A DNA stretch of 64,000 nucleotides from an uncultured Pelagibacteraceae bacterium. GTDB lineage: Bacteria > Pseudomonadota > Alphaproteobacteria > Pelagibacterales > Pelagibacteraceae. The DNA lies in contig CACJLN010000002.1 in the NCBI GenBank assembly GCA_902594255.1, positions 62,001-126,000 on the forward strand, read 5' to 3'. The position numbers were made by a program, and so were the translations under genes. Of this stretch, positions 1 to 64,000 are shown in pieces. The notes below the pieces were generated by a model that was given only the letters and a program-made list of their open reading frames with translations, did no database searches and was not told the DNA's origin. Numbering within the stretch: the stretch's first letter is position 1; each line of letters begins with the position of its first letter.

Positions 1-243
1 AAGCAACAAAAAGCTTTGATGAAAGCTGGTAAAGTTGCTGAGAAATACATGACAGCTCAAGTAGAAAACTTAGACAAAAAGTTTGAAGATGCTTATAAAG
101 CTGCAGGTGTAAAATTAGTATACATGGATGCAAAAGACCATGCTGCATGGGTAGAGATTGCAAAAAAATCTTCTCATAAGGCATTTGCTGATAAAGTTCC
201 AGGTGGCGATAAGCTAATGGAAATGGCTTTAGCAGTTAAATAA
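1..243 (+). CDS. dctP: TRAP transporter solute-binding protein, C-terminal part (DctP family)
   Basis: The reading frame is open from the first base of the window, so this is the last 80 residues of a longer gene that begins upstream; the track's ATG at 16 is internal. It is the C-terminal helical part of a periplasmic binding protein, ending in MALAVK. It is assigned to DctP because DctQ and DctM homologues follow directly on the same strand after one terminator. The visible part contains no ligand-binding residues, so the substrate cannot be read. Malonate or another small dicarboxylate is suggested only by the malonyl-CoA decarboxylase at the end of the operon. Confidence 0.8.
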   Translation, partial: KQQKALMKAGKVAEKYMTAQVENLDKKFEDAYKAAGVKLVYMDAKDHAAWVEIAKKSSHKAFADKVPGGDKLMEMALAVK

Positions 244-257
244 AATAATATATAAAG

Positions 258-293
258 AACCCCTATTTATTCTTATTAAATAGGGGTTTTTTT
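258..293 (+). terminator. Intra-operon rho-independent terminator between dctP and dctQ
   Basis: A perfect 12-bp stem (AACCCCTATTTA / TAAATAGGGGTT) with a 7-nt loop is followed by a run of seven T. The dctQ ATG follows the T-run with no spacer. It probably ends most transcripts after the abundantly needed binding protein and lets a minority read through to the permease genes. Confidence 0.9.
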
Positions 294-788
294 ATGAAAA
301 AAAAGTATCTTCAATTTTGTGATCTAATAGCTAAAGCATGTGGTGCTTTTGCTGTATTAGCATTGCTATTATCAATCTTAGTAATCGTTGAACTTGTTTT
401 TGAAAGATATTTTTTTCAAAGAGCAATTACATGGCAAACAGAACTTGTAACTATGTTGTTAGTTGCTTCAACTTTTATAGGAAGTGTATACGTCCTAAGC
501 GAAAAAGCTCATGTTAGCATGGAATGGATTTACGATTTTTTATCAAAAAAAAATATAATTAGATTAAAAATATTTACATCTTCTATAAGTTTATTATTTT
601 TTCTAATTTTATTTTATTTTGGATTCTTGATGTTCGAAGAAGCATTTACTAAAAATTATTCAACAGGAACTGTTTGGGATCCACCTCTATGGATACCATA
701 TTCATCAATGATGTTAGGGGCTTTATTAATGATATTACAGTATATCGCAGAAATTATAAAATTAACTGATGAAGAGGATTTTAAATAA
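294..788 (+). CDS. dctQ: TRAP transporter small permease subunit (DctQ family)
   Basis: This 164-aa integral membrane protein has about four predicted transmembrane segments, the usual topology and length of the TRAP small permease, which scaffolds the large permease in the inner membrane. The second segment region carries the family-typical Trp-Gln-x-Glu pattern (ITWQTELVTM). The start at 294 sits immediately after the terminator T-run; the only purine-rich element upstream is the GGGG inside the hairpin's 3' arm, so initiation may depend on hairpin state. Its stop is directly followed by the dctM ATG, so the two are probably translationally coupled. Confidence 0.9.
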   Translation: MKKKYLQFCDLIAKACGAFAVLALLLSILVIVELVFERYFFQRAITWQTELVTMLLVASTFIGSVYVLSEKAHVSMEWIYDFLSKKNIIRLKIFTSSISLLFFLILFYFGFLMFEEAFTKNYSTGTVWDPPLWIPYSSMMLGALLMILQYIAEIIKLTDEEDFK

Positions 789-2120
789 ATGGATCCACTT
801 ATAATAGCGTTAATTGTTGCAGTTTTTACTTTATTGGTACTTTTTTCAGGAATTCCAATCGCTTTTGGTTTGAGTTTTGTTTCGATAGCTTTGTTAGTAA
901 CATTTGAGGGTTTTCAAATGCTTGATGTATTCGCTGAAACATTTTTTGCTGGATTAAACTCATTTGTTTTACTTTCTATACCAATGTTTATTTTAATGGG
1001 TATGGCTGTTGCTAACTCACCTGCAGGCAAAGATTTATATACAGGGTTAGATAGATGGCTTTGGAGAGTGCCAGGTGGATTAGTAATTTCAAATATTGGA
1101 GCATGTTCAATCTTTGCAGCATTAAGTGGATCTAGCCCAGCAACTTGTGCAGCAATTGGTACAATGGGAATACCAGAAATGAGGAAAAGAGGTTATTCTG
1201 ACCAGATCGCAACAGGAACTATTGCAGCTGGTGGAACTTTAGGAGTTTTAATTCCTCCAAGTATTGTTTTAATAGTTTATGGAATTGCAACAGGGACATC
1301 AATTGGTAGATTATTTTTATGTGGTCTTGTACCCGGCTTCATGTTGGCAGGAATGTTTGCAATTTGGGCACTTATTCATAGTTATTTCATTGATAAAGAT
1401 GCAGCAAAAGCTTTGAGAAACAGAGTTAGACCAACCCTAAAAGAAAAACTTGAGGTATTACCAAGAATTCTTCCTTTCTTGGCGATTATAGCTGGTGTTT
1501 TATATGTGCTTTATGGAGGAGTTGCTACACCGTCTGAGGCATCTGGAGTGGGAGCGTTCTTAGTTTTTGTGTTAATTGCCGTAGTATATAAAATTTATCA
1601 ACCAAGTAAAATTTGGAACATTGTTAAAGTTTCGATGAAAGAAAGTGTGATGATAATGTTTATCATTGCTGCATCATATCTTTTTGCTTTTACTCTCTCG
1701 CAGCTTTATGTAACCCAATCTTTGGCACAAAGTATGGTTGAATTAAGCTCAAATAAATGGGTCGTATTTATTTTAATTAATATTTTTCTTTTGATCGCTG
1801 GTTTCTTTTTACCTCCAGTCGCTGTTATTGTAATGACTTCAGCAATTTTATTACCAGTAATAACCACATTAGGTTTTGATCCTTACTGGTTCGCTATCGT
1901 ATTTACAATTAATATGGAGATTGGTTTAATAACACCACCAGTTGGATTAAATCTTTATATTATTAAAGGAATTACCCCAGATGTTAGTTTATCAGAAATT
2001 TTAAAAGGATCTATACCATTTATGATAATTATGGCTTTAGCCATAGTAATCCTATGTATTTTTCCTGAGATTGTTACATGGTTGCCTGATAAAATAATGG
2101 GTAAAGATCTTGGATTTTAA
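789..2120 (+). CDS. dctM: TRAP transporter large permease subunit (DctM family)
   Basis: This 443-aa, strongly hydrophobic protein has the length and about 12-segment topology of DctM, the sodium-coupled transport subunit of tripartite ATP-independent periplasmic transporters. Family signatures are visible: SIPMFILMGMAV near residue 63, the glycine-rich GTIAAGGTLGVLIPPS near residue 147, and a second re-entrant-type motif (INMEIGLITPPVGLNLY) near residue 375. The start ATG abuts the dctQ stop, and the 3' end overlaps dusA by 11 nt. The substrate cannot be read from the sequence. Confidence 0.93.
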   Translation: MDPLIIALIVAVFTLLVLFSGIPIAFGLSFVSIALLVTFEGFQMLDVFAETFFAGLNSFVLLSIPMFILMGMAVANSPAGKDLYTGLDRWLWRVPGGLVISNIGACSIFAALSGSSPATCAAIGTMGIPEMRKRGYSDQIATGTIAAGGTLGVLIPPSIVLIVYGIATGTSIGRLFLCGLVPGFMLAGMFAIWALIHSYFIDKDAAKALRNRVRPTLKEKLEVLPRILPFLAIIAGVLYVLYGGVATPSEASGVGAFLVFVLIAVVYKIYQPSKIWNIVKVSMKESVMIMFIIAASYLFAFTLSQLYVTQSLAQSMVELSSNKWVVFILINIFLLIAGFFLPPVAVIVMTSAILLPVITTLGFDPYWFAIVFTINMEIGLITPPVGLNLYIIKGITPDVSLSEILKGSIPFMIIMALAIVILCIFPEIVTWLPDKIMGKDLGF

Positions 2121-3114
2121 AAAAAAAATAAATAGAAAAATATCTGTTGCTCCAATGATGGATTGCACTGACAGACACGATCGTTTCTTTTTAAGACTGA
2201 TGAGCAAAAATGTAATGCTTTATACGGAGATGGTTGCTACAAAATCAGCAATTCATGGAGATAGAACAAAAATTTTATCTTATAGTCCTGAGGAAAAACC
2301 TTTGGCGTTACAAGTGGGTGGATCAAATGAGGAAGAATTGGCGGAAGTGGCTAAAATAGCAGAGGATATGGGCTATGACGAAATAAATATTAATCTTGGT
2401 TGCCCTAGTAAAAAAGTTCAAAAAAATAAGTTTGGAGCATGTTTAATGAAGGAACCAGATTTAGTTGCTGAATGTATCAATTCAATGGTTAATGCATGTA
2501 AAATCCCGGTTACAGCCAAAACTCGAATTGGTTTCGACAATACCGAAGAGCTTGATTATTTGAACAATTTTATTCATAAGATGAGAGATGCTGGTGCAAA
2601 AACTTTCATTTTGCATGCTAGAAAAGCAATATTAACTGGTTTATCGCCAAAGCAAAATTTGAGTATTCCCAAATTAAATTACAAAATGGTTTATGATATT
2701 AAAAAAGAAAATTCTAACTTAGAAATCATCATAAATGGTGGAATTACGAAAATTGAGGAGATTAAGAGTCATTTAAAATATTGTGATGGCGTAATGATTG
2801 GAAGATCAATTTATCAAAATCCTTATTCTTTAATAGAAATTGAAAAAGAAATTTTTAAAACAAAAAAAAATCCCACAAGAGAACAAGTCGTAGAAAAACT
2901 TTTAGAGTATGTTGATAAGGAAGTAAAATTAGGAACAAAAGTGAATCATATTATGAGACATACTGTGGGTTTATATCATGGACAAATTGGTTCAAAAAAA
3001 TGGAAAAGATATTTAAGTGATAATATGATGGCAAGAGACTCTGATTTTCAGAAAGCTAAGCATATTATGACTATTGTTCAGAATAATGAAAAAGCCAATC
3101 AAATGAGCCCATAA
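2110..3114 (+). CDS. dusA: tRNA-dihydrouridine synthase A
   Basis: This 334-aa FMN enzyme reduces uridine to dihydrouridine in the tRNA D-loop. It matches DusA rather than DusB/C: SVAPMMDCTDRHDRFFLR at the N terminus, LYTEMV, and the catalytic-cysteine region NLGCPSKKVQ...FGACLM near residue 100, followed by the FMN/phosphate loop HARKA and IINGGI. The frame begins with TTG inside the end of dctM, and no ATG lies before the conserved SVAP motif, so TTG at 2110 is the probable start. The gene overlaps dctM by 11 nt and the next gene by one base (TAATG), which suggests coupled translation within the transporter operon. Confidence 0.92.
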   Translation: MDFKKKINRKISVAPMMDCTDRHDRFFLRLMSKNVMLYTEMVATKSAIHGDRTKILSYSPEEKPLALQVGGSNEEELAEVAKIAEDMGYDEININLGCPSKKVQKNKFGACLMKEPDLVAECINSMVNACKIPVTAKTRIGFDNTEELDYLNNFIHKMRDAGAKTFILHARKAILTGLSPKQNLSIPKLNYKMVYDIKKENSNLEIIINGGITKIEEIKSHLKYCDGVMIGRSIYQNPYSLIEIEKEIFKTKKNPTREQVVEKLLEYVDKEVKLGTKVNHIMRHTVGLYHGQIGSKKWKRYLSDNMMARDSDFQKAKHIMTIVQNNEKANQMSP

Positions 3115-3950
3115 TGGAAGTTGTTAATTCAGGAGAATTACTAAATCTTTTGTTAGTCTTAGCTGCGGCCGCAGCAGTTGCAGGATTTATGGCAGGTTTG
3201 TTAGGTGTTGGTGGTGGTATCATTATGGTTCCAGCTTTATACTATGCTTTCACAGTTTTAGATTTTGATATTGTTACTAGAATGCATTTATCTGTTGGAA
3301 CATCTTTAGCAATAATTATCCCAACATCTATAATATCTACAAGAACTCATATGGAGTATAATGCAGTTGATTTTAAAATGGTAAAATCATTTGGAATTTT
3401 TATTCTTTTAGGTGTTATCAGTGGAACATTTTTAGCTGTAAATTTAAAAACTCCTACCTTAGTTTTATTTTTCTCAATATTTGCGTTTATTGTTGGATTA
3501 TTTTTTATTTTTGTTAGAGAAAAACTCATGCAAAATCCAAAAAAGATTTCAAATTTTGTAAAAAACATATCAGGTGTAATTATTGGCTTCATATCTGTTC
3601 CGCTTGGAATTGGGGGAGGATCTTTGATGGTACCGTTTATGAGAACTTTCGGTTATGATATAAGAAAATCTATAGGCACAGCTGCAGCGGTTGGTTTTCT
3701 GATTGCTTTAAGTGGGACTATCACAATGATGATAGGTGGAAATATAATTGATAACGTTAAATCGCCATTTAGTTTAGGATATATAAACATATTAGGTTTT
3801 ATTGTATTTGTTCCTGTGACGATGATTATGGCTAGAATTGGAGCAAAAGCAGTGTATAAAATCAATAAAACTTTGTTAAGTAAAATCTTTGGAACATTTT
3901 TAATTATTGTCTCTATTAGATCATTCGTGGAATATTTAACAATAAACTAA
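3114..3950 (+). CDS. TauE/SafE-family membrane permease
   Basis: This 278-aa polytopic protein has about eight transmembrane segments and two internally similar halves, each with a glycine-rich motif (GLLGVGGGIIMVPALYY near residue 30 and IGFISVPLGIGGGSLMVPF near residue 155). That duplication is diagnostic of the TauE/SafE (DUF81) family, whose members export sulfite, sulfonate-derived anions or organic acids. It starts on the overlapping TAATG with dusA and precedes malonyl-CoA decarboxylase. Context suggests movement of a small organic acid rather than sulfite, but this is inference. It is a distinct paralogue of the longer protein at 32.96 kb. Confidence 0.88.
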   Translation: MEVVNSGELLNLLLVLAAAAAVAGFMAGLLGVGGGIIMVPALYYAFTVLDFDIVTRMHLSVGTSLAIIIPTSIISTRTHMEYNAVDFKMVKSFGIFILLGVISGTFLAVNLKTPTLVLFFSIFAFIVGLFFIFVREKLMQNPKKISNFVKNISGVIIGFISVPLGIGGGSLMVPFMRTFGYDIRKSIGTAAAVGFLIALSGTITMMIGGNIIDNVKSPFSLGYINILGFIVFVPVTMIMARIGAKAVYKINKTLLSKIFGTFLIIVSIRSFVEYLTIN

Positions 3951-3982
3951 AGAGACAAGACAATGATACATTTGAGTATATC

Positions 3983-5287
3983 ATGTTTAATTTAAAAGAG
4001 ATAATTTCATCAATCGCCGATGCAGGTCAAAAGTTATTCAAAAAAAGTGTAGTAAAAAAAAATAATTTAGACTCAATCATTTCACTGTGTGATGATTTAA
4101 TTTCGAATAAAGGTGCTGCATTTGGTATTACTGTAGCAAGAGATATTACTGATTTATACCATACGTTAACCCCAGAAAATAAATTATTATTTTTTAAAAA
4201 GATAAATGAAAAATATAAACCTAATCATACCAAGGTAAATGAAGCTATAAATGCATATAAAGAAAAACAAGACGACAAGAATCTTTTTAATTTATTTGTA
4301 GTTACTGAGGGTAGAAGAAGAGAACTTTTTAGAAGAATGAATATGTCACCTAACGGGATTTCAACAATTGTTACTTTAAGAGAAGATTTGTTAAAAATTT
4401 TAAAAGACAATCAAGAGTTAAAACCTCTTGATGATGATTTGCGCGAATTATTTAAATCCTGGTTTAACCCAGGCTTCCTTAAGCTGCATAAAGTGACATG
4501 GAATACTAAAGCCGCAGTTTTAGAAAAAATTATGAAATATGAAAGAGTTCATGAAATAAAGAATATGGACGAGCTTAAACGAAGACTGGGTGAAGATAGG
4601 AGATTTTTTTCTTATTTTCATCCAGCACTAGAGGATGAGCCAATAATTTTTGTACAAGTAGCTTTAACTAATGGGTTAGGTAAATCTATTCAAGAAATAA
4701 TGAAACCAAGAACAGAGGGAGAAAAAAAATATGACACAGCAACTTTTTATTCAATAAGCAATTGTCAACAAGGTCTTGAAAGAGTAACTCTTGGAAACTT
4801 TTTAATCAAAAGAGTTGTTTTTGAAATTCAGGAAGAATTGCCAAATATTAAAAATTTCGGCACTCTTTCACCAATAATTGGATTTAGGAATTGGTTTTCT
4901 TATTTAGAGGATAATAAAATTAAAAATATCGTCGGTCAAAAATTTTTTGAAAATGTAATTTTCTTAAGATCATCTGATTTAAAAATTGGTGATAAAAGAA
5001 TTATAGATAATAAAGATGTTATAATAAAATTAGTAGCTCATTATTTAATAAATGAAAAAAATAAGAAAAATCTTCCGATAAATGATGTTTGTAGATTTCA
5101 TTTAGGTAATGGAGCTATAATAGAGGATATAGTTATTAACGCAAATGTATCGGACGTAGGTTTTAATAGATCATTTGGAGTTATGGTCAATTATCTTTAT
5201 GAGCTTAAAAACATAGAAAAAAATCATGAGGATTACATAAACAATAAAAAGATAATTATTTCAGAAAAATTGAAGAAAAAGTTATAA
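3983..5287 (+). CDS. Malonyl-CoA decarboxylase
   Basis: This 434-aa protein has the two-domain layout of malonyl-CoA decarboxylase, which converts malonyl-CoA to acetyl-CoA and CO2: a helical N-terminal domain, then a GCN5-acetyltransferase-like catalytic domain. Conserved motifs include FFSYFHPALEDEP near residue 208, TATFYSISNCQQGL near 252 with the family Ser, TLSPIIGFRNW near 295, and the C-terminal RFHLGNGA (catalytic-region His) followed by GVMVNYLY. It is the last gene of the TRAP/dusA/TauE run, 32 nt after the permease, and its tail overlaps the convergent DUF2061 gene by 6 nt. A role in malonate use is plausible, but no malonyl-CoA synthetase is visible here. Confidence 0.9.
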   Translation: MFNLKEIISSIADAGQKLFKKSVVKKNNLDSIISLCDDLISNKGAAFGITVARDITDLYHTLTPENKLLFFKKINEKYKPNHTKVNEAINAYKEKQDDKNLFNLFVVTEGRRRELFRRMNMSPNGISTIVTLREDLLKILKDNQELKPLDDDLRELFKSWFNPGFLKLHKVTWNTKAAVLEKIMKYERVHEIKNMDELKRRLGEDRRFFSYFHPALEDEPIIFVQVALTNGLGKSIQEIMKPRTEGEKKYDTATFYSISNCQQGLERVTLGNFLIKRVVFEIQEELPNIKNFGTLSPIIGFRNWFSYLEDNKIKNIVGQKFFENVIFLRSSDLKIGDKRIIDNKDVIIKLVAHYLINEKNKKNLPINDVCRFHLGNGAIIEDIVINANVSDVGFNRSFGVMVNYLYELKNIEKNHEDYINNKKIIISEKLKKKL

Positions 5288-5503
5288 ATTTTTTTCTTTA
5301 TTTAAATCTGTGCCCCATTTTATTTTATTCCAAATTCTTTCGTGAAAATAATAAAAAAATAAAGGAATTATTGATCCAATCCCAAGGACTCCAGCAACTT
5401 TTATTGAACCAGTAAAAATATAGCCAAATATCATCCAATAAACAAAGATTAAAAATCTCCACGAAAAAGTTTTTGCTACTGATCTAATTTTTTTATCAGC
5501 CAT
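5282..5503 (-). CDS. DUF2061 small membrane protein
   Basis: This 73-aa protein has two hydrophobic segments and the DUF2061 pattern: a basic N terminus with KTFSWRFL, a GSIKVAGVLGIGS middle, and an aromatic C-terminal YYFHERIWNKIKWG. DUF2061 proteins are small inner-membrane proteins of unknown function, often found beside sulfur-assimilation or transport genes in other bacteria. It is the last gene of a minus-strand run, separated from the upstream phosphohexomutase by about 250 nt holding a strong hairpin terminator, so it probably has its own promoter. The assignment is confident; the function is not known. Confidence 0.85.
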   Translation of the reverse strand: MADKKIRSVAKTFSWRFLIFVYWMIFGYIFTGSIKVAGVLGIGSIIPLFFYYFHERIWNKIKWGTDLNKEKNL

Positions 5504-5537
5504 TGAAAGATTTCTTGATTAATTAAATCTCAATTCC

Positions 5538-5575
5538 AAAAAAAAGAGGTGACTTCAGTCTCCCTCCATCACCTC
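5538..5575 (-). terminator. Hairpin with T8 tail (minus-strand terminator or end of a small RNA)
   Basis: On the minus strand a perfect 7-bp stem (GAGGTGA / TCACCTC) encloses a 16-nt G-rich loop (GGAGGGAGAC inside) and is followed directly by eight T. This is a canonical rho-independent terminator lying 180 nt beyond the stop of the phosphohexomutase gene. The surrounding interval 5504-5757 contains no other ORF I can support. Confidence 0.75.
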
Positions 5576-5757
5576 AATTGATTTTTTAATTGATTCTCAA
5601 AATTTTTTTTAACACTTATTAGTTGTATTTAAAGTTTATTAAACTTACTTTAAAGATATGAAATTGTTTTGAGCCTTAAATATTGTAAGGTTTTTGAAAT
5701 CCTAAAGAAAATTTCACACTTGATACAAAAATTAAACAAATCTGTTTAACGTAAAAA

Positions 5758-7212
5758 CTAAATTTTTTGGTCGTATTCACCAATTTTACCAGTCTTTTGA
5801 AGTAATCCATCAATGAAATCAAATATTTTTTTCTTTCTTTCATCTGATGTAGGACTTTCAGCAACGACGACCAATGAAGGTTTGTTTGAAGAGGCTCTAA
5901 TTAAACCCCATGAGCCATCTGAGAAAGAAAACCTTACTCCATTAACTGTTAATACTTCATTAATTTCTTGACTATCAATAAGAATTTTATCCTCTTTAAT
6001 TTTCTGGACTTCTCTCACAAGATCCTCAACAACTTTATATTTTTCTTCATCTTTACAGAAAGGAGCCATTGTTGGTGTTTGGTAAGTTTTTGGTAATTCA
6101 CTTATAATTTCATTCATCTTTTTATTTTGATTATTTAATAAATGACAAACCTGGATCGCAGAATTTATCCCATCATCATACCCATATCCTAAGGGCTTAT
6201 TAAAAAAGAAATGACCGCTTTTTTCAAATCCAGCAAGCGCCTTTTCATGATTTACTTTTCTTTTGATGTGTGAATGTCCTGTTTTCCAATATATTGTCTC
6301 ACAATTATTATTCTTCAAAACTTCATCCGTTGAATAAAGACCAGTTGATTTTACATCAACTACAAATTTAGAATTTTTATGGTTTGGTGCTAAATTTCTT
6401 GCAATTAATAACCCTATTTTATCTGAAAAAATCTCGTTTCCTTGATCATCAATTACCCCAACTCTATCACCATCTCCATCAAAACCAAATCCAATATCAG
6501 CATTATTATCTTTTACTGCTTTTGCTATAGCATGTAACATTTCTAAATCTTCTGGATTTGGATTGTATTTTGGAAAAGTCCAATCTAATTCACAATCAAG
6601 TTCTATTACTTCACAACCGATCCCTCTTAAAATATCAGGAGCAAAAACTCCAGCTGTACCATTTCCACACGCAACAACAGTCTTGATTTTTTTTCGTATC
6701 TGATTCTTTTCAATTAAATCTTGTTTATAGATTTTATCAAAATTTTTAATTTGTTTTTCGTTTCCAATTCCACTTAGGAATTTTTCATTTAGAGTAATTT
6801 CTTTTAATTCCTTCATTTCATCTGGTGCATGTGTTAATCCTTTTTGAATTCCCATTTTTACACCTGTCCAACCATTTTCATTATGACTAGCCGTTACCAT
6901 CGCAACCGCATCAGTATTTAATTCAAATTGTGCAAAATAAACCATTGGAGATAATGATAATCCAACATCTTCCACGTTGCAGCCTGTTGATTTTAAACCC
7001 TCTTTGAGAGCAGTTTTAATTTCTTCACTGTAAGATCTATAATCATGACCAACGACAATTCTTGGATTATTTTTTTTCGTGTGTTTAATGATTTGGGATC
7101 CTAAACCTTTTCCTAAATTTTTAATACCAGCTTTGTTGATATCTTTTTTATATATCCACCTAGCATCATATTCTCGAAAACCAAATTTATCTATTAAAAC
7201 TTTATCATTCAT
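5758..7212 (-). CDS. Phosphomannomutase/phosphoglucomutase
   Basis: This 484-aa alpha-D-phosphohexomutase interconverts hexose 1- and 6-phosphates for surface polysaccharide or nucleotide-sugar synthesis. The phosphoserine loop TASHNENGWTG places the catalytic Ser at about residue 109. The metal-binding loop FGFDGDGDRVG lies near residue 243, the sugar-specificity loop GFEKSGH near 326, and the phosphate-binding loop RASSNKPSLVV near 440, giving all four domains in order. The length is usual for the family. It lies 24 nt downstream of the GT17 gene on the same strand, consistent with a small cell-surface sugar operon. Phosphomannomutase and phosphoglucomutase activity cannot be told apart here. 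Confidence 0.9.
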   Translation of the reverse strand: MNDKVLIDKFGFREYDARWIYKKDINKAGIKNLGKGLGSQIIKHTKKNNPRIVVGHDYRSYSEEIKTALKEGLKSTGCNVEDVGLSLSPMVYFAQFELNTDAVAMVTASHNENGWTGVKMGIQKGLTHAPDEMKELKEITLNEKFLSGIGNEKQIKNFDKIYKQDLIEKNQIRKKIKTVVACGNGTAGVFAPDILRGIGCEVIELDCELDWTFPKYNPNPEDLEMLHAIAKAVKDNNADIGFGFDGDGDRVGVIDDQGNEIFSDKIGLLIARNLAPNHKNSKFVVDVKSTGLYSTDEVLKNNNCETIYWKTGHSHIKRKVNHEKALAGFEKSGHFFFNKPLGYGYDDGINSAIQVCHLLNNQNKKMNEIISELPKTYQTPTMAPFCKDEEKYKVVEDLVREVQKIKEDKILIDSQEINEVLTVNGVRFSFSDGSWGLIRASSNKPSLVVVAESPTSDERKKKIFDFIDGLLQKTGKIGEYDQKI

Positions 7213-7236
7213 ATATTTTAGTTGTCAGTATTCGTT

Positions 7237-8130
7237 TTAGTCAAACCATTCTTTAAATTTTACCTGGTTATCAGCAGAATTTAAATAATCTGGTAAATGA
7301 TGATTATCAATCTTTTTTAATTTATAATTAAAATTCCATCTTTCTTTATATTTTTCCTTATCAACAAAGTGATTAAAAAAAACTTCTTTATTATCAATTT
7401 TTTTTTGAAGATCATTAACGGTCATACCGCTCAACTCAAATTCATCATGATGTCCAAAATTAGTCAATTTTTCATAGAGTTTCTCAGCAGTCATTATATT
7501 TGTAAAGTGCCAACCCCCATCGTTTATTATTTCTAAATTTATATATCTTGTATTCGAAAAAAGTGTATCAATTCTCCAAAAAGGATACTTCTTATTTTTT
7601 AAATTCCTAAGCCACGACATAGAAACTAGGTTCTTTTTTTTTGCCGCTTTAGAGCCATACCATGGGATTAAATCATATAATAAATTTAACTTATAATAAA
7701 AGAATAATTGTTTAAAAATTATTATATTTTTGTTCGAATTTTTGAATTGTTTTGATTTTAGATTTGGTATTTCATCATTATCACTTAGTATTATTAGGTC
7801 ATTATCAGAGGCTTTATCTATTGCTTTGATCATATAGTCATATGAAAGATTTATTCTTTTTAAGCTATCTGATCTTTTTTCATGCGGTTTGGCTAAACCA
7901 TTTTTTAATCCTATTATATCCTCAGGTTCTTCATCTATGATTATATAAGAAATTTTATCTTTAAATTTAGGATAGTTGTTTATATCAAAATTAAGTTTTT
8001 TCTTTTTACCACTATGGGAAATAGTTGATTCACAAACAATGAATTTCTCAACATAATCGTTTAATATATTGAACCTCAAATCCATCATTAAATGCTCAGA
8101 ATAGAATGTAGTGCAATCAAAAATCTTCAT
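7237..8130 (-). CDS. Glycosyltransferase family 17 protein
   Basis: This 297-aa cytosolic protein resembles GT17 (beta-1,4-N-acetylglucosaminyltransferase-like) enzymes: an N-terminal MKIFDCTTFYSEHLMMDLR, then VEKFIVCEST, and the acidic ILSDNDEIPN motif near residue 118 that should bind the metal and nucleotide sugar. There is no signal peptide or membrane anchor. It is probably the first gene of a transcription unit with the phosphohexomutase. Acceptor and donor sugars are unknown. The coding is very AT-rich, like its neighbours, with no clear sign of recent transfer. Confidence 0.8.
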   Translation of the reverse strand: MKIFDCTTFYSEHLMMDLRFNILNDYVEKFIVCESTISHSGKKKKLNFDINNYPKFKDKISYIIIDEEPEDIIGLKNGLAKPHEKRSDSLKRINLSYDYMIKAIDKASDNDLIILSDNDEIPNLKSKQFKNSNKNIIIFKQLFFYYKLNLLYDLIPWYGSKAAKKKNLVSMSWLRNLKNKKYPFWRIDTLFSNTRYINLEIINDGGWHFTNIMTAEKLYEKLTNFGHHDEFELSGMTVNDLQKKIDNKEVFFNHFVDKEKYKERWNFNYKLKKIDNHHLPDYLNSADNQVKFKEWFD

Positions 8131-8294
8131 ATATTATTTTATTTATCACCTATTAGTCGTTTAGGGCTTTAATTTTAATATTGACTTACTTTATTTGTTA
8201 ATTTTATGTAATTTAATTGTTGATTTTTTTTTTCTATGTTCTATAAATGTTCTATTGATTTACTGATTATATAGTATATTAATAATTTGTGCAT

Positions 8295-8309
8295 ACAACA
8301 TCTAGTTGT
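8295..8309. promoter_or_regulatory. Inverted repeat upstream of nrdAB
   Basis: ACAAC-ATCTA-GTTGT lies 34 nt before the nrdA ATG, inside the 212-nt intergenic region 8131-8342 that separates the divergent GT17 gene. It could be an operator, or a short leader hairpin. It does not match the usual NrdR box well, so no regulator is named. Confidence 0.4.
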
Positions 8310-8342
8310 TTTAGCCAAAATAACAATTTATAATAATATTTT

Positions 8343-10283
8343 ATGAATAAAATACTATCACAAGCATTAAAGAAAGCTGTCTCTGAATATAGCCCTGAGA
8401 TAAAAGACACCCCTAAAGATAAAAGACCTGATCTATTTTCATTAAACAATGAAACAGAATTGTATCAGAATAATAAAGGTATAATTATCAAAATAGACCG
8501 GTCAAAAGACAAAAACCTAACAGATTTTGGTAAAGCAACTTTAAAAGATAGATATCTTGGTCACAACGAGTCTTTTCAAGATTTGTTTGCAAGAGTGGCA
8601 AGCACTTATTCTGATGATAATTTACATGCTCAGAGAATTTATAATTATATAAGTAACCTTTGGTTCATGCCTGCAACCCCTGTATTATCTAATGGTGGAA
8701 CAAAAAGAGGTTTACCAATTTCATGTTTTTTGAATGAGGCATCAGACAGTCTTGGAGGAATTTTAGATTTATGGAGTGAAAATGTTTGGCTAGCAGCTAA
8801 AGGAGGAGGTATAGGTAGCTATTGGGGAAATTTGAGATCCATTGGTGAGAAAATTGGTAAAGTAGGAAAAACCTCAGGGATTATTCCATTCATAAAAGTA
8901 ATGGACTCTTTAACAATGGCAATCAGTCAGGGTTCATTAAGAAGAGGCTCTGCAGCTTGCTACTTGCCAGTCGATCATCCTGAAATTGAAGAGTTTATGG
9001 AAATGAGAAGACCAACAGGCGGTGACCCAAATAGAAAAGCTCTTAATCTACATCACGGTGTTTTAGTTTCAGATGCGTTTATGAGAGCAGTTGAAAATGA
9101 TGATCAATGGGCACTAAAAAGTCCTGCTGACGGATCTATTCAACAAACTATATCTGCAAGAAATTTATGGATAAGACTATTAACTGCAAGAATTGAAACA
9201 GGTGAACCTTACATAATTTATATAGACACTGTTAACAGACAAATACCTCAACATCATAAGTTGGCAAATTTAACTGTAAAAACTTCTAATTTGTGTAGTG
9301 AAATAACTTTACCAACAGGAATTGACAAAGATGGCAGAGATAGAACTGCTGTTTGTTGTTTATCATCTTTAAACTTAGAAAAATATGATGAATGGAAAGA
9401 TGATCCAAAAATGATTGATGATGTCATGAGATTTTTAGATAATGTTCTGTCTGATTTCATTAATAAAGCTCCTGATCAATTTAAAGATGCAAAATATTCC
9501 GCTGAAAGAGAAAGAAGTGTTGGTTTGGGAGTAATGGGCTTCCATTCATTTTTACAAAAAAACAGAATCCCTCTAGAGTCGGTGATGGCGAAAGCTTGGA
9601 ATAAAAAAATATTTAAAAATATCCACGAAAAAGTTAATCAAGCATCAAAAGATCTAGCTGAAGAAAGAGGTGCATGTCCTGATGCAGCCGAGTATGGATA
9701 TAAAGAAAGATTTTCAAATAAAACAGCTATAGCTCCAACCGCTTCTATCTCAATTATTTGTGGAGGTGCTTCACCAGGAGTTGAGCCAGTTGCAGCTAAT
9801 AGTTATACTCACAAAACTTTGTCTGGATCTTTTAATGTTAGAAATAGATATTTAGAAGAAATCTTAGAAAGTCATAATAAAAATGATGATGAGACTTGGT
9901 CTACAATCACAACTAATCAGGGTTCGGTTTCACACTTAGATTTTTTATCAGACCTAGAGAAGGATGTATTCAAGACTGCTTTTGAATTAAACCAAAAATG
10001 GATAATTGAATTAAGTGGAGATAGAACGCCCTTTATTTCACAAGCACAATCAGTTAATTTGTTTTTACCAGCAGACGTTCACAAAAAAGAATTACATAGG
10101 ATTCATTTTGATGCATGGAAAAAAGGTCTAAAAAGTCTTTATTATTGTAGATCAAAATCAATTCAAAGAGCTGAAAATGTCAATAACGCTCAATCGACTG
10201 ACATAACAGCTAATGTATATAAATCAAAAAATCAACAAACCAAAGAACAACCAGAATATGAGGAGTGTCTATCATGTCAGTAG
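8343..10283 (+). CDS. nrdA: Class I ribonucleoside-diphosphate reductase, alpha (catalytic) subunit
   Basis: This 646-aa NrdA reduces ribonucleoside diphosphates to deoxy forms for DNA synthesis. Visible elements are MPATPVLSNGG near residue 110, the first active-site Cys in LPISCFLNEA, the loop RRGSAACYLPVDHPEIEEF near 200, the radical-transfer Cys in SNLCSEITLP, and the second redox Cys in AVCCLSSLNLE. The C-terminal redox tail is ECLSCQ (CxxC). The protein goes almost directly into the catalytic domain, so the N-terminal ATP-cone (overall activity site) appears to be missing. nrdB overlaps its end, so the subunits are probably made in equal amounts. Confidence 0.95.
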   Translation: MNKILSQALKKAVSEYSPEIKDTPKDKRPDLFSLNNETELYQNNKGIIIKIDRSKDKNLTDFGKATLKDRYLGHNESFQDLFARVASTYSDDNLHAQRIYNYISNLWFMPATPVLSNGGTKRGLPISCFLNEASDSLGGILDLWSENVWLAAKGGGIGSYWGNLRSIGEKIGKVGKTSGIIPFIKVMDSLTMAISQGSLRRGSAACYLPVDHPEIEEFMEMRRPTGGDPNRKALNLHHGVLVSDAFMRAVENDDQWALKSPADGSIQQTISARNLWIRLLTARIETGEPYIIYIDTVNRQIPQHHKLANLTVKTSNLCSEITLPTGIDKDGRDRTAVCCLSSLNLEKYDEWKDDPKMIDDVMRFLDNVLSDFINKAPDQFKDAKYSAERERSVGLGVMGFHSFLQKNRIPLESVMAKAWNKKIFKNIHEKVNQASKDLAEERGACPDAAEYGYKERFSNKTAIAPTASISIICGGASPGVEPVAANSYTHKTLSGSFNVRNRYLEEILESHNKNDDETWSTITTNQGSVSHLDFLSDLEKDVFKTAFELNQKWIIELSGDRTPFISQAQSVNLFLPADVHKKELHRIHFDAWKKGLKSLYYCRSKSIQRAENVNNAQSTDITANVYKSKNQQTKEQPEYEECLSCQ

Positions 10284-11290
10284 TAGAAAAAATAGGAGAT
10301 AAAAAGAAAGAGATAATTCAACCAAAGAAAATGGGATTACTAGTTGAGAATCCAGTGTACAAACCATTTAGATATCCATGGTGTTATGATGCCTGGTTAA
10401 CTCAACAAAGAATTCATTGGTTACCAGAGGAAGTACCTCTTGGTGATGACGTAAGAGACTGGCAAAAAAATTTATCACAACCAGAAAAAAATCTATTAAC
10501 TCAAATTTTCAGATTTTTTACTCAAGCTGATGTAGAAGTTAATAATTGCTATCTAAGACATTACACAACTGTATTTAAACCTACAGAAGTTCTCATGATG
10601 ATGACAGCTTTTGCTGCGATGGAAACAGTTCATGTGGCTGCTTACTCTCATCTGTTAGATACAATCGGTATGCCCGAGTCAGAGTATTCAGCTTTTATGA
10701 AATATAAAGAAATGAAAGATAAATACGACTATATGCAGGGCTTTAATGTAAACTCTAAGGAAGATATTGCAAAAACAGTTGCAGTGTTTAGTGCATTTAC
10801 TGAGGGCTTGCAATTATTTGCGAGTTTTGCAATTCTTTTAAATTTCCCAAGACACAATAAGATGAAAGGCATGGGTCAGATAGTTACTTGGTCTGTGAGA
10901 GATGAAACTCTTCACTGTAACTCAATGATAAGAATTTTTAAAGAATTTATAAAAGAAAATCCAGAGATTTGGACTCCTAAATTAAAAAAAGAACTTTATG
11001 AAGCTTGCAGAACCATCATTGAACATGAAGATGCTTTTATAGATTTAGCTTTTGAAATGGGTCCTATGGAAGGTCTAACGGCGCAAGAAGTTAAAGATTA
11101 TATAAGATTTATTGGCAACAGAAGATTGGTCCAATTAGGTTTAGAACCAATTTATGACGTACAGAAAAATCCTCTTGGATGGCTTGATACTATGTTAAAT
11201 GCAGTTGAGCACATGAATTTCTTTGAAGGTCGTGCAACTGAGTATTCTAAAGCTTCGACCCAAGGAACATGGGTAGAGGCATTTAGTTAA
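10274..11290 (+). CDS. nrdB: Class I ribonucleoside-diphosphate reductase, beta (radical) subunit
   Basis: This ferritin-like subunit (338 aa from the chosen start) carries the dimetal site and tyrosyl radical for NrdA. The ligand pattern is clear: QADVEVNNCY, METVHVAAYSH (Glu, His and the radical Tyr four residues after the His, as in E. coli), TEGLQLFASF and RDETLHCNS. The track starts at GTG 10265, but ATG 10274 is preferred because AGGAG lies 8 nt upstream of it. The start overlaps the nrdA stop by 10 nt. A bidirectional terminator follows. Confidence 0.95.
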   Translation: MSVVEKIGDKKKEIIQPKKMGLLVENPVYKPFRYPWCYDAWLTQQRIHWLPEEVPLGDDVRDWQKNLSQPEKNLLTQIFRFFTQADVEVNNCYLRHYTTVFKPTEVLMMMTAFAAMETVHVAAYSHLLDTIGMPESEYSAFMKYKEMKDKYDYMQGFNVNSKEDIAKTVAVFSAFTEGLQLFASFAILLNFPRHNKMKGMGQIVTWSVRDETLHCNSMIRIFKEFIKENPEIWTPKLKKELYEACRTIIEHEDAFIDLAFEMGPMEGLTAQEVKDYIRFIGNRRLVQLGLEPIYDVQKNPLGWLDTMLNAVEHMNFFEGRATEYSKASTQGTWVEAFS

Positions 11291-11327
11291 TTTACTTAAT
11301 AAAAAAACTTAAAAAATAAATTTTAAA

Positions 11328-11364
11328 AAGGGCCCCGTAAAAAGGGCCTTAAAACATTTTTTTT
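11328..11364. terminator. Bidirectional terminator between nrdB and aceA
   Basis: AAGGGCCC and GGGCCTT arms (7 bp with one bulged G) enclose an A-rich loop. A T8 run follows a few nt later on the plus strand, and T-rich sequence follows on the minus strand. It lies between the convergent nrdB and isocitrate lyase genes. Confidence 0.7.
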
Positions 11365-11380
11365 GACGAATAAGATTGTT

Positions 11381-12655
11381 TTAAAATTGTTCAGACTCAG
11401 TTGAACCGGTCATTGCAGTAGTCGAACTCTTTCCACTGGTAATCGTATTAGAAACAGCATCAAAATAAGAAGTACCAACTTCTCTTTGATGTTTGACACT
11501 TGTGTAACCATCTTTTTCACGAGCAAATTCTTGTTCTTGAATTTTTGAATAAGCAGACATACCTTCTTTTTTATATTTTTCTGCAAGCTCAAAAATTGCA
11601 ATATTTTGAGTGTGAAATCCAGCGAGAGTAATAAATTGAAATTTATAACCCATAGCACTAATTTCTTTTTGAAAAGAAGCAATTTCTGAATCTGACAAGT
11701 GCTTTTTCCAATTGAATGACGGTGAACAATTATATGCTAAAAGTTTACCAGGAAACTTTTCATGTATGGCATCCGCAAATTTCTTTGCTTCTTGTAAATT
11801 TGGGGTAGCAGTTTCACACCAGATTAAATCTGAATAGGGCGCATAAGCTAATCCACGAGAGATTGCCTGTTCAATTCCGGCTTTAACATAATAAAATCCC
11901 TCTGGCGATCTTTCACCTGTCATAAAAGGTTTATCATTATCATCATGGTCATTAGTAATAAGTTTTGCTGCATTAGCATCTGTTCTTGCTAATATAATAA
12001 GTGGAACATCTGCAATATCTGCAGCTAATCTAGCAGCTTTTAAATTTTTAATCATAGTGCTTGTTGGCACAAGTACTTTTCCACCCATATGACCACATTT
12101 TTTTTCACTTGCTAATTGATCTTCAAAGTGAACACCTGCAGCTCCAGCTTTAATAAATTTTTTTGCTAATTCAAATACATTTAAAGGTCCTCCAAAACCT
12201 GCTTCACCATCAGCTATAATTGGAAGCATGTAATCTATTCTTTTTTCTTTTTTCATGTCTCCATCTAAAAGTTCCATATGTTGAATTTGATCAGCTCGAA
12301 TTAATGCATTATTCATTGACTCTACTAATTTAGGAGCACTATCATAAGGATATAATGATTGATCTGGGTACATTTCTCCAGCACTGTTTGCATCAGCAGC
12401 AACTTGCCATCCACTTAAGTAGATTGCCTTTAAACCTGCTTTAGCATGTTGAACAGCATGGTTTCCTGATAAAGATCCTAAAGTGTTAACATAATTTTCT
12501 GTATTAAGTAGTTTCCATAATTTTTTTGATTGTTGTTTACACAATGAATATTCAATTTTAATTGACCCTCTTAATCTCTCTACTTCTTCTGGGGTGTAAT
12601 CTCTTTTTATTCCAGCAAATCTTTTTAAATCATAAGATATATTTTCTGCACTCAT
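11381..12655 (-). CDS. aceA: Isocitrate lyase
   Basis: This 424-aa enzyme splits isocitrate into glyoxylate and succinate, the first step of the glyoxylate bypass. Visible motifs are the substrate-binding [10 protein letters not shown] near residue 80, the metal-binding ADGEAGFGG near 150, the catalytic-cysteine signature [10 protein letters not shown] near 185, and the active-site loop NCSPSFNWK near 315. The length and lack of insertions fit bacterial ICL. It is preceded by a 53-aa ORF and is divergent from a ScfR/RamB-type regulator across an array of ATTTACAA sites. Regulation by that protein in response to acetyl- or propionyl-CoA status is inferred from this arrangement. Confidence 0.96.
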
Positions 12656-12718
12656 TAAATAATCCTGTGTTAGTCTAAAGTGTTAATAGTTGAAATGAAC
12701 TTTAGTTGAAAATTAAGT

Positions 12719-12880
12719 TTAGTTTGAGTCGTTAAGGGTCTCAACTAGATCTTGCATTCCACTTGAACCCCAATCACAATGATCATCTCTCATGTAAATT
12801 CCCCTGCTATTATGTCTAGCAAGGTCTTCATGTCTTATGATTTGAGCCTCATTATCACTATTTTTTAATTTATCAGTCAT
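12719..12880 (-). CDS. 53-aa hypothetical protein upstream of aceA
   Basis: This hand-translated ORF lies between aceA and the divergent regulator and is too short for the track. The product is polar and acidic/histidine-containing (DDHCDWGSSG in the middle), with no membrane segment. Its ATG sits at the edge of the ATTTACAA operator array, with no clear Shine-Dalgarno. It would be co-transcribed with aceA, which starts 64 nt downstream. I do not recognise the family. It could be a small protein or part of the aceA leader. Confidence 0.5.
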   Translation of the reverse strand: MTDKLKNSDNEAQIIRHEDLARHNSRGIYMRDDHCDWGSSGMQDLVETLNDSN

Positions 12881-12991
12881 GTAAATCTTATAATTTACAA
12901 GATTTACAAAATCTATAAAAAAGTAAAAAAAGCTTGTAAATAATGGAAAAATATTGTAAATTTAAATTTACAAAATTTACAAATGGTAAAT
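12880..12991. promoter_or_regulatory. Operator array (ATTTACAA / TTGTAAAT sites) between aceA and the regulator gene
   Basis: Six exact 8-bp copies plus two partial ones lie within about 110 bp. Copies at 12893 and 12902, and at 12966 and 12975, form two direct-repeat pairs with a 9-bp period. Inverted copies (TTGTAAAT) lie at 12934 and 12954. Partial copies overlap both start codons (TGTAAAT at 12880 and TGGTAAAT at 12984). The sites resemble the TTTGCAAA-type boxes reported for RamB-family regulators. Confidence 0.8.
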
Positions 12992-14425
12992 ATGAGTCAA
13001 ATTAATTTAAAAATTGGCCCGAAAATCAAGGCTTTTAGAAGACAGCTTGGTCTTCAAGCTAATAAATTAGCTGATGAGTTAAATATATCGCCAAGCTATT
13101 TGAATTTAATTGAGGGAGGAAAAAGAAAAATAGATGGCGACCTTCTGTTAAAAATTTGTGAAAAATTAAATATTGAGCTTTCGCAACTAACATCAAAAAC
13201 TGATTTAAACTTGGAAAATACCTTATCTGAAATTTTAGATGATGAATTATTTGAAGATTTGGACATTCTTGGACCAGAGGTAAAAGATTTAGTAGGGACA
13301 AACCCCAAAATTGGCAAGGCAATAGTAAGATTAGGCGATATTTTAAAAAAGAAGGATCATGAGCTTGTTAATAAAATTGAAAAAATGTCTGGTAAAATTG
13401 TTGATAATAGAAAAAACTCCTTTCCAGGCGAGGTAATCTCAGATTTTTTACAAGAAAACAAAAATTATTTTCCAAAACTCGAAGAATTTGCTAACAAAGT
13501 CTTTGAAAAAGTTCAAAAAAATAATCGAACTAGATATATAGCACTCTGCGAATATTTAAACTCAGAGTATAATATTAATGTTAAGGATGTTATTCCAGAT
13601 CAAGATAAGTTGTTTTCCAAAATATTTAACAAAAACAAAAGAGAACTTTTACTTAGTGATTACAGCTCATTAGAGACAAAGAAACTTCATGCTGCGGCCC
13701 AAATAGCTCAGGAAGGTGCAAATGATGACATAGAACACTACCTGTCTAAATTTACCTTTCCATCTGAAGAGTCGAAAAAATTAAGTAAAGTTGCTTTACT
13801 TAATTACTGTGGAGCTGCAATACTTATGCCTTACAAGCCTTTTCACTCAGAATGTAAAAAACTTAAATATGATCTAGAGCTATTACAAAATACTTTTGCA
13901 ACTTCCTTTGAGCAAGTGGCTCACAGGGTAACGTGTTTACAGGATCCAAAATTACCAGGTATTCCATTTCACTTTTTAAGAGTAGACATGGCAGGAAATA
14001 TTTCAAAAAGATTTTCATTATCAGGTATAGAAATCCCGAGATATGGAGGAGCGTGTCCAAGATGGAATGTTTATTCAGCATTTACAAGACCTGGAGTTAT
14101 TCAGGCTGCAGTTAGTAAAATGACAAACGGTGAAAAATATGTTTGTATTGCGAGAACAGTTGAAAAAGGCATTGGCAGATTTGGACAATCAAAAAGCATT
14201 TTGTCTATTGGTCTTGGATGTGAAGCAAAGTATGCTAAAGATTTTGTTTATACAGAAAATGTGAATATTAACGATAAATCAAGTGAAATACCAATTGGAG
14301 TATCGTGCAGAACATGCGATAGATTAGACTGTTCCCAAAGAGCCTTTCCTCCTTTACATAAAAAATTTGATGTTGATATTAATTCAAGGGGTGTCTCTGT
14401 CTATGTTGGAGATAAAAGTAAATAA
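12983..14425 (+). CDS. ScfR/RamB-family transcriptional regulator (XRE helix-turn-helix, acyl-CoA type)
   Basis: This 480-aa regulator has an N-terminal XRE helix-turn-helix (KIKAFRRQLGLQANKLADELNIS...YLNLIEGGKRK, residues 12-55). The large C-terminal part is of the short-chain fatty acyl-CoA regulator type, and its end contains the conserved Cys-rich segment GVSCRTCDRLDCSQRAFPP. Known relatives (RamB, PccR) sense acyl-CoA status and control glyoxylate-cycle or propionyl-CoA genes. Here it is divergent from isocitrate lyase, which is therefore the likely target, along with itself. ATG 12983 and ATG 12992 are both possible starts; the operator sites run into the first codons. Confidence 0.88.
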   Translation: MVNMSQINLKIGPKIKAFRRQLGLQANKLADELNISPSYLNLIEGGKRKIDGDLLLKICEKLNIELSQLTSKTDLNLENTLSEILDDELFEDLDILGPEVKDLVGTNPKIGKAIVRLGDILKKKDHELVNKIEKMSGKIVDNRKNSFPGEVISDFLQENKNYFPKLEEFANKVFEKVQKNNRTRYIALCEYLNSEYNINVKDVIPDQDKLFSKIFNKNKRELLLSDYSSLETKKLHAAAQIAQEGANDDIEHYLSKFTFPSEESKKLSKVALLNYCGAAILMPYKPFHSECKKLKYDLELLQNTFATSFEQVAHRVTCLQDPKLPGIPFHFLRVDMAGNISKRFSLSGIEIPRYGGACPRWNVYSAFTRPGVIQAAVSKMTNGEKYVCIARTVEKGIGRFGQSKSILSIGLGCEAKYAKDFVYTENVNINDKSSEIPIGVSCRTCDRLDCSQRAFPPLHKKFDVDINSRGVSVYVGDKSK

Positions 14426-14427
14426 CA

Positions 14428-14592
14428 ATGGTTAAGTTTATTGTTCCAGCAGTAGTTATTTTCCTTGTTGTTTTATTTTGGGAAAAAATAAACGAAACAA
14501 TTTATAAAAAATTTAATATAAAAATCAATTATATAATTTTAATATTATCAATATTAATTTTAGGAGTCATTTTTGCATTATTATATTTTTAA
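14428..14592 (+). CDS. 54-aa two-segment membrane protein
   Basis: This hand-translated ORF sits 2 nt after the regulator stop and 34 nt before the RseP-type gene. It has two hydrophobic stretches (PAVVIFLVVLF and IILILSILILGVIFALLYF) around a short basic loop, so a small inner-membrane hairpin protein is likely. No family was recognised. Tight spacing supports a real gene; the low-complexity hydrophobic composition limits confidence. Confidence 0.5.
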   Translation: MVKFIVPAVVIFLVVLFWEKINETIYKKFNIKINYIILILSILILGVIFALLYF

Positions 14593-14626
14593 TTTACTAT
14601 GTTTATAAATTTAATTAGAAAAAATT

Positions 14627-15739
14627 ATGCTTAGTTATATCTTACCTTTTTTATTTTTAATTTTAGTTGTTGTTTTTATTCATGAATACGGACATTATTA
14701 TTTTGCAAAAAAATATGGAGTAGGGGTAACAGATTTTTCAATTGGCTTTGGAAAAGAAATATTCGGCTGGAAAGATAAATCTGGCACAAGATGGAAGGTT
14801 TGTTGGATACCTCTAGGCGGTTATGTAAAATTTTTTGGAGATAGAAATGTTTTTTCTCAAGCTGATCAGGAAAAAATTCTTGAAAAATATAATGAAAATG
14901 ACCGCCAAAAGTTATTTGTTCTAAAACCATTGTATCAAAGAGCATTAATTGTTTTCGGCGGACCATTAGCTAATTTTTTACTAGCTTTAGTTATTTTTTT
15001 TTCAATTTACACTTTTGTAGGAAAAGATTTTACTCCGGCGGTAATCAACGAAGTTCAAAAAGATAGTCCAGCAATGGTAGGTGGATTAAAGCAAAGTGAT
15101 ATCATTTTAGAGATAGATGGTAATAAAGTTGAAAGCATTATGGATGTTTCTAAATTTATTACAATGTCCACTGCAGATGTCATAGATTTTAAGGTAAAGC
15201 GATCTTATGACGAATTATTGCTTAAAATTAAACCAAAAGTGATTTTAAGTGAGGATAATCTTGGAAATAAAATCAATAAACGGATAGTTGGAATAAAGCT
15301 TGGTGCTTATAATAATGAAATAAATCACGTAAAGTTAGGCCCAGCCCAGGCTGTATATCACGCTGTAAATGAAGTGTATTACGTAAGCATTTCATCTTTA
15401 AAATATGTTGCTGGAATGATTATGGGTAAAGCTGATACTTCGCAACTAGGTGGACCAATTAGAATAGCTAAAATTTCTGGTCAGGTTGCTGAATTCGGAA
15501 TCTTGGCATTTATAAGTATGATGGCATATATTTCCATAAGTCTTGGCTTGGTAAATTTATTTCCAATACCAATGCTGGATGGTGGTCATTTGATGTTATA
15601 CGCTTTTGAAAAGATTTTAGGCCGCCCTTTATCACAAAAAACTCAGGAGGGTTTTTTTCGAATCGGTCTGTTTTTATTGCTATCATTAATGTTTTTTACA
15701 ACATTTAATGACCTAAAAGACATAGGTTTGTTGAGATAA
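14627..15739 (+). CDS. rseP: RIP-type zinc metalloprotease, site-2 protease family (RseP)
   Basis: This 370-aa M50 intramembrane protease cleaves transmembrane segments of regulatory or signal-peptide substrates. The first membrane segment carries the zinc motif VVFIHEYGHYYFAKKYGV (HExxH at about residue 23). A single PDZ domain follows (VQKDSPAMVGGLKQSDIILEIDG, near 150), and the last zinc ligand lies in LVNLFPIPMLDGGHLM near 315. E. coli RseP has two PDZ domains; this shorter form has one clear copy. The usual neighbours (dxr, bamA) are absent, and it follows the acyl-CoA regulator and a small membrane ORF. Confidence 0.9.
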   Translation: MLSYILPFLFLILVVVFIHEYGHYYFAKKYGVGVTDFSIGFGKEIFGWKDKSGTRWKVCWIPLGGYVKFFGDRNVFSQADQEKILEKYNENDRQKLFVLKPLYQRALIVFGGPLANFLLALVIFFSIYTFVGKDFTPAVINEVQKDSPAMVGGLKQSDIILEIDGNKVESIMDVSKFITMSTADVIDFKVKRSYDELLLKIKPKVILSEDNLGNKINKRIVGIKLGAYNNEINHVKLGPAQAVYHAVNEVYYVSISSLKYVAGMIMGKADTSQLGGPIRIAKISGQVAEFGILAFISMMAYISISLGLVNLFPIPMLDGGHLMLYAFEKILGRPLSQKTQEGFFRIGLFLLLSLMFFTTFNDLKDIGLLR

Positions 15740-15844
15740 ATTATTTTCATTGATTGATAAAAAACTCAATAAAATCAACATTTTTTAAGTATTTTACTAT
15801 ATATTGTGTATAATTTTAAAAATAACACTAAAAAAAAGCTTGAT

Positions 15845-15863
15845 TTATCAACACTTTTGATAA
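15845..15863 (+). promoter_or_regulatory. 5' leader hairpin of the HU gene
   Basis: TTATCAA-CACTT-TTGATAA forms a perfect 7-bp stem 31 nt before the HU ATG, downstream of a TATAAT-like -10 near 15810. It would lie in the 5' untranslated region. Confidence 0.4.
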
Positions 15864-15893
15864 GAATAGAAATAACCATTAACCGGAGCTAAA

Positions 15894-16169
15894 ATGAATA
15901 AAAAACAACTAATAGTCAAGCTTTCAGGAGCATTAAATTTAAGTAAAGCTGATGCTGAAAGAACTTTTGACACAATTACCAACACTATTTTAGATGCTTT
16001 AAAAGGTGATGATCCTGTAAAAATTGCTGGATTTGGTACTTATAAAGTAGCTAAAAGAAAAGCAAGAGTAGGTAGAAACCCTAGAACAGGTGAGCAAATA
16101 CAAATCGCGGCATCTCAAAAGGTAAAATTCTTGCCTGCAAAAGCCCTAAAAGAGGTGTTTAATAAATAA
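15894..16169 (+). CDS. hup: HU-family DNA-binding protein
   Basis: This 91-aa nucleoid protein starts MNKKQLIVKLS and has the beta-arm signature GFGTYKVAKRKARVGRNPRTGE at residues 46-67, followed by the basic FLPAKALKE end. It binds and bends DNA as a dimer. It is preceded by GGAG 6 nt before the ATG and a 154-nt leader region with its own promoter-like elements, and followed by a strong terminator, so it is a monocistronic, probably highly expressed gene. HU alpha, HU beta and IHF subtypes cannot be separated securely; the sequence looks like HU. Confidence 0.93.
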   Translation: MNKKQLIVKLSGALNLSKADAERTFDTITNTILDALKGDDPVKIAGFGTYKVAKRKARVGRNPRTGEQIQIAASQKVKFLPAKALKEVFNK

Positions 16170-16178
16170 TTATATCTA

Positions 16179-16213
16179 ACAGCCTCAACAATTTTTCTCG
16201 TTGGGGCTGTTTC
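16179..16213 (+). terminator. Terminator after the HU gene
   Basis: An 11-bp stem (ACAGCCTCAAC / GTTGGGGCTGT, with one T-G pair) and a 10-nt loop lie 10 nt after the HU stop. The T tail is short, so termination may be incomplete. Confidence 0.75.
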
Positions 16214-16214
16214 T

Positions 16215-16233
16215 ATATGCAGAATCTGCATAT
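16215..16233. promoter_or_regulatory. 19-bp palindrome upstream of amtB
   Basis: ATATGCAGAATCTGCATAT is a perfect inverted repeat of 9-bp arms around one central base, 73 nt before the amtB ATG. The single-base centre fits a dimeric-protein operator better than an RNA hairpin. No regulator is identified. Confidence 0.55.
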
Positions 16234-16305
16234 CCAATTTTCCTAATCAGCGTTAGTTTTAAGTAACTATTAAAATATAAACCATTTTTTAACAGGGAGG
16301 TCTTA

Positions 16306-17604
16306 ATGACTAAATTTTTAAATAAAATAAGTGTGCCACTTATTAGTTTAATTTTTTTATTAAACATGAGTAGTGCAGGATATGCAGATACAACTGTTTC
16401 TGCAGAAGTAGGGTTTATTTTTAATACTCTACTATTTTTAATGTGTGGATTCCTGGTCTTTTTTATGGCTTGTGGATTTGCAATGTTAGAGTCAGGTATG
16501 GTTACATCGAAAAGTGTATCTGTAATCTGCGCAAAAAATATAGGTTTAGTATCCATTGGAGCAATAATGTTCTGGTTAGTTGGATACAACCTAGCATATG
16601 GTATCCCAGAAGGAGGATACATTGGAAAATTTATCCCATGGAGCGACGGTAGTAAGATCGATACTGGTTATGCAGATGGATCAGATTGGTATTTCCAAAT
16701 GGTATTTTGTGTAACAACAGTATCAATTGTTTCTGGAACAATGGCTGAAAGAATTAAATTATGGCCATTCTTTTTATTTGCAGCAATTTTAGCTGGTGTT
16801 ATTTATCCGATTGTAATGGGTTGGCAATGGGGAGGCGGCTGGTTAGCTAAGGCTGGTTTTTCTGATTTTGCTGGTTCAACATTAGTTCACTCAACCGGTG
16901 GAGCAGCTGCTTTAGCTGGTGCAATAATTATAGGGCCTAGATTAGGTAGATTTACTAAATCTGGAGCTCCGGCACCACTTAAACCTTTTGCAGCATCGTC
17001 AATTCCATTAGTTACACTAGGTGTATTCATCCTATGGTTAGGTTGGTTTGGATTTAATGGTGGTTCACAATTAGCAATGGGAACTGCAAATGATGCAATA
17101 GCTGTATCAAAAATATTTATAAACACATTATTAGCTGGTGCAGGTGGTGTAATGGCCGCTGCAACTGTAACGAGGTTATCTGGTAAAACAGATGTAGTGC
17201 AGATGCTTAATGGATGTATTGGTGGCTTAGTTGCTATTACTGCAGAACCATTAATGCCTTCACCTTTTGCTTCAATTTTAATTGGTGCAGTAGGTGGTAT
17301 AATAGTTGTTTATGGTACTAAGATGTTGTTTGCTATGAAAATCGACGACGTAGTTGGAGCAATTCCTGCACACATGTTTGCAGGTATTTGGGGAACTTTA
17401 ATAGTTCCTGCTACAAACTCGGGTGCAAATTTTGGCACTCAGTTACTAGGTGTAATTTCAATAAATGCATTTGTATTTGTTGTCGCGTTTATAGTCTGGT
17501 CGATAATGAAAGCTACAATGGGTATCAGATTGAGTAAAGAAGCTGAACTGAAAGGAACTGATGTATCAGAGACTGGAGTTATAGCTTACTCAATTCGTGA
17601 CTAA
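16306..17604 (+). CDS. amtB: Ammonium transporter (Amt family)
   Basis: This 432-aa protein has a signal-peptide-like N terminus (ending in SSAGYA) followed by the Amt fold of about 11 membrane helices. Visible family motifs include FFMACGFAMLESGMV near residue 50, the DFAGSTLVHSTGG signature near 188 with the pore His, LGWFGFNGGS near 245, and DDVVGAIPAHMFAGIWGTL near 347 with the second pore His. It takes up ammonium and likely works with GlnK/GlnB, which are not present here. GGGAGG precedes the ATG by 7 nt. A palindrome upstream and a structured 3' region downstream may tie it to nitrogen control. Confidence 0.95.
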   Translation: MTKFLNKISVPLISLIFLLNMSSAGYADTTVSAEVGFIFNTLLFLMCGFLVFFMACGFAMLESGMVTSKSVSVICAKNIGLVSIGAIMFWLVGYNLAYGIPEGGYIGKFIPWSDGSKIDTGYADGSDWYFQMVFCVTTVSIVSGTMAERIKLWPFFLFAAILAGVIYPIVMGWQWGGGWLAKAGFSDFAGSTLVHSTGGAAALAGAIIIGPRLGRFTKSGAPAPLKPFAASSIPLVTLGVFILWLGWFGFNGGSQLAMGTANDAIAVSKIFINTLLAGAGGVMAAATVTRLSGKTDVVQMLNGCIGGLVAITAEPLMPSPFASILIGAVGGIIVVYGTKMLFAMKIDDVVGAIPAHMFAGIWGTLIVPATNSGANFGTQLLGVISINAFVFVVAFIVWSIMKATMGIRLSKEAELKGTDVSETGVIAYSIRD

Positions 17605-17624
17605 TTGTTAACAATAACAATTAC

Positions 17625-17672
17625 GGGGTTCTTCGCTCTCTGTATCTCCGCGATAACTCATCGGAGAACCCC
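17625..17672 (+). ncRNA. Structured 3' untranslated region of amtB
   Basis: GGGGTT and AACCCC arms enclose an inner hairpin (CTCCG / CGGAG), making a 48-nt bulged stem-loop 20 nt after the amtB stop. No T-run follows it, so it is not a simple terminator; a 14-nt TAGT repeat and a separate terminator follow. It may stabilise the mRNA end or be a small RNA. Function is unknown. Confidence 0.4.
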
Positions 17673-17685
17673 TTAAATCTCTCTC

Positions 17686-17699
17686 TAGTTAGTTAGTTA
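17686..17699. repeat. Short tandem repeat TAGT x3.5
   Basis: TAGTTAGTTAGTTA lies immediately before the terminator between amtB and the convergent glycosyltransferase gene. Confidence 0.7.
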
Positions 17700-17700
17700 A

Positions 17701-17730
17701 AAAAAGCCCCCTCCCCTAAGGGGGCTTTTT
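17701..17730. terminator. Bidirectional terminator between amtB and the glycosyltransferase gene
   Basis: A 9-bp GC-rich stem (AAAGCCCCC / GGGGGCTTT) with an 8-nt loop has T-runs on both sides, so it serves both convergent genes. The minus-strand gene's stop codon abuts it. Confidence 0.9.
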
Positions 17731-18697
17731 ATTTGTTGTCCTCCCATAATTTTTTATAGTCCAAGAAAGGAGATAAGCCGTAACTTGAATTAACGTTGGT
17801 TAAATGAAGAGATAGACTTTTGATTGGTGAAATACAAACCTCATTTTCATAAATTTCGTTAATATATTTTTCAAAAGGATCATGGCGATCTAAGCAAGTT
17901 TTGTAAAAATTTTCCCAATATTTATTCAGTAAATTTTTACTTAACATAAATGTACATAGGGTCTTATTAATTGTTCTCCAATGTCTATTGCTACCAATCA
18001 AAATATTTGTTTTTTCATCATTCATATAAAGATAAGGATAGTCTGCCGGGCACATAATTATGTCTTTTTTTACTTGTGAGGCTATTCTTTCATATGACGA
18101 AATCATTTCATCTAGCATTGTTTCAGAGTGAATATAATCATCCTCGATAAAAAAAATTAGATCATCACTTTGGTTTTTACCAATTTCAAAACTCTGGAGT
18201 AAGCTCGCTAAGTTAGAAAAAGTCTCTGTTTTTTCCTGTTTTTTAATTATGGATTTATATTTTTCATGGTCTAATGGAATAATTTCAATATTTTGATCTT
18301 GAATTAATTTTCTAATTTTATCTAAGTTATCTTTTTTTGATTGATCATCAACAATAATTGTCTTGATTTTTATAACAGGATATTTATTGCGACAAACGGT
18401 TATTGCTTTGATTAATGAATTAATAGATCTTATTGAGTACTCAATTTTTGGTTGCTCAAACAATCTTTTCTTTTTTTGATCCCATATTTCTATCACTGTA
18501 TTCATACGTAACACAATTAATAACGACTTAACTTTTTTTGTAATTTTAACATTTCCTAGAGGTAATATTATCGATTTTTGATTAATAACTGAAAGTTGAT
18601 CATTAAGTTCTTTTTCTAATGAAGGTGATACAAAATTATTTTGATCAATAATTTCGTAACCTAACAATCTTGCAAGTTTTATAAAAATTTTTTTCAT
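17729..18697 (-). CDS. Putative glycosyltransferase (GT-A fold)
   Basis: This 322-aa soluble protein has features of a GT-A glycosyltransferase: a central IKTIIVDDQS (about residue 115) typical of the nucleotide-binding half, and LIFFIEDDYIH (about 180), which resembles the acidic metal-binding motif. The last third (SNRHWRTINKTLCTFMLSK) looks like the acceptor region of uncharacterised family-2-like enzymes. The first 40 residues are not conserved in an obvious way. It stands alone between two divergent or convergent genes, so a pathway cannot be inferred beyond surface polysaccharide synthesis. It is not the same family as the GT17 gene. Confidence 0.65.
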   Translation of the reverse strand: MKKIFIKLARLLGYEIIDQNNFVSPSLEKELNDQLSVINQKSIILPLGNVKITKKVKSLLIVLRMNTVIEIWDQKKKRLFEQPKIEYSIRSINSLIKAITVCRNKYPVIKIKTIIVDDQSKKDNLDKIRKLIQDQNIEIIPLDHEKYKSIIKKQEKTETFSNLASLLQSFEIGKNQSDDLIFFIEDDYIHSETMLDEMISSYERIASQVKKDIIMCPADYPYLYMNDEKTNILIGSNRHWRTINKTLCTFMLSKNLLNKYWENFYKTCLDRHDPFEKYINEIYENEVCISPIKSLSLHLTNVNSSYGLSPFLDYKKLWEDNK

Positions 18698-18733
18698 AAA
18701 TATAAAATATATGGTATAGATATTTATCTGATT

Positions 18734-19117
18734 ATGACAATTAAATCATCTCAAACTCTTGTATCTGAAGCACTTAAAGAGATAAAAACTATTTCAACTG
18801 ATGAAGCTCATGAAATGTCAAACAATAACCAATGTAATTTAATTGATATTAGGGATATTAGAGAACTTGAAAAAGAGGGTAGGGTAGAAAATGCCAATCA
18901 TATCCCAAGGGGTATGCTTGAATTCTGGTTAGATCCTGACAGCATATATTTTAAAAAAGGAAAACTAGATTTAAATAAAGAAATGGTTTTATTTTGTGCT
19001 GGGGGTTTAAGATCTGCATTAGCAGCAAAATCATTAAAAGATATGGGTTTTAAAAAAGTTTCTCATATAGACGGTGGTTTTGGTGCAATCAAGCAAAGTA
19101 AATTTAAAATTGTTTAA
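18734..19117 (+). CDS. Rhodanese-like domain protein
   Basis: This 127-aa single-domain protein has the rhodanese layout: NLIDIRDIRELEKEGRV near residue 35, GHIPRG-like NHIPRGMLEF near 57, and the persulfide-forming active-site loop FCAGGLRSALAA with Cys at about residue 88. Such proteins carry sulfane sulfur or act as sulfurtransferases. No signal peptide is visible, so it is cytoplasmic. Its last 4 nt overlap the convergent isomerase gene. The physiological acceptor is unknown. Confidence 0.88.
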   Translation: MTIKSSQTLVSEALKEIKTISTDEAHEMSNNNQCNLIDIRDIRELEKEGRVENANHIPRGMLEFWLDPDSIYFKKGKLDLNKEMVLFCAGGLRSALAAKSLKDMGFKKVSHIDGGFGAIKQSKFKIV

Positions 19118-19698
19118 GAATTGTATTCATCTAAAGCATAATCAAGACGATCTTGTCCCCAAAAAATTTTGTTATTAACAACAAATGTTGGTGCACCAAA
19201 AATATCTTTTTCAAAGGCATTACTGGTTAGGTTTTTTAGCATTTCTTTAATATCATTTTTTTCAATATCATCTAGAAATTTTTTTTTATTTAAGTCTGAT
19301 TTTTTAATTATATTGTCAACAATTTCCTTATCAGAAATATCTAAATTATCTTTCCAATAAGCATCAAAACAATTTTCAAAGAATTTTTTTTTAAGATCTT
19401 TATCAACAACAAGATATCCCCTCATTAGATATAAAGAATTTATTGGAAATTTTAAATTCCATTTGAATTCAATATTATTTTTAACAGCAATTAATTCACA
19501 ATCACTTTTCATATTTTTTAGTTTGCGTTCATTAAAAGCAGGTGGAGTTATCTTTCCAAGGTTATGTAGACCTCCAAGCAATATAGGCTTATAATTAATA
19601 TTAAGTATGTTATCTTTATTTAATGAACTTAATCTCTTATAAGCTAAATAAGAATATGGACTTATAAAATCAAAATAAAAATCCAAATTTTTAGTCAT
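19114..19698 (-). CDS. 2-hydroxychromene-2-carboxylate isomerase / DsbA-family (kappa GST-like) protein
   Basis: This 194-aa thioredoxin-fold protein begins with the typical DFYFDFISPYSYLAYKRL, in which the Ser replaces the CxxC of DsbA, as in HCCA isomerases and kappa-class glutathione transferases. The helical insert and the end FGAPTFVVNNKIFWGQDRLDYAL also match. These enzymes use glutathione to isomerise or conjugate aromatic or other electrophilic compounds; the substrate here is unknown. The gene overlaps the upstream ABA4-like gene by 8 nt, so the pair is likely co-transcribed. Confidence 0.87.
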   Translation of the reverse strand: MTKNLDFYFDFISPYSYLAYKRLSSLNKDNILNINYKPILLGGLHNLGKITPPAFNERKLKNMKSDCELIAVKNNIEFKWNLKFPINSLYLMRGYLVVDKDLKKKFFENCFDAYWKDNLDISDKEIVDNIIKKSDLNKKKFLDDIEKNDIKEMLKNLTSNAFEKDIFGAPTFVVNNKIFWGQDRLDYALDEYNS

Positions 19699-20164
19699 AT
19701 AAACTGATGCTTTTTGCGTGAAATATTCTAATCAACCAATAAATAAATAAACCTAATGGCCCTATTAAATATGTAGTTAATAGAGGAAAAATCATCAATA
19801 TTTTATTAATAGAAAATTTCTGTGAGTCTTTAACAATCCAACCACCTGTAAAGAGATTGATACAAATAAAATGTGTCCAAAACATCATGAGAAAAGTTTT
19901 ATCAGAAAATAAGTCGGATATATTATCTATACTTAGATAAAGACTAAAATTATTATTAAAAGGATAAGTATTTAAATAAGCTTTATATAGAATAAAAATA
20001 TAAACTCCAGTTAAAATAAAAATTGGAAAAATTGAGGTTACAAAATACCTACAAAAATAAGATTGAGGAAAAAAAATTAACACTAACCAAAAGGGCAAAA
20101 CTCCTAAATTTACCCAATAATAAAGCATTTCAACTGTAAAATAAGTATAAATTTGTTCGATCAT
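19691..20164 (-). CDS. ABA4-like (DUF4281) membrane protein
   Basis: This 157-aa protein has four predicted membrane segments and DUF4281 features: an N-terminal NLGVLPFWLVLIFFP, a middle TFLMMFWTHFICINLFTGGWIV, and a C-terminal YLIGPLGLFIYWLIR. The plant relative ABA4 is needed for neoxanthin (carotenoid) formation; bacterial members are uncharacterised. It overlaps the HCCA-isomerase-like gene. A link to carotenoid or retinal chemistry in a proteorhodopsin-carrying lineage is possible, but nothing in the window proves it. Confidence 0.75.
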   Translation of the reverse strand: MIEQIYTYFTVEMLYYWVNLGVLPFWLVLIFFPQSYFCRYFVTSIFPIFILTGVYIFILYKAYLNTYPFNNNFSLYLSIDNISDLFSDKTFLMMFWTHFICINLFTGGWIVKDSQKFSINKILMIFPLLTTYLIGPLGLFIYWLIRIFHAKSISLYD

Positions 20165-20192
20165 TTACAATTATATTATATTAAATCTTTTG

Positions 20193-20756
20193 ATGATTCC
20201 CATAAGAAATAAAAAAAAAACTCTTCAGGTAACTGTTGAGGAAATGAGAAATTTTGCATTCGCTTATGTTGAAAAATATGCACCATCAAAACAGCAGCTT
20301 AAAACATACTTATTAAAGAAATATTTAAAGATTTCTGTACCGAACGTAAAAAAACAAGATGTTAATAATTTAATCGATATCGTTTTGTCGGATTTAGAAA
20401 AGAACAGATTTATTAATGACAAATTTTATTCTGAAACTAAAGCTAAGAGTATGATTCGACGAGGAAATTCATTAAATAAAATAAGAAGTTATTTAATAGG
20501 CAAAGGTATAGAAGATAATTTTATTAAAGAAACAGTAAATAAAATTCAAGATGAGAATTCAGATCAAGATTTTTTTTCAGCAATCAAAGTTTGTAAAAAA
20601 AAAAGAATAGGACCAGCTAGAATAGATGATAATAGACCTTTATTTTATAAAAAAGATATTTCTTTATTAGCAAGGAATGGCTTTGATTTTGAAACTTCAA
20701 AAAAGGTGATGGACTTAAAAAAAGAAGATTATCTAAAAATTACAAAATTACTTTAA
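20193..20756 (+). CDS. recX: RecX-family regulatory protein
   Basis: This protein of about 187 aa is built of three-helix repeats like RecX, which binds and modulates RecA filaments. Visible patterns are FAFAYVEKYAPSKQQLKTYLLKK near residue 22, a second repeat RFINDKFYSETKAKSMIRRGNSLNKIRSYLIGKGI, and a third KDISLLARNGFDFETSKKVM. The track uses TTG 20190; ATG 20193, the next codon, is preferred. recA is not adjacent. The 3' end overlaps a 47-aa ORF on the other strand by 9 nt. Confidence 0.85.
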   Translation: MIPIRNKKKTLQVTVEEMRNFAFAYVEKYAPSKQQLKTYLLKKYLKISVPNVKKQDVNNLIDIVLSDLEKNRFINDKFYSETKAKSMIRRGNSLNKIRSYLIGKGIEDNFIKETVNKIQDENSDQDFFSAIKVCKKKRIGPARIDDNRPLFYKKDISLLARNGFDFETSKKVMDLKKEDYLKITKLL

Positions 20757-20891
20757 CTTTTTATTTTTTTCGATTTTTACCAAGTTGTCAATTTTATTTT
20801 TAATATAATTTTTGACAAAAACAAATACTAATAATCCGAAAATTGAGACTGATACTAAAATGATAAGTATAATTCTTAATTGATCATCCAT
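20748..20891 (-). CDS. 47-aa single-segment membrane protein coupled to cysQ
   Basis: This hand-translated ORF starts on the overlapping TAATG of the cysQ stop, a sign of coupled translation. One hydrophobic segment (IILIILVSVSIFGLLVFVFV) is followed by a lysine-rich tail, so it would be a small inner-membrane protein with a basic cytoplasmic end. No family is recognised. The overlap with cysQ is the main reason to believe in it. Confidence 0.5.
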   Translation of the reverse strand: MDDQLRIILIILVSVSIFGLLVFVFVKNYIKNKIDNLVKIEKNKKLK

Positions 20892-21664
20892 TATAAAATT
20901 CCTTTACTTTTTAAAATTAAACTTGGATTTTTAAAATCTTCTTTACCATACAAAATCTCATTACCATTAAAATCAGTAACGTTTCCCCCTGTATGCTTTA
21001 GAATTGCGTGACCTGCTGCTATATCCCACTCACAAGCTCTAGGCTCTGCAACATACCCATCAAATTCACCAGCAGCTATCACACAAAATTTTAAAGAACT
21101 TTTCATTCTTACATATTTTTTAACATTTAATTCTTTATGAATTTTCTCTATTTCTGGTTTTATTTTATTAGAATAAGAAACAAATTTAATTTCATTTTTA
21201 TTAAAATTTTTTTTTCCATTAAGTTTAACAGGTTTTCCATTAATTAATTCAAATGCATAATTCATCCCATAAGAGTAAAACATTCTATTTTTTGCAGGCG
21301 CATAAATTAATCCAGCTACTGGCCTTTTATCAATTATTAAACCAGCGTTAATAGTAAATTCATCTTTATTATTTATATAATCATAAGTTCCATCTATTGG
21401 ATCTATTAACCAAAAATTTTTAAGGCTTTTTATTGATTTATTATCTGATGTTTCTTCAGAAATTATAGGAATATCTGGAGTAAGTTTTGATATTTTTTGA
21501 GATATAATTTTATTTACTTCTAAGTCACCATTGCTAACAGGAGTATTATCTAATTTTGTTTCTTTGGTTAATCCCTTATTCCTTAGATCTAAGGAGATCT
21601 TTCCTGCGTTCAAGAATGTATCAACTAAATTTTCCACAACAACTTTGATATTAATTTTTGTCAT
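20891..21664 (-). CDS. cysQ: 3'(2'),5'-bisphosphate nucleotidase / inositol monophosphatase family (CysQ)
   Basis: This 257-aa, Mg-dependent, Li-sensitive-type phosphatase fits CysQ, which removes the 3' phosphate of PAP or PAPS and is tied to sulfur metabolism. Metal-binding motifs are IISEET near residue 74, FWLIDPIDGTYDYIN near 88, and CEWDIAAGHAILKHTGG near 210. It overlaps the 3' end of the small DUF3553 gene by 14 nt and is followed by a coupled 47-aa ORF. Inositol monophosphatase activity cannot be excluded. Confidence 0.87.
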   Translation of the reverse strand: MTKINIKVVVENLVDTFLNAGKISLDLRNKGLTKETKLDNTPVSNGDLEVNKIISQKISKLTPDIPIISEETSDNKSIKSLKNFWLIDPIDGTYDYINNKDEFTINAGLIIDKRPVAGLIYAPAKNRMFYSYGMNYAFELINGKPVKLNGKKNFNKNEIKFVSYSNKIKPEIEKIHKELNVKKYVRMKSSLKFCVIAAGEFDGYVAEPRACEWDIAAGHAILKHTGGNVTDFNGNEILYGKEDFKNPSLILKSKGIL

Positions 21665-21827
21665 TTATTTTTTTTAATTCTATATTTTCAGCATTAATAA
21701 CTTTTTTTCCAACATTCTCAAAATTGACTGTTATTTTATCTTTAATAATTGACTGGACCTGACCGATACCCCAGTCTTTATTGTGTGGATTGAAAACTTT
21801 GTCACCTGGTTCAAAATCATAAATCAT
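21651..21827 (-). CDS. DUF3553 small protein
   Basis: This 58-aa ORF was found by hand translation upstream of and overlapping cysQ. The sequence [20 protein letters not shown], followed by [11 protein letters not shown], matches the DUF3553 pattern: a short, SH3-like beta protein common in alphaproteobacteria, often beside nucleotide or repair genes. Function is unknown. It is divergent from mnmA with only 41 nt between the start codons. Confidence 0.75.
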
Positions 21828-21868
21828 TTAATTTAATTTATATTAGAAATGAGTATAAATACCACCAA

Positions 21869-22987
21869 ATGTATAATGAATTAAATTCTATAGGATTAGA
21901 TAAAAAACCTTCAGATACAACTGTGGTTGTCGCTATGTCGGGTGGAGTAGATTCATCTACTGTCGCAGGTATGATGAAAAATGAAGGATATAAAATAATT
22001 GGAATTACTTTAAAACTTTATGACGATGGAAAAGACGTTGCGTCCTCAAAGCAATGTTGTTCAGGTCAAGATATCATGGATGCAAAAAGAGTTGCCAATA
22101 AATTAGGAATCGAACATAAAATTCTTTATTATCAAAATAAGTTTAAACAAGGAGTTATAGATAATTTTGTTGATAGTTATTTAAAAGGTGAAACACCCAT
22201 TCCATGTGTTCAATGCAATCAAACAGTAAAATTTAAAGATTTATTTGAAGTATCTAAGGATTTAAAAGCCGATGCAATGATCACAGGTCATTATGTTAAA
22301 AGTGTTACATCAGGAAATGAAACAAATATGTATAGAGCTGTAGATGAGAATAGAGATCAAAGCTATTTTTTATTCAACACTACTAAAGATCAGTTAAACT
22401 ATCTTAGATTTCCACTTGGTGGCATGCTAAAAGATGAAACTAGGAAGATAGCGAAGCAATTAGATCTAAACGTTTCGGATAAACCTGACAGTCAAGATAT
22501 CTGCTTTGTACCTAACGGAGATTATGCATCAGTTATCCAAAAATTTAAGCCAGAGGCTTATAAAAAAGGGAATATTAAGGATCTGAATGGAAAAGTGATC
22601 GGTGTGCATGATGGTATAGTCAATTTTACTATTGGGCAAAGAAAAGGAATAAAAGTTGCTGACAAAGACCCTTTATACGTTCTTAAAATTAATGCAGATA
22701 AAAATGAAATTATAGTTGGACCTAAAGACAAATTAGGAAAGAAAAAAATTTACTTAAATAATTTAAATTTATTGGCTAACAAAAATGAATTTAAAGATGA
22801 AATTTTAGTAAAGGTAAGATCAACTGGAAAGCTTCTTAATGCAAAAATTTCCTTTAAAGATTTAGAAAAAGCTGAAGTAAATCTTAAAATTTCTGAAGAT
22901 GGAATTTCTCCTGGTCAAGCTTGTGTTTTTTATAAAAAAGATAACTTTGGATATAAAGTTTTAGGTGGTGGCTGGATTACAAATTAA
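21869..22987 (+). CDS. mnmA: tRNA-specific 2-thiouridylase
   Basis: This 372-aa ATP-pyrophosphatase makes 2-thiouridine at the wobble base of tRNA-Lys, -Glu and -Gln. The PP-loop [15 protein letters not shown] is at about residue 24. The first catalytic Cys is in [12 protein letters not shown] near 108, and the second is in [14 protein letters not shown] near 207. The C-terminal beta domain ends with [12 protein letters not shown]. Length is standard. Its end overlaps the convergent membrane-protein gene by 11 nt. Confidence 0.95.
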
Positions 22988-23690
22988 TTTTTTTCCACAT
23001 AAAAAAAGTAAACAAATAAAAGGTTATAACACCAATGAAATAATCCCATTCTAATGCATGTTTAAAAAATTTTAAATTAAAACCCATAAAGTCATTTCCT
23101 GGCAAGCTTATAATAGGGATACTTATTGCTGCTACAACTATCAAAATTGATACTAGAACTAACTTAGCTTTTAAAAAATTTGGGTTGATAAGATCTATTA
23201 TTTTATTTTTAAAAGAGTACAAAATTATAACTAAATATGTTTGTGCAACTATTTCAAAAATTATAAATGATAACATAATTACCCGTCTGAATAATTTATA
23301 TAGATCATAGTCAAATTTTACCCCTAAAAAAATTGAGTGAACAGTTAGAGCTATCGCTGATGCTACACCAAAAAAAATTATTTTTTTAATATGTTTATGT
23401 TCCCCGCCAACTTTCAGTAAAATCTCTCTGTTTAGATACCAATATCGGATTAATAAATACGAGGTTAAAAACATAGCAGGTTTAAAAATAAGATAAGTAG
23501 GAAATACTCTAGCTGTCCTGCTTATAGAAGCACCACCATCAATATATGGAAATGTGTTATGAATTATGTCTGCTCGATTAGGAAATAAACCATGAAATTG
23601 GGTTATCAATATTAAGCAAGTGTTTACCGCTACAAAAGGAACTATAAATATCCAAATACTCATGGATTTAACTTTTTTTATCTGTTCCAT
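22977..23690 (-). CDS. Hypothetical polytopic membrane protein (possible Frag1/DRAM/Sfk1 family)
   Basis: This 237-aa protein has about six membrane segments. An extracytoplasmic-like loop with [18 protein letters not shown] follows the first segment, and [16 protein letters not shown] lies near the end; both recall the Frag1/DRAM/Sfk1 (PGAP2-like) fold, but this family call is tentative. The gene follows a 27-aa basic ORF by 9 nt on the same strand and converges on mnmA. No function can be given. Confidence 0.55.
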
Positions 23691-23698
23691 TAGAAAAA

Positions 23699-23782
23699 CT
23701 ATTTTTTTTTGTTTTTCTTTCTGGCTCGTCTTTTTTTTGAGCCCATTTTTCTCCGGCCTCTATGCTTTTTTGGATATCCCAT
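23699..23782 (-). CDS. 27-aa very basic small protein
   Basis: This hand-translated ORF has a good Shine-Dalgarno (AAGGAA, 5 nt before the ATG) and an upstream TATAAC-like -10. More than half of the 27 residues are Lys or Arg (MGYPKKHRGRRKMG, then KKRRARKKNKKK). The size and composition recall tiny ribosome-associated proteins such as bTHX or the bS22/AURKAIP1-type group, but I cannot show homology. It could equally be another nucleic-acid-binding peptide. Confidence 0.6.
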   Translation of the reverse strand: MGYPKKHRGRRKMGSKKRRARKKNKKK

Positions 23783-23858
23783 TATTTCCTTTAGTTATAA
23801 TTTAATTGAAATTATGTCAGGGATATAGCATTGTCTTTTATAGTTATCAATTTTTTTT

Positions 23859-25034
23859 ATGTCTAAATCTTTCAAGACTTTTTTAAAGCACACAGCTAAA
23901 GATTTTCATAATCAATCTGTCAATCCGCCAGTAGTAAGAGCATCTACAATTATATTTAAGTCTATGCAGCATTTAAGAAAAACTCAGGTTAAAGCACAAA
24001 AAAATCCTATTGGTGGACATTATGATTATGGAAGACAAGGAACTTCCACAACTTATATATTACAAAAAATTTTAACAAAACTTGAGGAAAGCTATCATGT
24101 TTTCACTACACCAACTGGTTTTGGCTCTGTTTTTTTAGCAATTTTTAGTGTTGTAAGACCTGGAGATGAAATGTTGGTTGCAGACCCAGTTTATAGTCCA
24201 ACAAGAATTTTAACAGAAAATTATTTAAAAGAATTTAATATTCATACAACTTTTTATGATCCTAGAAATTTAAAGACTTTAGAAAAATCCATTACAAAAA
24301 AAACTAAACTGATTTTTGTTGAAAATCCAGGTAGCAACACATTTGAATTTCAGGATTTAAAAAAAATAATCTCAGTTGCAAAAAGAAAAAAAATTTTCAC
24401 AGCTATTGATAATACTTGGGCTACACCATATTTTTTTAAACCAATTAAAATTGGTTTTGATATGTCAATTGTTTCTGCAACCAAGTATTATTCTGGACAC
24501 TCTGATGTCATGGGTGGTAGTTTAGCAGTTAATAAAAAGGTTTTTAATAAAGTAAAATTAGCAGAAAAAATTACTGGTTTGAGACTAGGACCTGATGATG
24601 CATATTTAATTACTAGAGGGCTTAGAACATTAGATGTGCGACTTGATAGACACAGCGATAATGCTAAAAAAGTTGCATCTTTTCTAGATAAAAATAAAAA
24701 AATTGAACTGCTTTATCCTTATAAAAAAAATTCATTGAATTATAAAATGTGGAAAAAATATTATTCAGGAGCTTCAGGTTTAATGGGATTAAAAATTAAA
24801 ACAAAAAACTCAAATTCTGTAACAAAATTCGTGAACTCCCTAAGATTGTTTGGCTATGGATATAGTTGGGGTGGTTTTGAAAGTTTAGCTTTACATCAAG
24901 AATCTAGAGAAACAGGGAATAGGAAATATATGAGCCTAGAAAAGAACAAGCATTTAGTAAGACTTCATATAGGTCTAGAAGATCCTAGTGACCTTATTGC
25001 TGATTTAAAACAAGCTCTTAGACATTTAAAATAA
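23859..25034 (+). CDS. metC: Cystathionine beta-lyase (Cys/Met metabolism PLP enzyme)
   Basis: This 391-aa PLP-dependent trans-sulfuration enzyme has the PLP-phosphate-contact region YDYGRQGTSTTYILQ near residue 50, VENPGSNTFEFQDL near 153, AIDNTWATPYFFKP near 180, and the PLP-Lys motif SIVSATKYYSGHSDVMGG near 205. The end GYGYSWGGFESLA matches the MetC branch, which splits cystathionine to homocysteine, pyruvate and ammonia. No SAM riboswitch is apparent in the 76 nt upstream. A small MFS transporter gene follows after 6 nt. Confidence 0.9.
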   Translation: MSKSFKTFLKHTAKDFHNQSVNPPVVRASTIIFKSMQHLRKTQVKAQKNPIGGHYDYGRQGTSTTYILQKILTKLEESYHVFTTPTGFGSVFLAIFSVVRPGDEMLVADPVYSPTRILTENYLKEFNIHTTFYDPRNLKTLEKSITKKTKLIFVENPGSNTFEFQDLKKIISVAKRKKIFTAIDNTWATPYFFKPIKIGFDMSIVSATKYYSGHSDVMGGSLAVNKKVFNKVKLAEKITGLRLGPDDAYLITRGLRTLDVRLDRHSDNAKKVASFLDKNKKIELLYPYKKNSLNYKMWKKYYSGASGLMGLKIKTKNSNSVTKFVNSLRLFGYGYSWGGFESLALHQESRETGNRKYMSLEKNKHLVRLHIGLEDPSDLIADLKQALRHLK

Positions 25035-25040
25035 ATTTCA

Positions 25041-26261
25041 ATGCAATCTGAAAAATTTATAAGAAATAACACAGCGTTAATTACTTTAATTGCAGCTAGC
25101 TTAGTTGTTCTAATTTCTTTAGGTGTGAGACAAACATTTGGAATGTTCTTTATGGACTTTAGAGATGATTTAGGAATCTCTTTAACCCAATCTGGTTTAT
25201 CAATTGGTCTTCAAATGTTAATGTGGGGATTGACTGGGCCTATTTTTGGGGTAATAGCAGATAAGTATGGTGGACATAAAGCAATTTCGTTGGCATTTAT
25301 CTTTTTTATAGCTGGAGTTTATTTTTTGTATGCAGGACCAAATACTGGAATTTTTTTTCAAATTGATCTTGGCATTTTAGTTGGTATTGGTCTTGGAGGC
25401 ACTGCTATAAGTATTCCAATGTCTGTTGTAGGTAAACACTTTCCTTTGTCTAATAGAACTATCGCCATGAGTATTGTTACTGCAGTTGGTTCATTTGGTT
25501 ATTTTCTATCTCCTATATTAACAGAGTACTCTCTCACAGAAAACGGCTGGCAAAATACTTTATTTGCATTTATGATTGCTTTAACTATCGGATTTGCTGT
25601 TTCCTTTCTTGTTAGATCTCCATCATTAAATGACACAATTGAACAACCAAATACTCAAAGTACTTTAGAGGCAATTAAAGAAGCTTTTGGTACTAAAAGT
25701 TATTTACTTTTAGTTTCAGGTTTTTTTGTATGCGGTTTTCATATAACTTTAGTTGGAACTCATGTTCCAACATACGTAATTGATAGAGGTTTAGAAAGTT
25801 GGACTGCAGCAGCAATTTTATCATTGATAGGTTTGTTTAATATTTTTGGTTCTTTGACTAGTGGTTATTTATCAACAATAATGAGTAAAAAATTAATACT
25901 AAGTGCAATTTATGGTTTGAGAGGAGTAACAATTATATTTTTTATATTTTTACCGGCGAGCAATATTAACTCTTTTATCTTTGGTGCAAGTTTTGGTTTT
26001 TTATGGCTCTCTACTGTGCCAGCCACAAGTGGCATAGTTGCCCATATGTTTGGCACAAAGTATTTAGGTCTATTATACGGTATTGTCTTTTTAAGCCATC
26101 AAATCGGTTCTTTCTTCGGGGCTTTTCTAGGGGGCTTGTTTCATGATCTTTATGGCTCGTATGATTATGCGTGGTATTTAGCAATTGCCTTATCTGTTTT
26201 TGCGGCAATAATTCATTTACCAATTAAAGAACAACCAGTTTTAAGACTAAAAACAGAGTAA
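25041..26261 (+). CDS. MFS transporter
   Basis: This 406-aa protein has 12 predicted membrane segments and the MFS signature between segments 2 and 3 (GVIADKYGGHKAI near residue 72). The first helix carries GVRQTFGMFFMDF, a pattern seen in the monocarboxylate/oxalate-type branch (OFA-like). It lies 6 nt after metC and 1 nt before pabB, so it is probably part of one transcript. The substrate is unknown. Confidence 0.88.
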   Translation: MQSEKFIRNNTALITLIAASLVVLISLGVRQTFGMFFMDFRDDLGISLTQSGLSIGLQMLMWGLTGPIFGVIADKYGGHKAISLAFIFFIAGVYFLYAGPNTGIFFQIDLGILVGIGLGGTAISIPMSVVGKHFPLSNRTIAMSIVTAVGSFGYFLSPILTEYSLTENGWQNTLFAFMIALTIGFAVSFLVRSPSLNDTIEQPNTQSTLEAIKEAFGTKSYLLLVSGFFVCGFHITLVGTHVPTYVIDRGLESWTAAAILSLIGLFNIFGSLTSGYLSTIMSKKLILSAIYGLRGVTIIFFIFLPASNINSFIFGASFGFLWLSTVPATSGIVAHMFGTKYLGLLYGIVFLSHQIGSFFGAFLGGLFHDLYGSYDYAWYLAIALSVFAAIIHLPIKEQPVLRLKTE

Positions 26262-26262
26262 A

Positions 26263-27414
26263 TTGAATATAACAAAACAATTATCAGATATACATCAGTC
26301 GGGAGCACCTTATATTATTTATAAATCCCAAAAAGGATTTGATCTTTATACTGATTTTTCAAAAAAAATTATTTTGAATAATAAAAATATTAAGAATTTT
26401 TTAAGTAAAATAAATAGAAAAAAATTAAAAAATACCGATCTATTCATTGGTTTTTTTGGATACGAGTTGTTGAATAATTTGATTAATATCAAGGTCCCAA
26501 AACAAAAAAATTTAAATTTTCCAAAAGGAATTTTTTATAAACCAGAAAAAAAGATTAAATTAAGTAATAATTTTAAATATCCAAAACAAAAATTTGCTGC
26601 TGGAAATTTTCATATAAATATGAATAAAAAAAATTATACGAAAATATTCAGTAAATTTAAAAAAAAAATTAAAAAAGGTGAAACCTATCAAATTAAGATT
26701 TGCACCAAATATAAGACCAAATCAAAAATCAATCCCTTAGATTTTTTTTCAAGATTATCTAATAGCAATTTAGCACCAGAGGCCTTCATGATTAAAGATA
26801 ACAATTACTCAATAATTAGTTGTTCGCCCGAGAACTTAATAACAAAAAAAGGTGCTGATATATCAACAAAACCAATAGCTGGGACTGTAAAAAAAACGAA
26901 AAATTTGAATAAGTTAAAAGCGTTAAATTATTTTAGAAAAAATTTAAAAGAGACCAAGGAACACAATATGATAGTTGATATGGAAAGAAATGATTTATCG
27001 AGAATCTGTAAAGTAGGCTCTGTAAAATTATCTAAACAAAAAATTGTCGAAGAATACAAAGATCTCTTTCATTATGTTAGTTTGATTAAAGGAAAATTAA
27101 GAAAAAATATCAACAACTTTGATATAATTAAAGCAATGATGCCAGGTGGTTCAGTTATTGGGTGTCCAAAGATAAATACGCTCAATCTTTTGAATAATCA
27201 GGAAAAAGAAAATAGGAATATTTATACGGGTAGTTTTGGCTACATAAAATTTAATGGTGATATGAGATTTAATATAATTATACGTTCAATTCTAAATTAT
27301 AAAAATATATCTGAAATTTCAGTTGCCTCAGGTGTTGTCGTCGATAGTAATGCCAATCATGAATTTAATGAGAATTTTCTTAAAGCTAAAGCGTTAATAG
27401 ATTTATTTAAATGA
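26263..27414 (+). CDS. pabB: Aminodeoxychorismate synthase component I
   Basis: This 383-aa chorismate-using enzyme makes 4-amino-4-deoxychorismate for folate. Family motifs are GETYQIKICT near residue 134, ISCSPENLITKK near 185, TKPIAGTVKKTKN near 204, VDMERNDLSRIC near 240, and MPGGSVIGCPKINTL near 292. PabB is preferred over TrpE because pabA and a class IV lyase follow directly. The frame opens with TTG 26263, one base after the MFS stop; no ATG is near. It is shorter than E. coli PabB and notably Lys/Asn-rich. Confidence 0.9.
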   Translation: MNITKQLSDIHQSGAPYIIYKSQKGFDLYTDFSKKIILNNKNIKNFLSKINRKKLKNTDLFIGFFGYELLNNLINIKVPKQKNLNFPKGIFYKPEKKIKLSNNFKYPKQKFAAGNFHINMNKKNYTKIFSKFKKKIKKGETYQIKICTKYKTKSKINPLDFFSRLSNSNLAPEAFMIKDNNYSIISCSPENLITKKGADISTKPIAGTVKKTKNLNKLKALNYFRKNLKETKEHNMIVDMERNDLSRICKVGSVKLSKQKIVEEYKDLFHYVSLIKGKLRKNINNFDIIKAMMPGGSVIGCPKINTLNLLNNQEKENRNIYTGSFGYIKFNGDMRFNIIIRSILNYKNISEISVASGVVVDSNANHEFNENFLKAKALIDLFK

Positions 27415-27968
27415 TTTATGTAATTGATCATAACGACTCGTTTACTCATAATGTTGTTCATCAATTCGCTTTATTTGATAAAGTTGACTGCGATAACTAT
27501 GATAAAATTAGCGAAAATAAGATTAAGAAAGCATCTACAATAATTTTCTCACCCGGACCAGGTAATCCAAAAAATTATCCAATAACTTCACAAATTTATA
27601 AAAAATATAAAGGTAAAAAGAAAATCATAGGGATTTGTTTAGGATTTCAACATATTTTATTTTGCGAGGGTGCAAAAATTGTTGAACAAAAAAAAATTTA
27701 TCATGGATTTCAATCAAATATAAAAGTAATCACTGATAAATCTTTATTCAACAAAGGAAAAATATTTAAAGTTGGTAGGTATCATTCTTTAAAATTAAAA
27801 GAACCTTTCAAATCTAACAATTTTGAGATAACTATGAGATGTTTAAATTCAAAAGTTGCAATGGCATTTGAAAATAAAAAGGAAAAAATATATGGATTTC
27901 AATTTCACCCAGAATCTTTTTTAACTATCAATGGTAACCTACTTATTAAAAAAATCTTATCAGCTTGA
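27411..27968 (+). CDS. pabA: Aminodeoxychorismate synthase component II (glutamine amidotransferase)
   Basis: This 185-aa class I glutamine amidotransferase supplies ammonia to PabB. Visible are DHNDSFTHNVVHQF at the N terminus, the oxyanion loop FSPGPGNP near 47, the nucleophile elbow GICLGFQHIL (Cys about residue 77), and the His/Glu pair in GFQFHPESFL near 165. It overlaps pabB by 4 nt (ATGA) and the next gene by 38 nt. A shared role in tryptophan synthesis cannot be excluded. Confidence 0.92.
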   Translation: MIYVIDHNDSFTHNVVHQFALFDKVDCDNYDKISENKIKKASTIIFSPGPGNPKNYPITSQIYKKYKGKKKIIGICLGFQHILFCEGAKIVEQKKIYHGFQSNIKVITDKSLFNKGKIFKVGRYHSLKLKEPFKSNNFEITMRCLNSKVAMAFENKKEKIYGFQFHPESFLTINGNLLIKKILSA

Positions 27969-28704
27969 AGACTTAAAACAGGTAGAATTTCAAGATCTTT
28001 GGGGGGATCATGGAATTTTCACCACTATGTGGATTTTTGGGAAACCAGCAAAAATTTTATTTTTTGATAATCATTTAAAAAATTTAATTTTATCATTGAA
28101 AAAATATCAAATAAAAAAGAAATCATTAAAGTCAGATATTTTAAAAATAATTAATAGAAATTTATCTAAAAAAAGAAAATACAATCATCTTTTGAGAATT
28201 GCTATAAATAAGAAAGTTATTTCAATCTCTTTAAGGAAACGAATTAAGCCAAAATTAAATTTTAATTTGAAGTTAGTGAAATTTAAAAGAGAAAAACCAG
28301 AATTTAAAAACCTTAAATATAAAAAAATACTTTCTTATTTATCTAAAATGGATAACTCCCAATCAGATATTGCATTAGTATCTAATAAGAAATTATTAGA
28401 AACTGGAACCTCAAATTTACTATTTGTTAAAGACCAAAGATTTTTTATTCCCAAAAAGGATTATTATGAGGGAAATACTTATAAATTTTTTAAAACAAAA
28501 ATAAGAAAGATAATTAAAAAAGATATTTTGCTTAAAGAAATAAAAAATTATGATGAAATATTATTAATAGGTTCTGGCAAAGGTGTTACTTCAGTTAAAA
28601 CTATAAATGAGCTTAGATGGAAAAGAAAAAACCTAAAAAAATTTAAATTTCTATCAAAGCAATATGAATCAGTTATAAACAAATGTAATTATTATAGATT
28701 TTAA
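27931..28704 (+). CDS. pabC: Class IV aminotransferase, probable aminodeoxychorismate lyase
   Basis: This 257-aa fold-type IV PLP protein would release 4-aminobenzoate, the third step after PabAB. The pattern LWGDHGIFTTMWIFG corresponds to the YGDGvFET region. The probable PLP Lys is in NLKYKKILSYL near residue 128. LLETGTSNLLFVKDQRFFIP matches the conserved ExxxSN motif. The only in-frame start lies 38 nt inside pabA, an unusually long overlap. Context carries much of the assignment; a branched-chain or D-amino acid aminotransferase is the alternative. Confidence 0.8.
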   Translation: MVTYLLKKSYQLEDLKQVEFQDLWGDHGIFTTMWIFGKPAKILFFDNHLKNLILSLKKYQIKKKSLKSDILKIINRNLSKKRKYNHLLRIAINKKVISISLRKRIKPKLNFNLKLVKFKREKPEFKNLKYKKILSYLSKMDNSQSDIALVSNKKLLETGTSNLLFVKDQRFFIPKKDYYEGNTYKFFKTKIRKIIKKDILLKEIKNYDEILLIGSGKGVTSVKTINELRWKRKNLKKFKFLSKQYESVINKCNYYRF

Positions 28705-28707
28705 TAG

Positions 28708-29106
28708 ATGAAAGATCCAAACAATCCCTGTTTATTTTGTGATGTAAAAAAAACTGGAATTGTTTATGAAAATGAGTTGGTATACGCAAGTTATGATTCA
28801 TATCCAGTTTCAGAACACCATTGCTTGATTATACCCAAAAGACATACTAAGGATTATTTTGACTTATCTAATGATGAACTGCTTGCATGTAATGATCTTA
28901 TAAAAATTGTTAAAAAAGAAATAATCAATAAAGATCCGTTAGTTAAAGGATTTAATCTAGGTACAAATATAGGAATTGTATCCGGTCAATCTATTTTACA
29001 TTGTCATTTTCATCTGATTCCCCGAAGAGAAGGAGATGTTGACAATCCCCAGGGTGGAGTGCGATCAGTCATTCCAAACAAACAACATTATAAAAGAAAT
29101 AATTAG
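28708..29106 (+). CDS. HIT-family nucleotide-binding hydrolase
   Basis: This 132-aa protein has the histidine-triad motif GQSILHCHFHLIPRREGD near residue 95 and the usual upstream HHCLIIPKRHTKDYFDL. HIT proteins hydrolyse dinucleoside polyphosphates or adenylated compounds. The N terminus has CLFCDVKK, a zinc-type CxxC often seen in bacterial HIT proteins. It follows pabC by 3 nt and ends the run before the apr promoter. Confidence 0.9.
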   Translation: MKDPNNPCLFCDVKKTGIVYENELVYASYDSYPVSEHHCLIIPKRHTKDYFDLSNDELLACNDLIKIVKKEIINKDPLVKGFNLGTNIGIVSGQSILHCHFHLIPRREGDVDNPQGGVRSVIPNKQHYKRNN

Positions 29107-29124
29107 CCTGTTATAAAAGACAAA

Positions 29125-29160
29125 TTGACCGCAGTTTGAGGTTGAACTATAATTTCAACT
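29125..29160 (+). promoter_or_regulatory. Sigma-70 promoter of the apr operon with an operator-like inverted repeat
   Basis: TTGACC, a 17-nt spacer and TATAAT form a near-consensus promoter ending 53 nt before the aprM ATG. The -10 hexamer lies in the centre of GTTGAA-CTATAAT-TTCAAC (29141-29159), so a protein bound there would block RNA polymerase. Confidence 0.75.
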
Positions 29161-29206
29161 ATATATAAAACTTTAAAACTAATTCAAAATTTAACAAAAG
29201 GCGGAA

Positions 29207-30001
29207 ATGTTAAGTAACAATCCATTTTCAATTTTATCAGAAACTATTTCACCATTTGCAATGCAATCTTTTATTATTGCAATGGTTTTGTTGATTGCAG
29301 TTGGAACTATTATTCAAATGATACATCATAAAAATTTGACTTATTTTTTTAATAACGCAAAAAAAGCAAAACTATCAGCGACAAAAGAACTAGGTGTTGG
29401 AGAAAAAGTTTCCGTGATTGCCAAAACAACAGTTGTTGATATTGGTACTACCTCTGAACTAGGTTTTGGTAAAAGAAGATTAGCCCATGTTCTAGGAATG
29501 TATGGAACAATTTTATTTTGGGTGTCATCAGCTGTTTTAGTTTTTTGTTACACAGGTGCTGATAAACCAACTTCTCAAACTTGGTCAATGATTTGGCATG
29601 CAGGAGCAATATTAACTTGCTTAGGTGGGTATTGGTTTTGGTTTTTTTTAAGAGTAGACGTATCAGCGGAAGCTCATCCTTGGTATAGAATTATTAAAGC
29701 TGATTTATTTGTTTTAGCATTACTGGCTTGCTCAACTTTTGGGTTAGCTTGGTCATTCGCTCAATTTAATGGGCAAATAGGTCTGTCTTATTTATTCTTA
29801 ACTTTATTTGTGGCATCAAACTTAATTTTATTTGGTGGTGTTTATTGGTCAAAATTTGCACATATGTTTTATAAACCTGGAGCAGCAATACAAAAAAACT
29901 TAGCAGAAGCAGATGGTTCTAGAGATAATCTACCTCCACCAGCTGATGCCCCTGAACAATTTGGCCTGGGTATAAAAAGAGAAGAGCCAAAACATTATTA
30001 A
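29207..30001 (+). CDS. aprM: APS reductase membrane anchor/electron-transfer subunit
   Basis: This 264-aa protein with about five membrane segments lies directly before aprB-aprA. This is the arrangement reported for the AprM membrane protein of some sulfur oxidisers and Pelagibacter, where it is thought to link AprBA to the quinone pool. His residues that could bind haem occur within or next to segments (AHVLGMYG, IWHAGAIL). The C terminus is a Pro-rich cytoplasmic tail (PPPADAPEQFG). It is similar to NarI/QmoC-like cytochrome proteins only in general topology. GGCGGA precedes the start. Confidence 0.8.
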   Translation: MLSNNPFSILSETISPFAMQSFIIAMVLLIAVGTIIQMIHHKNLTYFFNNAKKAKLSATKELGVGEKVSVIAKTTVVDIGTTSELGFGKRRLAHVLGMYGTILFWVSSAVLVFCYTGADKPTSQTWSMIWHAGAILTCLGGYWFWFFLRVDVSAEAHPWYRIIKADLFVLALLACSTFGLAWSFAQFNGQIGLSYLFLTLFVASNLILFGGVYWSKFAHMFYKPGAAIQKNLAEADGSRDNLPPPADAPEQFGLGIKREEPKHY

Positions 30002-30034
30002 TATGATATTAGAAAAAGGAGTAAAATAAAAATT

Positions 30035-30505
30035 ATGTCAACTTTTGTATACATGACAAGATGTGATGGCTGTGGACACTGTGTAGACATATGTCCGTCA
30101 GACATAATGCACATTGATGAAAATATTAGAAGAGCAAAAAATATTGAACCAAATTTTTGTTGGGAATGTTATTCTTGTGTCAAAGCATGTCCAAATCATG
30201 CGATCGATGTAAGAGGGTATGCTGACTTTGCCCCGATGGGTCACAGTGTTAGAGTTAGAAGAGAAGAAGAAAAAGGAACCATCTCTTGGAAAATTAAATT
30301 TAGAAATGGAACAGAGAAAAATTTTGTTTCACCAATAACAACAAAGCCATGGGGAAAATTTATACCTAAGCTTGCTGAAGGTGATACGCCTAATCAAGGA
30401 GAAATAAACTCGCAGAGACTATATAGTGAGCCAGAGGGTTTAAATACCAATAAAGAATTACCATCAGTTCCAAAAGAATCTTTCAAAAAAGGTGTCTACT
30501 ATTAA
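30035..30505 (+). CDS. aprB: Adenylylsulfate reductase beta (iron-sulfur) subunit
   Basis: This 156-aa ferredoxin-like subunit has two 4Fe-4S motifs, CDGCGHCVDICP (residues 9-20) and CWECYSCVKACP (about 42-53), then the beta-sheet and C-terminal tail typical of AprB. With AprA it would oxidise sulfite plus AMP to adenylylsulfate in this aerobic setting. Its stop overlaps the aprA region by one base (TAATGG), indicating coupling. Confidence 0.95.
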   Translation: MSTFVYMTRCDGCGHCVDICPSDIMHIDENIRRAKNIEPNFCWECYSCVKACPNHAIDVRGYADFAPMGHSVRVRREEEKGTISWKIKFRNGTEKNFVSPITTKPWGKFIPKLAEGDTPNQGEINSQRLYSEPEGLNTNKELPSVPKESFKKGVYY

Positions 30506-32364
30506 TGGCTAAGCATAAAACACACTACGAAGAATGTGATGTATTAGTTGTTGGTGGCGGAATGGCTGGTACAGGAGCAACATTTGAAGCCAGGCATTGG
30601 GGAAGAGATTTAAAAATTGTTTGTGTTGAAAAAGCAAACATTGATCGAAGTGGTGCAGTCGCACAAGGTTTATATGCAATTAATTGTTACATGGGAATGC
30701 AATGGGATGAAAATCAACCTGAAGACCATGTGAGATATGCGAGAAATGATTTAATGGGAATGGTAAGGGAAGATTTAGGTTATGACATGGCTCGTCATGT
30801 AGACTCAACTGTTCACATGTTTGACGAGTGGGGTTTACCAATGATGAAAAATGAAAAAACTGGTAGATATCTTAGAGAAGGTAAATGGCAAATAATGATT
30901 CACGGTGAAAGTTATAAACCAATTGTTGCTGAGGCAGCAAAAAAATCTGCTGATAAAATTTATAACAGAATAATGGTTACACATTTGTTAATGGATGAGT
31001 CTCAAGAAAATAGAATTGGTGGTGCAGTTGGTTTTAATATGAGAACGGGTGATTTTCATGTGTTTAGAGCAAAAGCAGTTATCGTTGCTGCAGGTGGTGC
31101 ATCGCATATTTTCAAACCGAGGGCTGTAGGTGAAGGTATGGGAAGAACTTGGTATGCACCATGGAGTAATGGATCTGCATATGCCCTACCTATTGCTGCA
31201 GGTGCTAAGATGACTCAAATGGAAAATAGAATTGTGTTGTGTAGATTTAAAGATGGTTATGGACCCGTTGGAGCATATTTTTTACATTTAAAAACATATA
31301 CACAAAATGCTAATGGAGAAAACTATGAGAAAAAATGGTATGATCAAACTAAAGAATTAGTAGGGGAGTATATTGATCATCATCCAACTCCAACTTGTTT
31401 AAGAAACCATGCATTTATCCAAGAGGTAGCTGCAGGTGGTGGACCGATCCACATGGTTACCAAAGAAGCTTTTCAGGACCCACATTTAGAAACAGTTGGA
31501 TGGGAGAACTTTTTAGGAATGACAGTTGGTCAAGCTGTTGTTTGGGCATCACAAAATATTGATCCAAAATATACAAATCCAGAGCTGACAACATCTGAAC
31601 CTTACGTAATGGGTTCTCATGCTACATGTTCTGGAGCATGGGTGAGTGGACCTGAAGATCTTTCTCCTCCAGAATATTTTTGGGGTTATAATAGAATGTT
31701 AACTATTGATGGACTTTTTGGTGCGGGAGATACAGTTGGTGGTAGTGCTCATAAATTTTCATCAGGATCATTTACTGAGGGAAGATTAGCAGCCAAAGCA
31801 GCAGTCAAATACATAGAAGACAAAAAAGCTGAGGGAATCAAAGTATCTGATAATCAATGTGAAAACTTTAAGACCGCAGTATACAAACCCTTAGAAACTT
31901 TTACTGTTGCTCAAAATGAGATTACAGGTGGTACAGTATCTCCAAGTTACATATCGCCAATTCAAGGTCTACAAAGACTGCAAAAAATCATGGATGAATA
32001 TGTGGGTGGAATTACATCAAATTACATGACCAATGGAAATTTACTAAAAAAAGCATTAGAACTTTTAGATTGGCTTCAAGAGGACTTAGAAAAAGTAGGT
32101 GCAGAAGACTATCATCAATTAATGAGAGCTTGGGAATTGAAACATAGAGCTTTAACCTCTCAATGTGTAACAGAACATACCTTGTTTAGAGAAGAAACAC
32201 GTTGGCCTGGCTATTATTATAGGGGTGATCATATGAAATTAGATGATGAGAACTGGCATTGTTTGACTGTCTCAAGGAGAGATCCTAAAACTGGTAAATT
32301 TACTTTAGAAAAGGTCCCTGTTTATCATATTGTCGATGAAAAAGAGAAAAAGAAAGCCTCTTAA
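30505..32364 (+). CDS. aprA: Adenylylsulfate reductase alpha (FAD) subunit
   Basis: This 619-aa flavoprotein of the fumarate-reductase superfamily has the FAD dinucleotide fold VVGGGMAGTGATFEARHWG at residues 15-33, AVAQGLYAINCYMG near 52, VAAGGASHIFKPRAVGEGMGR near 195, and the C-terminal FAD contact GDTVGGSAHKFSSGSFTEGR near 410. The strong match to AprA, with AprB and AprM beside it, points to sulfite oxidation downstream of sulfonate breakdown rather than sulfate respiration. ATP sulfurylase is not in the window. Confidence 0.95.
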   Translation: MAKHKTHYEECDVLVVGGGMAGTGATFEARHWGRDLKIVCVEKANIDRSGAVAQGLYAINCYMGMQWDENQPEDHVRYARNDLMGMVREDLGYDMARHVDSTVHMFDEWGLPMMKNEKTGRYLREGKWQIMIHGESYKPIVAEAAKKSADKIYNRIMVTHLLMDESQENRIGGAVGFNMRTGDFHVFRAKAVIVAAGGASHIFKPRAVGEGMGRTWYAPWSNGSAYALPIAAGAKMTQMENRIVLCRFKDGYGPVGAYFLHLKTYTQNANGENYEKKWYDQTKELVGEYIDHHPTPTCLRNHAFIQEVAAGGGPIHMVTKEAFQDPHLETVGWENFLGMTVGQAVVWASQNIDPKYTNPELTTSEPYVMGSHATCSGAWVSGPEDLSPPEYFWGYNRMLTIDGLFGAGDTVGGSAHKFSSGSFTEGRLAAKAAVKYIEDKKAEGIKVSDNQCENFKTAVYKPLETFTVAQNEITGGTVSPSYISPIQGLQRLQKIMDEYVGGITSNYMTNGNLLKKALELLDWLQEDLEKVGAEDYHQLMRAWELKHRALTSQCVTEHTLFREETRWPGYYYRGDHMKLDDENWHCLTVSRRDPKTGKFTLEKVPVYHIVDEKEKKKAS

Positions 32365-32387
32365 TTAAACATTTTAATTAAAAATTC

Positions 32388-32738
32388 ATGGACTTATTAG
32401 CTAAATCTGATGAAGAAATTTTCGCAATAGGTAAACCATTTTGGGAGAACTTAGTAAGATCCTCAAATCTTAAGGATTATGGAAGTTTTACAAGAGATTT
32501 TTCAACACAGATGTTATTTGGTGCCAATGAGGTAGAATTGGGCAAGCAGTGGGCAAATAATGAGCTAATCACCAACTTAAATGAAACTTATGAGCCTTTC
32601 GGCACTTTAAGAAGGGGAGATCACATTACAGTTCTTATCAAACAAACTAATAAGAAAATTCCTGGTGAATTTTTAGGCAGACTTGTGCTTGGAGTAGAGG
32701 ATGGCGAGGTCAAAGTTTTTGGTGCAACTATCTACTAA
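32388..32738 (+). CDS. Hypothetical protein of the apr operon
   Basis: This 116-aa soluble acidic protein starts 23 nt after aprA and so is probably co-transcribed. I do not recognise a domain. The N-terminal half is helical (LLAKSDEEIFAIGKPFWENL) and the C-terminal half looks like a small beta domain (FGTLRRGDHITVLIKQ, LGRLVLGVEDGEVKVFGATIY). There is no signal peptide, membrane segment or Cys. A role in AprBA function or sulfite handling is suggested only by position. Confidence 0.7.
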   Translation: MDLLAKSDEEIFAIGKPFWENLVRSSNLKDYGSFTRDFSTQMLFGANEVELGKQWANNELITNLNETYEPFGTLRRGDHITVLIKQTNKKIPGEFLGRLVLGVEDGEVKVFGATIY

Positions 32739-32765
32739 AAAAAGAATTAATTTTTCAATAATAGT

Positions 32766-32793
32766 TTGACAATTTATCTACCGGGTGTATGAG
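32766..32793 (+). promoter_or_regulatory. Possible internal promoter before the TauE-type exporter
   Basis: TTGACA, a 16-nt spacer and a weak -10 (TATGAG) lie between the 116-aa gene and the small ORF that precedes the exporter. The -35 is exact; the -10 is poor. Confidence 0.4.
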
Positions 32794-32801
32794 AAATATA
32801 A

Positions 32802-32936
32802 ATGCACCTTCCAAATATAAAAATCCCCCAAATACTCTCTGAAAAAAAAACGACTTTAATTAAAACAGGAATTTTTTCAGCAATTGTTGCTTGTTGGGGT
32901 GTAATCTTATTTGGAACTTTTATAACTTTTAGTTAA
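32802..32936 (+). CDS. 44-aa single-segment membrane protein
   Basis: This hand-translated ORF lies between the 116-aa gene and the TauE-type exporter, 22 nt before the latter. A polar Lys-containing N terminus is followed by one hydrophobic helix (GIFSAIVACWGVILFGTFITF). No family is recognised. Position in the sulfite block makes a small accessory subunit conceivable, without further evidence. Confidence 0.5.
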   Translation: MHLPNIKIPQILSEKKTTLIKTGIFSAIVACWGVILFGTFITFS

Positions 32937-32958
32937 GTTATATTTAAAGTTTTTTAAG

Positions 32959-34053
32959 ATGGATGTTTTTTTACCTATAGCTCAAGTATTTATTAACCCT
33001 GTCGAAATACTTTTAATAAGCGCTATAGTTGGAGTTCTCTCTGGTTTATTTGGTGTAGGGGGTGGTTTCTTAATGACACCTTTTTTAATCTTCATGGGTG
33101 TTCCCCCAGCTTATGCAGTTGCCAACGAGGCCAACAATATTTTGGCAACCTCTGTATCTGGATCAACCACTCACTGGTTAAAAAATACTTTAGATTACAA
33201 AATGGGATTTATGATTGTAATTGGTGGAACTATAGGAACCATAGTGGGTATTTTTACTTTCACATATTTTAAAGATATCGGTAAAATAGATACAGTAATT
33301 TCTTTAGCCTACATGTATATTCTTGCAATAATTGGCACTCTGATGTTAGTGGAAAGTTTGGGTGAAATTGATAAAGCCAAAAAGAACATTGTAGAGAAAA
33401 AAAAATTACATGTTCATTATTGGATACATGGACTTCCTTTTAGAATGAGGTTTCCAAAATCAAAACTATATGAAAGTATATTCACACCTATCATAATTGG
33501 ATTAGTTGTTGGGTTTATAGCAGCTATAATGGGGATAGGTGGTGCATTTATCTTAGTGCCTGCAATGATTTATATTATTAAGATGCCAACAAAATTAGTT
33601 CCTGGAACTTCCTTATTCGTAACAATTTTTGTGAGTGTCATAGTTACATTTCTTCATTCAATTAATTATGGTTCAATAGATCTAATGTTAGTGCTAATGT
33701 TAGTTATAGGCTCAATAATTGGAGTACAAGTAGGTCAAAAACTTGGTGAGCAAATTGATAGTTCTGGACTAAAAGCATTATTAGCAATTTTACTATTAAT
33801 TGTAGGAATAGTAATTGCTTATGATACTTTCTTTGCAGAAGAAACACTGAATGGCACAACACCTATAAGCGCGAAAGACTTAAATTTTTTCTCAAAGTTT
33901 ATTAAAGAGTTTTCAGAGGATATGCCATTCTTCTATGGATTATTTTCGATTTTATTTGCTGTTATTTTAGGAATTGCAGCTGCTTTTATTAGAAGATCAA
34001 TTTCAAAGTTTAGAGAAAAATATTTTAAAAAACCAGTCAAACAATCTAAATAA
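32959..34053 (+). CDS. TauE/SafE-family exporter, probable sulfite or sulfur-anion exporter
   Basis: This 364-aa polytopic protein has two homologous halves marked by GVLSGLFGVGGGFLMTPFLIF near residue 25 and VGFIAAIMGIGGAFILVPAMI near 185, the TauE/SafE signature. A cytoplasmic loop with a His-rich VHYWIHGLPF lies between the halves, and an extra C-terminal segment extends it beyond the 278-aa paralogue at 3.1 kb. Placement after aprMBA and opposite xsc/suyAB supports export of sulfite or a related anion, as known for TauE in taurine-degrading bacteria. Its end overlaps the convergent YeiH gene by 8 nt. Confidence 0.87.
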   Translation: MDVFLPIAQVFINPVEILLISAIVGVLSGLFGVGGGFLMTPFLIFMGVPPAYAVANEANNILATSVSGSTTHWLKNTLDYKMGFMIVIGGTIGTIVGIFTFTYFKDIGKIDTVISLAYMYILAIIGTLMLVESLGEIDKAKKNIVEKKKLHVHYWIHGLPFRMRFPKSKLYESIFTPIIIGLVVGFIAAIMGIGGAFILVPAMIYIIKMPTKLVPGTSLFVTIFVSVIVTFLHSINYGSIDLMLVLMLVIGSIIGVQVGQKLGEQIDSSGLKALLAILLLIVGIVIAYDTFFAEETLNGTTPISAKDLNFFSKFIKEFSEDMPFFYGLFSILFAVILGIAAAFIRRSISKFREKYFKKPVKQSK

Positions 34054-35113
34054 AAAACTTTAAATAAGTTTCTATAGTTATAATACTCACAATTCCTACA
34101 GTTAACATTGCCGTAAATCCAACAACAAAAGGTTTATAACCCATATTTCTAATATCTTTTAAGTTTGTTGATAAGCCTATAGCAGCCATAGCCATAGTTA
34201 GGAAAATTTTAGAACTTGCTCTAATAAAATCTATAATTTCAATCCAATTATTATTAGTTGAGAAAACTTCATCACCAATATTTCTAAAAATTATCATCCC
34301 AACAAAACCTAAAATAAAATAAGGAAATATACCTAAAATGGAGTAACCCTTTTTTTTTACCTGACCTCTATTATAAAGAAAGGCAAAAAGAGGGATCATC
34401 ACTATTAAAAAAGTATTTCTTAAAAGTTTTGTGACAGTTGCAACATTTAATGTTTCGGGACTATTATACTGTTGATCATATATTAATCCTGCTGCAGCAA
34501 CTTGTGATGTTTCGTGTATAGCTGTTCCTAAAAAAAGACCTGCAAATAACGAATTTCCCTCAAAATAGAAATTTGAGAAATAAGGATATAACAACATCGA
34601 TAATATTCCAAATAAAGTAATATTTGCGATTGCATAAGAAATTTCACTTTTATTTGCTTTTATTACAGGCGCGGTTGCCATGATAGCAGTTGTACCACAA
34701 ACGCTGCTTCCGATTGATATCAAGTAAGCCATCCGAGTTGGTATTTGAAGTTTCTTAATTAAAAGTTTTATTACGATTAAGACACTAATTATACAAATTA
34801 ATATCAATGGAATTGCAATTTTTCCAAACTCAAAAAACTCAAAAGGCTTTAATTGTATTCCTAAACAGATTATGCCAAGTTTTAAGATATAATCTTTAGT
34901 AAAATCCAATCCTTTTTGAAAACTTTCTCTAATCTTAAAAAAATTCCCAAAGAAAATACCGAGTAGAATTGCTATCATCGCCGTGGAGATCGGACTTTTG
35001 ATATATCCTAAAAGCTCAATACCAATAATGTTATTAAAACCTTGTGAAAGAGAATAAAGAACAAATGCAAGTATTATACCTGGTATGAACACCAAGAAAT
35101 TTTTGAACAACAT
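34046..35113 (-). CDS. YeiH-family putative sulfate exporter
   Basis: This 355-aa protein with 9-11 membrane segments belongs to the YeiH/'putative sulfate exporter' family (conserved hypothetical 698). Characteristic stretches are ISTAMIAILLGIFFGN near residue 40, GIICLGIQLKPFEF near 75, SIGSSVCGTTAIMATAPVI near 135, and GTAIHETSQVAAAG near 197. It follows suyB by 14 nt, so it would be made with sulfolactate sulfo-lyase, consistent with removing the sulfite or sulfate released. Export of sulfate is a family hypothesis, not proven. Confidence 0.88.
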   Translation of the reverse strand: MLFKNFLVFIPGIILAFVLYSLSQGFNNIIGIELLGYIKSPISTAMIAILLGIFFGNFFKIRESFQKGLDFTKDYILKLGIICLGIQLKPFEFFEFGKIAIPLILICIISVLIVIKLLIKKLQIPTRMAYLISIGSSVCGTTAIMATAPVIKANKSEISYAIANITLFGILSMLLYPYFSNFYFEGNSLFAGLFLGTAIHETSQVAAAGLIYDQQYNSPETLNVATVTKLLRNTFLIVMIPLFAFLYNRGQVKKKGYSILGIFPYFILGFVGMIIFRNIGDEVFSTNNNWIEIIDFIRASSKIFLTMAMAAIGLSTNLKDIRNMGYKPFVVGFTAMLTVGIVSIITIETYLKFFI

Positions 35114-35127
35114 TTTTTATTTAGTAA

Positions 35128-36294
35128 TTATGCGCTTCTATAAAGTTTAGTCATAACAAATTCTTTATGACCTAAAGCTTCAGCACAAGTTAGTCTTCCA
35201 TTGGCTACTCTTAACGCCGTCTCTATAAGCTTATCTCCAGCCTCAGACAAGTTCATTTCCCTTGAAAGAATTTTTGACACATCACAATCAACATGCTCAC
35301 TCATACTTTTTGCGGTTAATGGGTTTGCAGTTAATTTTACGACAGGCTCTATTGGATTTCCAACTATATTTCCTTGACCTGTTGGAAATAAATGAATGTT
35401 AAATCCTCCAGCAGCTTGAAGTGTAATACATTCTGCAGCTGCTGAAGATGTATCCATAAAGTAAAGTCCTGGACCTTTTGTAGGTTCTTCAGCAGGTTCA
35501 AGTACATCTATAAATTTTAGGTTTCCTATTTTTTGAAAATTCCCGAATGCTTTTTCCTCAATTGTGGTTAAACCACCCGCGATATTTCCAGCAGTTGGTT
35601 GACTTTCTGAAAGATCGTTAGTTGCTTCTTTTAATATGAAATCATTATATTCATTCCATGTTTTCATAAATTTATCAGAAGCTTCTTTAGTTGCTCCTCT
35701 TGCGGCACAAACATTTTCTGCACCAGTAAGTTCAGATGTTTCACCAAAACATAAATGAACACCCAAAGGTTCTAATTTTTCCATTAGATTTCCAACTGTT
35801 GGATTGGAAGCTAATCCTGATGTAGTGTCTGACTCTCCACATTTTACTGAAATCCATAAATCACTCATTGGACATTCTTCTCTTTGTTTTTCTGAGGCCC
35901 ATTGTGAAAATTCTTGCGCTTTTTTTGAAGCTTTCATTACAGTTCCTATATCTCCTGTACGTTCTATGTGAAAACCCTCAACTGGTTTTCCTGTTTTAGC
36001 GATTCCATCGACAATTTTTTTAGTCCATTTAGGCTCAATACCGATCACAATAACCGCTGCTACATTTGGGTTACTGCCTGTTCCAATCATTGTTCTGAAG
36101 TGTAAATCTAAGTCTGCTCCAAATTGCAGTCTTCCATAAGAATGCGGTAGTGCTATAGTCCCTTTTATATTATTAGCAACTGCTTCTGCACATGCATTAG
36201 AAATATCATCAACAGGTAAAATAATTACGTGATTTCTAGTTCCTGCTCTGCCATTTTCTCTTTTATAACCTAAAAAACTTTTTGGAATTTCCAT
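35128..36294 (-). CDS. suyB: (2R)-sulfolactate sulfo-lyase, large subunit (UxaA-family)
   Basis: This 388-aa protein corresponds to the C-terminal catalytic part of the altronate/galactarate dehydratase family, encoded separately from its small SAF-domain partner, as in SuyAB. Visible features are [19 protein letters not shown] at residue 9, [20 protein letters not shown] near 150 with a conserved Cys, [12 protein letters not shown] near 183, and [18 protein letters not shown] near 305. SuyAB eliminates sulfite from sulfolactate to give pyruvate. The split architecture, the adjacent exporter and divergent xsc favour SuyB over a sugar-acid dehydratase, but substrate proof is lacking. Confidence 0.82.
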
Positions 36295-36297
36295 TAT

Positions 36298-36582
36298 TTA
36301 CCACTTTTTAGTTTTTACATTGTGAACATGAACATGCTCACCTTTTTTGATCGCTTTAACTACTTTACCAATGTCATGACCATACTTTAAGATTGTATCA
36401 CCTTCCTTTAGATCGACCATCGCAATTTTATGACCTAAAGGTATTTCATCTACTGATTGAATAGACGCCGAGCTATCATTTTCCATAATCCAGCATTTAC
36501 AGTCTTGTTTTGGGGTTATTTTCTCTATCACTACTACACCTACATTATCTTTTTTATCGTGAATTATGATATCTGTAGCCAT
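36298..36582 (-). CDS. suyA: (2R)-sulfolactate sulfo-lyase, small subunit (SAF domain)
   Basis: This 94-aa SAF-domain protein (MATDIIIHDKKDNVGVVV, then LGHKIAMVDLKEGDTILKYGHDIGK near residue 48 and a HVHNVKTKKW end) matches the N-terminal domain of UxaA-type hydro-lyases encoded as its own gene, as for SuyA. It lies 3 nt upstream of suyB and forms the same enzyme. It is divergent from xsc across 117 nt that holds a 9-bp inverted repeat. Confidence 0.82.
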   Translation of the reverse strand: MATDIIIHDKKDNVGVVVIEKITPKQDCKCWIMENDSSASIQSVDEIPLGHKIAMVDLKEGDTILKYGHDIGKVVKAIKKGEHVHVHNVKTKKW

Positions 36583-36648
36583 ATTTATAGTGTCGAAATG
36601 TTTGTTTGAATTTCCAAAAATCTTATATATTAATCGCGTCTATTAAGA

Positions 36649-36679
36649 AATAGTTTTATAAAAAACTATTGCATATACT
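36649..36679. promoter_or_regulatory. Inverted repeat and xsc promoter in the suyA-xsc divergent region
   Basis: AATAGTTTT-ATAA-AAAACTATT (36649-36670) is a perfect 9-bp inverted repeat in the 117-nt divergent interval. A TATACT -10 for xsc lies at 36674-36679, so the repeat covers the xsc -35 position. It may be a shared operator for both sulfonate units. Confidence 0.6.
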
Positions 36680-36699
36680 GGTTTAGAAAGGCTCTATAA

Positions 36700-38484
36700 A
36701 TGACAAAAATGACAACAGAAGAAGCTTTTGTAAAAGTTTTACAAATGCACGGTATTGAGCATGCTTTTGGTATAATTGGTTCAGCATTCATGCCTATTTC
36801 TGATATTTTTCCTGATGCCGGAATAACATTTTGGGACGTAGCTCATGAAACAAATGGTGGTTTGATTGCTGATGGTTACACAAGAGCCACTGGAAAAATG
36901 TCTATGGTCATTGCACAAAATGGACCAGGTATAACAGGATTAGTAACACCAATTAAAACAGCTTACTGGAATCATACACCTTTGCTATTAGTGACTCCTC
37001 AAGCTGCTAATAAAACAATGGGTCAAGGTGGTTTTCAAGAAGTAGAGCAAATGAATTTATTTAAGGATATGGTCTGTTATCAAGAAGAGGTTAGAGATCC
37101 TTCAAGAATGGCTGAGGTATTAAACAGAGTTATTGAAAAAGCAATACGAGGCTCAGCACCAGCACAAATAAATGTTCCAAGAGACTATTGGTGTCAAGTA
37201 ATTGATATCGAGCTTCCTCCAATCGTAAGATTAGAGAGGCAGGGCGGAGGAGAAGATGCAATTTCAAAAGCAGCAGAGCTATTATCAAAAGCAAAATTTC
37301 CAGTTATTTTATCTGGGGCAGGAGTTGTGATCGGAGGTGCTATCGAAGAAACTAAAAAGTTAGCTGAAAAACTTGACTCACCAGTTTGTTCTGGTTATCA
37401 GCACAACGATAGTTTTCCTGGCAGCCATCCTTTAGCAGTTGGACCGTTAGGTTATAATGGATCAAAAGCTGCAATGGAACTAATTTCAAAAGCAGATGTT
37501 GTTTTAGCACTAGGAACAAGATTAAATCCTTTTTCAACTTTACCAGGATATGGAATTGACTATTGGCCAAAGAGCGCAAGTATAATTCAGGTAGATATGA
37601 ATCCAGATAGAATTGGATTAACAAAAAAGGTTACAGTTGGAATAAGTGGGGATGCAAAGTTAGTGGCTAAGCAAATTTTAGAAAAATTATCCTCAAAGGC
37701 TGGAGATACAGATAGACAACAAAGAAGAGATTTAATTCACCAAACTAAATCAGCATGGTTACAAAAATTGTCAAGTTTAGATCATGAAGATGATGATGAA
37801 GGAACAGTTTGGAATAAAGAAGCAAGAGAAAGAGATGCCGATAGAATGTCGCCAAGACAAGCATGGAGAGCAATCCAAGCAGGTATGCCTGAAGATGTAA
37901 TTATTTCTAGTGATATTGGAAATAATTGTGCAATTGGTAATGCTTATCCAACTTTTGAAAAACCAAGAAAATATTTAGCTCCTGGTCTTTTTGGTCCATG
38001 TGGCTATGGTTTTCCCTCAATCTTAGGTGCAAAAATTGGATGTCCTGATACACCTGTAATTGGTTTTGCAGGAGATGGAGCTTTTGGAATTAGCATGAAT
38101 GAAATGAGTTCTTGCGCAAGAGAAGAATGGCCAGCCATTACTATGGTTATATTTAGAAATTATCAATGGGGTGCAGAAAAAAGAAATACCACTCTTTGGT
38201 TTGATAATAATTTTGTTGGAACAGAGCTTGATCCAGAATTAAGTTTTGCAAAAGTAGCAGATGCATGTGGTTTAAAGGGTGTGACTGTTAAAACTATGGA
38301 TGAAACTACTGCAGCAATCAAGCAGTCTTGTGAAGATCAAAAGAAAGGTGTAACAACATTTATTGAGGTAATTTTAAATCAAGAGTTGGGCGAACCTTTC
38401 AGAAGAGATGCAATGAAAAAACCAGTAAGAGTTGCTGGTATTAAAAAAGAGGATATGAAAAAGCAACCCTCTTTAAACTCTTAA
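36700..38484 (+). CDS. xsc: Sulfoacetaldehyde acetyltransferase
   Basis: This 594-aa thiamine-diphosphate enzyme converts sulfoacetaldehyde plus phosphate to acetyl phosphate and sulfite, the key step of taurine, isethionate and related sulfonate catabolism. It has the ThDP-enzyme layout: an N-terminal PYR domain with the catalytic Glu region WDVAHETNGG near residue 47 and MVIAQNGPGITGLVTPIKTAYW near 70, GGFQEVEQMNLFKDMV near 110 typical of Xsc, a middle domain, and the C-terminal ThDP motif GFAGDGAFGISMNE near 455. Acetolactate synthase is a more distant alternative. It is divergent from suyAB. Confidence 0.9.
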   Translation: MTKMTTEEAFVKVLQMHGIEHAFGIIGSAFMPISDIFPDAGITFWDVAHETNGGLIADGYTRATGKMSMVIAQNGPGITGLVTPIKTAYWNHTPLLLVTPQAANKTMGQGGFQEVEQMNLFKDMVCYQEEVRDPSRMAEVLNRVIEKAIRGSAPAQINVPRDYWCQVIDIELPPIVRLERQGGGEDAISKAAELLSKAKFPVILSGAGVVIGGAIEETKKLAEKLDSPVCSGYQHNDSFPGSHPLAVGPLGYNGSKAAMELISKADVVLALGTRLNPFSTLPGYGIDYWPKSASIIQVDMNPDRIGLTKKVTVGISGDAKLVAKQILEKLSSKAGDTDRQQRRDLIHQTKSAWLQKLSSLDHEDDDEGTVWNKEARERDADRMSPRQAWRAIQAGMPEDVIISSDIGNNCAIGNAYPTFEKPRKYLAPGLFGPCGYGFPSILGAKIGCPDTPVIGFAGDGAFGISMNEMSSCAREEWPAITMVIFRNYQWGAEKRNTTLWFDNNFVGTELDPELSFAKVADACGLKGVTVKTMDETTAAIKQSCEDQKKGVTTFIEVILNQELGEPFRRDAMKKPVRVAGIKKEDMKKQPSLNS

Positions 38485-38523
38485 CATCTTTAAACTAATC
38501 AACAATTAGCGTAATCTTTTTTA

Positions 38524-40221
38524 ATGAATAAGATTCTTTCAAGTTTAATTATTTTAATGATTTTTTTTGCGTGGTGGTGCGCATTAATAATTGGATTATC
38601 TTGGGACGAATATTTTCACCATATTAACGGCCTAGTAAGATATAATTTTTTAACATCCTTGGGTGATTTTCAGAAATTTGAGTTTAGGAACAATAAATTT
38701 TATCCAGGACTGTATGACACTATTTCATATGCTTTTGGACAAATCTTTCTTTTTATTAATAAAAAGTTTTACGTGCAAAATATTGATTTAATTATGCATA
38801 TGGTAAATATCTCTTTTTCATCATTAAGTATTTTGGGATTATATTTATTAACTAAAGAAATATTTAATAAAAAGATTGCATTGTTTTCAGTATTATTGAC
38901 TTTACTTAATCCCTTCTTTTTTGGCCACATGGGAATGAATTCAAAAGATATTATCGTTTTTTTTAGCTTTATATGGTTTTGTTATTTCTTTTATCTTTAC
39001 TGTAAAGATGATGAAAAAATATTTAAAAATTTAATCTTAGCATCTTTGTGCGTTGGATTTGGGTGTGGGGTAAGATTGACATTTTTAATTGTAATTTTTC
39101 CAGCCGTTATACTTGGTTTCATTTTTTTAATTAAAAAATATAAGTCAAATTATTTAACTTTAGTTAAAAGACTTTCTTTACATATCCCAATTGTTTTTAT
39201 AATTACAATATTTTTAGTAATTTTATGTTGGCCACATTTTATTGTAGAACTACAGAAAGGTAATTTTATTGAATTTACCTCACTTATAATTAAAAACACA
39301 ATTAACTGGATCGATGGACCAAAAATTGGCTTGATAAACGGAGAATTCTATGAGGTATTCAACACACCTAAAACTTATTTTTTAGATCTAATTATTTTCA
39401 GATTACCGTTTTATCTCACTTTTTTATTAATATGCTCTTATTTTTTGATTTTTTCAAAAAAAAAAACCATTAACAATGAAATAGAAAATTTTGATAAAAA
39501 ATTTATTTCATTAAATATTATTGCCTTTTTTCCTATATGTTTAGCATTAATTCTAAGCGTAAATGTTTATGATAATTTAAGATTGTTTTTATTTATAATT
39601 CCATTTTTGAGTATAATTTCATCTATATCTTTAAATTATTTTTTTGAAAATTTCAAAAGTTATACACAAATAAAAGTTGTTACAGTTTTTGTATTCTTTT
39701 TATTTTCTTTATCATTTTATAGATTTATTATTCTCACACCATATCAATATACTTATGTAAACTATTCTTATTTAAAATTTGAAAATAGTATAGGAAAGTT
39801 TGAACATGATTATTGGGGCTCATCATACAAGGAATTAGTGAAAAAAATTAAACAAAAATATAGTAAAGAAGAAATAGATAAATTTAAAATAGCTGATTGT
39901 GGAGGTGGTGACTACACTCTTGTTTATTATTTGAATAAATATTTAGGAGTTAAAAAAACTTTCAGTAATATCGATGTATTAGATCAAGCAACTCATATTG
40001 TGATGAATAATAGAGCTTTTTTAGATGTATTTGAAAATGAACATGTAAAGGATTTAGTTGATGAGAAGGGAGCTATGTTGCTTACTGATATGGAAAAAGT
40101 ATCAAGGGCTCCTAATATACGTCAAACATGTTTTGACTATAAGCCATTCAGTGGAAAAAATGCTGTTGTTGTTTCAAGAGATGGTCTGCCACTTACGATT
40201 TTCAGAGAAGTAGATAAATAG
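38524..40221 (+). CDS. GT39/ArnT-like membrane glycosyltransferase
   Basis: This 565-aa protein has about 10-12 membrane segments. The first periplasmic loop carries the acidic pair typical of polyprenyl-phosphate-dependent glycosyltransferases (LSWDEYFHHINGL near residue 25), and NSKDIIVFFSFIWF near 141 marks a further conserved loop. The C-terminal 150 residues form a soluble periplasmic domain ending in LPLTIFREVDK. Such enzymes transfer sugars from lipid carriers to lipids or proteins outside the inner membrane. It lies 39 nt after xsc but is functionally unrelated. Substrates are unknown. Confidence 0.72.
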   Translation: MNKILSSLIILMIFFAWWCALIIGLSWDEYFHHINGLVRYNFLTSLGDFQKFEFRNNKFYPGLYDTISYAFGQIFLFINKKFYVQNIDLIMHMVNISFSSLSILGLYLLTKEIFNKKIALFSVLLTLLNPFFFGHMGMNSKDIIVFFSFIWFCYFFYLYCKDDEKIFKNLILASLCVGFGCGVRLTFLIVIFPAVILGFIFLIKKYKSNYLTLVKRLSLHIPIVFIITIFLVILCWPHFIVELQKGNFIEFTSLIIKNTINWIDGPKIGLINGEFYEVFNTPKTYFLDLIIFRLPFYLTFLLICSYFLIFSKKKTINNEIENFDKKFISLNIIAFFPICLALILSVNVYDNLRLFLFIIPFLSIISSISLNYFFENFKSYTQIKVVTVFVFFLFSLSFYRFIILTPYQYTYVNYSYLKFENSIGKFEHDYWGSSYKELVKKIKQKYSKEEIDKFKIADCGGGDYTLVYYLNKYLGVKKTFSNIDVLDQATHIVMNNRAFLDVFENEHVKDLVDEKGAMLLTDMEKVSRAPNIRQTCFDYKPFSGKNAVVVSRDGLPLTIFREVDK

Positions 40222-40224
40222 TAT

Positions 40225-40998
40225 TTACTTTATAACTGCTTTAACTGATCCCAATTTATCTATTTTTCCAATGAAAATACCTTTACCTTTGGTTGGGACA
40301 ACTCCAACAGTCGACCCCGTAAAAACCCAAAAATCTTTATTTAGATTTTTTTTGTCTTTCTTAACTTTGTTTAAAACAAATCTTAATGAATTTAATGGAT
40401 TTATATAAACAGTGTTTGTATTCCCATTCACACTTTGATTGATTTTTTTATTAGAAATATTTGTTTTTAAATTACCAACATTAATTTTTTTATATTTTTT
40501 TTTTGATCCAATTAAAAATTTTATGTTAGCACCAAAATCACTACACAAATCACCAAAAGAAGTAATTCCTTTTTTTCTTTGCCTGTAGCCCACAACTTCA
40601 ATACATGGAGCTATATGAGAAATGTATTTAGATATATTTTTCATTGTAATAACACCTTTAGTTGAGAAAAAAGATTTTTTAATTTTATAACAAACTTCAA
40701 GCTCTATACCTAAAGTCGACTTATTTATTTTTACACTTTTGCCGTTTTTTAAAACATTTCTGTTATAGACTGAGGCATAAAAAGGTTCTTTTTCTTTTAA
40801 TTTTTTTATAAGAGGAATACCCGTCCCAGCTGCTTTAAAACCAATGACTGGAAGTTTGATTTTACTTTCACATAATTTTCGTAATTTTTGAGCCTCATTT
40901 ATTTTTTTACAAAATTTTGATGGTATTGGAGCAATGATCTTATTTTTTAAAAAGGCATTGACTAATTTATCAGATGTTTTTTCAATTAAAGATTTCAT
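40225..40998 (-). CDS. 2-keto-4-pentenoate hydratase-like protein (fumarylacetoacetate hydrolase superfamily)
   Basis: This 257-aa protein fits the MhpD-type hydratase family: VIGFKAAGTG near residue 50, the metal-binding STLGIELEVCYKI near 95 and HIAPCIEVVGYR near 127, and WVFTGSTVGVVPTKG near 225. These enzymes hydrate 2-hydroxypentadienoates or decarboxylate related keto acids. It is unusually Lys-rich. It ends a five-gene minus-strand run whose members overlap or nearly touch. The substrate is not readable from the sequence. Confidence 0.8.
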   Translation of the reverse strand: MKSLIEKTSDKLVNAFLKNKIIAPIPSKFCKKINEAQKLRKLCESKIKLPVIGFKAAGTGIPLIKKLKEKEPFYASVYNRNVLKNGKSVKINKSTLGIELEVCYKIKKSFFSTKGVITMKNISKYISHIAPCIEVVGYRQRKKGITSFGDLCSDFGANIKFLIGSKKKYKKINVGNLKTNISNKKINQSVNGNTNTVYINPLNSLRFVLNKVKKDKKNLNKDFWVFTGSTVGVVPTKGKGIFIGKIDKLGSVKAVIK

Positions 40999-41002
40999 AA
41001 TT

Positions 41003-41806
41003 CTAGTTTAATACCGACATTGGGTCGAGTCTAGTCTGAAACCAATTAATCCTAAAATCTAAATGAGGCCCTGTGGATCTACCAGTTGAACCAACGGTAC
41101 CAATTATATCACCTTGATTTATTTTATCTCCAACAGAAACCATTACATTCTCAAGATGAGAATAGATTGTTGATATTCCATGTCCGTGATCCATAATAAT
41201 TGTACCTCCAGTATAATAAAGATCATCCTCAGCCATTGTAACTGTACCAGATCCGGAGGATTTAATCATTGTTCCTTGTTTGGCAGCAATGTCAATTCCA
41301 TAGTGAGGCCATTTCGGTTTACCGTTTAAAATCCTTTGGCTTCCATAAACCCCACTAATAATTCCCTCAACTGGCATGATAAATTGATTTTTAAAAAAAG
41401 GTAAGTCAGAATTAATTGATCTTGCTTTTCCAATTTTATTATTTTCATCCTTAATTCTCTTATAAACAGACTCTGGTGGTGTTACTTTACTCTCTTCAAG
41501 TCCATCAATTCTTTGAACATTATATTTTCGTTTTAAAACTTTTTTGATTATTTTTTCTTTTTTTCCATTTTGAATCTTTGTAATTGTTAAATCAAATTTT
41601 CTATCTCGATCAATTCCAAAAACAAAGTAACCATCATTTGAAACTTTTACTTCTTTTTTATCTATTATAATTTTTGCTGAAGGATTAGTAATTCCAACAA
41701 TATAATGACCTTGTAGGAATTTGCCCTCAAATTCTATAGCATTTGAATGAGCTGATATTAAAAAGATTATTAAACAGAATAATCTAAATTTTATTTTGCT
41801 GTCCAT
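41003..41806 (-). CDS. M23-family peptidase (secreted, peptidoglycan hydrolase type)
   Basis: This 267-aa protein has a signal peptide (FRLFCLIIFLISAHSNA), an N-terminal beta domain and a C-terminal LytM fold: VYGSQRILNGKPKWPHYGIDIAAKQG (His and Asp ligands near residue 167), TIYSHL near 213, and STGRSTGPHLDFRINW near 240. In the final motif the usual HxH is HxD, so the second His, normally a zinc ligand, is Asp. Similar HLD forms occur in related alphaproteobacterial proteins, but whether the enzyme is active is uncertain. Its start overlaps the SDR gene by 16 nt. Confidence 0.87.
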   Translation of the reverse strand: MDSKIKFRLFCLIIFLISAHSNAIEFEGKFLQGHYIVGITNPSAKIIIDKKEVKVSNDGYFVFGIDRDRKFDLTITKIQNGKKEKIIKKVLKRKYNVQRIDGLEESKVTPPESVYKRIKDENNKIGKARSINSDLPFFKNQFIMPVEGIISGVYGSQRILNGKPKWPHYGIDIAAKQGTMIKSSGSGTVTMAEDDLYYTGGTIIMDHGHGISTIYSHLENVMVSVGDKINQGDIIGTVGSTGRSTGPHLDFRINWFQTRLDPMSVLN

Positions 41807-42558
41807 CCACCATCAACTAATAATGAAGTGCCTGTAATCATGGATGCAGCATCTGAAGCCAAAAAGACCACAGCTGATGCTACTTCAGATAACTCTGCAA
41901 ACCTTCCTAAAGGGATATTATTCAACATATCTCGTTTAAATTTCTTGTCTTTTAAAAATTTTTTAGTCATTGGAGTTACAACAAATGTCGGGCAAACCGT
42001 ATTTACTCTAATATTATATTTTGCAAGATCAATTGACATTCCTTTTGTTAAACCTTCTAAACCAAATTTATTCATATTGTATACACTTCTTATAGGGCCA
42101 CCAACATGACCCATTTGAGAGGACATATTTACAATAGAACCGCCTATTTTTTTTCTATTTTTAGATTTAATCATTTTTAATGCACAAAGATGAGCCAAGT
42201 TAAAACTTGCTATTGTATTTATTTTTACCATATATTCCATATCTTCCTTTTTAACTTTGGTAAAATGCGCTGGTCTATTATTTCCAGCATTGTTAATTAA
42301 GATGTCTATTCTTGACTGTTTATTAATGATTTTTTTTATTTCATTATAATCTGTGATATCACAAACATAAGATTTACAATTTGATCTAAATTTTTTTATT
42401 TTCTTAGAAACTTCGTTTAAATCCTTATTGGTTCTGCTGATTATGATCAAATTTGCACCAGCCTCAGCTAAAGCAATCGCGCACGCTCTGCCAATACCTT
42501 TGCCAGCACCTGTCACAACTGCAGTTTTATTTCTAAAATTATAATTTTTAAGGAACAT
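41791..42558 (-). CDS. Short-chain dehydrogenase/reductase
   Basis: This 255-aa classical SDR has the NAD(P)-binding TGAGKGIGRACAIALAEAG at residue 16, NNAGNNRPAHF near 88, the catalytic Ser region GSIVNMSSQMGHVGG, and YNMNKFGLEGL (Tyr-x-x-x-Lys, about residue 159). The C-terminal FLASDAASMITGTSLLVDGG is standard. It lies between the M23 peptidase and TerC genes with one-base or short overlaps. Next to a GMC oxidoreductase and a hydratase-like gene, a role in oxidising an alcohol or sugar acid is plausible. Confidence 0.92.
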   Translation of the reverse strand: MFLKNYNFRNKTAVVTGAGKGIGRACAIALAEAGANLIIISRTNKDLNEVSKKIKKFRSNCKSYVCDITDYNEIKKIINKQSRIDILINNAGNNRPAHFTKVKKEDMEYMVKINTIASFNLAHLCALKMIKSKNRKKIGGSIVNMSSQMGHVGGPIRSVYNMNKFGLEGLTKGMSIDLAKYNIRVNTVCPTFVVTPMTKKFLKDKKFKRDMLNNIPLGRFAELSEVASAVVFLASDAASMITGTSLLVDGGWTAK

Positions 42559-43151
42559 TATAAAAATAATATTTTAATATCAGTGTAAATCAACTCAATA
42601 GCAACAATAAGAATTGCTAATAAACCAGCCCAAGCTATCCATTTATACTTTTTAATCCAGTTGGATATTAACGTTGCAGCAGTTGCCATTAAAACAATTG
42701 ATAAAACCAGTCCAAAAACTAGCAAATAATAGTGATCTCCAGCTGCCCCAGCAACACCCAAAACATTATCCAAACTCATTGTAAAATCAGCAAGTAGAAT
42801 AGTCCAAATTGCTTTCATGAAGCTAGAGTTGTCTACTTGAATATCATCTTGATGACTTGAACCTTTCACAACATCAACATAAAGTTTATAAACTATATAA
42901 AGAAGAAGAAGACCACCAATTAATCTTAGACCCGTAATTTGTAACAAGTAAGCAGTTAGTAATGTTAATATAATTCTTAATACAACAGCACCACCTATGC
43001 CCCAAAAAATAATTTTTTTTCTCTGTTCTAGTGGAAATTTGGAGGCAACCATTCCAATAATGATTGCATTATCACCAGCAAGCACAAGATCTATTAAGAT
43101 AATTTGCGTTAAAATAGTAATTTGCTCTGGCGTAACAAAATCAGATAGCAT
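42558..43151 (-). CDS. TerC-family membrane protein (YjbE type)
   Basis: This 197-aa protein has about six membrane segments and TerC features: LIDLVLAGDNAIIIGMVA near residue 20 and ILLADFTMSLDNVLGVAGAAG near 120, each with the acidic residues proposed to bind metal. Members have been linked to manganese export and metal loading during secretion. One-base overlaps (TAATG type) join it to both the GMC oxidoreductase upstream and the SDR downstream, so it is part of the same transcript. Confidence 0.88.
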   Translation of the reverse strand: MLSDFVTPEQITILTQIILIDLVLAGDNAIIIGMVASKFPLEQRKKIIFWGIGGAVVLRIILTLLTAYLLQITGLRLIGGLLLLYIVYKLYVDVVKGSSHQDDIQVDNSSFMKAIWTILLADFTMSLDNVLGVAGAAGDHYYLLVFGLVLSIVLMATAATLISNWIKKYKWIAWAGLLAILIVAIELIYTDIKILFL

Positions 43152-44746
43152 TAACCTCTAAGTATCATATCAGCACCTTTTTCTGCAATCATTATTGTTG
43201 GTGCATTTGTATTACCTGAAGTTATATTAGGCATTATTGAGGCATCAATCACTCTTAAATTTTTTAAACCTTTTACTCTAAGTGTTTCATCGACCACTGC
43301 CATGTCGTCTTGACCCATTTTACAAGTACCAACAGGATGAAAAATAGTTTGAGCATAATCTGAGCCAGCTTTTACTAATTCCTCATCATCATTAATATTT
43401 ATGCCAGGTCTATATTCTTCAGGTCTATATTTTTTAAAAGTTTCAGACTCCATAATAATTTTTCTTGTAAGTTTTAATCCTTTTGCGGCAATCATTCTAT
43501 CATGTTGAGTTGAAAGATAATTGAGTTTTACTTTTGCGTAAACTCTTGAGTCTTTATTTGTAATATTAACAAAACCTCTACTAGTCGGTCTAATATTAGA
43601 TACTGTTGGAGTAAATGCATGAAAGTCATGATTTTTAGTTGCACCTAAAGTATCCATACTCATAGGCTGAACATGCCATTGCAGATCTGGTAATTCAACA
43701 GATGGATCACTTTTAGCAAACATACACATTTGACTAGCACCCATCGTCATTGGTCCACTTCGATTAAAAACATACTCAAGACCAATCATTAGTTTACCAA
43801 ATAAACTATTAACTTTTTTATTTAAAGATTTTAATCCATGAATTTTATAAATCGGTCTAAACATGAGATGATCCTGAAGATTTTCTCCAACCCCTTTTAG
43901 ATCATGAGTCACATCTATACCTAAATTTTTTAATTTATCGGAGTTACCAATTCCAGATACCTGTAAAATTTGTGGCGAACCAATTGATCCTGATGAAAGA
44001 ATAATTTCTTTATTTGCTAATATCTTTTTAAGTTCATTTCCTTGCCAGTACTCAACACTTTTAGCTATTTTATTTTCAAAGTTTATTTTTTTTACATGTG
44101 CATTGGTGATTATATTGAGATTATTTCTATTTTTAATAGGATTTAAATATCCAACAGCTGTACTACATCTGAAACCATCTTTTTCAGTGACTTGAAAATA
44201 ACCACATCCATGATTATCGCCGGTATTAAAATCCCTTGTTTTTGGAATTCCAAATTCTTCAGCTGCATTTTGAAACTCATTTAATAATGGGAGTTGAATT
44301 CTTTGATCAGATACAGACAGAGGTCCGCCAACACCGTGAAAATCGTCTTTTCCACGCTCTTGATTTTCTGCTTTAATAAAATAGGGGAGAACATCATCCC
44401 ATCCCCAGCCAGTATTACCTAATTGACGCCAGATATCATAATCTCTACTTTGTCCTCTGATATATAAAAGACCATTTATAGCTGAACTGCCCCCTAAAGT
44501 TTTTCCTCTAGGATAACGAATTGAACGGTTATTCATTGTTTCATCAGGCTCTGTTTTATAACACCAATCCACAGATGGGTTGTGCATAGTTTTAAAATAT
44601 CCAACAGGTATGTGTATCCAGGGATAGTTATCTTTGCCACCAGCCTCAATTAATAAAACTTTATTTTGAGAATTTTCAGAAAGACGATTTGCGAGAACAC
44701 ATCCTGCAGATCCAGCACCAATGATTATAAAATCAAAATTTTCCAT
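43151..44746 (-). CDS. GMC-family oxidoreductase (choline dehydrogenase-like)
   Basis: This 531-aa FAD enzyme has the dinucleotide fold DFIIIGAGSAGCVLANRL at residue 5, GMC signature 1 (YPRGKTLGGSSAINGLLYIRGQ, near 80), signature 2 (SSGSIGSPQILQVSGIG, near 250), and the active-site His/Asn region QTIFHPVGTCKMG near 465 and GNTNAPTIMIAEKGA at the end. It oxidises a primary alcohol; choline is only one option. It heads the minus-strand run and is divergent from the TRAP operon, so the TRAP substrate may feed it. Confidence 0.9.
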   Translation of the reverse strand: MENFDFIIIGAGSAGCVLANRLSENSQNKVLLIEAGGKDNYPWIHIPVGYFKTMHNPSVDWCYKTEPDETMNNRSIRYPRGKTLGGSSAINGLLYIRGQSRDYDIWRQLGNTGWGWDDVLPYFIKAENQERGKDDFHGVGGPLSVSDQRIQLPLLNEFQNAAEEFGIPKTRDFNTGDNHGCGYFQVTEKDGFRCSTAVGYLNPIKNRNNLNIITNAHVKKINFENKIAKSVEYWQGNELKKILANKEIILSSGSIGSPQILQVSGIGNSDKLKNLGIDVTHDLKGVGENLQDHLMFRPIYKIHGLKSLNKKVNSLFGKLMIGLEYVFNRSGPMTMGASQMCMFAKSDPSVELPDLQWHVQPMSMDTLGATKNHDFHAFTPTVSNIRPTSRGFVNITNKDSRVYAKVKLNYLSTQHDRMIAAKGLKLTRKIIMESETFKKYRPEEYRPGININDDEELVKAGSDYAQTIFHPVGTCKMGQDDMAVVDETLRVKGLKNLRVIDASIMPNITSGNTNAPTIMIAEKGADMILRG

Positions 44747-44879
44747 CTCAAGTTGAATAGTTTTTTTAATTAAACTTATTTAATGATGTTTACAACTATA
44801 TCAATTAATTGTCACTTGTGTCAGCTTTGTTTTTCTGATTACATCAATATGTTAAATTTAACTAACAAGAGGAATAATA

Positions 44880-45974
44880 ATGAAAAAAATCATTTCAATG
44901 TTATTTGCAACAATTTTAGTTCTTGGATTTACATCAAGCGCTAATGCTGCAAAAACATTAAAGTGTCAAACTGTTCTTAACACTAAGGCCGACGAGGTTA
45001 AAATGTTAAAGGACTTTACTGATACTGTAACTGAATTAACTAGTGGATCATTAAAATTTGAAATTTTGCCTGCAGGCGCAGTTGTTGGAGTTAAAGAAAC
45101 TCTAGATGCTGTTGATAAAGGATTAATAGACTGTGGATTCGCTTGGACCCACTATTGGTCAGGTGACCATCCTGCTGCTATGTTATTTGGTTCGCCAGTA
45201 GCTGGTGGTGGAGTAGGTATTGATAATATCGCTTTCTTATCATGGTTCCAATATGGTGGTGGTAAAGAGTTATATGATCAACTTTGGAAAGAAATGGGAA
45301 GAGATATTAAAGGATTTATGATTCAACCAGTTGGCCCAGAAGCTTTAGGTTGGTTTCCAAAACCAATTAAAGATATGGCTGACTTTAGAAAGTATAAATT
45401 TAGAACTCCTCCAGGAATTCCAGGACAAACTTATAAAGATATTGGTATAGCATCTGTTGCAATGGGTGGTGGAGATATTCTTCCAGCTCTTGAGGCAGGA
45501 ACTATTGACGCTGCTGAGTGGTGTTGTCCAAAACCAGACTTAACATTTGGTTTTCAAAAAGTGTTAAAGCATTATTACTTACAAGGTTTACACCAAGTAG
45601 TCGTAAATGCTGACTTTTATATTACTGGAAAAACATACAATGCTATGAGCGCTCATGAGAAAAAGTCACTTGAGGTAGCTGCTAATGCTTCATTAGCAAA
45701 ATCTTTAAGTTACAGAATCTATGAGAATGGTAAAGCTTTAAGAGAGCTAACTACGAAACATGGAGTAATTCTAGAAGATACACCTTCAGATTATTTCACA
45801 GAATATATGGCTGCAGCAAAAGCATCTTTAAATAAGAATGCTAAAGATAATAAATTTTTTAACGAGGTTTACACTTCAATGAAAAATTTTGCTGATGTTG
45901 CTGTTCCTTTCTGGAGTGGTGCTCAAATGTCTAATGCGAAGCTAGGAATGGCTCACGCGGCGACATTAAAGTAA
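44880..45974 (+). CDS. dctP: TRAP transporter solute-binding protein (DctP family)
   Basis: This 364-aa periplasmic protein has a signal peptide (MKKIISMLFATILVLGFTSSANA). Conserved DctP regions include ALGWFPKPI near residue 157, FRKYKFRTPPGIPGQTYKDIG with the Arg that usually binds the substrate carboxylate (about 176), GGDILPALEAGTIDAAEW near 198, and WCCPKPDLTFGF near 216. The AEW...P pattern resembles TRAP proteins for keto acids or hydroxy acids, but the ligand is not proven. AGAGGAA precedes the ATG. A terminator separates it from dctQM. Confidence 0.93.
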   Translation: MKKIISMLFATILVLGFTSSANAAKTLKCQTVLNTKADEVKMLKDFTDTVTELTSGSLKFEILPAGAVVGVKETLDAVDKGLIDCGFAWTHYWSGDHPAAMLFGSPVAGGGVGIDNIAFLSWFQYGGGKELYDQLWKEMGRDIKGFMIQPVGPEALGWFPKPIKDMADFRKYKFRTPPGIPGQTYKDIGIASVAMGGGDILPALEAGTIDAAEWCCPKPDLTFGFQKVLKHYYLQGLHQVVVNADFYITGKTYNAMSAHEKKSLEVAANASLAKSLSYRIYENGKALRELTTKHGVILEDTPSDYFTEYMAAAKASLNKNAKDNKFFNEVYTSMKNFADVAVPFWSGAQMSNAKLGMAHAATLK

Positions 45975-45997
45975 TCAGTAATTAATCTTGATTTTTT

Positions 45998-46031
45998 AGA
46001 GCGGACTATAAAAGTCCGCTCTAATTTTTTT
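45998..46031 (+). terminator. Intra-operon terminator between dctP and dctQ (second TRAP system)
   Basis: A perfect 10-bp stem (AGAGCGGACT / AGTCCGCTCT) with a 5-nt loop is followed by AA and seven T. It lies 23 nt after the dctP stop and 12 nt before the dctQ start, as in the first TRAP operon. Confidence 0.92.
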
Positions 46032-46043
46032 AACTAAAATTTT

Positions 46044-46658
46044 ATGGCAGAAGAACCTGGTAAATTAGACATCTCTGATGAAATGATTGCCGAGAGGCGA
46101 GGTGGATCAGGTAAAATGCCAGCTGAAATGCCATCATGGATGGCTAAATCTATTATTAATATTGATAAATTCAGTAAGTGGATTGGTAGTATTGTTTGTT
46201 GGATATTGATGCCACTAATTTTTGCAATGACTTATGAAGTTCTTGCAAGAAAATTATTTTTAGCACCAACAATTTGGGCTTACGATATAAGCCGTTTTCT
46301 TTATGGTGCATTGTTTATGCTGGGTGCAGGATATGCTCTTTCTAGAGGAGTTCATATAAGAGCAGATTTTTTATACAGAAACTTTAAAATTAAAACACAA
46401 GGTCTTATTGATTTCTGGTTATATCTTTTATTTTATTTTCCAGGACTAATCGTTTTTCTTTATATGACCGTAGGTTTTGTTGAAGAGTCAATTAGAAGAG
46501 GCGAACGAGGGATGGACACTACTTGGATGCCATATATGTGGCCCATTAAAACATGTTTGTTACTTGGAATTATTTTTTTATTAATTCAAGGTTTTTCAGA
46601 ATTACTAAAAAGTTATTGGGCAGCTAAAAAAGGCGAGTGGCCTGGAGAAACTAAATGA
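46044..46658 (+). CDS. dctQ: TRAP transporter small permease subunit (DctQ family)
   Basis: This 204-aa protein has an extended charged N terminus (about 45 residues) before four membrane segments, longer than the 164-aa copy at 0.3 kb. The second segment region carries IWAYDISRFLYGALFMLGAGYAL, and the loop after it GVHIRADFLYR, both typical of DctQ. The start ATG lies 12 nt beyond the terminator T-run. It overlaps dctM by 4 nt (ATGA). Confidence 0.88.
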   Translation: MAEEPGKLDISDEMIAERRGGSGKMPAEMPSWMAKSIINIDKFSKWIGSIVCWILMPLIFAMTYEVLARKLFLAPTIWAYDISRFLYGALFMLGAGYALSRGVHIRADFLYRNFKIKTQGLIDFWLYLLFYFPGLIVFLYMTVGFVEESIRRGERGMDTTWMPYMWPIKTCLLLGIIFLLIQGFSELLKSYWAAKKGEWPGETK

Positions 46659-47989
46659 TAGCTGAATTTATAGATCCAGCAATCTTGGGCTTTATCTTAG
46701 TTGGAGTAATGTTATTTGCAATATTTATAGGGTTTCCCATTTCATTCACCTTAATATTTCTAGGTTTTGTATTTGGCTATCTTGGGTTTGGAAAATTAGT
46801 TTTTTATTTAATGACCCTTCAATTTTCAATGGTCATGACCGAACAAACTCTCGCCGCCGTCCCGCTTTTCGTTTTTATGGGTATTATGATGGAACAAGCT
46901 GGATTGATGGAAAGGTTGTTTTCAGCATTTCAAATGATGCTAGCCAAAGTTAAGGGGTCTTTATATTACGCAGTTTTATTTGTTTCTGTAATATTTGCTG
47001 CAGCGACAGGAATTGTTGGTGCCTCTGTAACAATTCTTGGAATTATGGCGGCAAAATCTATGAATAGATCAGGGTATGATGTTAGACTTGCAGCTGGAAC
47101 AATTACAGCTGGAGGAACTTTAGGAATATTAATTCCACCAAGTATTATGCTAGTTGTTATGGGGCCAATAATGGAAATTCCAGTAATTGATTTATTTGCT
47201 GCTGCAATCCTACCAGGAATTCTTCTTGCGAGCTTATACGCAGGTTACACAACAATTAGATGCATGATTAATCCTAAATTGGGACCAATTATACCTGATG
47301 ACATGAGAGCTGCGAGCATGAAAGATGTGTGGATTGAATTTTTTTTAGGTTTAGTTCCACCAGCGGCTTTAGTATTTGCAGCATTAGGAAGTATTCTATT
47401 TGGTTTTGCTACTCCAACTGAAGCTGCAGGATGTGGAGCTATGGGTGCACTACTTCTTTCATTAGCCTATAAAAAGTTGACTTTTACAAAGTTACAGGAA
47501 GCATTAGTCAAAACACTTGAAATAACTGCATTGATAATGGTTTTGGTTGCAGCTTCAAATTTTTTTGGTGCTGTTTTTGCAAGACTTGGAACACCAACTT
47601 TATTAACTGAATTTTTATTAGGTCTTGAAATGAATAAGTATCTAATTTTAGCGATGGTTATGGTAATGATATTTTTATTAGGATGGCCTTTAGAATGGGT
47701 ACCTATAGTAATGATTATTGTGCCAATAATATTACCATTAATTGAGGCATTAGGTTTTAATTTAACTTGGTTTGCAATATTAGTGGCTGTCAATTTACAA
47801 ACCGCCTGGTTATCTCCTCCAGTTGCTCTTTCAGCTTATTTTTTGAAAGGTGTTGTTCCTGAATGGGATCTTAAAGATATATATTATGGAATGATGCAAT
47901 TTATGGTTCTACAAGTATTTGGTTTGATTTTAATTATCATTTTTCCAAAAATTGCACTTTGGTTGCCAACTCTCCTATATGGACAGTAG
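46655..47989 (+). CDS. dctM: TRAP transporter large permease subunit (DctM family)
   Basis: This 444-aa DctM homologue has about 12 membrane segments and the signatures AAVPLFVFMGIMMEQAG near residue 67, LAAGTITAGGTLGILIPPS near 146, and NLQTAWLSPPVALSAYFLKG near 376. It couples sodium flow to uptake of the ligand delivered by the binding protein at 44.9 kb. The NCS1 permease gene follows after 25 nt, so read-through is possible. Confidence 0.93.
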   Translation: MIAEFIDPAILGFILVGVMLFAIFIGFPISFTLIFLGFVFGYLGFGKLVFYLMTLQFSMVMTEQTLAAVPLFVFMGIMMEQAGLMERLFSAFQMMLAKVKGSLYYAVLFVSVIFAAATGIVGASVTILGIMAAKSMNRSGYDVRLAAGTITAGGTLGILIPPSIMLVVMGPIMEIPVIDLFAAAILPGILLASLYAGYTTIRCMINPKLGPIIPDDMRAASMKDVWIEFFLGLVPPAALVFAALGSILFGFATPTEAAGCGAMGALLLSLAYKKLTFTKLQEALVKTLEITALIMVLVAASNFFGAVFARLGTPTLLTEFLLGLEMNKYLILAMVMVMIFLLGWPLEWVPIVMIIVPIILPLIEALGFNLTWFAILVAVNLQTAWLSPPVALSAYFLKGVVPEWDLKDIYYGMMQFMVLQVFGLILIIIFPKIALWLPTLLYGQ

Positions 47990-48014
47990 AATAATAAAGT
48001 TTTATATTGTCTAA

Positions 48015-49475
48015 GTGAGTCAACTTAAAAATTCAAATAAATCACTCATTAATTGGGACTTAGTCACTGTCAATCCAAATAATAAAAACTGGGATTGGAA
48101 AGACTTATTTTATTTTTGGGGTGTCAATATTCAAAGTGTCATTGGTTTTTCCTTAATTGCCTCTTTATATGTTGTCTATGATTTAAACACTTTTATCGTT
48201 TTTTTTGGAACTCTAATAGGTTCATTATTAGTTTATTTTTTTTCAAACTTAATTGGTGAACCTTCACAAAAGTTTGGATTACCTTTTGTAGTTTTATTGA
48301 GATCTTCTTTAGGTGTAAAAGGTGCAAAATATTTTGGTTTGATAAGAACTTTAGTTGGTATTTTTATGTTTGGAATACAAACATATTTTTTGTCAAAAGC
48401 ATTTGTTTATTTGATACGAATATTAATTTTTTCAATTGATCCATCGTTGCTTGATCAAGAAGTCTTTTTATTATTTTTTTTAGGTCTAAATATAATTGAT
48501 TGGATTTCAATTACACTGTCAATTCTTGTTCAAGTATCTTTGTTTAGTGTTGGAATGGTATTTAATAGAAAAATTATGAAATTTTCAGCAATAACTGTTT
48601 ACATCGGAATTTTTATGTTTTTTTTGATTGTTCTGTTAAATGACGTAAAAATTTCTTCTCAAGCATTTTTACAATCAGTAAATTATTATAATTTTTTTGA
48701 TCAAAAAAACTTTATACCTCTATTAACTGTTGCTGGCACTGTTTTTGCTTATTTCTCAATAATTATTTTGAGTTATGGAGATTTTTCCCGTCATGTAAAA
48801 AATAAGAGTGAGTTAAAAAAAGGAAATCTGAGCTTAATACTTAATTTGGTTGTTTTTTCTTTTATGGCTTTATTTATTGTTAGTGGTGCTGATGCTTTAA
48901 TAAAACAAGATGCACAAAATTTATCAAGAATTCTTACTAACCCAACTGACATAATAGGTAAAATGAACAATCTTTTAGTTACAATTTTAGTACTGATTTT
49001 TATTATTATCGCATCTGCATCGACAAACTTGATCGCAAATTTTATACCATCGCAATATACATTAATAAATTTTATTCCTTCATCAATATCGTTAAAAGGT
49101 GCAAGCTATACAATTGGATTTTTTGGGTTTTTCCTTGGAGTCTTCTGGTTAACTTTTTTAAGTCAAATTGGAATTTTATCAATAATAGATACCTTAGGAG
49201 CTTTTTTTGGTCCATTATTTGGACTGATGATTTGTGATTATTATTTTATCAAAAAAAATAAACTTAATAATAAAGATATTTATTCACTAGATAAAAACGG
49301 GATTTATTACTATTCAGGTGGATGGCATTTAAAGGCAGTTTATTCGTTAATTTTAGGTTTTATTTTTGCAGCATCTACAATTTGGAATTCTAATTTAATG
49401 TTTTTACAATCATATTCATGGATTATGGGAGCATTTATTGCGGCCATTGTGTATTATTTGCTTGCAAAAGATTAA
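48015..49475 (+). CDS. NCS1-family permease (nucleobase/hydantoin-type)
   Basis: This 486-aa protein has 12 membrane segments and NCS1 features: an N-terminal NWDWKDLFYFWGVNIQSVIG near residue 23, IGEPSQKFGLPFVVLLRSSLGVKGA near 76 and GDFSRHVKNKSELKKG near 254. It would import a nucleobase, hydantoin, allantoin or similar heterocycle with a cation. The frame opens at GTG 48015; no better ATG precedes the conserved NWDL region. The adjacent SDR (9 nt downstream) may act on the same compound class. Confidence 0.85.
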   Translation: MSQLKNSNKSLINWDLVTVNPNNKNWDWKDLFYFWGVNIQSVIGFSLIASLYVVYDLNTFIVFFGTLIGSLLVYFFSNLIGEPSQKFGLPFVVLLRSSLGVKGAKYFGLIRTLVGIFMFGIQTYFLSKAFVYLIRILIFSIDPSLLDQEVFLLFFLGLNIIDWISITLSILVQVSLFSVGMVFNRKIMKFSAITVYIGIFMFFLIVLLNDVKISSQAFLQSVNYYNFFDQKNFIPLLTVAGTVFAYFSIIILSYGDFSRHVKNKSELKKGNLSLILNLVVFSFMALFIVSGADALIKQDAQNLSRILTNPTDIIGKMNNLLVTILVLIFIIIASASTNLIANFIPSQYTLINFIPSSISLKGASYTIGFFGFFLGVFWLTFLSQIGILSIIDTLGAFFGPLFGLMICDYYFIKKNKLNNKDIYSLDKNGIYYYSGGWHLKAVYSLILGFIFAASTIWNSNLMFLQSYSWIMGAFIAAIVYYLLAKD

Positions 49476-49484
49476 TTTAATTCA

Positions 49485-50237
49485 ATGAAAAAAAATCAAT
49501 ATAATTTTGAAAACAGAACTGCTCTTGTTACCGGAGGAGCACAAGGTTTTGGTCTTGATATTACCAAAAGATTCTTAGACTCGGGTGCTAAAGTAGTTAT
49601 ATGGGATATTGACGACAAAGTATTAGATAAAACAAAAAAAGATGTTAACAATGTTAATTTGATTTCAGATATTGTTGATGTTTCAGTTTATAAAGATGTT
49701 GAAAAAGCTGCCTCAAAAATTTTAAGTAATTCAAATATAGATATACTAATTAATAACGCTGGCATTACTGGACCAACAGCTCCGTTGTGGAAATATGACG
49801 TAGAAACATGGAATAAGATTATAGAAATTAATTTATTTGGAACCTTTAATTGTTGCAGAGCGATAGTGCCTAATATGATTGAAAACAATTATGGAAGGAT
49901 TGTCAATGTAGCCTCTGTTGCTGGAAAAGATGGAAATGCTAATGCGAGTGCTTATAGTGCAGGAAAAGCTGGAGCTATTGGACTTACAAAATCCTTAGGA
50001 AAGGAGCTTGCTGATAAAAATATTGCAGTAAATGCAGTGACGCCAGCTGGAGCCAAAACTCGAATTCTAGATCAAATGAGTAAAGAGCATGTGCAAAGGA
50101 TGCTTTCCAAGGTTCCAAGAGGAAGATTTTTAGAAGTTGAAGAATTTACATCGTTAATTTGTTGGCTTTCATCAGAGGAAAATACCTTTTCAACTGCTGC
50201 AGTGTTTGATATCAGTGGTGGTCGTTCAACGTATTAA
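49485..50237 (+). CDS. Short-chain dehydrogenase/reductase (FabG-like)
   Basis: This 250-aa classical SDR has VTGGAQGFGLDITKRFLDSG at residue 15, NNAGITGPTAPLW near 90, GRIVNVASVAGKDGNANASAYSAGK (catalytic Ser and YxxxK, near 140-160), and a C-terminal VFDISGGRSTY. It is likely co-transcribed with the NCS1 permease. The typical FabG motif order is present, but fatty-acid synthesis is unlikely in this context; a catabolic alcohol or hydroxy-acid dehydrogenase is more probable. Confidence 0.9.
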   Translation: MKKNQYNFENRTALVTGGAQGFGLDITKRFLDSGAKVVIWDIDDKVLDKTKKDVNNVNLISDIVDVSVYKDVEKAASKILSNSNIDILINNAGITGPTAPLWKYDVETWNKIIEINLFGTFNCCRAIVPNMIENNYGRIVNVASVAGKDGNANASAYSAGKAGAIGLTKSLGKELADKNIAVNAVTPAGAKTRILDQMSKEHVQRMLSKVPRGRFLEVEEFTSLICWLSSEENTFSTAAVFDISGGRSTY

Positions 50238-50371
50238 CTTTGGTATTTTAACTCAATTACCTTTACACTATTTAACTTTGCTCTACTAAATTTGAGATCT
50301 TTTGACATAACTGGCGCAAAAATCATTATTGACCAGTAAATAAGTAATAAAAATATCGAAATTGTCTTCAT
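50234..50371 (-). CDS. 45-aa hypothetical protein with N-terminal membrane/signal segment
   Basis: This hand-translated ORF fills most of the gap between the SDR gene and the DUF3047 gene. It starts MKTISIFLLLIYWSIMIFAP, a signal- or anchor-like segment, followed by a short polar tail rich in Lys and Ser. Its stop overlaps the SDR stop on the other strand. No family is recognised. Confidence 0.4.
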   Translation of the reverse strand: MKTISIFLLLIYWSIMIFAPVMSKDLKFSRAKLNSVKVIELKYQS

Positions 50372-50445
50372 ATTTTAGATATAGAACTAAATGTTGAATT
50401 TTGAATGTTTAAATTTTGTCAAAATAATGTATTAACAATTTTTTT

Positions 50446-51096
50446 ATGAAATTTTTTACACAAACTTTTGTCATCTCAATTTTTGTAATTAATTTTTCTT
50501 TTGCGTCTGAAATAAAAGTCTTTAATTTTACAGAAACCGAACTCTCACAATTACAAGTTAGAAAAGTAAGAGGTGCTGATAATAAAACAATTTATTCTGT
50601 TGGAAAAAATGAAAATGGAAATTTTTTGAAATCAGAGGCTAATAACGCAGCATCTGGTCTTGGTAAGGAGATAATCATTGATCTCAATAAAACTCCCTTT
50701 ATTAACATTACTTGGAAAATTGAACAGGATTTAAATGGAATTAAAGAAAATTCAAAAAAAGGACATGATTTTGCAGCTAGAGTTTTTGTCATTAAAAAGA
50801 CAGGCGCTACACCTCTATCCAATAGAGCTATAAATTACGTTTTTTCTAGTAATAATGATGTCGGGTTAAATTGGCCTAGTCCCTACACAAAAAAATCAAT
50901 TGATAACGTGTTGGCAAGTACAAAAAAAAATATGAATGAATGGGTAACTGTTAAGGCTAATGTAAAAGAGGATTTTAAAAGATTTCATAACCTAGATGTA
51001 AAAGAATTGGACGGAGTTGCTATAATGTCTGATACCGATAACTCAAAAATGAAATCAATTGCATACTTCCAAAATATTTATTTTTCTGAAAAATAA
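50446..51096 (+). CDS. DUF3047 secreted protein
   Basis: This 216-aa protein has a signal peptide (QTFVISIFVINFSFA) and a beta-rich DUF3047 domain: FINITWKIEQDLNG near residue 85, HDFAARVFVIKKTG near 105, and the C-terminal ELDGVAIMSDTDNSKMKSIAYFQNIYF. The fold resembles jelly-roll carbohydrate-binding modules, but the function is unknown. It is monocistronic, between two small minus-strand ORFs. Confidence 0.8.
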   Translation: MKFFTQTFVISIFVINFSFASEIKVFNFTETELSQLQVRKVRGADNKTIYSVGKNENGNFLKSEANNAASGLGKEIIIDLNKTPFINITWKIEQDLNGIKENSKKGHDFAARVFVIKKTGATPLSNRAINYVFSSNNDVGLNWPSPYTKKSIDNVLASTKKNMNEWVTVKANVKEDFKRFHNLDVKELDGVAIMSDTDNSKMKSIAYFQNIYFSEK

Positions 51097-51237
51097 TTAA
51101 AATTTTAGGTACTTTTTTAACCAGAGATTAAATAAAGATAAAATAACTGCAACGATAACATCTTCTAAAGGACTTGCTTGTGGGTAACCAAAATTCCAAG
51201 CTACTACCATTACTAGCCAAATCACAAAAATATTCAT
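51097..51237 (-). CDS. 46-aa hypothetical membrane protein
   Basis: This hand-translated ORF has two short hydrophobic stretches (IFVIWLVMVVAW and VIVAVILSLFNLW) separated by GYPQASPLED, with a basic end. It lies between the DUF3047 and ybgC genes. No family is recognised; it is supported only by open frame and membrane-protein composition. Confidence 0.4.
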   Translation of the reverse strand: MNIFVIWLVMVVAWNFGYPQASPLEDVIVAVILSLFNLWLKKYLKF

Positions 51238-51294
51238 TTTAAATCTTATATCTTAGATTGTATGAAATATAAAATTCTTTGATATAATCTAAAA

Positions 51295-51717
51295 ATGCAC
51301 GACAATTTCTTTCACAAATTAAAAGTATACTATGAAGATACAGATTCAGGAGGGGTAGTTTATTATGCAAATTATTTAAAGTTTCTTGAGCGAGCAAGGA
51401 CAGAGGCTTTGTATTCAATTGGTTATAGTAATAAAAAAGTAAAAGAGGATTTTGAGTCATTAATTATTGTTAAATCTTGTAACATAGAATACAAAAAGTC
51501 TGCTTATCTGGAAGATGAATTAACAATTAGATCTTTTGTAAAATCTATTACTAAAACATCTTTTTCAATGAATCAAATTATTACAAGAGGTGATGATAAA
51601 ATTGTAGATGCACATATTCAACTGGTATTTGTAGATAAAAAAGGCAAACCAAAAAAAATACCAGAAGAAATCTATTCAAAATTTAAACCATATTTTTGTG
51701 ATACAATTAAAAGTTAG
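51295..51717 (+). CDS. ybgC: YbgC-type acyl-CoA thioesterase
   Basis: This 140-aa hot-dog-fold protein has the 4-hydroxybenzoyl-CoA-thioesterase signature YYEDTDSGGVVYYANYLKFLERAR at residues 11-34, including the active-site Asp, and the SCNIEYKKSAYLEDELTI strand. YbgC hydrolyses short acyl-CoAs and is normally the first gene of the tol-pal cluster; tolQ is not adjacent here. Its end overlaps the uracil-DNA glycosylase gene by 11 nt in convergent orientation. Confidence 0.9.
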   Translation: MHDNFFHKLKVYYEDTDSGGVVYYANYLKFLERARTEALYSIGYSNKKVKEDFESLIIVKSCNIEYKKSAYLEDELTIRSFVKSITKTSFSMNQIITRGDDKIVDAHIQLVFVDKKGKPKKIPEEIYSKFKPYFCDTIKS

Positions 51718-52387
51718 CAAGTTTTTTTGCCTTTACGAATAAATTTACCATCATTGTGGTTGAAATTAATTTTGTGTTAACATTTCTTGGGCTTGGGTGG
51801 TAACTCGATAATATTATTAATCCATTTGGTAATAGTTGTTTTTTGCCGTGTTTAAAAATGAATTTTTCTTTGATATTAAATTTTTGTTTATATAATTTTA
51901 TACAATTATCAAAAGCTACTTTACCTAATGTGACTATCACTTTAAGTTTTTTTAAGGATAAAATTTCTTGATCAAAGAAATTAGAACAGTTTGTTATCTC
52001 TTTACTCAATGGTTTATCTTGAGGAGGAACACATTTAAGAATATTGGTAATATAGGTAGATTTTAAATTTAAGTTATCATTTAAATGTTTTGAGAATGGT
52101 AAATTAGAAATTCCTGCTTGAAATAAACATTTAAATAAAAAATCACCAGATTTATCCCCTGTAAAAGCTCTACCAGTTCTTGTTCCGCCATGAGCTGCTG
52201 GTGCTAAACCTATGATTGCTAATTTTGAATTTATATTTCCAAAACCTGGCACAGGTTTTCCCCAGTAAATTTCATCCCTATTTTGTTTTCTTTTATCATT
52301 ACTTACTTTATTTACAAATTTTACTAATCTTGGACATTTCTTACAATTAATTATTGTTTTATTTAAATTGCTTAATTTAATATCCAT
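51707..52387 (-). CDS. Uracil-DNA glycosylase, family 5 (UDGb)
   Basis: This 226-aa protein has four Cys that likely hold a 4Fe-4S cluster (CKKCPRLV near residue 15, then Cys in LKCVPP and NCSNFF). Motif 1 is IIGLAPAAHGGTRTGRAFTGD near 58, with Ala-Pro-Ala-Ala as in family 5 rather than the GExPG of family 4, and motif 3 is SSYHPSPRNVN near 195. These enzymes remove uracil, hypoxanthine or other deaminated bases from DNA. The gene is divergent from the phosphatase gene with 3 nt between start codons. Confidence 0.9.
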   Translation of the reverse strand: MDIKLSNLNKTIINCKKCPRLVKFVNKVSNDKRKQNRDEIYWGKPVPGFGNINSKLAIIGLAPAAHGGTRTGRAFTGDKSGDFLFKCLFQAGISNLPFSKHLNDNLNLKSTYITNILKCVPPQDKPLSKEITNCSNFFDQEILSLKKLKVIVTLGKVAFDNCIKLYKQKFNIKEKFIFKHGKKQLLPNGLIILSSYHPSPRNVNTKLISTTMMVNLFVKAKKLANF

Positions 52388-52390
52388 AAA

Positions 52391-52948
52391 ATGAAATTTA
52401 TAAAAATTTTTATATTTATATTTATATCCTTAACTAGTTCTGTTAAAGCAGATTTAGATAAAAATTTAGTTAGTGAACTTGAAGATGGTGGAAAATTAAT
52501 ATTTATAAGACACGCATATGCACCTGGAGGTGGTGATCCAAATAATTTCAATTTAAACGATTGTTCAACTCAAAGAAATTTAAGTAATGAAGGTAAAAAT
52601 CAAGCTAAAAATATTGGAGAATTTTTTAAAAAGAATAAAATCAAAATAGATAAAGTAATCTCAAGTGAATGGTGTAGGTGCAAAGATACTTCTAGCTTAG
52701 CTTTTGGAAGTTTTGAGACCAAAAATTTCTTGAATTCATTTTATAGTTCAAAGTTTGCTAAAAACAAAAAATCCCAAATGTTAGGTTTGAGGAAGTATAT
52801 TAAAAACTTTAAAAGTAAAAAAAATTTAGTATTAGTTACTCATTATGTTGTAATTTCTGAGGCTTTGAATTATGCACCATCATCTGGAGAAATTATTATT
52901 TCTGATAAAAAATTTAATATAATAGGAACTTTTAAAACAAATTATTAA
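52391..52948 (+). CDS. Histidine phosphatase family protein (secreted)
   Basis: This 185-aa protein has a signal peptide (FIFISLTSSVKA) and the phosphoglycerate-mutase-like catalytic motif LIFIRHAYAPGGGDP (RHA at about residue 40), then RNLSNEGKNQAKNIGEFF, SSEWCRCKDTSSLAFG, and the second His in LVTHYVVISEAL near 157. It is a periplasmic phosphatase of unknown substrate; similar short secreted forms are widespread in alphaproteobacteria. Confidence 0.88.
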   Translation: MKFIKIFIFIFISLTSSVKADLDKNLVSELEDGGKLIFIRHAYAPGGGDPNNFNLNDCSTQRNLSNEGKNQAKNIGEFFKKNKIKIDKVISSEWCRCKDTSSLAFGSFETKNFLNSFYSSKFAKNKKSQMLGLRKYIKNFKSKKNLVLVTHYVVISEALNYAPSSGEIIISDKKFNIIGTFKTNY

Positions 52949-52954
52949 AATATT

Positions 52955-53080
52955 ATGTCATCTAAACGAGCAATGAAACAAGCCCAAAAGCAGGCCTATG
53001 CTAAACATAGGAGCAATATTACAAATAATCGTTTCAATTCAAGAAGAAGAAACATTAATAAGAATAAAAAAAAAAATTAA
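52955..53080 (+). CDS. 41-aa basic hypothetical protein
   Basis: This hand-translated ORF starts 6 nt after the phosphatase stop. The product is rich in Lys, Arg, Asn and Gln (KQAQKQAYAKHRSN, then SRRRNINKNKKK), with no hydrophobic segment, suggesting nucleic-acid or ribosome binding, but composition alone is weak evidence in an AT-rich genome. No Shine-Dalgarno is clear. The stop overlaps the convergent gene. Confidence 0.4.
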   Translation: MSSKRAMKQAQKQAYAKHRSNITNNRFNSRRRNINKNKKKN

Positions 53081-53499
53081 CTTTCTTTTTCAAATTTTTC
53101 TATTTTTTTACACGTAGAAATTTTTGATAAGCCTTCCTCATTGTTTAGAACTGACTTCATAAAAATTTCTGATTTACCTTTTTCAATTAAAATTTGAGTG
53201 TAAAATTGAGGGTAACCATGTTTGAGAGTTAATATCTTTCCATCTTCTTCATATATATTAGTAATGTAAGTATTAGCTTTTTTTACGCTTAAATCTGTTC
53301 TTTTATGTTTTTTAAAGGTTTGTTCTTTGTAAACATAATTTCTAGTCATTGTTAATTCATCAAGATTAATTACATACTCATTTTTTAAAAATTCATCTTG
53401 CTTATCATCACACTTACTCATAATAATTATTTCTGACTCTAGTTGTTGTATTGGGAAAGAAATAAAGAGAAAAAATATTAAAAAATTAATTTTTTTCAT
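53077..53499 (-). CDS. Hypothetical secreted protein
   Basis: This protein of about 140 aa has a signal peptide (INFLIFFLFISFPIQQLES) and no recognised domain. Two Cys (MSKCDDKQDE and STCKKIEK) could form a disulfide between the ends of the mature chain. The track's start is a TTG at 53511; ATG 53499 gives the normal signal peptide and is preferred. It overlaps the upstream 57-aa membrane ORF by 14 nt. Confidence 0.65.
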   Translation of the reverse strand: MKKINFLIFFLFISFPIQQLESEIIIMSKCDDKQDEFLKNEYVINLDELTMTRNYVYKEQTFKKHKRTDLSVKKANTYITNIYEEDGKILTLKHGYPQFYTQILIEKGKSEIFMKSVLNNEEGLSKISTCKKIEKFEKES

Positions 53500-53659
53500 G
53501 TTTCTCAGCAAAAAATAAGCCTATTAAAAGCAAAGCCGTCCAACCGAGACCTAAAAGTCCTTTAAAAACACTTGTATCTGCGCTCCAAATTTTAAGAAAC
53601 AATGCTCCAAAGATAAGTCCTAAAATGTATATGATTATTACTATTGAAGTTTTACTCAT
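53486..53659 (-). CDS. 57-aa two-segment membrane protein
   Basis: This hand-translated ORF lies between the DUF1289 gene and the secreted-protein gene and overlaps both (8 and 14 nt). The sequence has two hydrophobic segments (IVIIIYILGLIFGALFL and LLGLGWTALLLIGLFFA) linked by KIWSADTSVFKG. The regular overlaps and clear topology argue for a real gene. No family is recognised. Confidence 0.6.
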   Translation of the reverse strand: MSKTSIVIIIYILGLIFGALFLKIWSADTSVFKGLLGLGWTALLLIGLFFAEKHEKN

Positions 53660-53903
53660 TTTTTAAATTTTTTTTAAATAAAGAAATACCATTTTCAATT
53701 TTATATGTATAGGACTCTTCAAAACTTTTTAATTGCCACCCAGATAGTCTTTTTTTAATAATATCCAAGTTTTCTTTTTTCCATTGATCTGATGTTTCTT
53801 CAAGTTTCCAAATTTTTTTTTCGTCATTAGTTCTTCCACAACCATAACAATATCCTGATTTTGGATCTGTTTTACAAATACTTATACATGGAGAAACAAT
53901 CAT
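53652..53903 (-). CDS. DUF1289 small Fe-S/zinc-type protein
   Basis: This 83-aa protein has the DUF1289 motif PCISICKTDPKSGYCYGCGRTNDEKKIW at residues 5-32, with four Cys likely to bind a metal. Its function is unknown; family members are common in proteobacteria. The track starts 21 codons upstream, but ATG 53903 is directly before the motif and gives the usual family N terminus. Confidence 0.85.
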   Translation of the reverse strand: MIVSPCISICKTDPKSGYCYGCGRTNDEKKIWKLEETSDQWKKENLDIIKKRLSGWQLKSFEESYTYKIENGISLFKKNLKNE

Positions 53904-53948
53904 GTTAACATTATAGAGGAAATTTATTATAATTAACAATAATTCTCG

Positions 53949-53977
53949 TTGGACAAATAGTTTCAATACTATATAAA
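53949..53977 (+). promoter_or_regulatory. Promoter of tRNA-Leu (and tig)
   Basis: TTGGAC, a 17-nt spacer and TATAAA lie 15 nt upstream of the tRNA 5' end. No other promoter fits in the 13 nt between the tRNA and tig. Confidence 0.6.
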
Positions 53978-53991
53978 ACCACTAAATTTGT

Positions 53992-54076
53992 GGGGCGATG
54001 GCGGAATTGGTAGACGCGTTGGTCTTAGGAACCAATAGAGCAATCTGTGAAGGTTCGAGTCCTTTTCGCCCTACCA
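53992..54076 (+). tRNA. tRNA-Leu (anticodon TAG)
   Basis: This 85-nt class II tRNA has D-arm GCGGAATTGGTAGACGC, anticodon stem-loop TTGGT-CTTAGGA-ACCAA giving TAG, a variable arm, T-arm AAGGTTCGAGTCCTT and an encoded CCA. The acceptor is GGGGCGA/TCGCCCT with a G-T first pair. The tig gene begins 13 nt later. Confidence 0.93.
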
Positions 54077-54089
54077 CTTAGTAAAATTT

Positions 54090-55514
54090 ATGAAAGTAAC
54101 AGTAGAAAATAAAAAAGGTTTAAACAAAGATCTTAAAGTATTCGTGGATAAGAAAACTATGAGTACTTATATGGACGAGAAGTATGAGGAAATAAAAGGA
54201 ACTGTTAATTTAAAAGGTTTTAGACCAGGTAAAGTTCCTAAAGAAATTCTAAAAAGACAATTTGGTAAGGCTGTTTTTGGTGAAGTTTTAGATAAGGTTA
54301 TTAAAGAAACTTCAACAAAGGCATTAGAGGAAAATAAAATTAAACCTGCTGGCCAACCAAAATTAGATCTTAAAACCTACGGGGAAGACAAAGAACTTGA
54401 ATATATAATTTCTGTAACAGAACTTCCTAAAGTTGAAACTAAATCTATAGAGAACATCAAATTTAACGAATACAAAGTTAAAATTGATGAAAAAGAAACT
54501 GATAAAAGAATAGATGAAATTGCAAAAAACCAACCTAATTTTAAAGAGTCTTCTCAAGATAGTAAAGCCAAAGAAGGAGACTTAGTAATATTTGACTACA
54601 AAGCTACAGTTGATGACAAGCCATTTAAAGGAGATGAAGGCAAGAATACACAATTGACATTAGGCAAAGATTTGTTCTTAAAAGGTTTTGATAAACAATT
54701 AATTGGTGTAAAAAAAGGTGACGAAAAGCTAGTTGAAGCTATTTTACCAGAAAACTTTCCAGAAAAAGATTTAGTAAATAAAAAAGCAAAGTTTAATTGT
54801 AAAATTACTTTAATTAAACATCCTGAAAAAGTAGTTGTAGATGATGAATTTGCTAAAAATTTAGGAGCAAAAGACTTAAAAGATCTAAAGTCACTGATAT
54901 CTAAACAAATAAACGATGAGTATAAAAATTCATTAGATAGACTTTCAAAAAATCAAATTTTAAAAGAAATAGAGAAATTTAAAGTAAATGAGATCCCAGA
55001 AAATTTAATTGAGGAAGAAGTAAAGATACTTTCACAAGGTATGAAAGAAGAAGATGCAAAAAAAAGTAAAAAGAATTTTGAAGATGTGGCTAAAAAAAGA
55101 ATTAAAGTTGGTTTAATACTCAATGAGTTTGGTGAACAAAATAAAATTAGTGTTACAGAACAAGAATTACAAGCAGAAGTTCAAAAACAAATAAGAATGA
55201 TGCCCGGACAAGAAAAAATGGTAATGGATTTTTATCAAAAAAACAAATCAGCTTTGACAAGTTTAAGGGGCACTGTTTATGAGGAAAAAATCATATCTGC
55301 TATTAAAGAAAAAGCAAAAGGTAGTCTAAAAGAAGTCACAAAAGATGAAGCTGAAAAAATTTTGAAGGAGTCACAAAAAACAGAGAGTGATGTCTTAAAT
55401 GAGAAAAAAAATTCAAATAATAAAAAAGTAGAAGCAAAAAAATCTCCTACCAAAAAAACTTCAGTAAAATCAGCTAAATCAAAACCTAAAGCAAAAAAAG
55501 TTAGCAAAAAGTAA
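54090..55514 (+). CDS. tig: Trigger factor
   Basis: This 474-aa ribosome-bound chaperone and peptidyl-prolyl isomerase has the ribosome-binding motif [17 protein letters not shown] at residues 46-62, a PPIase domain ([20 protein letters not shown] near 163, [21 protein letters not shown] near 192), and a helical C-terminal domain. An extra 45-residue Lys/Ser-rich tail ([20 protein letters not shown]) extends it beyond the usual 430-440 aa. It heads the tig-clpP-clpX-lon group and directly follows tRNA-Leu. Confidence 0.95.
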
Positions 55515-55546
55515 GCACAAGTTGTATAAGTAAAACGAATCAATTT

Positions 55547-56158
55547 ATGACAACAAAAATTGCTGAACACATGAACACTCTTGTCCCTATGGTTGTTGAA
55601 CAATCTAATAAAGGTGAAAGAGCCTATGATATTTATTCTAGACTTTTAAAGGAAAGAATAATTTTTTTAACTGGTCAAATTAATGATACGGTTGCTTCAT
55701 TAGTAACTGCACAACTTTTGTTTTTGGAAGCTGAGGATCCTAAAAAAGAAATTTATTTTTATATAAATAGTCCAGGAGGGTTAGTAACAGCAGGTTTAGG
55801 TATTTATGATACAATGCAATATATCAAACCAGAAATTTCAACTTTATGCATTGGTCAAGCTGCATCAATGGGTTCTTTTTTATTGGCTGCAGGCAGTAAA
55901 GGTAAAAGATTTTCATTACCAAATTCTAGAATTATGGTTCATCAGCCTTCAGCTGGTTTTCAAGGACAGGCTACTGATATTGAAATTCATGCAAAAGAAG
56001 TTCTAGATTTAAAAAATAGATTGAATGAAATTTACTCAAAACACACAGGTAAATCAGTTGAGGAAATAAAATCTGCTCTAGAAAGAGATAATTTTATGAC
56101 AGCCCGTGTTGCTAAAGACTTTGGATTGGTAGATCAGGTTGTTGAGAAAAGATCTTAA
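55547..56158 (+). CDS. clpP: ATP-dependent Clp protease proteolytic subunit
   Basis: This 203-aa serine protease forms the tetradecameric chamber used by ClpX. The oxyanion strand YFYINSPGG lies near residue 69, the nucleophile in [14 protein letters not shown] (Ser about 107), and the His in [15 protein letters not shown] (about 131). Length is standard. It lies 32 nt after tig and 88 nt before clpX. Confidence 0.96.
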
Positions 56159-56246
56159 AATACTACATATTGTAACAACCAATAATAGAACTTGATAATA
56201 TAAACTCCTTTATAATAAAGTAAATCATTGATTCGTTTTTTAAATT

Positions 56247-57518
56247 ATGAGCACAAATAATAAAAATATTCTTTATTGTTCTTTTTGCGGAAAGAGCCAA
56301 CATGAAGTCAGAAAGCTAATTGCTGGACCAACTGTATTCATATGTGATGAGTGTGTTGAGCTTTGTATGGATATTATTAAAGAGGAAAATAAAGATACAT
56401 TTGTAAAACACCAAGATGGATTACCATCACCAAAAGAAATTTGTGCAGTTTTAAATGATTATGTAATTGGTCAAGATCATGCAAAAAAAGTTCTATCAGT
56501 TGCCGTACACAATCATTATAAAAGATTAAACTATGAAAATAAAACTAGTAAAAATGTTGAGTTATCAAAATCCAATATTCTTCTAGTAGGACCTACAGGT
56601 TGTGGAAAAACTTTACTAGCCCAAACTTTAGCTAGAATACTTGATGTACCTTTTACTATGGCTGACGCAACAACTTTGACTGAAGCTGGTTATGTTGGAG
56701 AAGATGTAGAAAATATAATTTTAAAACTTCTGCAAGCAGCGGACTATAATGTAGAAAAAGCTCAAAGAGGAATTGTTTATATTGATGAAGTAGATAAGAT
56801 AAGTAGAAAATCTGAAAATCCATCTATCACAAGAGATGTCTCAGGAGAGGGTGTTCAACAAGCCTTACTAAAAATTATGGAGGGTACAATTGCAAGTGTT
56901 CCACCTCAAGGTGGACGAAAACATCCTCAACAAGAATTTTTGCAGGTTGATACAACTAATATTCTATTTATTTGTGGTGGAGCCTTTGCTGGTTTAGATA
57001 AAATAATTTCACAAAGAGATAAAGGAACCTCCATCGGATTTGGAGCAGATGTTAAAGATACGCAAAATAAAAAAACTGGGGAATGGATGAAAAGTTTAGA
57101 ACCTGAGGATTTATTAAAATATGGATTAATTCCAGAATTTGTTGGAAGACTACCTATGATCGCAACACTAGAGGATTTGGATGTCAAATCTTTAATAAAA
57201 ATTATACAAGAACCCAAAAACTCTTTAACAAAACAATATCAGGAATTATTTAAATTAGATGGTGCAAAACTTACTTTTAAAGAAAATGCTTTAAAAGAAA
57301 TTGCTCAAAAAGCAATAAAGAAAAAAACTGGAGCAAGAGGGCTTAGAGCAATAATGGAGAATATTTTATTAAAAACGATGTATGATTTACCTGGAATGGA
57401 AAATATTCAAGAAGTAATAGTTGATGCTAATTCTGCAAAAGGACTTTCAGAACCGATTTTAATTCATTCAAAAGGTGATTCGAGCACAATAAAAACCAAC
57501 AAAACTACAGCGGCTTAA
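56247..57518 (+). CDS. clpX: ATP-dependent Clp protease ATP-binding subunit ClpX
   Basis: This 423-aa AAA+ unfoldase has an N-terminal zinc domain (CSFCGKS...CDECVELC), Walker [13 protein letters not shown] near residue 114, pore loop GYVGEDVEN near 149, Walker [11 protein letters not shown] near 178, and RPxGG-type pore-2 region [10 protein letters not shown] near 223. It recognises tagged and specific substrates and feeds them to ClpP. The order tig-clpP-clpX-lon is conserved in proteobacteria. Confidence 0.97.
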
Positions 57519-57578
57519 TATCCTTAATAAGTCATAAAAATCTATTGCAATATTTTATTTAATATCCATATTTAAGCT

Positions 57579-59957
57579 ATGGATGTCAAATTTACATTAC
57601 CGTTATTGCCACTAAGAGATATTGTAGTATTTCCGAGCATGGTAATACCTTTGTTTGTAGGACGAGATAAATCAATTTCAGCATTGAATGAGGTAATGAA
57701 AAAAGAGAAAAAAATTATTCTTGTAACTCAAAAAAATTCAGAAATAGATGATCCGAAAAAAAATGATATTTTTTTACAGGGTTGTGAGGGTAATATTTTA
57801 CAACTTTTGAAACTCCCAGATGGTACAGTCAAAGTTTTAGTAGAGGGCATTAGAAGAGTAAAAATTTTAGAATTTAATGACAATAATAAGTTTATAACTT
57901 GTGATTACTCACATTCTAAAGATGAAAATGATAAAAATGAGGACCTTTATCCTCTAGCAGTTACAGCATTAAGGAAACTTGAAAAATTAACTTCTATAAA
58001 TAAAAAAATTTCTAGCGAAACTATAAGCAATATAAAACAATTGAAAGATCCGTCACAAATTGGGGATAACATAGCTTCGCATTTATCAGCTTCAATTTCA
58101 GAAAAACAACAAATTTTTGAAACATTAGATGTTAAAAAAAGACTTAACTTAATAATTAAGATAATGGAAAATGAAACAAGCATTATTGGTGTTGAAAAAA
58201 GAATAAGGGGTAGAGTTAAAACCCAAATGGAAAAAACTCAAAGAGAATATTATTTAAATGAACAACTCAAAGCTATTCAAAAAGAATTAGGTGAAATTGA
58301 GGATGGCAAAGATGAAAGTGCAAATTTAAATAAATCTATCCTAAAAGCTAAAATGCCTAAAGATGTTGAAAAAAAATGTCTTCAAGAATTAAAGAAGTTG
58401 AAAAATATGAGTCCGATGTCAGCAGAGGCTACAGTTGTAAGAAATTATCTTGATTGGATGATTGATTTACCATGGTTCAAAAAAAGTGACGTGGATATTG
58501 ATTTAAATAAGGCTTTAAACATTTTAGATAAAGATCACTATGGATTAGAAAAAATTAAAGAAAGAATAATAGAATTTTTGGCTGTTCAAAAAAGGATGGG
58601 TAAAATTAAAGGTCCTATACTATGTTTAGTCGGACCTCCTGGTGTAGGTAAAACTTCTCTAGGAAAATCAATTGCAAAAGCTACAAACAGAGAATTTGTA
58701 AGAATGTCTGTTGGTGGGATGAGAGATGAAGCTGAAATTAGAGGGCATAGAAGAACTTATATTGGTTCTTTACCAGGTAAAATAATTCAGATGATGAAAA
58801 AAGCTGGAACAAAAAATCCACTTATCCTTTTAGATGAAATAGATAAAATTGGAAATGATTATAGAGGTGATCCTTCATCTGCTCTACTTGAAGCATTAGA
58901 TCCAGAGCAAAACACAAATTTTAACGATCATTATTTAGAGGTGGACTATGATTTATCAGATGTAATGTTCGTCACTACAGCAAACACTTTGAATATTTTA
59001 CCTCCATTATTAGATAGAATGGAAGTTATAAGATTAGCTGGATATACTGAGGATGAAAAACTTAATATTGCAAATAAATATTTATTACCCAAACAAATAA
59101 AAGATAATGGTGTTAAAGAGGAAGAAATGAAACTTGGTGATGATATTATTAAAGAAATTATAAGAAATTATACAAAAGAGTCTGGAGTAAGAAATTTAGA
59201 AAGAGAAATCTCAAAAGTTGCTCGTAAAGTTGTAAAAAAAGTTGTTTCAGGTGAAAAAAAAGAAGTAGTAGTTGATAAAAAAAATCTTCAAGATTTTCTT
59301 GGAGTTGCGAAATTTAAGTCTGGTGAATTAGAAAGTGAAAATAAGGTTGGTATAGTGACTGGTTTAGCATGGACTGAATATGGTGGTGAAATTTTAAAGA
59401 TTGAAACTGTGACAATGCCAGGTAAAGGAAGAATGCAAATTACTGGTAAACTTGGTGATGTTATGCAAGAATCTGTTAAGGCAGCTAAATCTTTTGTTAG
59501 ATCAAAATGTCTGGAATATGGAATAATCCCACCATTATTTGAAAAAAAAGATTTCCATATCCACGTACCAGAGGGAGCTACACCAAAAGATGGACCATCA
59601 GCTGGTATTGGTATGGTCACTTCTATTGTATCGTCTCTAACAAATATTCCAGTTAAAAAAGATATTGCGATGACAGGAGAGGTTACAATTACTGGTCAGG
59701 TGTTACAAATTGGAGGATTAAAAGAAAAATTATTGGCGGCTCATAGAGCAGGTATAAAAGAAGTTTTAATCCCTAAAGAGAACGAAAAAGATCTAATAGA
59801 TATGCCAAAAAAAATTACTGATGAGATTAAGATTACACCTATTGAGTATGCAGACGAAGTTTTAAAGATAGCTTTAACCAAAGAGCTTAAAAAAACTGAG
59901 TGGGTAGAAGTCGATTTAACTAAAAAAGACGATAAATCTCAAGCAAGCATTCAATAA
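57579..59957 (+). CDS. lon: ATP-dependent protease Lon
   Basis: This 792-aa protein has the N-terminal substrate domain (LPLLPLRDIVVFPSMVIPLFVGR), AAA+ module (Walker A GPPGVGKTSLGKS near residue 352; Walker B LILLDEIDKIG near 415) and C-terminal serine-lysine protease domain (PKDGPSAGIGM, Ser about 676; GGLKEKLLAAHRAG, Lys about 719). It degrades damaged and regulatory proteins in the cytoplasm. It starts 60 nt after clpX. Confidence 0.97.
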   Translation: MDVKFTLPLLPLRDIVVFPSMVIPLFVGRDKSISALNEVMKKEKKIILVTQKNSEIDDPKKNDIFLQGCEGNILQLLKLPDGTVKVLVEGIRRVKILEFNDNNKFITCDYSHSKDENDKNEDLYPLAVTALRKLEKLTSINKKISSETISNIKQLKDPSQIGDNIASHLSASISEKQQIFETLDVKKRLNLIIKIMENETSIIGVEKRIRGRVKTQMEKTQREYYLNEQLKAIQKELGEIEDGKDESANLNKSILKAKMPKDVEKKCLQELKKLKNMSPMSAEATVVRNYLDWMIDLPWFKKSDVDIDLNKALNILDKDHYGLEKIKERIIEFLAVQKRMGKIKGPILCLVGPPGVGKTSLGKSIAKATNREFVRMSVGGMRDEAEIRGHRRTYIGSLPGKIIQMMKKAGTKNPLILLDEIDKIGNDYRGDPSSALLEALDPEQNTNFNDHYLEVDYDLSDVMFVTTANTLNILPPLLDRMEVIRLAGYTEDEKLNIANKYLLPKQIKDNGVKEEEMKLGDDIIKEIIRNYTKESGVRNLEREISKVARKVVKKVVSGEKKEVVVDKKNLQDFLGVAKFKSGELESENKVGIVTGLAWTEYGGEILKIETVTMPGKGRMQITGKLGDVMQESVKAAKSFVRSKCLEYGIIPPLFEKKDFHIHVPEGATPKDGPSAGIGMVTSIVSSLTNIPVKKDIAMTGEVTITGQVLQIGGLKEKLLAAHRAGIKEVLIPKENEKDLIDMPKKITDEIKITPIEYADEVLKIALTKELKKTEWVEVDLTKKDDKSQASIQ

Positions 59958-60026
59958 CAATACTTGTTTCATCAAATATCTGTTTTTTATAAGTGTTTAT
60001 AAACTTATCATGTTATTATTTAATTT

Positions 60027-60701
60027 ATGAAAAAAATAATAGGAAAACCAGTTGAAACAAATCAAAAACTAATAGAGTTAATTGAAAGATTAAAAATTAA
60101 CAATTTTTATTTAAAAAATAATAAAGATTTTAGAGATCAAATTCTTAAAGATATAAATATTGAAGATGAAATTCTAGACATTGGAAAAGCAATGAGGGAT
60201 AAATTTAATAAAATTGTTTGTAAAAACGTTGAAACTTTAGACGTTAATGATTTTGGAAGTTATCCAGACATAGTGTGTGACATATGTTCTGATGTAACCC
60301 AATTAGAAAATAAGTACGATAAAATTATTTGTATAGCAATTCTTGAACATGTTTATGATCCATTTAAAGCAATTTTTAATTTAAAAAAAATGCTTAAAAC
60401 TGATGGTAAAATTTATGGTTACGTTCCATATCTCTTTTATTATCACGCTCCTACAGATTTAAAATTTCAAGATTATTTTAGATTTTCAAAAGATGCTTTG
60501 GCTTATTTATTTAAAGATTTTAATGATGTGGAGTTATATCCTGTTAGAGGCAGAATATCATCATCGTTTAATATGATGTTTGCAGGAAGATGGAAAAAAT
60601 ATATGGAAAAAACAAATATTAATATTTTATTAGACAAACTATCAAGTAATGAAAAAAATCTAAAACAGTGTAGTGGTTTTAATTTTATTGTTAAAAAATA
60701 A
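60027..60701 (+). CDS. Class I SAM-dependent methyltransferase
   Basis: This 224-aa protein has a degenerate but recognisable methyltransferase fold: DEILDIGKAM near residue 48 in place of the glycine-rich motif I, a conserved Asp in DIVCDICSDV near 82, and DKIICIAILEHVYDPFKAI near 97, typical of Methyltransf_11-type enzymes. C-terminal residues (DYFRFSKDALAYLFKDF) resemble polysaccharide-associated methyltransferases. The substrate is unknown; it is an isolated gene between lon and two tRNA genes. Confidence 0.75.
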   Translation: MKKIIGKPVETNQKLIELIERLKINNFYLKNNKDFRDQILKDINIEDEILDIGKAMRDKFNKIVCKNVETLDVNDFGSYPDIVCDICSDVTQLENKYDKIICIAILEHVYDPFKAIFNLKKMLKTDGKIYGYVPYLFYYHAPTDLKFQDYFRFSKDALAYLFKDFNDVELYPVRGRISSSFNMMFAGRWKKYMEKTNINILLDKLSSNEKNLKQCSGFNFIVKK

Positions 60702-60733
60702 TTTTTTAAGCCATTTTTAATAATTAATTGAAC

Positions 60734-60761
60734 TTGACGTTGATGTGCTAATAGATATAAA
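60734..60761 (+). promoter_or_regulatory. Promoter of the tRNA-Val/tRNA-Asp unit
   Basis: TTGACG, a 16-nt spacer and TATAAA lie 17 nt upstream of the tRNA-Val 5' end. Confidence 0.7.
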
Positions 60762-60778
60762 ACAATATTTTTGGTCAA

Positions 60779-60854
60779 GGGCGGTTAGCTCAGTTGGTAG
60801 AGCATCTCGTTTACACCGAGGGGGTCAAAGGTTCGAGTCCTTTACTGCCCACCA
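60779..60854 (+). tRNA. tRNA-Val (anticodon TAC)
   Basis: This 76-nt tRNA has acceptor GGGCGGT/ACTGCCC, D-arm TAGCTCAGTTGGTAGAGCA, anticodon stem TCTCG/CGAGG with loop TTTACAC (anticodon TAC), T-loop GGTTCGAGTCC and encoded CCA. tRNA-Asp follows after 14 nt on the same transcript. Confidence 0.95.
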
Positions 60855-60868
60855 GAAGAATCAGAAGT

Positions 60869-60945
60869 GGGGGTGTAGCTCAGTTGGTTAGAGCGATCGC
60901 CTGTCACGCGATAGGTCGAGGGTTCGAGTCCCTTCACTCCCGCCA
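60869..60945 (+). tRNA. tRNA-Asp (anticodon GTC)
   Basis: This 77-nt tRNA has acceptor GGGGGTG/CACTCCC, D-arm TAGCTCAGTTGGTTAGAGC, anticodon loop CTGTCAC (GTC), T-loop GGTTCGAGTCC, discriminator G and encoded CCA. It is paired with tRNA-Val; the nuo operon starts 105 nt downstream. Confidence 0.95.
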
Positions 60946-61050
60946 CTTTTTCATTAACAGCTAATAATAATTGTCAATTAAGCCCAATATTTTGAATAAT
61001 GTGACCTAACACCACTTCATCTAGCTATAAAAAATGATATATATTCCTCC

Positions 61051-61419
61051 ATGACTGCGGAATTTTTAAAAGATTATTTACCTATAATATTATTCTTAAT
61101 TATTGCATTAGGTTTAAGCTGTGCTTTTATAGCTGTAAATTTTATTTTATCTCCAAAAAATCCAGATCCTGAAAAATTATCAGCTTATGAATGTGGTTTT
61201 GAACCTTTTCAGGATTCGAGAATGGAATTTGATGTAAGATTTTATCTAGTTGCAATACTTTTTATTATTTTTGATCTTGAAATCGCATTTTTATTTCCAT
61301 GGGCTATTTCATTAGGAAATATAGGCATCTTAGGATTTTCTTCAATGATGATTTTTTTATTCATATTAACGATTGGGTTTATTTATGAGTGGAAAAAAGG
61401 TGCATTAGACTGGGAATAA
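61051..61419 (+). CDS. nuoA: NADH-quinone oxidoreductase subunit A
   Basis: This 122-aa protein has three membrane helices, with the conserved loop [44 protein letters not shown] between helices 1 and 2, containing the quinone-channel Cys and the Asp/Glu pair. It starts the complex I operon. A TATAAA-like element at 61026 could be its promoter -10, with a poor -35. Confidence 0.95.
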
Positions 61420-61429
61420 GTTTTTTTAA

Positions 61430-61945
61430 ATGAATAATAATTTAGATCAAGTACCTGAAGAGTTTAAACAGCTTGCTGAGGATTTTGGCAAGAATGGATT
61501 TATTACTACTTCCTTGGAGAACTTAGTTAATTGGTCAAGATCTGGCTCTTTACACTGGATGACTTTCGGGCTCGCTTGTTGTGCAGTTGAAATGATGCAG
61601 ACAGCTATGCCGAGGTATGATCTTGAGAGATTTGGTGCTGCTCCTAGAGGATCACCAAGACAATCTGATGTTATGATAGTTGCAGGAACTTTGACAAATA
61701 AAATGGCACCTGCTTTAAGAAAAGTTTATGATCAAATGCCAGAGCCAAGATATGTAATATCTATGGGAAGTTGTGCTAATGGCGGAGGTTACTATCACTA
61801 TTCTTATTCTGTGGTGAGAGGATGTGATCGAATCGTACCCGTAGATGTTTATGTGCCAGGTTGCCCGCCTTCTGCCGAGGCTTTGTTGTACGGAATAATG
61901 CAATTACAAAAAAAAATTAGAAACAAAGGTTCTTTTAATAGATAA
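61430..61945 (+). CDS. nuoB: NADH-quinone oxidoreductase subunit B
   Basis: This 171-aa subunit carries Fe-S cluster N2, the last electron carrier before quinone. The four ligands are in [12 protein letters not shown] (adjacent Cys, about residues 48-49), [12 protein letters not shown] near 112 and [15 protein letters not shown] near 143. It lies 10 nt after nuoA and 1 nt before nuoC. Confidence 0.97.
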
Positions 61946-61946
61946 A

Positions 61947-62552
61947 ATGAAAAATTTAATTGATTTAGAGAAAAAAATAAACTCAGAGCTTACAACTAAA
62001 ATTAAAAATACTCTAATTAAGCATGATCAAATTTATGTTGAAATCGATAAAGAGGATTTGTTGGATGTTGTTTTGTTTATAAAAACAAATCAAGAAGTTA
62101 AATTCAGACAACTTATTGATATTACTGTTGTCGACTACCCTGAAGAAACGCAAAGATTTAAAATTGTTTACCTTTTCTTAAGTCATGAATTTAATCAAAG
62201 AATGATTTTAAGTTATTATATTAATGAGAAAGAGGTAATCTCTTCGTTGACCTCTGTCTTCCCTTCAGCAAATTGGATGGAAAGAGAAGTTTTTGATATG
62301 TATGGAGTAAATTTTAAAGATCATCCAGATTTAAGAAGAATACTTACAGATTATGGTTTCGAAGGACACCCATTAAGAAAAGATTTTCCTTTAACTGGTC
62401 ATTCAGAGGTAAGATACAGTGAAGAGAAAAAAAAGGTTATTAATGAACCAGTAAAACTTGAGCAAAACTATAGAAATTTTGATTACGAAAGCCCTTGGGA
62501 GGGAACTAAATATCTAAAAGAAATTACAGAGTCCAATGACAAAAAAAATTAA
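61947..62552 (+). CDS. nuoC: NADH-quinone oxidoreductase subunit C
   Basis: This 201-aa peripheral-arm subunit has [17 protein letters not shown] near residue 70, the signature [47 protein letters not shown] at 107-153, and a Lys-rich end. It overlaps nuoD by 17 nt. NuoC and NuoD are separate, as usual in alphaproteobacteria. Confidence 0.96.
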
Positions 62553-63711
62553 AAATTTAAATTTAAATTTTGGTCCACAGCACCCTGCTGCTCATGGTGT
62601 GCTAAGATTAATACTTGAACTAGATGGAGAAGTTGTTGAAAAAGCTGATCCTCATATTGGCTTACTTCATCGAGGAACTGAAAAATTAATAGAAAATAAA
62701 ACTTACATGCAAGCAGTTCCATACTTTGATAGACTTGATTATGTTGCGCCTATGAACCAAGAACATGCATTTGCTTTAGCTATTGAAAGAATTTTGGAAA
62801 TTGATGTACCAATAAGAGCACAATATATAAGAGTAATGTTTTGTGAAATAGGTAGAATATTAAGTCATATATTAAATGTTACAACTCAAGCTCTAGATGT
62901 AGGTGCACTAACTCCATCTTTGTGGGGATTTGAAGAAAGAGAAACATTAATGACCTTTTATGAACGTGCATCAGGATCTAGATTACATGCGAATTATTTT
63001 AGAGCTGGAGGTGTTCATCAAGATTTACCCGCTGGTTTAGAGAGCGACATAAGTAAATTTTGTGAAACTTTTCCAAAAATAATTAATGATTTAGAAAATC
63101 TTTTAACTGACAATAGAATATTCAAACAAAGAAATGTTGATATCGGAGTAGTCACAAAAGAGGATGCACTTGATTATTCATTTAGTGGAGTAATGATTAG
63201 AGGCTCAGGTATTCCATGGGATTTAAGAAAATCTCAGCCATATGATTGTTATGAACAATTAGAGTTTAAAATTCCTGTAGGAAAAAATGGTGATTGTTAT
63301 GATAGATATCTATGTAGAATTGAGGAGATGAAAGAGAGTGTCTCAATTATTAAACAATGTTTAACGAAAATGGAAAAAGGCCCAATTAAAGCTTTTGACG
63401 GAAAAATATCTCCACCATCTAAAACAGAAATTAAACAATCAATGGAAGCATTAATACATCACTTTAAATTATTTACTGAAGGCTATCGTGTTCCAAAAGA
63501 TGAAATTTATACAGCTGTGGAAGCACCAAAAGGAGAATTTGGGGTTTATTTGATTTCTGATGGGTCAAGCAAACCTTATAAATGCAAAATAAGAGCACCT
63601 GGATTTTCACATTTACAATCAATGGACTATTTAATTAAGGGTCACATGCTGGCTGATGTCCCTGCTGTACTCGGCTCCTTAGACATAGTTTTTGGAGAGG
63701 TAGATAGATGA
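62536..63711 (+). CDS. nuoD: NADH-quinone oxidoreductase subunit D
   Basis: This 391-aa subunit, related to the [NiFe]-hydrogenase large subunit, forms the quinone site with NuoB. Visible are [21 protein letters not shown] at residue 12 (quinone-site His), [15 protein letters not shown] near 40, [17 protein letters not shown] near 63 and [15 protein letters not shown] near 340. The metal-ligand cysteines of hydrogenases are absent, as expected. Its stop overlaps the nuoE start (ATGA). Confidence 0.97.
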
Positions 63712-64000
63712 GTTTGAGAAAACCTGCAAAAAATCAACCTGATAATTTTGAATTTAATTCATCTTCACTAGAGGAGGCAAAGAAAATTGTCAACAAGTAT
63801 CCAAAAGGAAAACAACAAAGTGCAGTAATGGCATTACTATATCTTGCGCAGAAACAGAATGATAATTGGATACCTTTAGCAGCAATGAAATATATCGCAA
63901 AATTTTTAGAAATGCCTTACATAAAAGTTTATGAGGTCGCCACTTTCTATAGTATGTATAATTTATCTCCGGTTGGTAAATATTTTGTTCAGGTTTGTAC
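63708..64000 (+). CDS. nuoE: NADH-quinone oxidoreductase subunit E (N-terminal part)
   Basis: The frame runs off the end of the window after about 97 residues. The 24-kDa thioredoxin-like subunit holds the 2Fe-2S cluster N1a. Visible are [20 protein letters not shown] near residue 30, [35 protein letters not shown] near 75, and the first cluster Cys in FVQVCT at the edge. Not in the ORF track. Confidence 0.95.

Follow-up and report, generated by a model that had tools for sequence, protein, structure and literature searches.

We found that a 102-bp interval (12881-12982) in a stretch of SAR11 DNA contains six exact copies of the octamer ATTTACAA, together spanning 12893-12982. The whole stretch that was analysed, 64,000 nucleotides long, is called the window below. 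The array is very likely the operator of the adjacent ScfR-type regulator, predicted to serve divergently a small ORF-aceA transcript on one side and the regulator gene on the other. A full-text search of the literature revealed no experimentally defined operator for any SAR11 regulator. The predicted operator is strongly conserved and its regulator is of a known kind, and no description of it was found in the literature searched. Positions of the genes and boxes are listed in Table 1.

Table 1. Genes and predicted boxes at the aceA-regulator locus (positions in the window).
Feature	Position	Strand	Remarks
aceA, isocitrate lyase, 424 aa	11381..12655	-	NCBIfam NF011645, 730 bits (cut-off 562)
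Conserved 53-aa small ORF	12719..12880	-	Core RGIYMRDDHCDWGSSGM; first gene on the aceA side of the array
Box A1, ATTTACAA	12893..12900	+	Exact match; opens tandem pair A, 9-bp period; TTTACA columns near-invariant, 7th base variable
Box A2, ATTTACAA	12902..12909	+	Exact match; closes tandem pair A; near-invariant
Box B1, ATTTACAA (TTGTAAAT on the + strand)	12934..12941	-	Exact match; lone inverted box; 7/7 core columns invariant in 78 distinct sequences
Box B2, ATTTACAA (TTGTAAAT on the + strand)	12954..12961	-	Exact match; 20 bp from B1; core near-invariant
Box C1, ATTTACAA	12966..12973	+	Exact match; opens tandem pair C; near-invariant
Box C2, ATTTACAA	12975..12982	+	Exact match; closes tandem pair C; adjoins the regulator start; TTTAC near-invariant, final two bases looser
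ScfR-type regulator	12992..14425	+	HTH_3, IrrE/M78-like and ScfRs domains; longest ORF from 12983; start at 12992 probable

Exact matching recovered the arrangement described in the sequence-only reading, i.e. six exact copies forming two direct pairs with a 9-bp period plus inverted copies. Pairs A and C are the two same-strand pairs, each 17 bp long (TTTACAAr-A-TTTACAAa). That reading had also placed partial copies at both start codons. Both are present in this DNA, the one at the regulator start as GGTAAATATG. In relatives the latter is mostly AGAAAATATG, and the copy at the small-ORF start, kept in most of them, is missing in one locus (L061) and in a complete congeneric genome (G012). Because both are unsteady among relatives, neither is a firm member of the array. 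The array had been placed between aceA and the regulator, but it does not directly adjoin aceA: the 53-aa ORF, which the sequence-only reading did not mention, intervenes.

Comparison with shuffled DNA had been set beforehand as a test, and site density exceeded it: none of 20,000 dinucleotide-preserving shuffles of the 102-bp interval contained at least four copies, and the shuffle maximum was three. TTTACA-N3-TTTACA occurs twice in the 64-kb window, both times in the array, against an expected 0.05. ATTTACAA is not enriched across the window as a whole (15 copies observed vs 12.2 expected); the array is thus a local cluster.

The sites are also conserved in relatives that keep both genes, the box bases being near-invariant and the spacing practically fixed. 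aceA, the small ORF and the regulator were kept together in all 80 related loci found, with exactly 102 bp between the two start points in all but one of them. Among 127 Pelagibacter loci, the distance from pair A to pair C was 73 bp in 119 and 74 bp in 6, and the remaining two had a single point change in pair C. In all 125 loci with a 73- or 74-bp distance, B1 and B2 lay 31 bp and 11 bp, respectively, before pair C. With boxes so rigidly spaced, a dimer or tetramer may bind the array cooperatively. Mean column entropy was 0.07 bits for the boxes vs 0.47 bits for the spacers (Mann-Whitney p about 1e-7), and the array persisted in Pelagibacter loci whose regulator was 77-84% identical and whose small ORF was about 40-50% identical.

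Three other genera (g5, g6 and g7), in which the regulator is about 59% identical, retained tandem pair A and box B1, with one mismatch in box A2 of g7. The distance from A1 to B1 in these genera is 51 bp vs 41 bp in Pelagibacter, or about one helical turn more. The regulator-side pair of g5 and g7 is flipped relative to Pelagibacter and box B2 was not seen there, so not every box is essential. No regulator-side pair was observed in the stretch read for g6. In three loci (L255, L257 and L258) the inverted regulator-side tandem pair lies near a promoter-like TTGACT-16/17-TAAATT. One locus of a further genus (L259; genome G328, genus g10) has aceA without ScfR, small ORF or boxes and is a natural control.

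The regulator shows the domain order of the ScfR family: an N-terminal HTH (HTH_3, 44.7 bits), an IrrE/M78-like middle domain (Peptidase_M78, 40.5 bits) and a C-terminal ScfRs domain (200.3 bits), all above the Pfam cut-offs. It scored 367 bits against the NCBIfam RamB equivalog NF038139, whose cut-off is 700. Of the label "ScfR/RamB-type" given earlier, ScfR was therefore retained and RamB dropped, and we use the name ScfR-type; linkage to a glyoxylate-cycle gene, as in RamB, is present. Since the ATG at 12983 is missing in most relatives, translation probably starts at 12992. The closest solved structures are those of M. tuberculosis PrpR (6CZ6/6CYJ, E about 8e-64). All four [4Fe-4S] cysteines of PrpR are present in 133 of 133 orthologues (GxCPxW and CX2CX4C, aligned to PrpR 6CZ6); five of these loci failed the script's cysteine pattern solely at the residue after the third Cys. 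The sequence-only reading had not noted this full cysteine set. This is the only ScfR gene in its genome. It adjoins the array in every Pelagibacter locus examined, and is divergent from small ORF-aceA in 80/80 loci and from aceA in g5-g7.

Members of the ScfR family bind CoA or acyl-CoA in a pocket whose opening needs an intact [4Fe-4S] cluster, and the bound ligand alters their DNA binding or oligomeric state. PccR of Rhodobacter sphaeroides, which belongs to this family, controls propionyl-CoA carboxylase and has paired TTTGCAAA-like boxes whose spacing differs from that in SAR11. PrpR ligates its [4Fe-4S] cluster through a single cysteine in the GAF-like domain plus C-X2-C-X4-C; the cluster keeps the CoA pocket open, and induction is lost when these cysteines are mutated (PMC6765138). 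The M. tuberculosis site upstream of icl1 is 17 bp long, TTTGCAAA-N-TTTGCgAA, with two 8-bp boxes one base apart (PMC6765138). The M. tuberculosis PrpR/RamB sites at prpD and icl1 thus resemble SAR11 pairs A and C in having tandem 8-bp boxes with a 9-bp period, and the likeness to TTTGCAAA boxes of relatives proposed in the sequence-only reading extends to this period. The array is a candidate for the ScfR operator type: boxes are paired and the period agrees, and one base of the box differs (TTTACAAA for the TTTGCAAA of M. tuberculosis). The regulators share HTH, IrrE-like and CoA-binding GAF-like domains with [4Fe-4S], and ramB lies near icl1 as the SAR11 regulator lies by aceA. M. tuberculosis has one tandem site, whereas SAR11 has two plus two inverted single boxes, and no small ORF of the SAR11 kind has been described there.

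Paracoccus denitrificans RamB (class 2) is an alphaproteobacterial ScfR protein that, as in SAR11, is divergent from glyoxylate-cycle genes. Acting from the intergenic region between the divergent genes, it regulates the glyoxylate operon as both activator and repressor; it also binds CoA esters and carries a [4Fe-4S] cluster (PMC10370305). It responds to intermediates of the ethylmalonyl-CoA pathway, and its intergenic region has two near-identical boxes with 18 bp between them. The operon consists of malate synthase and icl, whereas malate synthase in genome G012 is located elsewhere and lacks boxes.

According to the explanation we prefer, pairs A and C would be 17-bp tandem sites of the kind bound by PrpR/RamB, one by each gene, with the lone inverted boxes B1 and B2 between them. 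The left transcript would carry small ORF-aceA and the right transcript the regulator itself, which would then be autoregulated. The output would depend on carbon state, and possibly on iron state, through the CoA/acyl-CoA pocket and the [4Fe-4S] cluster. Binding of the regulator to the boxes, autoregulation, the ligand and the iron input are what we infer from these comparisons. Against the predicted operator, the A of the SAR11 box stands in place of the G of characterised ScfR boxes, and inverted singles make up two of the six boxes. To our knowledge, inverted single boxes are not known from PrpR/RamB sites.

To assess uniqueness, we used the complete genome G012 (1.34 Mb, 5,000 bases masked), which contains 822 copies of TTTACAA. 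Nowhere but in the array did more than three TTTACAA fall within 105 bp; placed at random, they would form 0.025 clusters of four per genome. Clusters of three numbered 3, vs 1.5 by chance, and all were within or overlapped coding frames. The window's own genome contains two further exact tandem pairs, both inside coding frames. Further clusters had been expected at malate synthase or propionate genes. None was found in G012, where the upstream regions of malate synthase, a prpB-like gene and three Fur-family genes contain no TTTACAA boxes. A riboswitch at malate synthase was also considered and rejected, as the loci of both genomes gave no Rfam match. Because there is no second cluster and the candidate genes are boxless in G012, the expected wider regulon was not observed; the prediction is of a local switch devoted to the isocitrate-lyase step rather than of a global regulator.

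The assignment of aceA as isocitrate lyase in the sequence-only reading agreed with its NCBIfam match. The small ORF encodes 53 aa in 81 of 81 loci, with a near-invariant core (DDHCDWGSSG) and with substitutions concentrated in third codon positions (257/283/975 by position). It matched no Pfam or NCBIfam family, and its AlphaFold2 model was uninformative (mean pLDDT 59). Of 297 genomes of the order, 163 have a homologue. Beyond the family, none was detected in 289 genomes of the class at E 0.01, and the matches that a broader profile gave there were all weak and short. The best class-level match (genome G590, E 2.8e-4), a short DEDDWGGSG with no aceA or ScfR in the 3 kb read, was rejected as unrelated. 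Within the genomes searched, the small ORF is confined to this bacterial family. Diverged small ORFs that keep the DWG-SG core occur in g7 and g5. A second, different small ORF occurs upstream of aceA in one g5 locus (L255, MRREKNNIESNCVSFDDACFDETN...) and one g6 locus (L256, MTHREKHNIESNCVSYNDDCYNETN...); it lies beside the first one in g5, and in g6 replaces it and is unrelated to it.

In the order, the small ORF, ScfR and isocitrate lyase were found in 163, 167 and 167 of the 297 genomes, respectively, and in 97, 100 and 100 of the 150 genomes that are at least 90% complete. Genomes listed as lacking one of the three mostly lack all three. The aceA-small ORF-ScfR block is therefore present or absent largely as a unit, although assembly gaps can also drop all three genes at once because they are physically linked. 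On its aceA side the block meets a variable region, since the genes beyond aceA differ among close relatives (loci L002-L081; 8 of 74 have nrdB). Isocitrate lyase has a mosaic distribution in subclade IIIa (PMC10030771).

Several other explanations of the array were weighed. The boxes could be bound by another regulator, for instance an iron regulator of the Fur/Irr type, and the ScfR gene could be no more than one of its targets. In front of SAR11_1242 and of fur, Steindler et al. noted relaxed Fur-box-like motifs, not further specified, that may be variants of the Fur box (PMC3090418), and aceA and SAR11_1242 respond weakly to iron. We consider this unlikely: the box resembles ScfR boxes down to the 9-bp period, the three Fur-family genes of G012 have no upstream TTTACAA, and the array occurs once in the scanned genome and always by the ScfR gene, which fits a local autoregulator rather than a global iron regulator. 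Alternatively, the conserved TTTACA words could serve mainly as -35 elements in divergent promoters that overlap. B1 reads TTTACA on the minus strand, lies 17 bp upstream of TATAGA and, as a guess by eye, is possibly a -35 element for small ORF-aceA. Six copies and two 9-bp tandems nevertheless exceed the needs of two promoters. A promoter scan at the array found no convincing promoter, did not return TTTACA-17-TATAGA and gave no -10 at 16-18 bp for most boxes, and this alternative is very unlikely.

A role in RNA would require the inverted copies to form hairpins in the leader transcript, acting as an attenuator or in translational control. The interval of the window does fold better than its shuffles (z -3.75). 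However, the consensus fold of 19 diverse sequences is weak (-4.78 kcal/mol) with compensatory change in 0 of 12 pairs, and no terminator-like element was found at the array. In addition, four of the six boxes are in same-orientation tandems that need no pairing, and the box bases are conserved as words. Such hairpins are accordingly an extremely doubtful explanation. A further reading is chance AT-rich repetition or recent slippage without function, in favour of which the AT content of the interval is very high and copies of ATTTACAA are not uncommon in the window. This reading, for which we see virtually no room, is contradicted by the shuffles and by the uniqueness of the array in the whole G012 genome, and is refuted by conservation: in 125 loci and several genera the boxes are kept and the spacers vary. 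The local ScfR operator remains the preferred explanation.

Published expression data bear on the iron input of this predicted operator. In iron-limitation arrays of HTCC1062, aceA (SAR11_1240) was up 1.58-fold (p 0.091) and the neighbouring regulator SAR11_1242 was up 1.60-fold (p 0.054) (PMC2864753). SAR11_1241, which from the numbering may be the small ORF, is absent from that listing (PMC2864753). SAR11 isocitrate lyase expression is reported to be higher in low-iron Southern Ocean water (PMC6618146), and SAR11_1242 was higher in light than in dark (PMC3090418). The rises under iron limitation suggest that Fe-S status may be an input of the regulator. We treat the iron input as hypothetical because the changes are small, the p-values are weak and aceA in HTCC1062 lies near the strongly iron-induced sfu iron-uptake genes. 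An iron-and-carbon switch may be envisaged in which loss of [4Fe-4S] when iron is limiting would alter the regulator's hold on the six-box operator and turn on isocitrate lyase, the 53-aa protein being a further component that modulates the regulator or isocitrate lyase. We put this forward tentatively, as an idea with more chance of being wrong than right.

SAR11 bacteria are the most numerous marine heterotrophs and have few transcription factors. The array yields a precise operator prediction, box by box open to testing, for a central-carbon regulator in SAR11, and the locus draws attention to a conserved microprotein whose gene accompanies that of isocitrate lyase. The iron-and-carbon switch offers a candidate route from iron scarcity to a raised glyoxylate bypass in situ; if true, it would be a molecular cause of the higher SAR11 isocitrate lyase expression in the iron-poor ocean.
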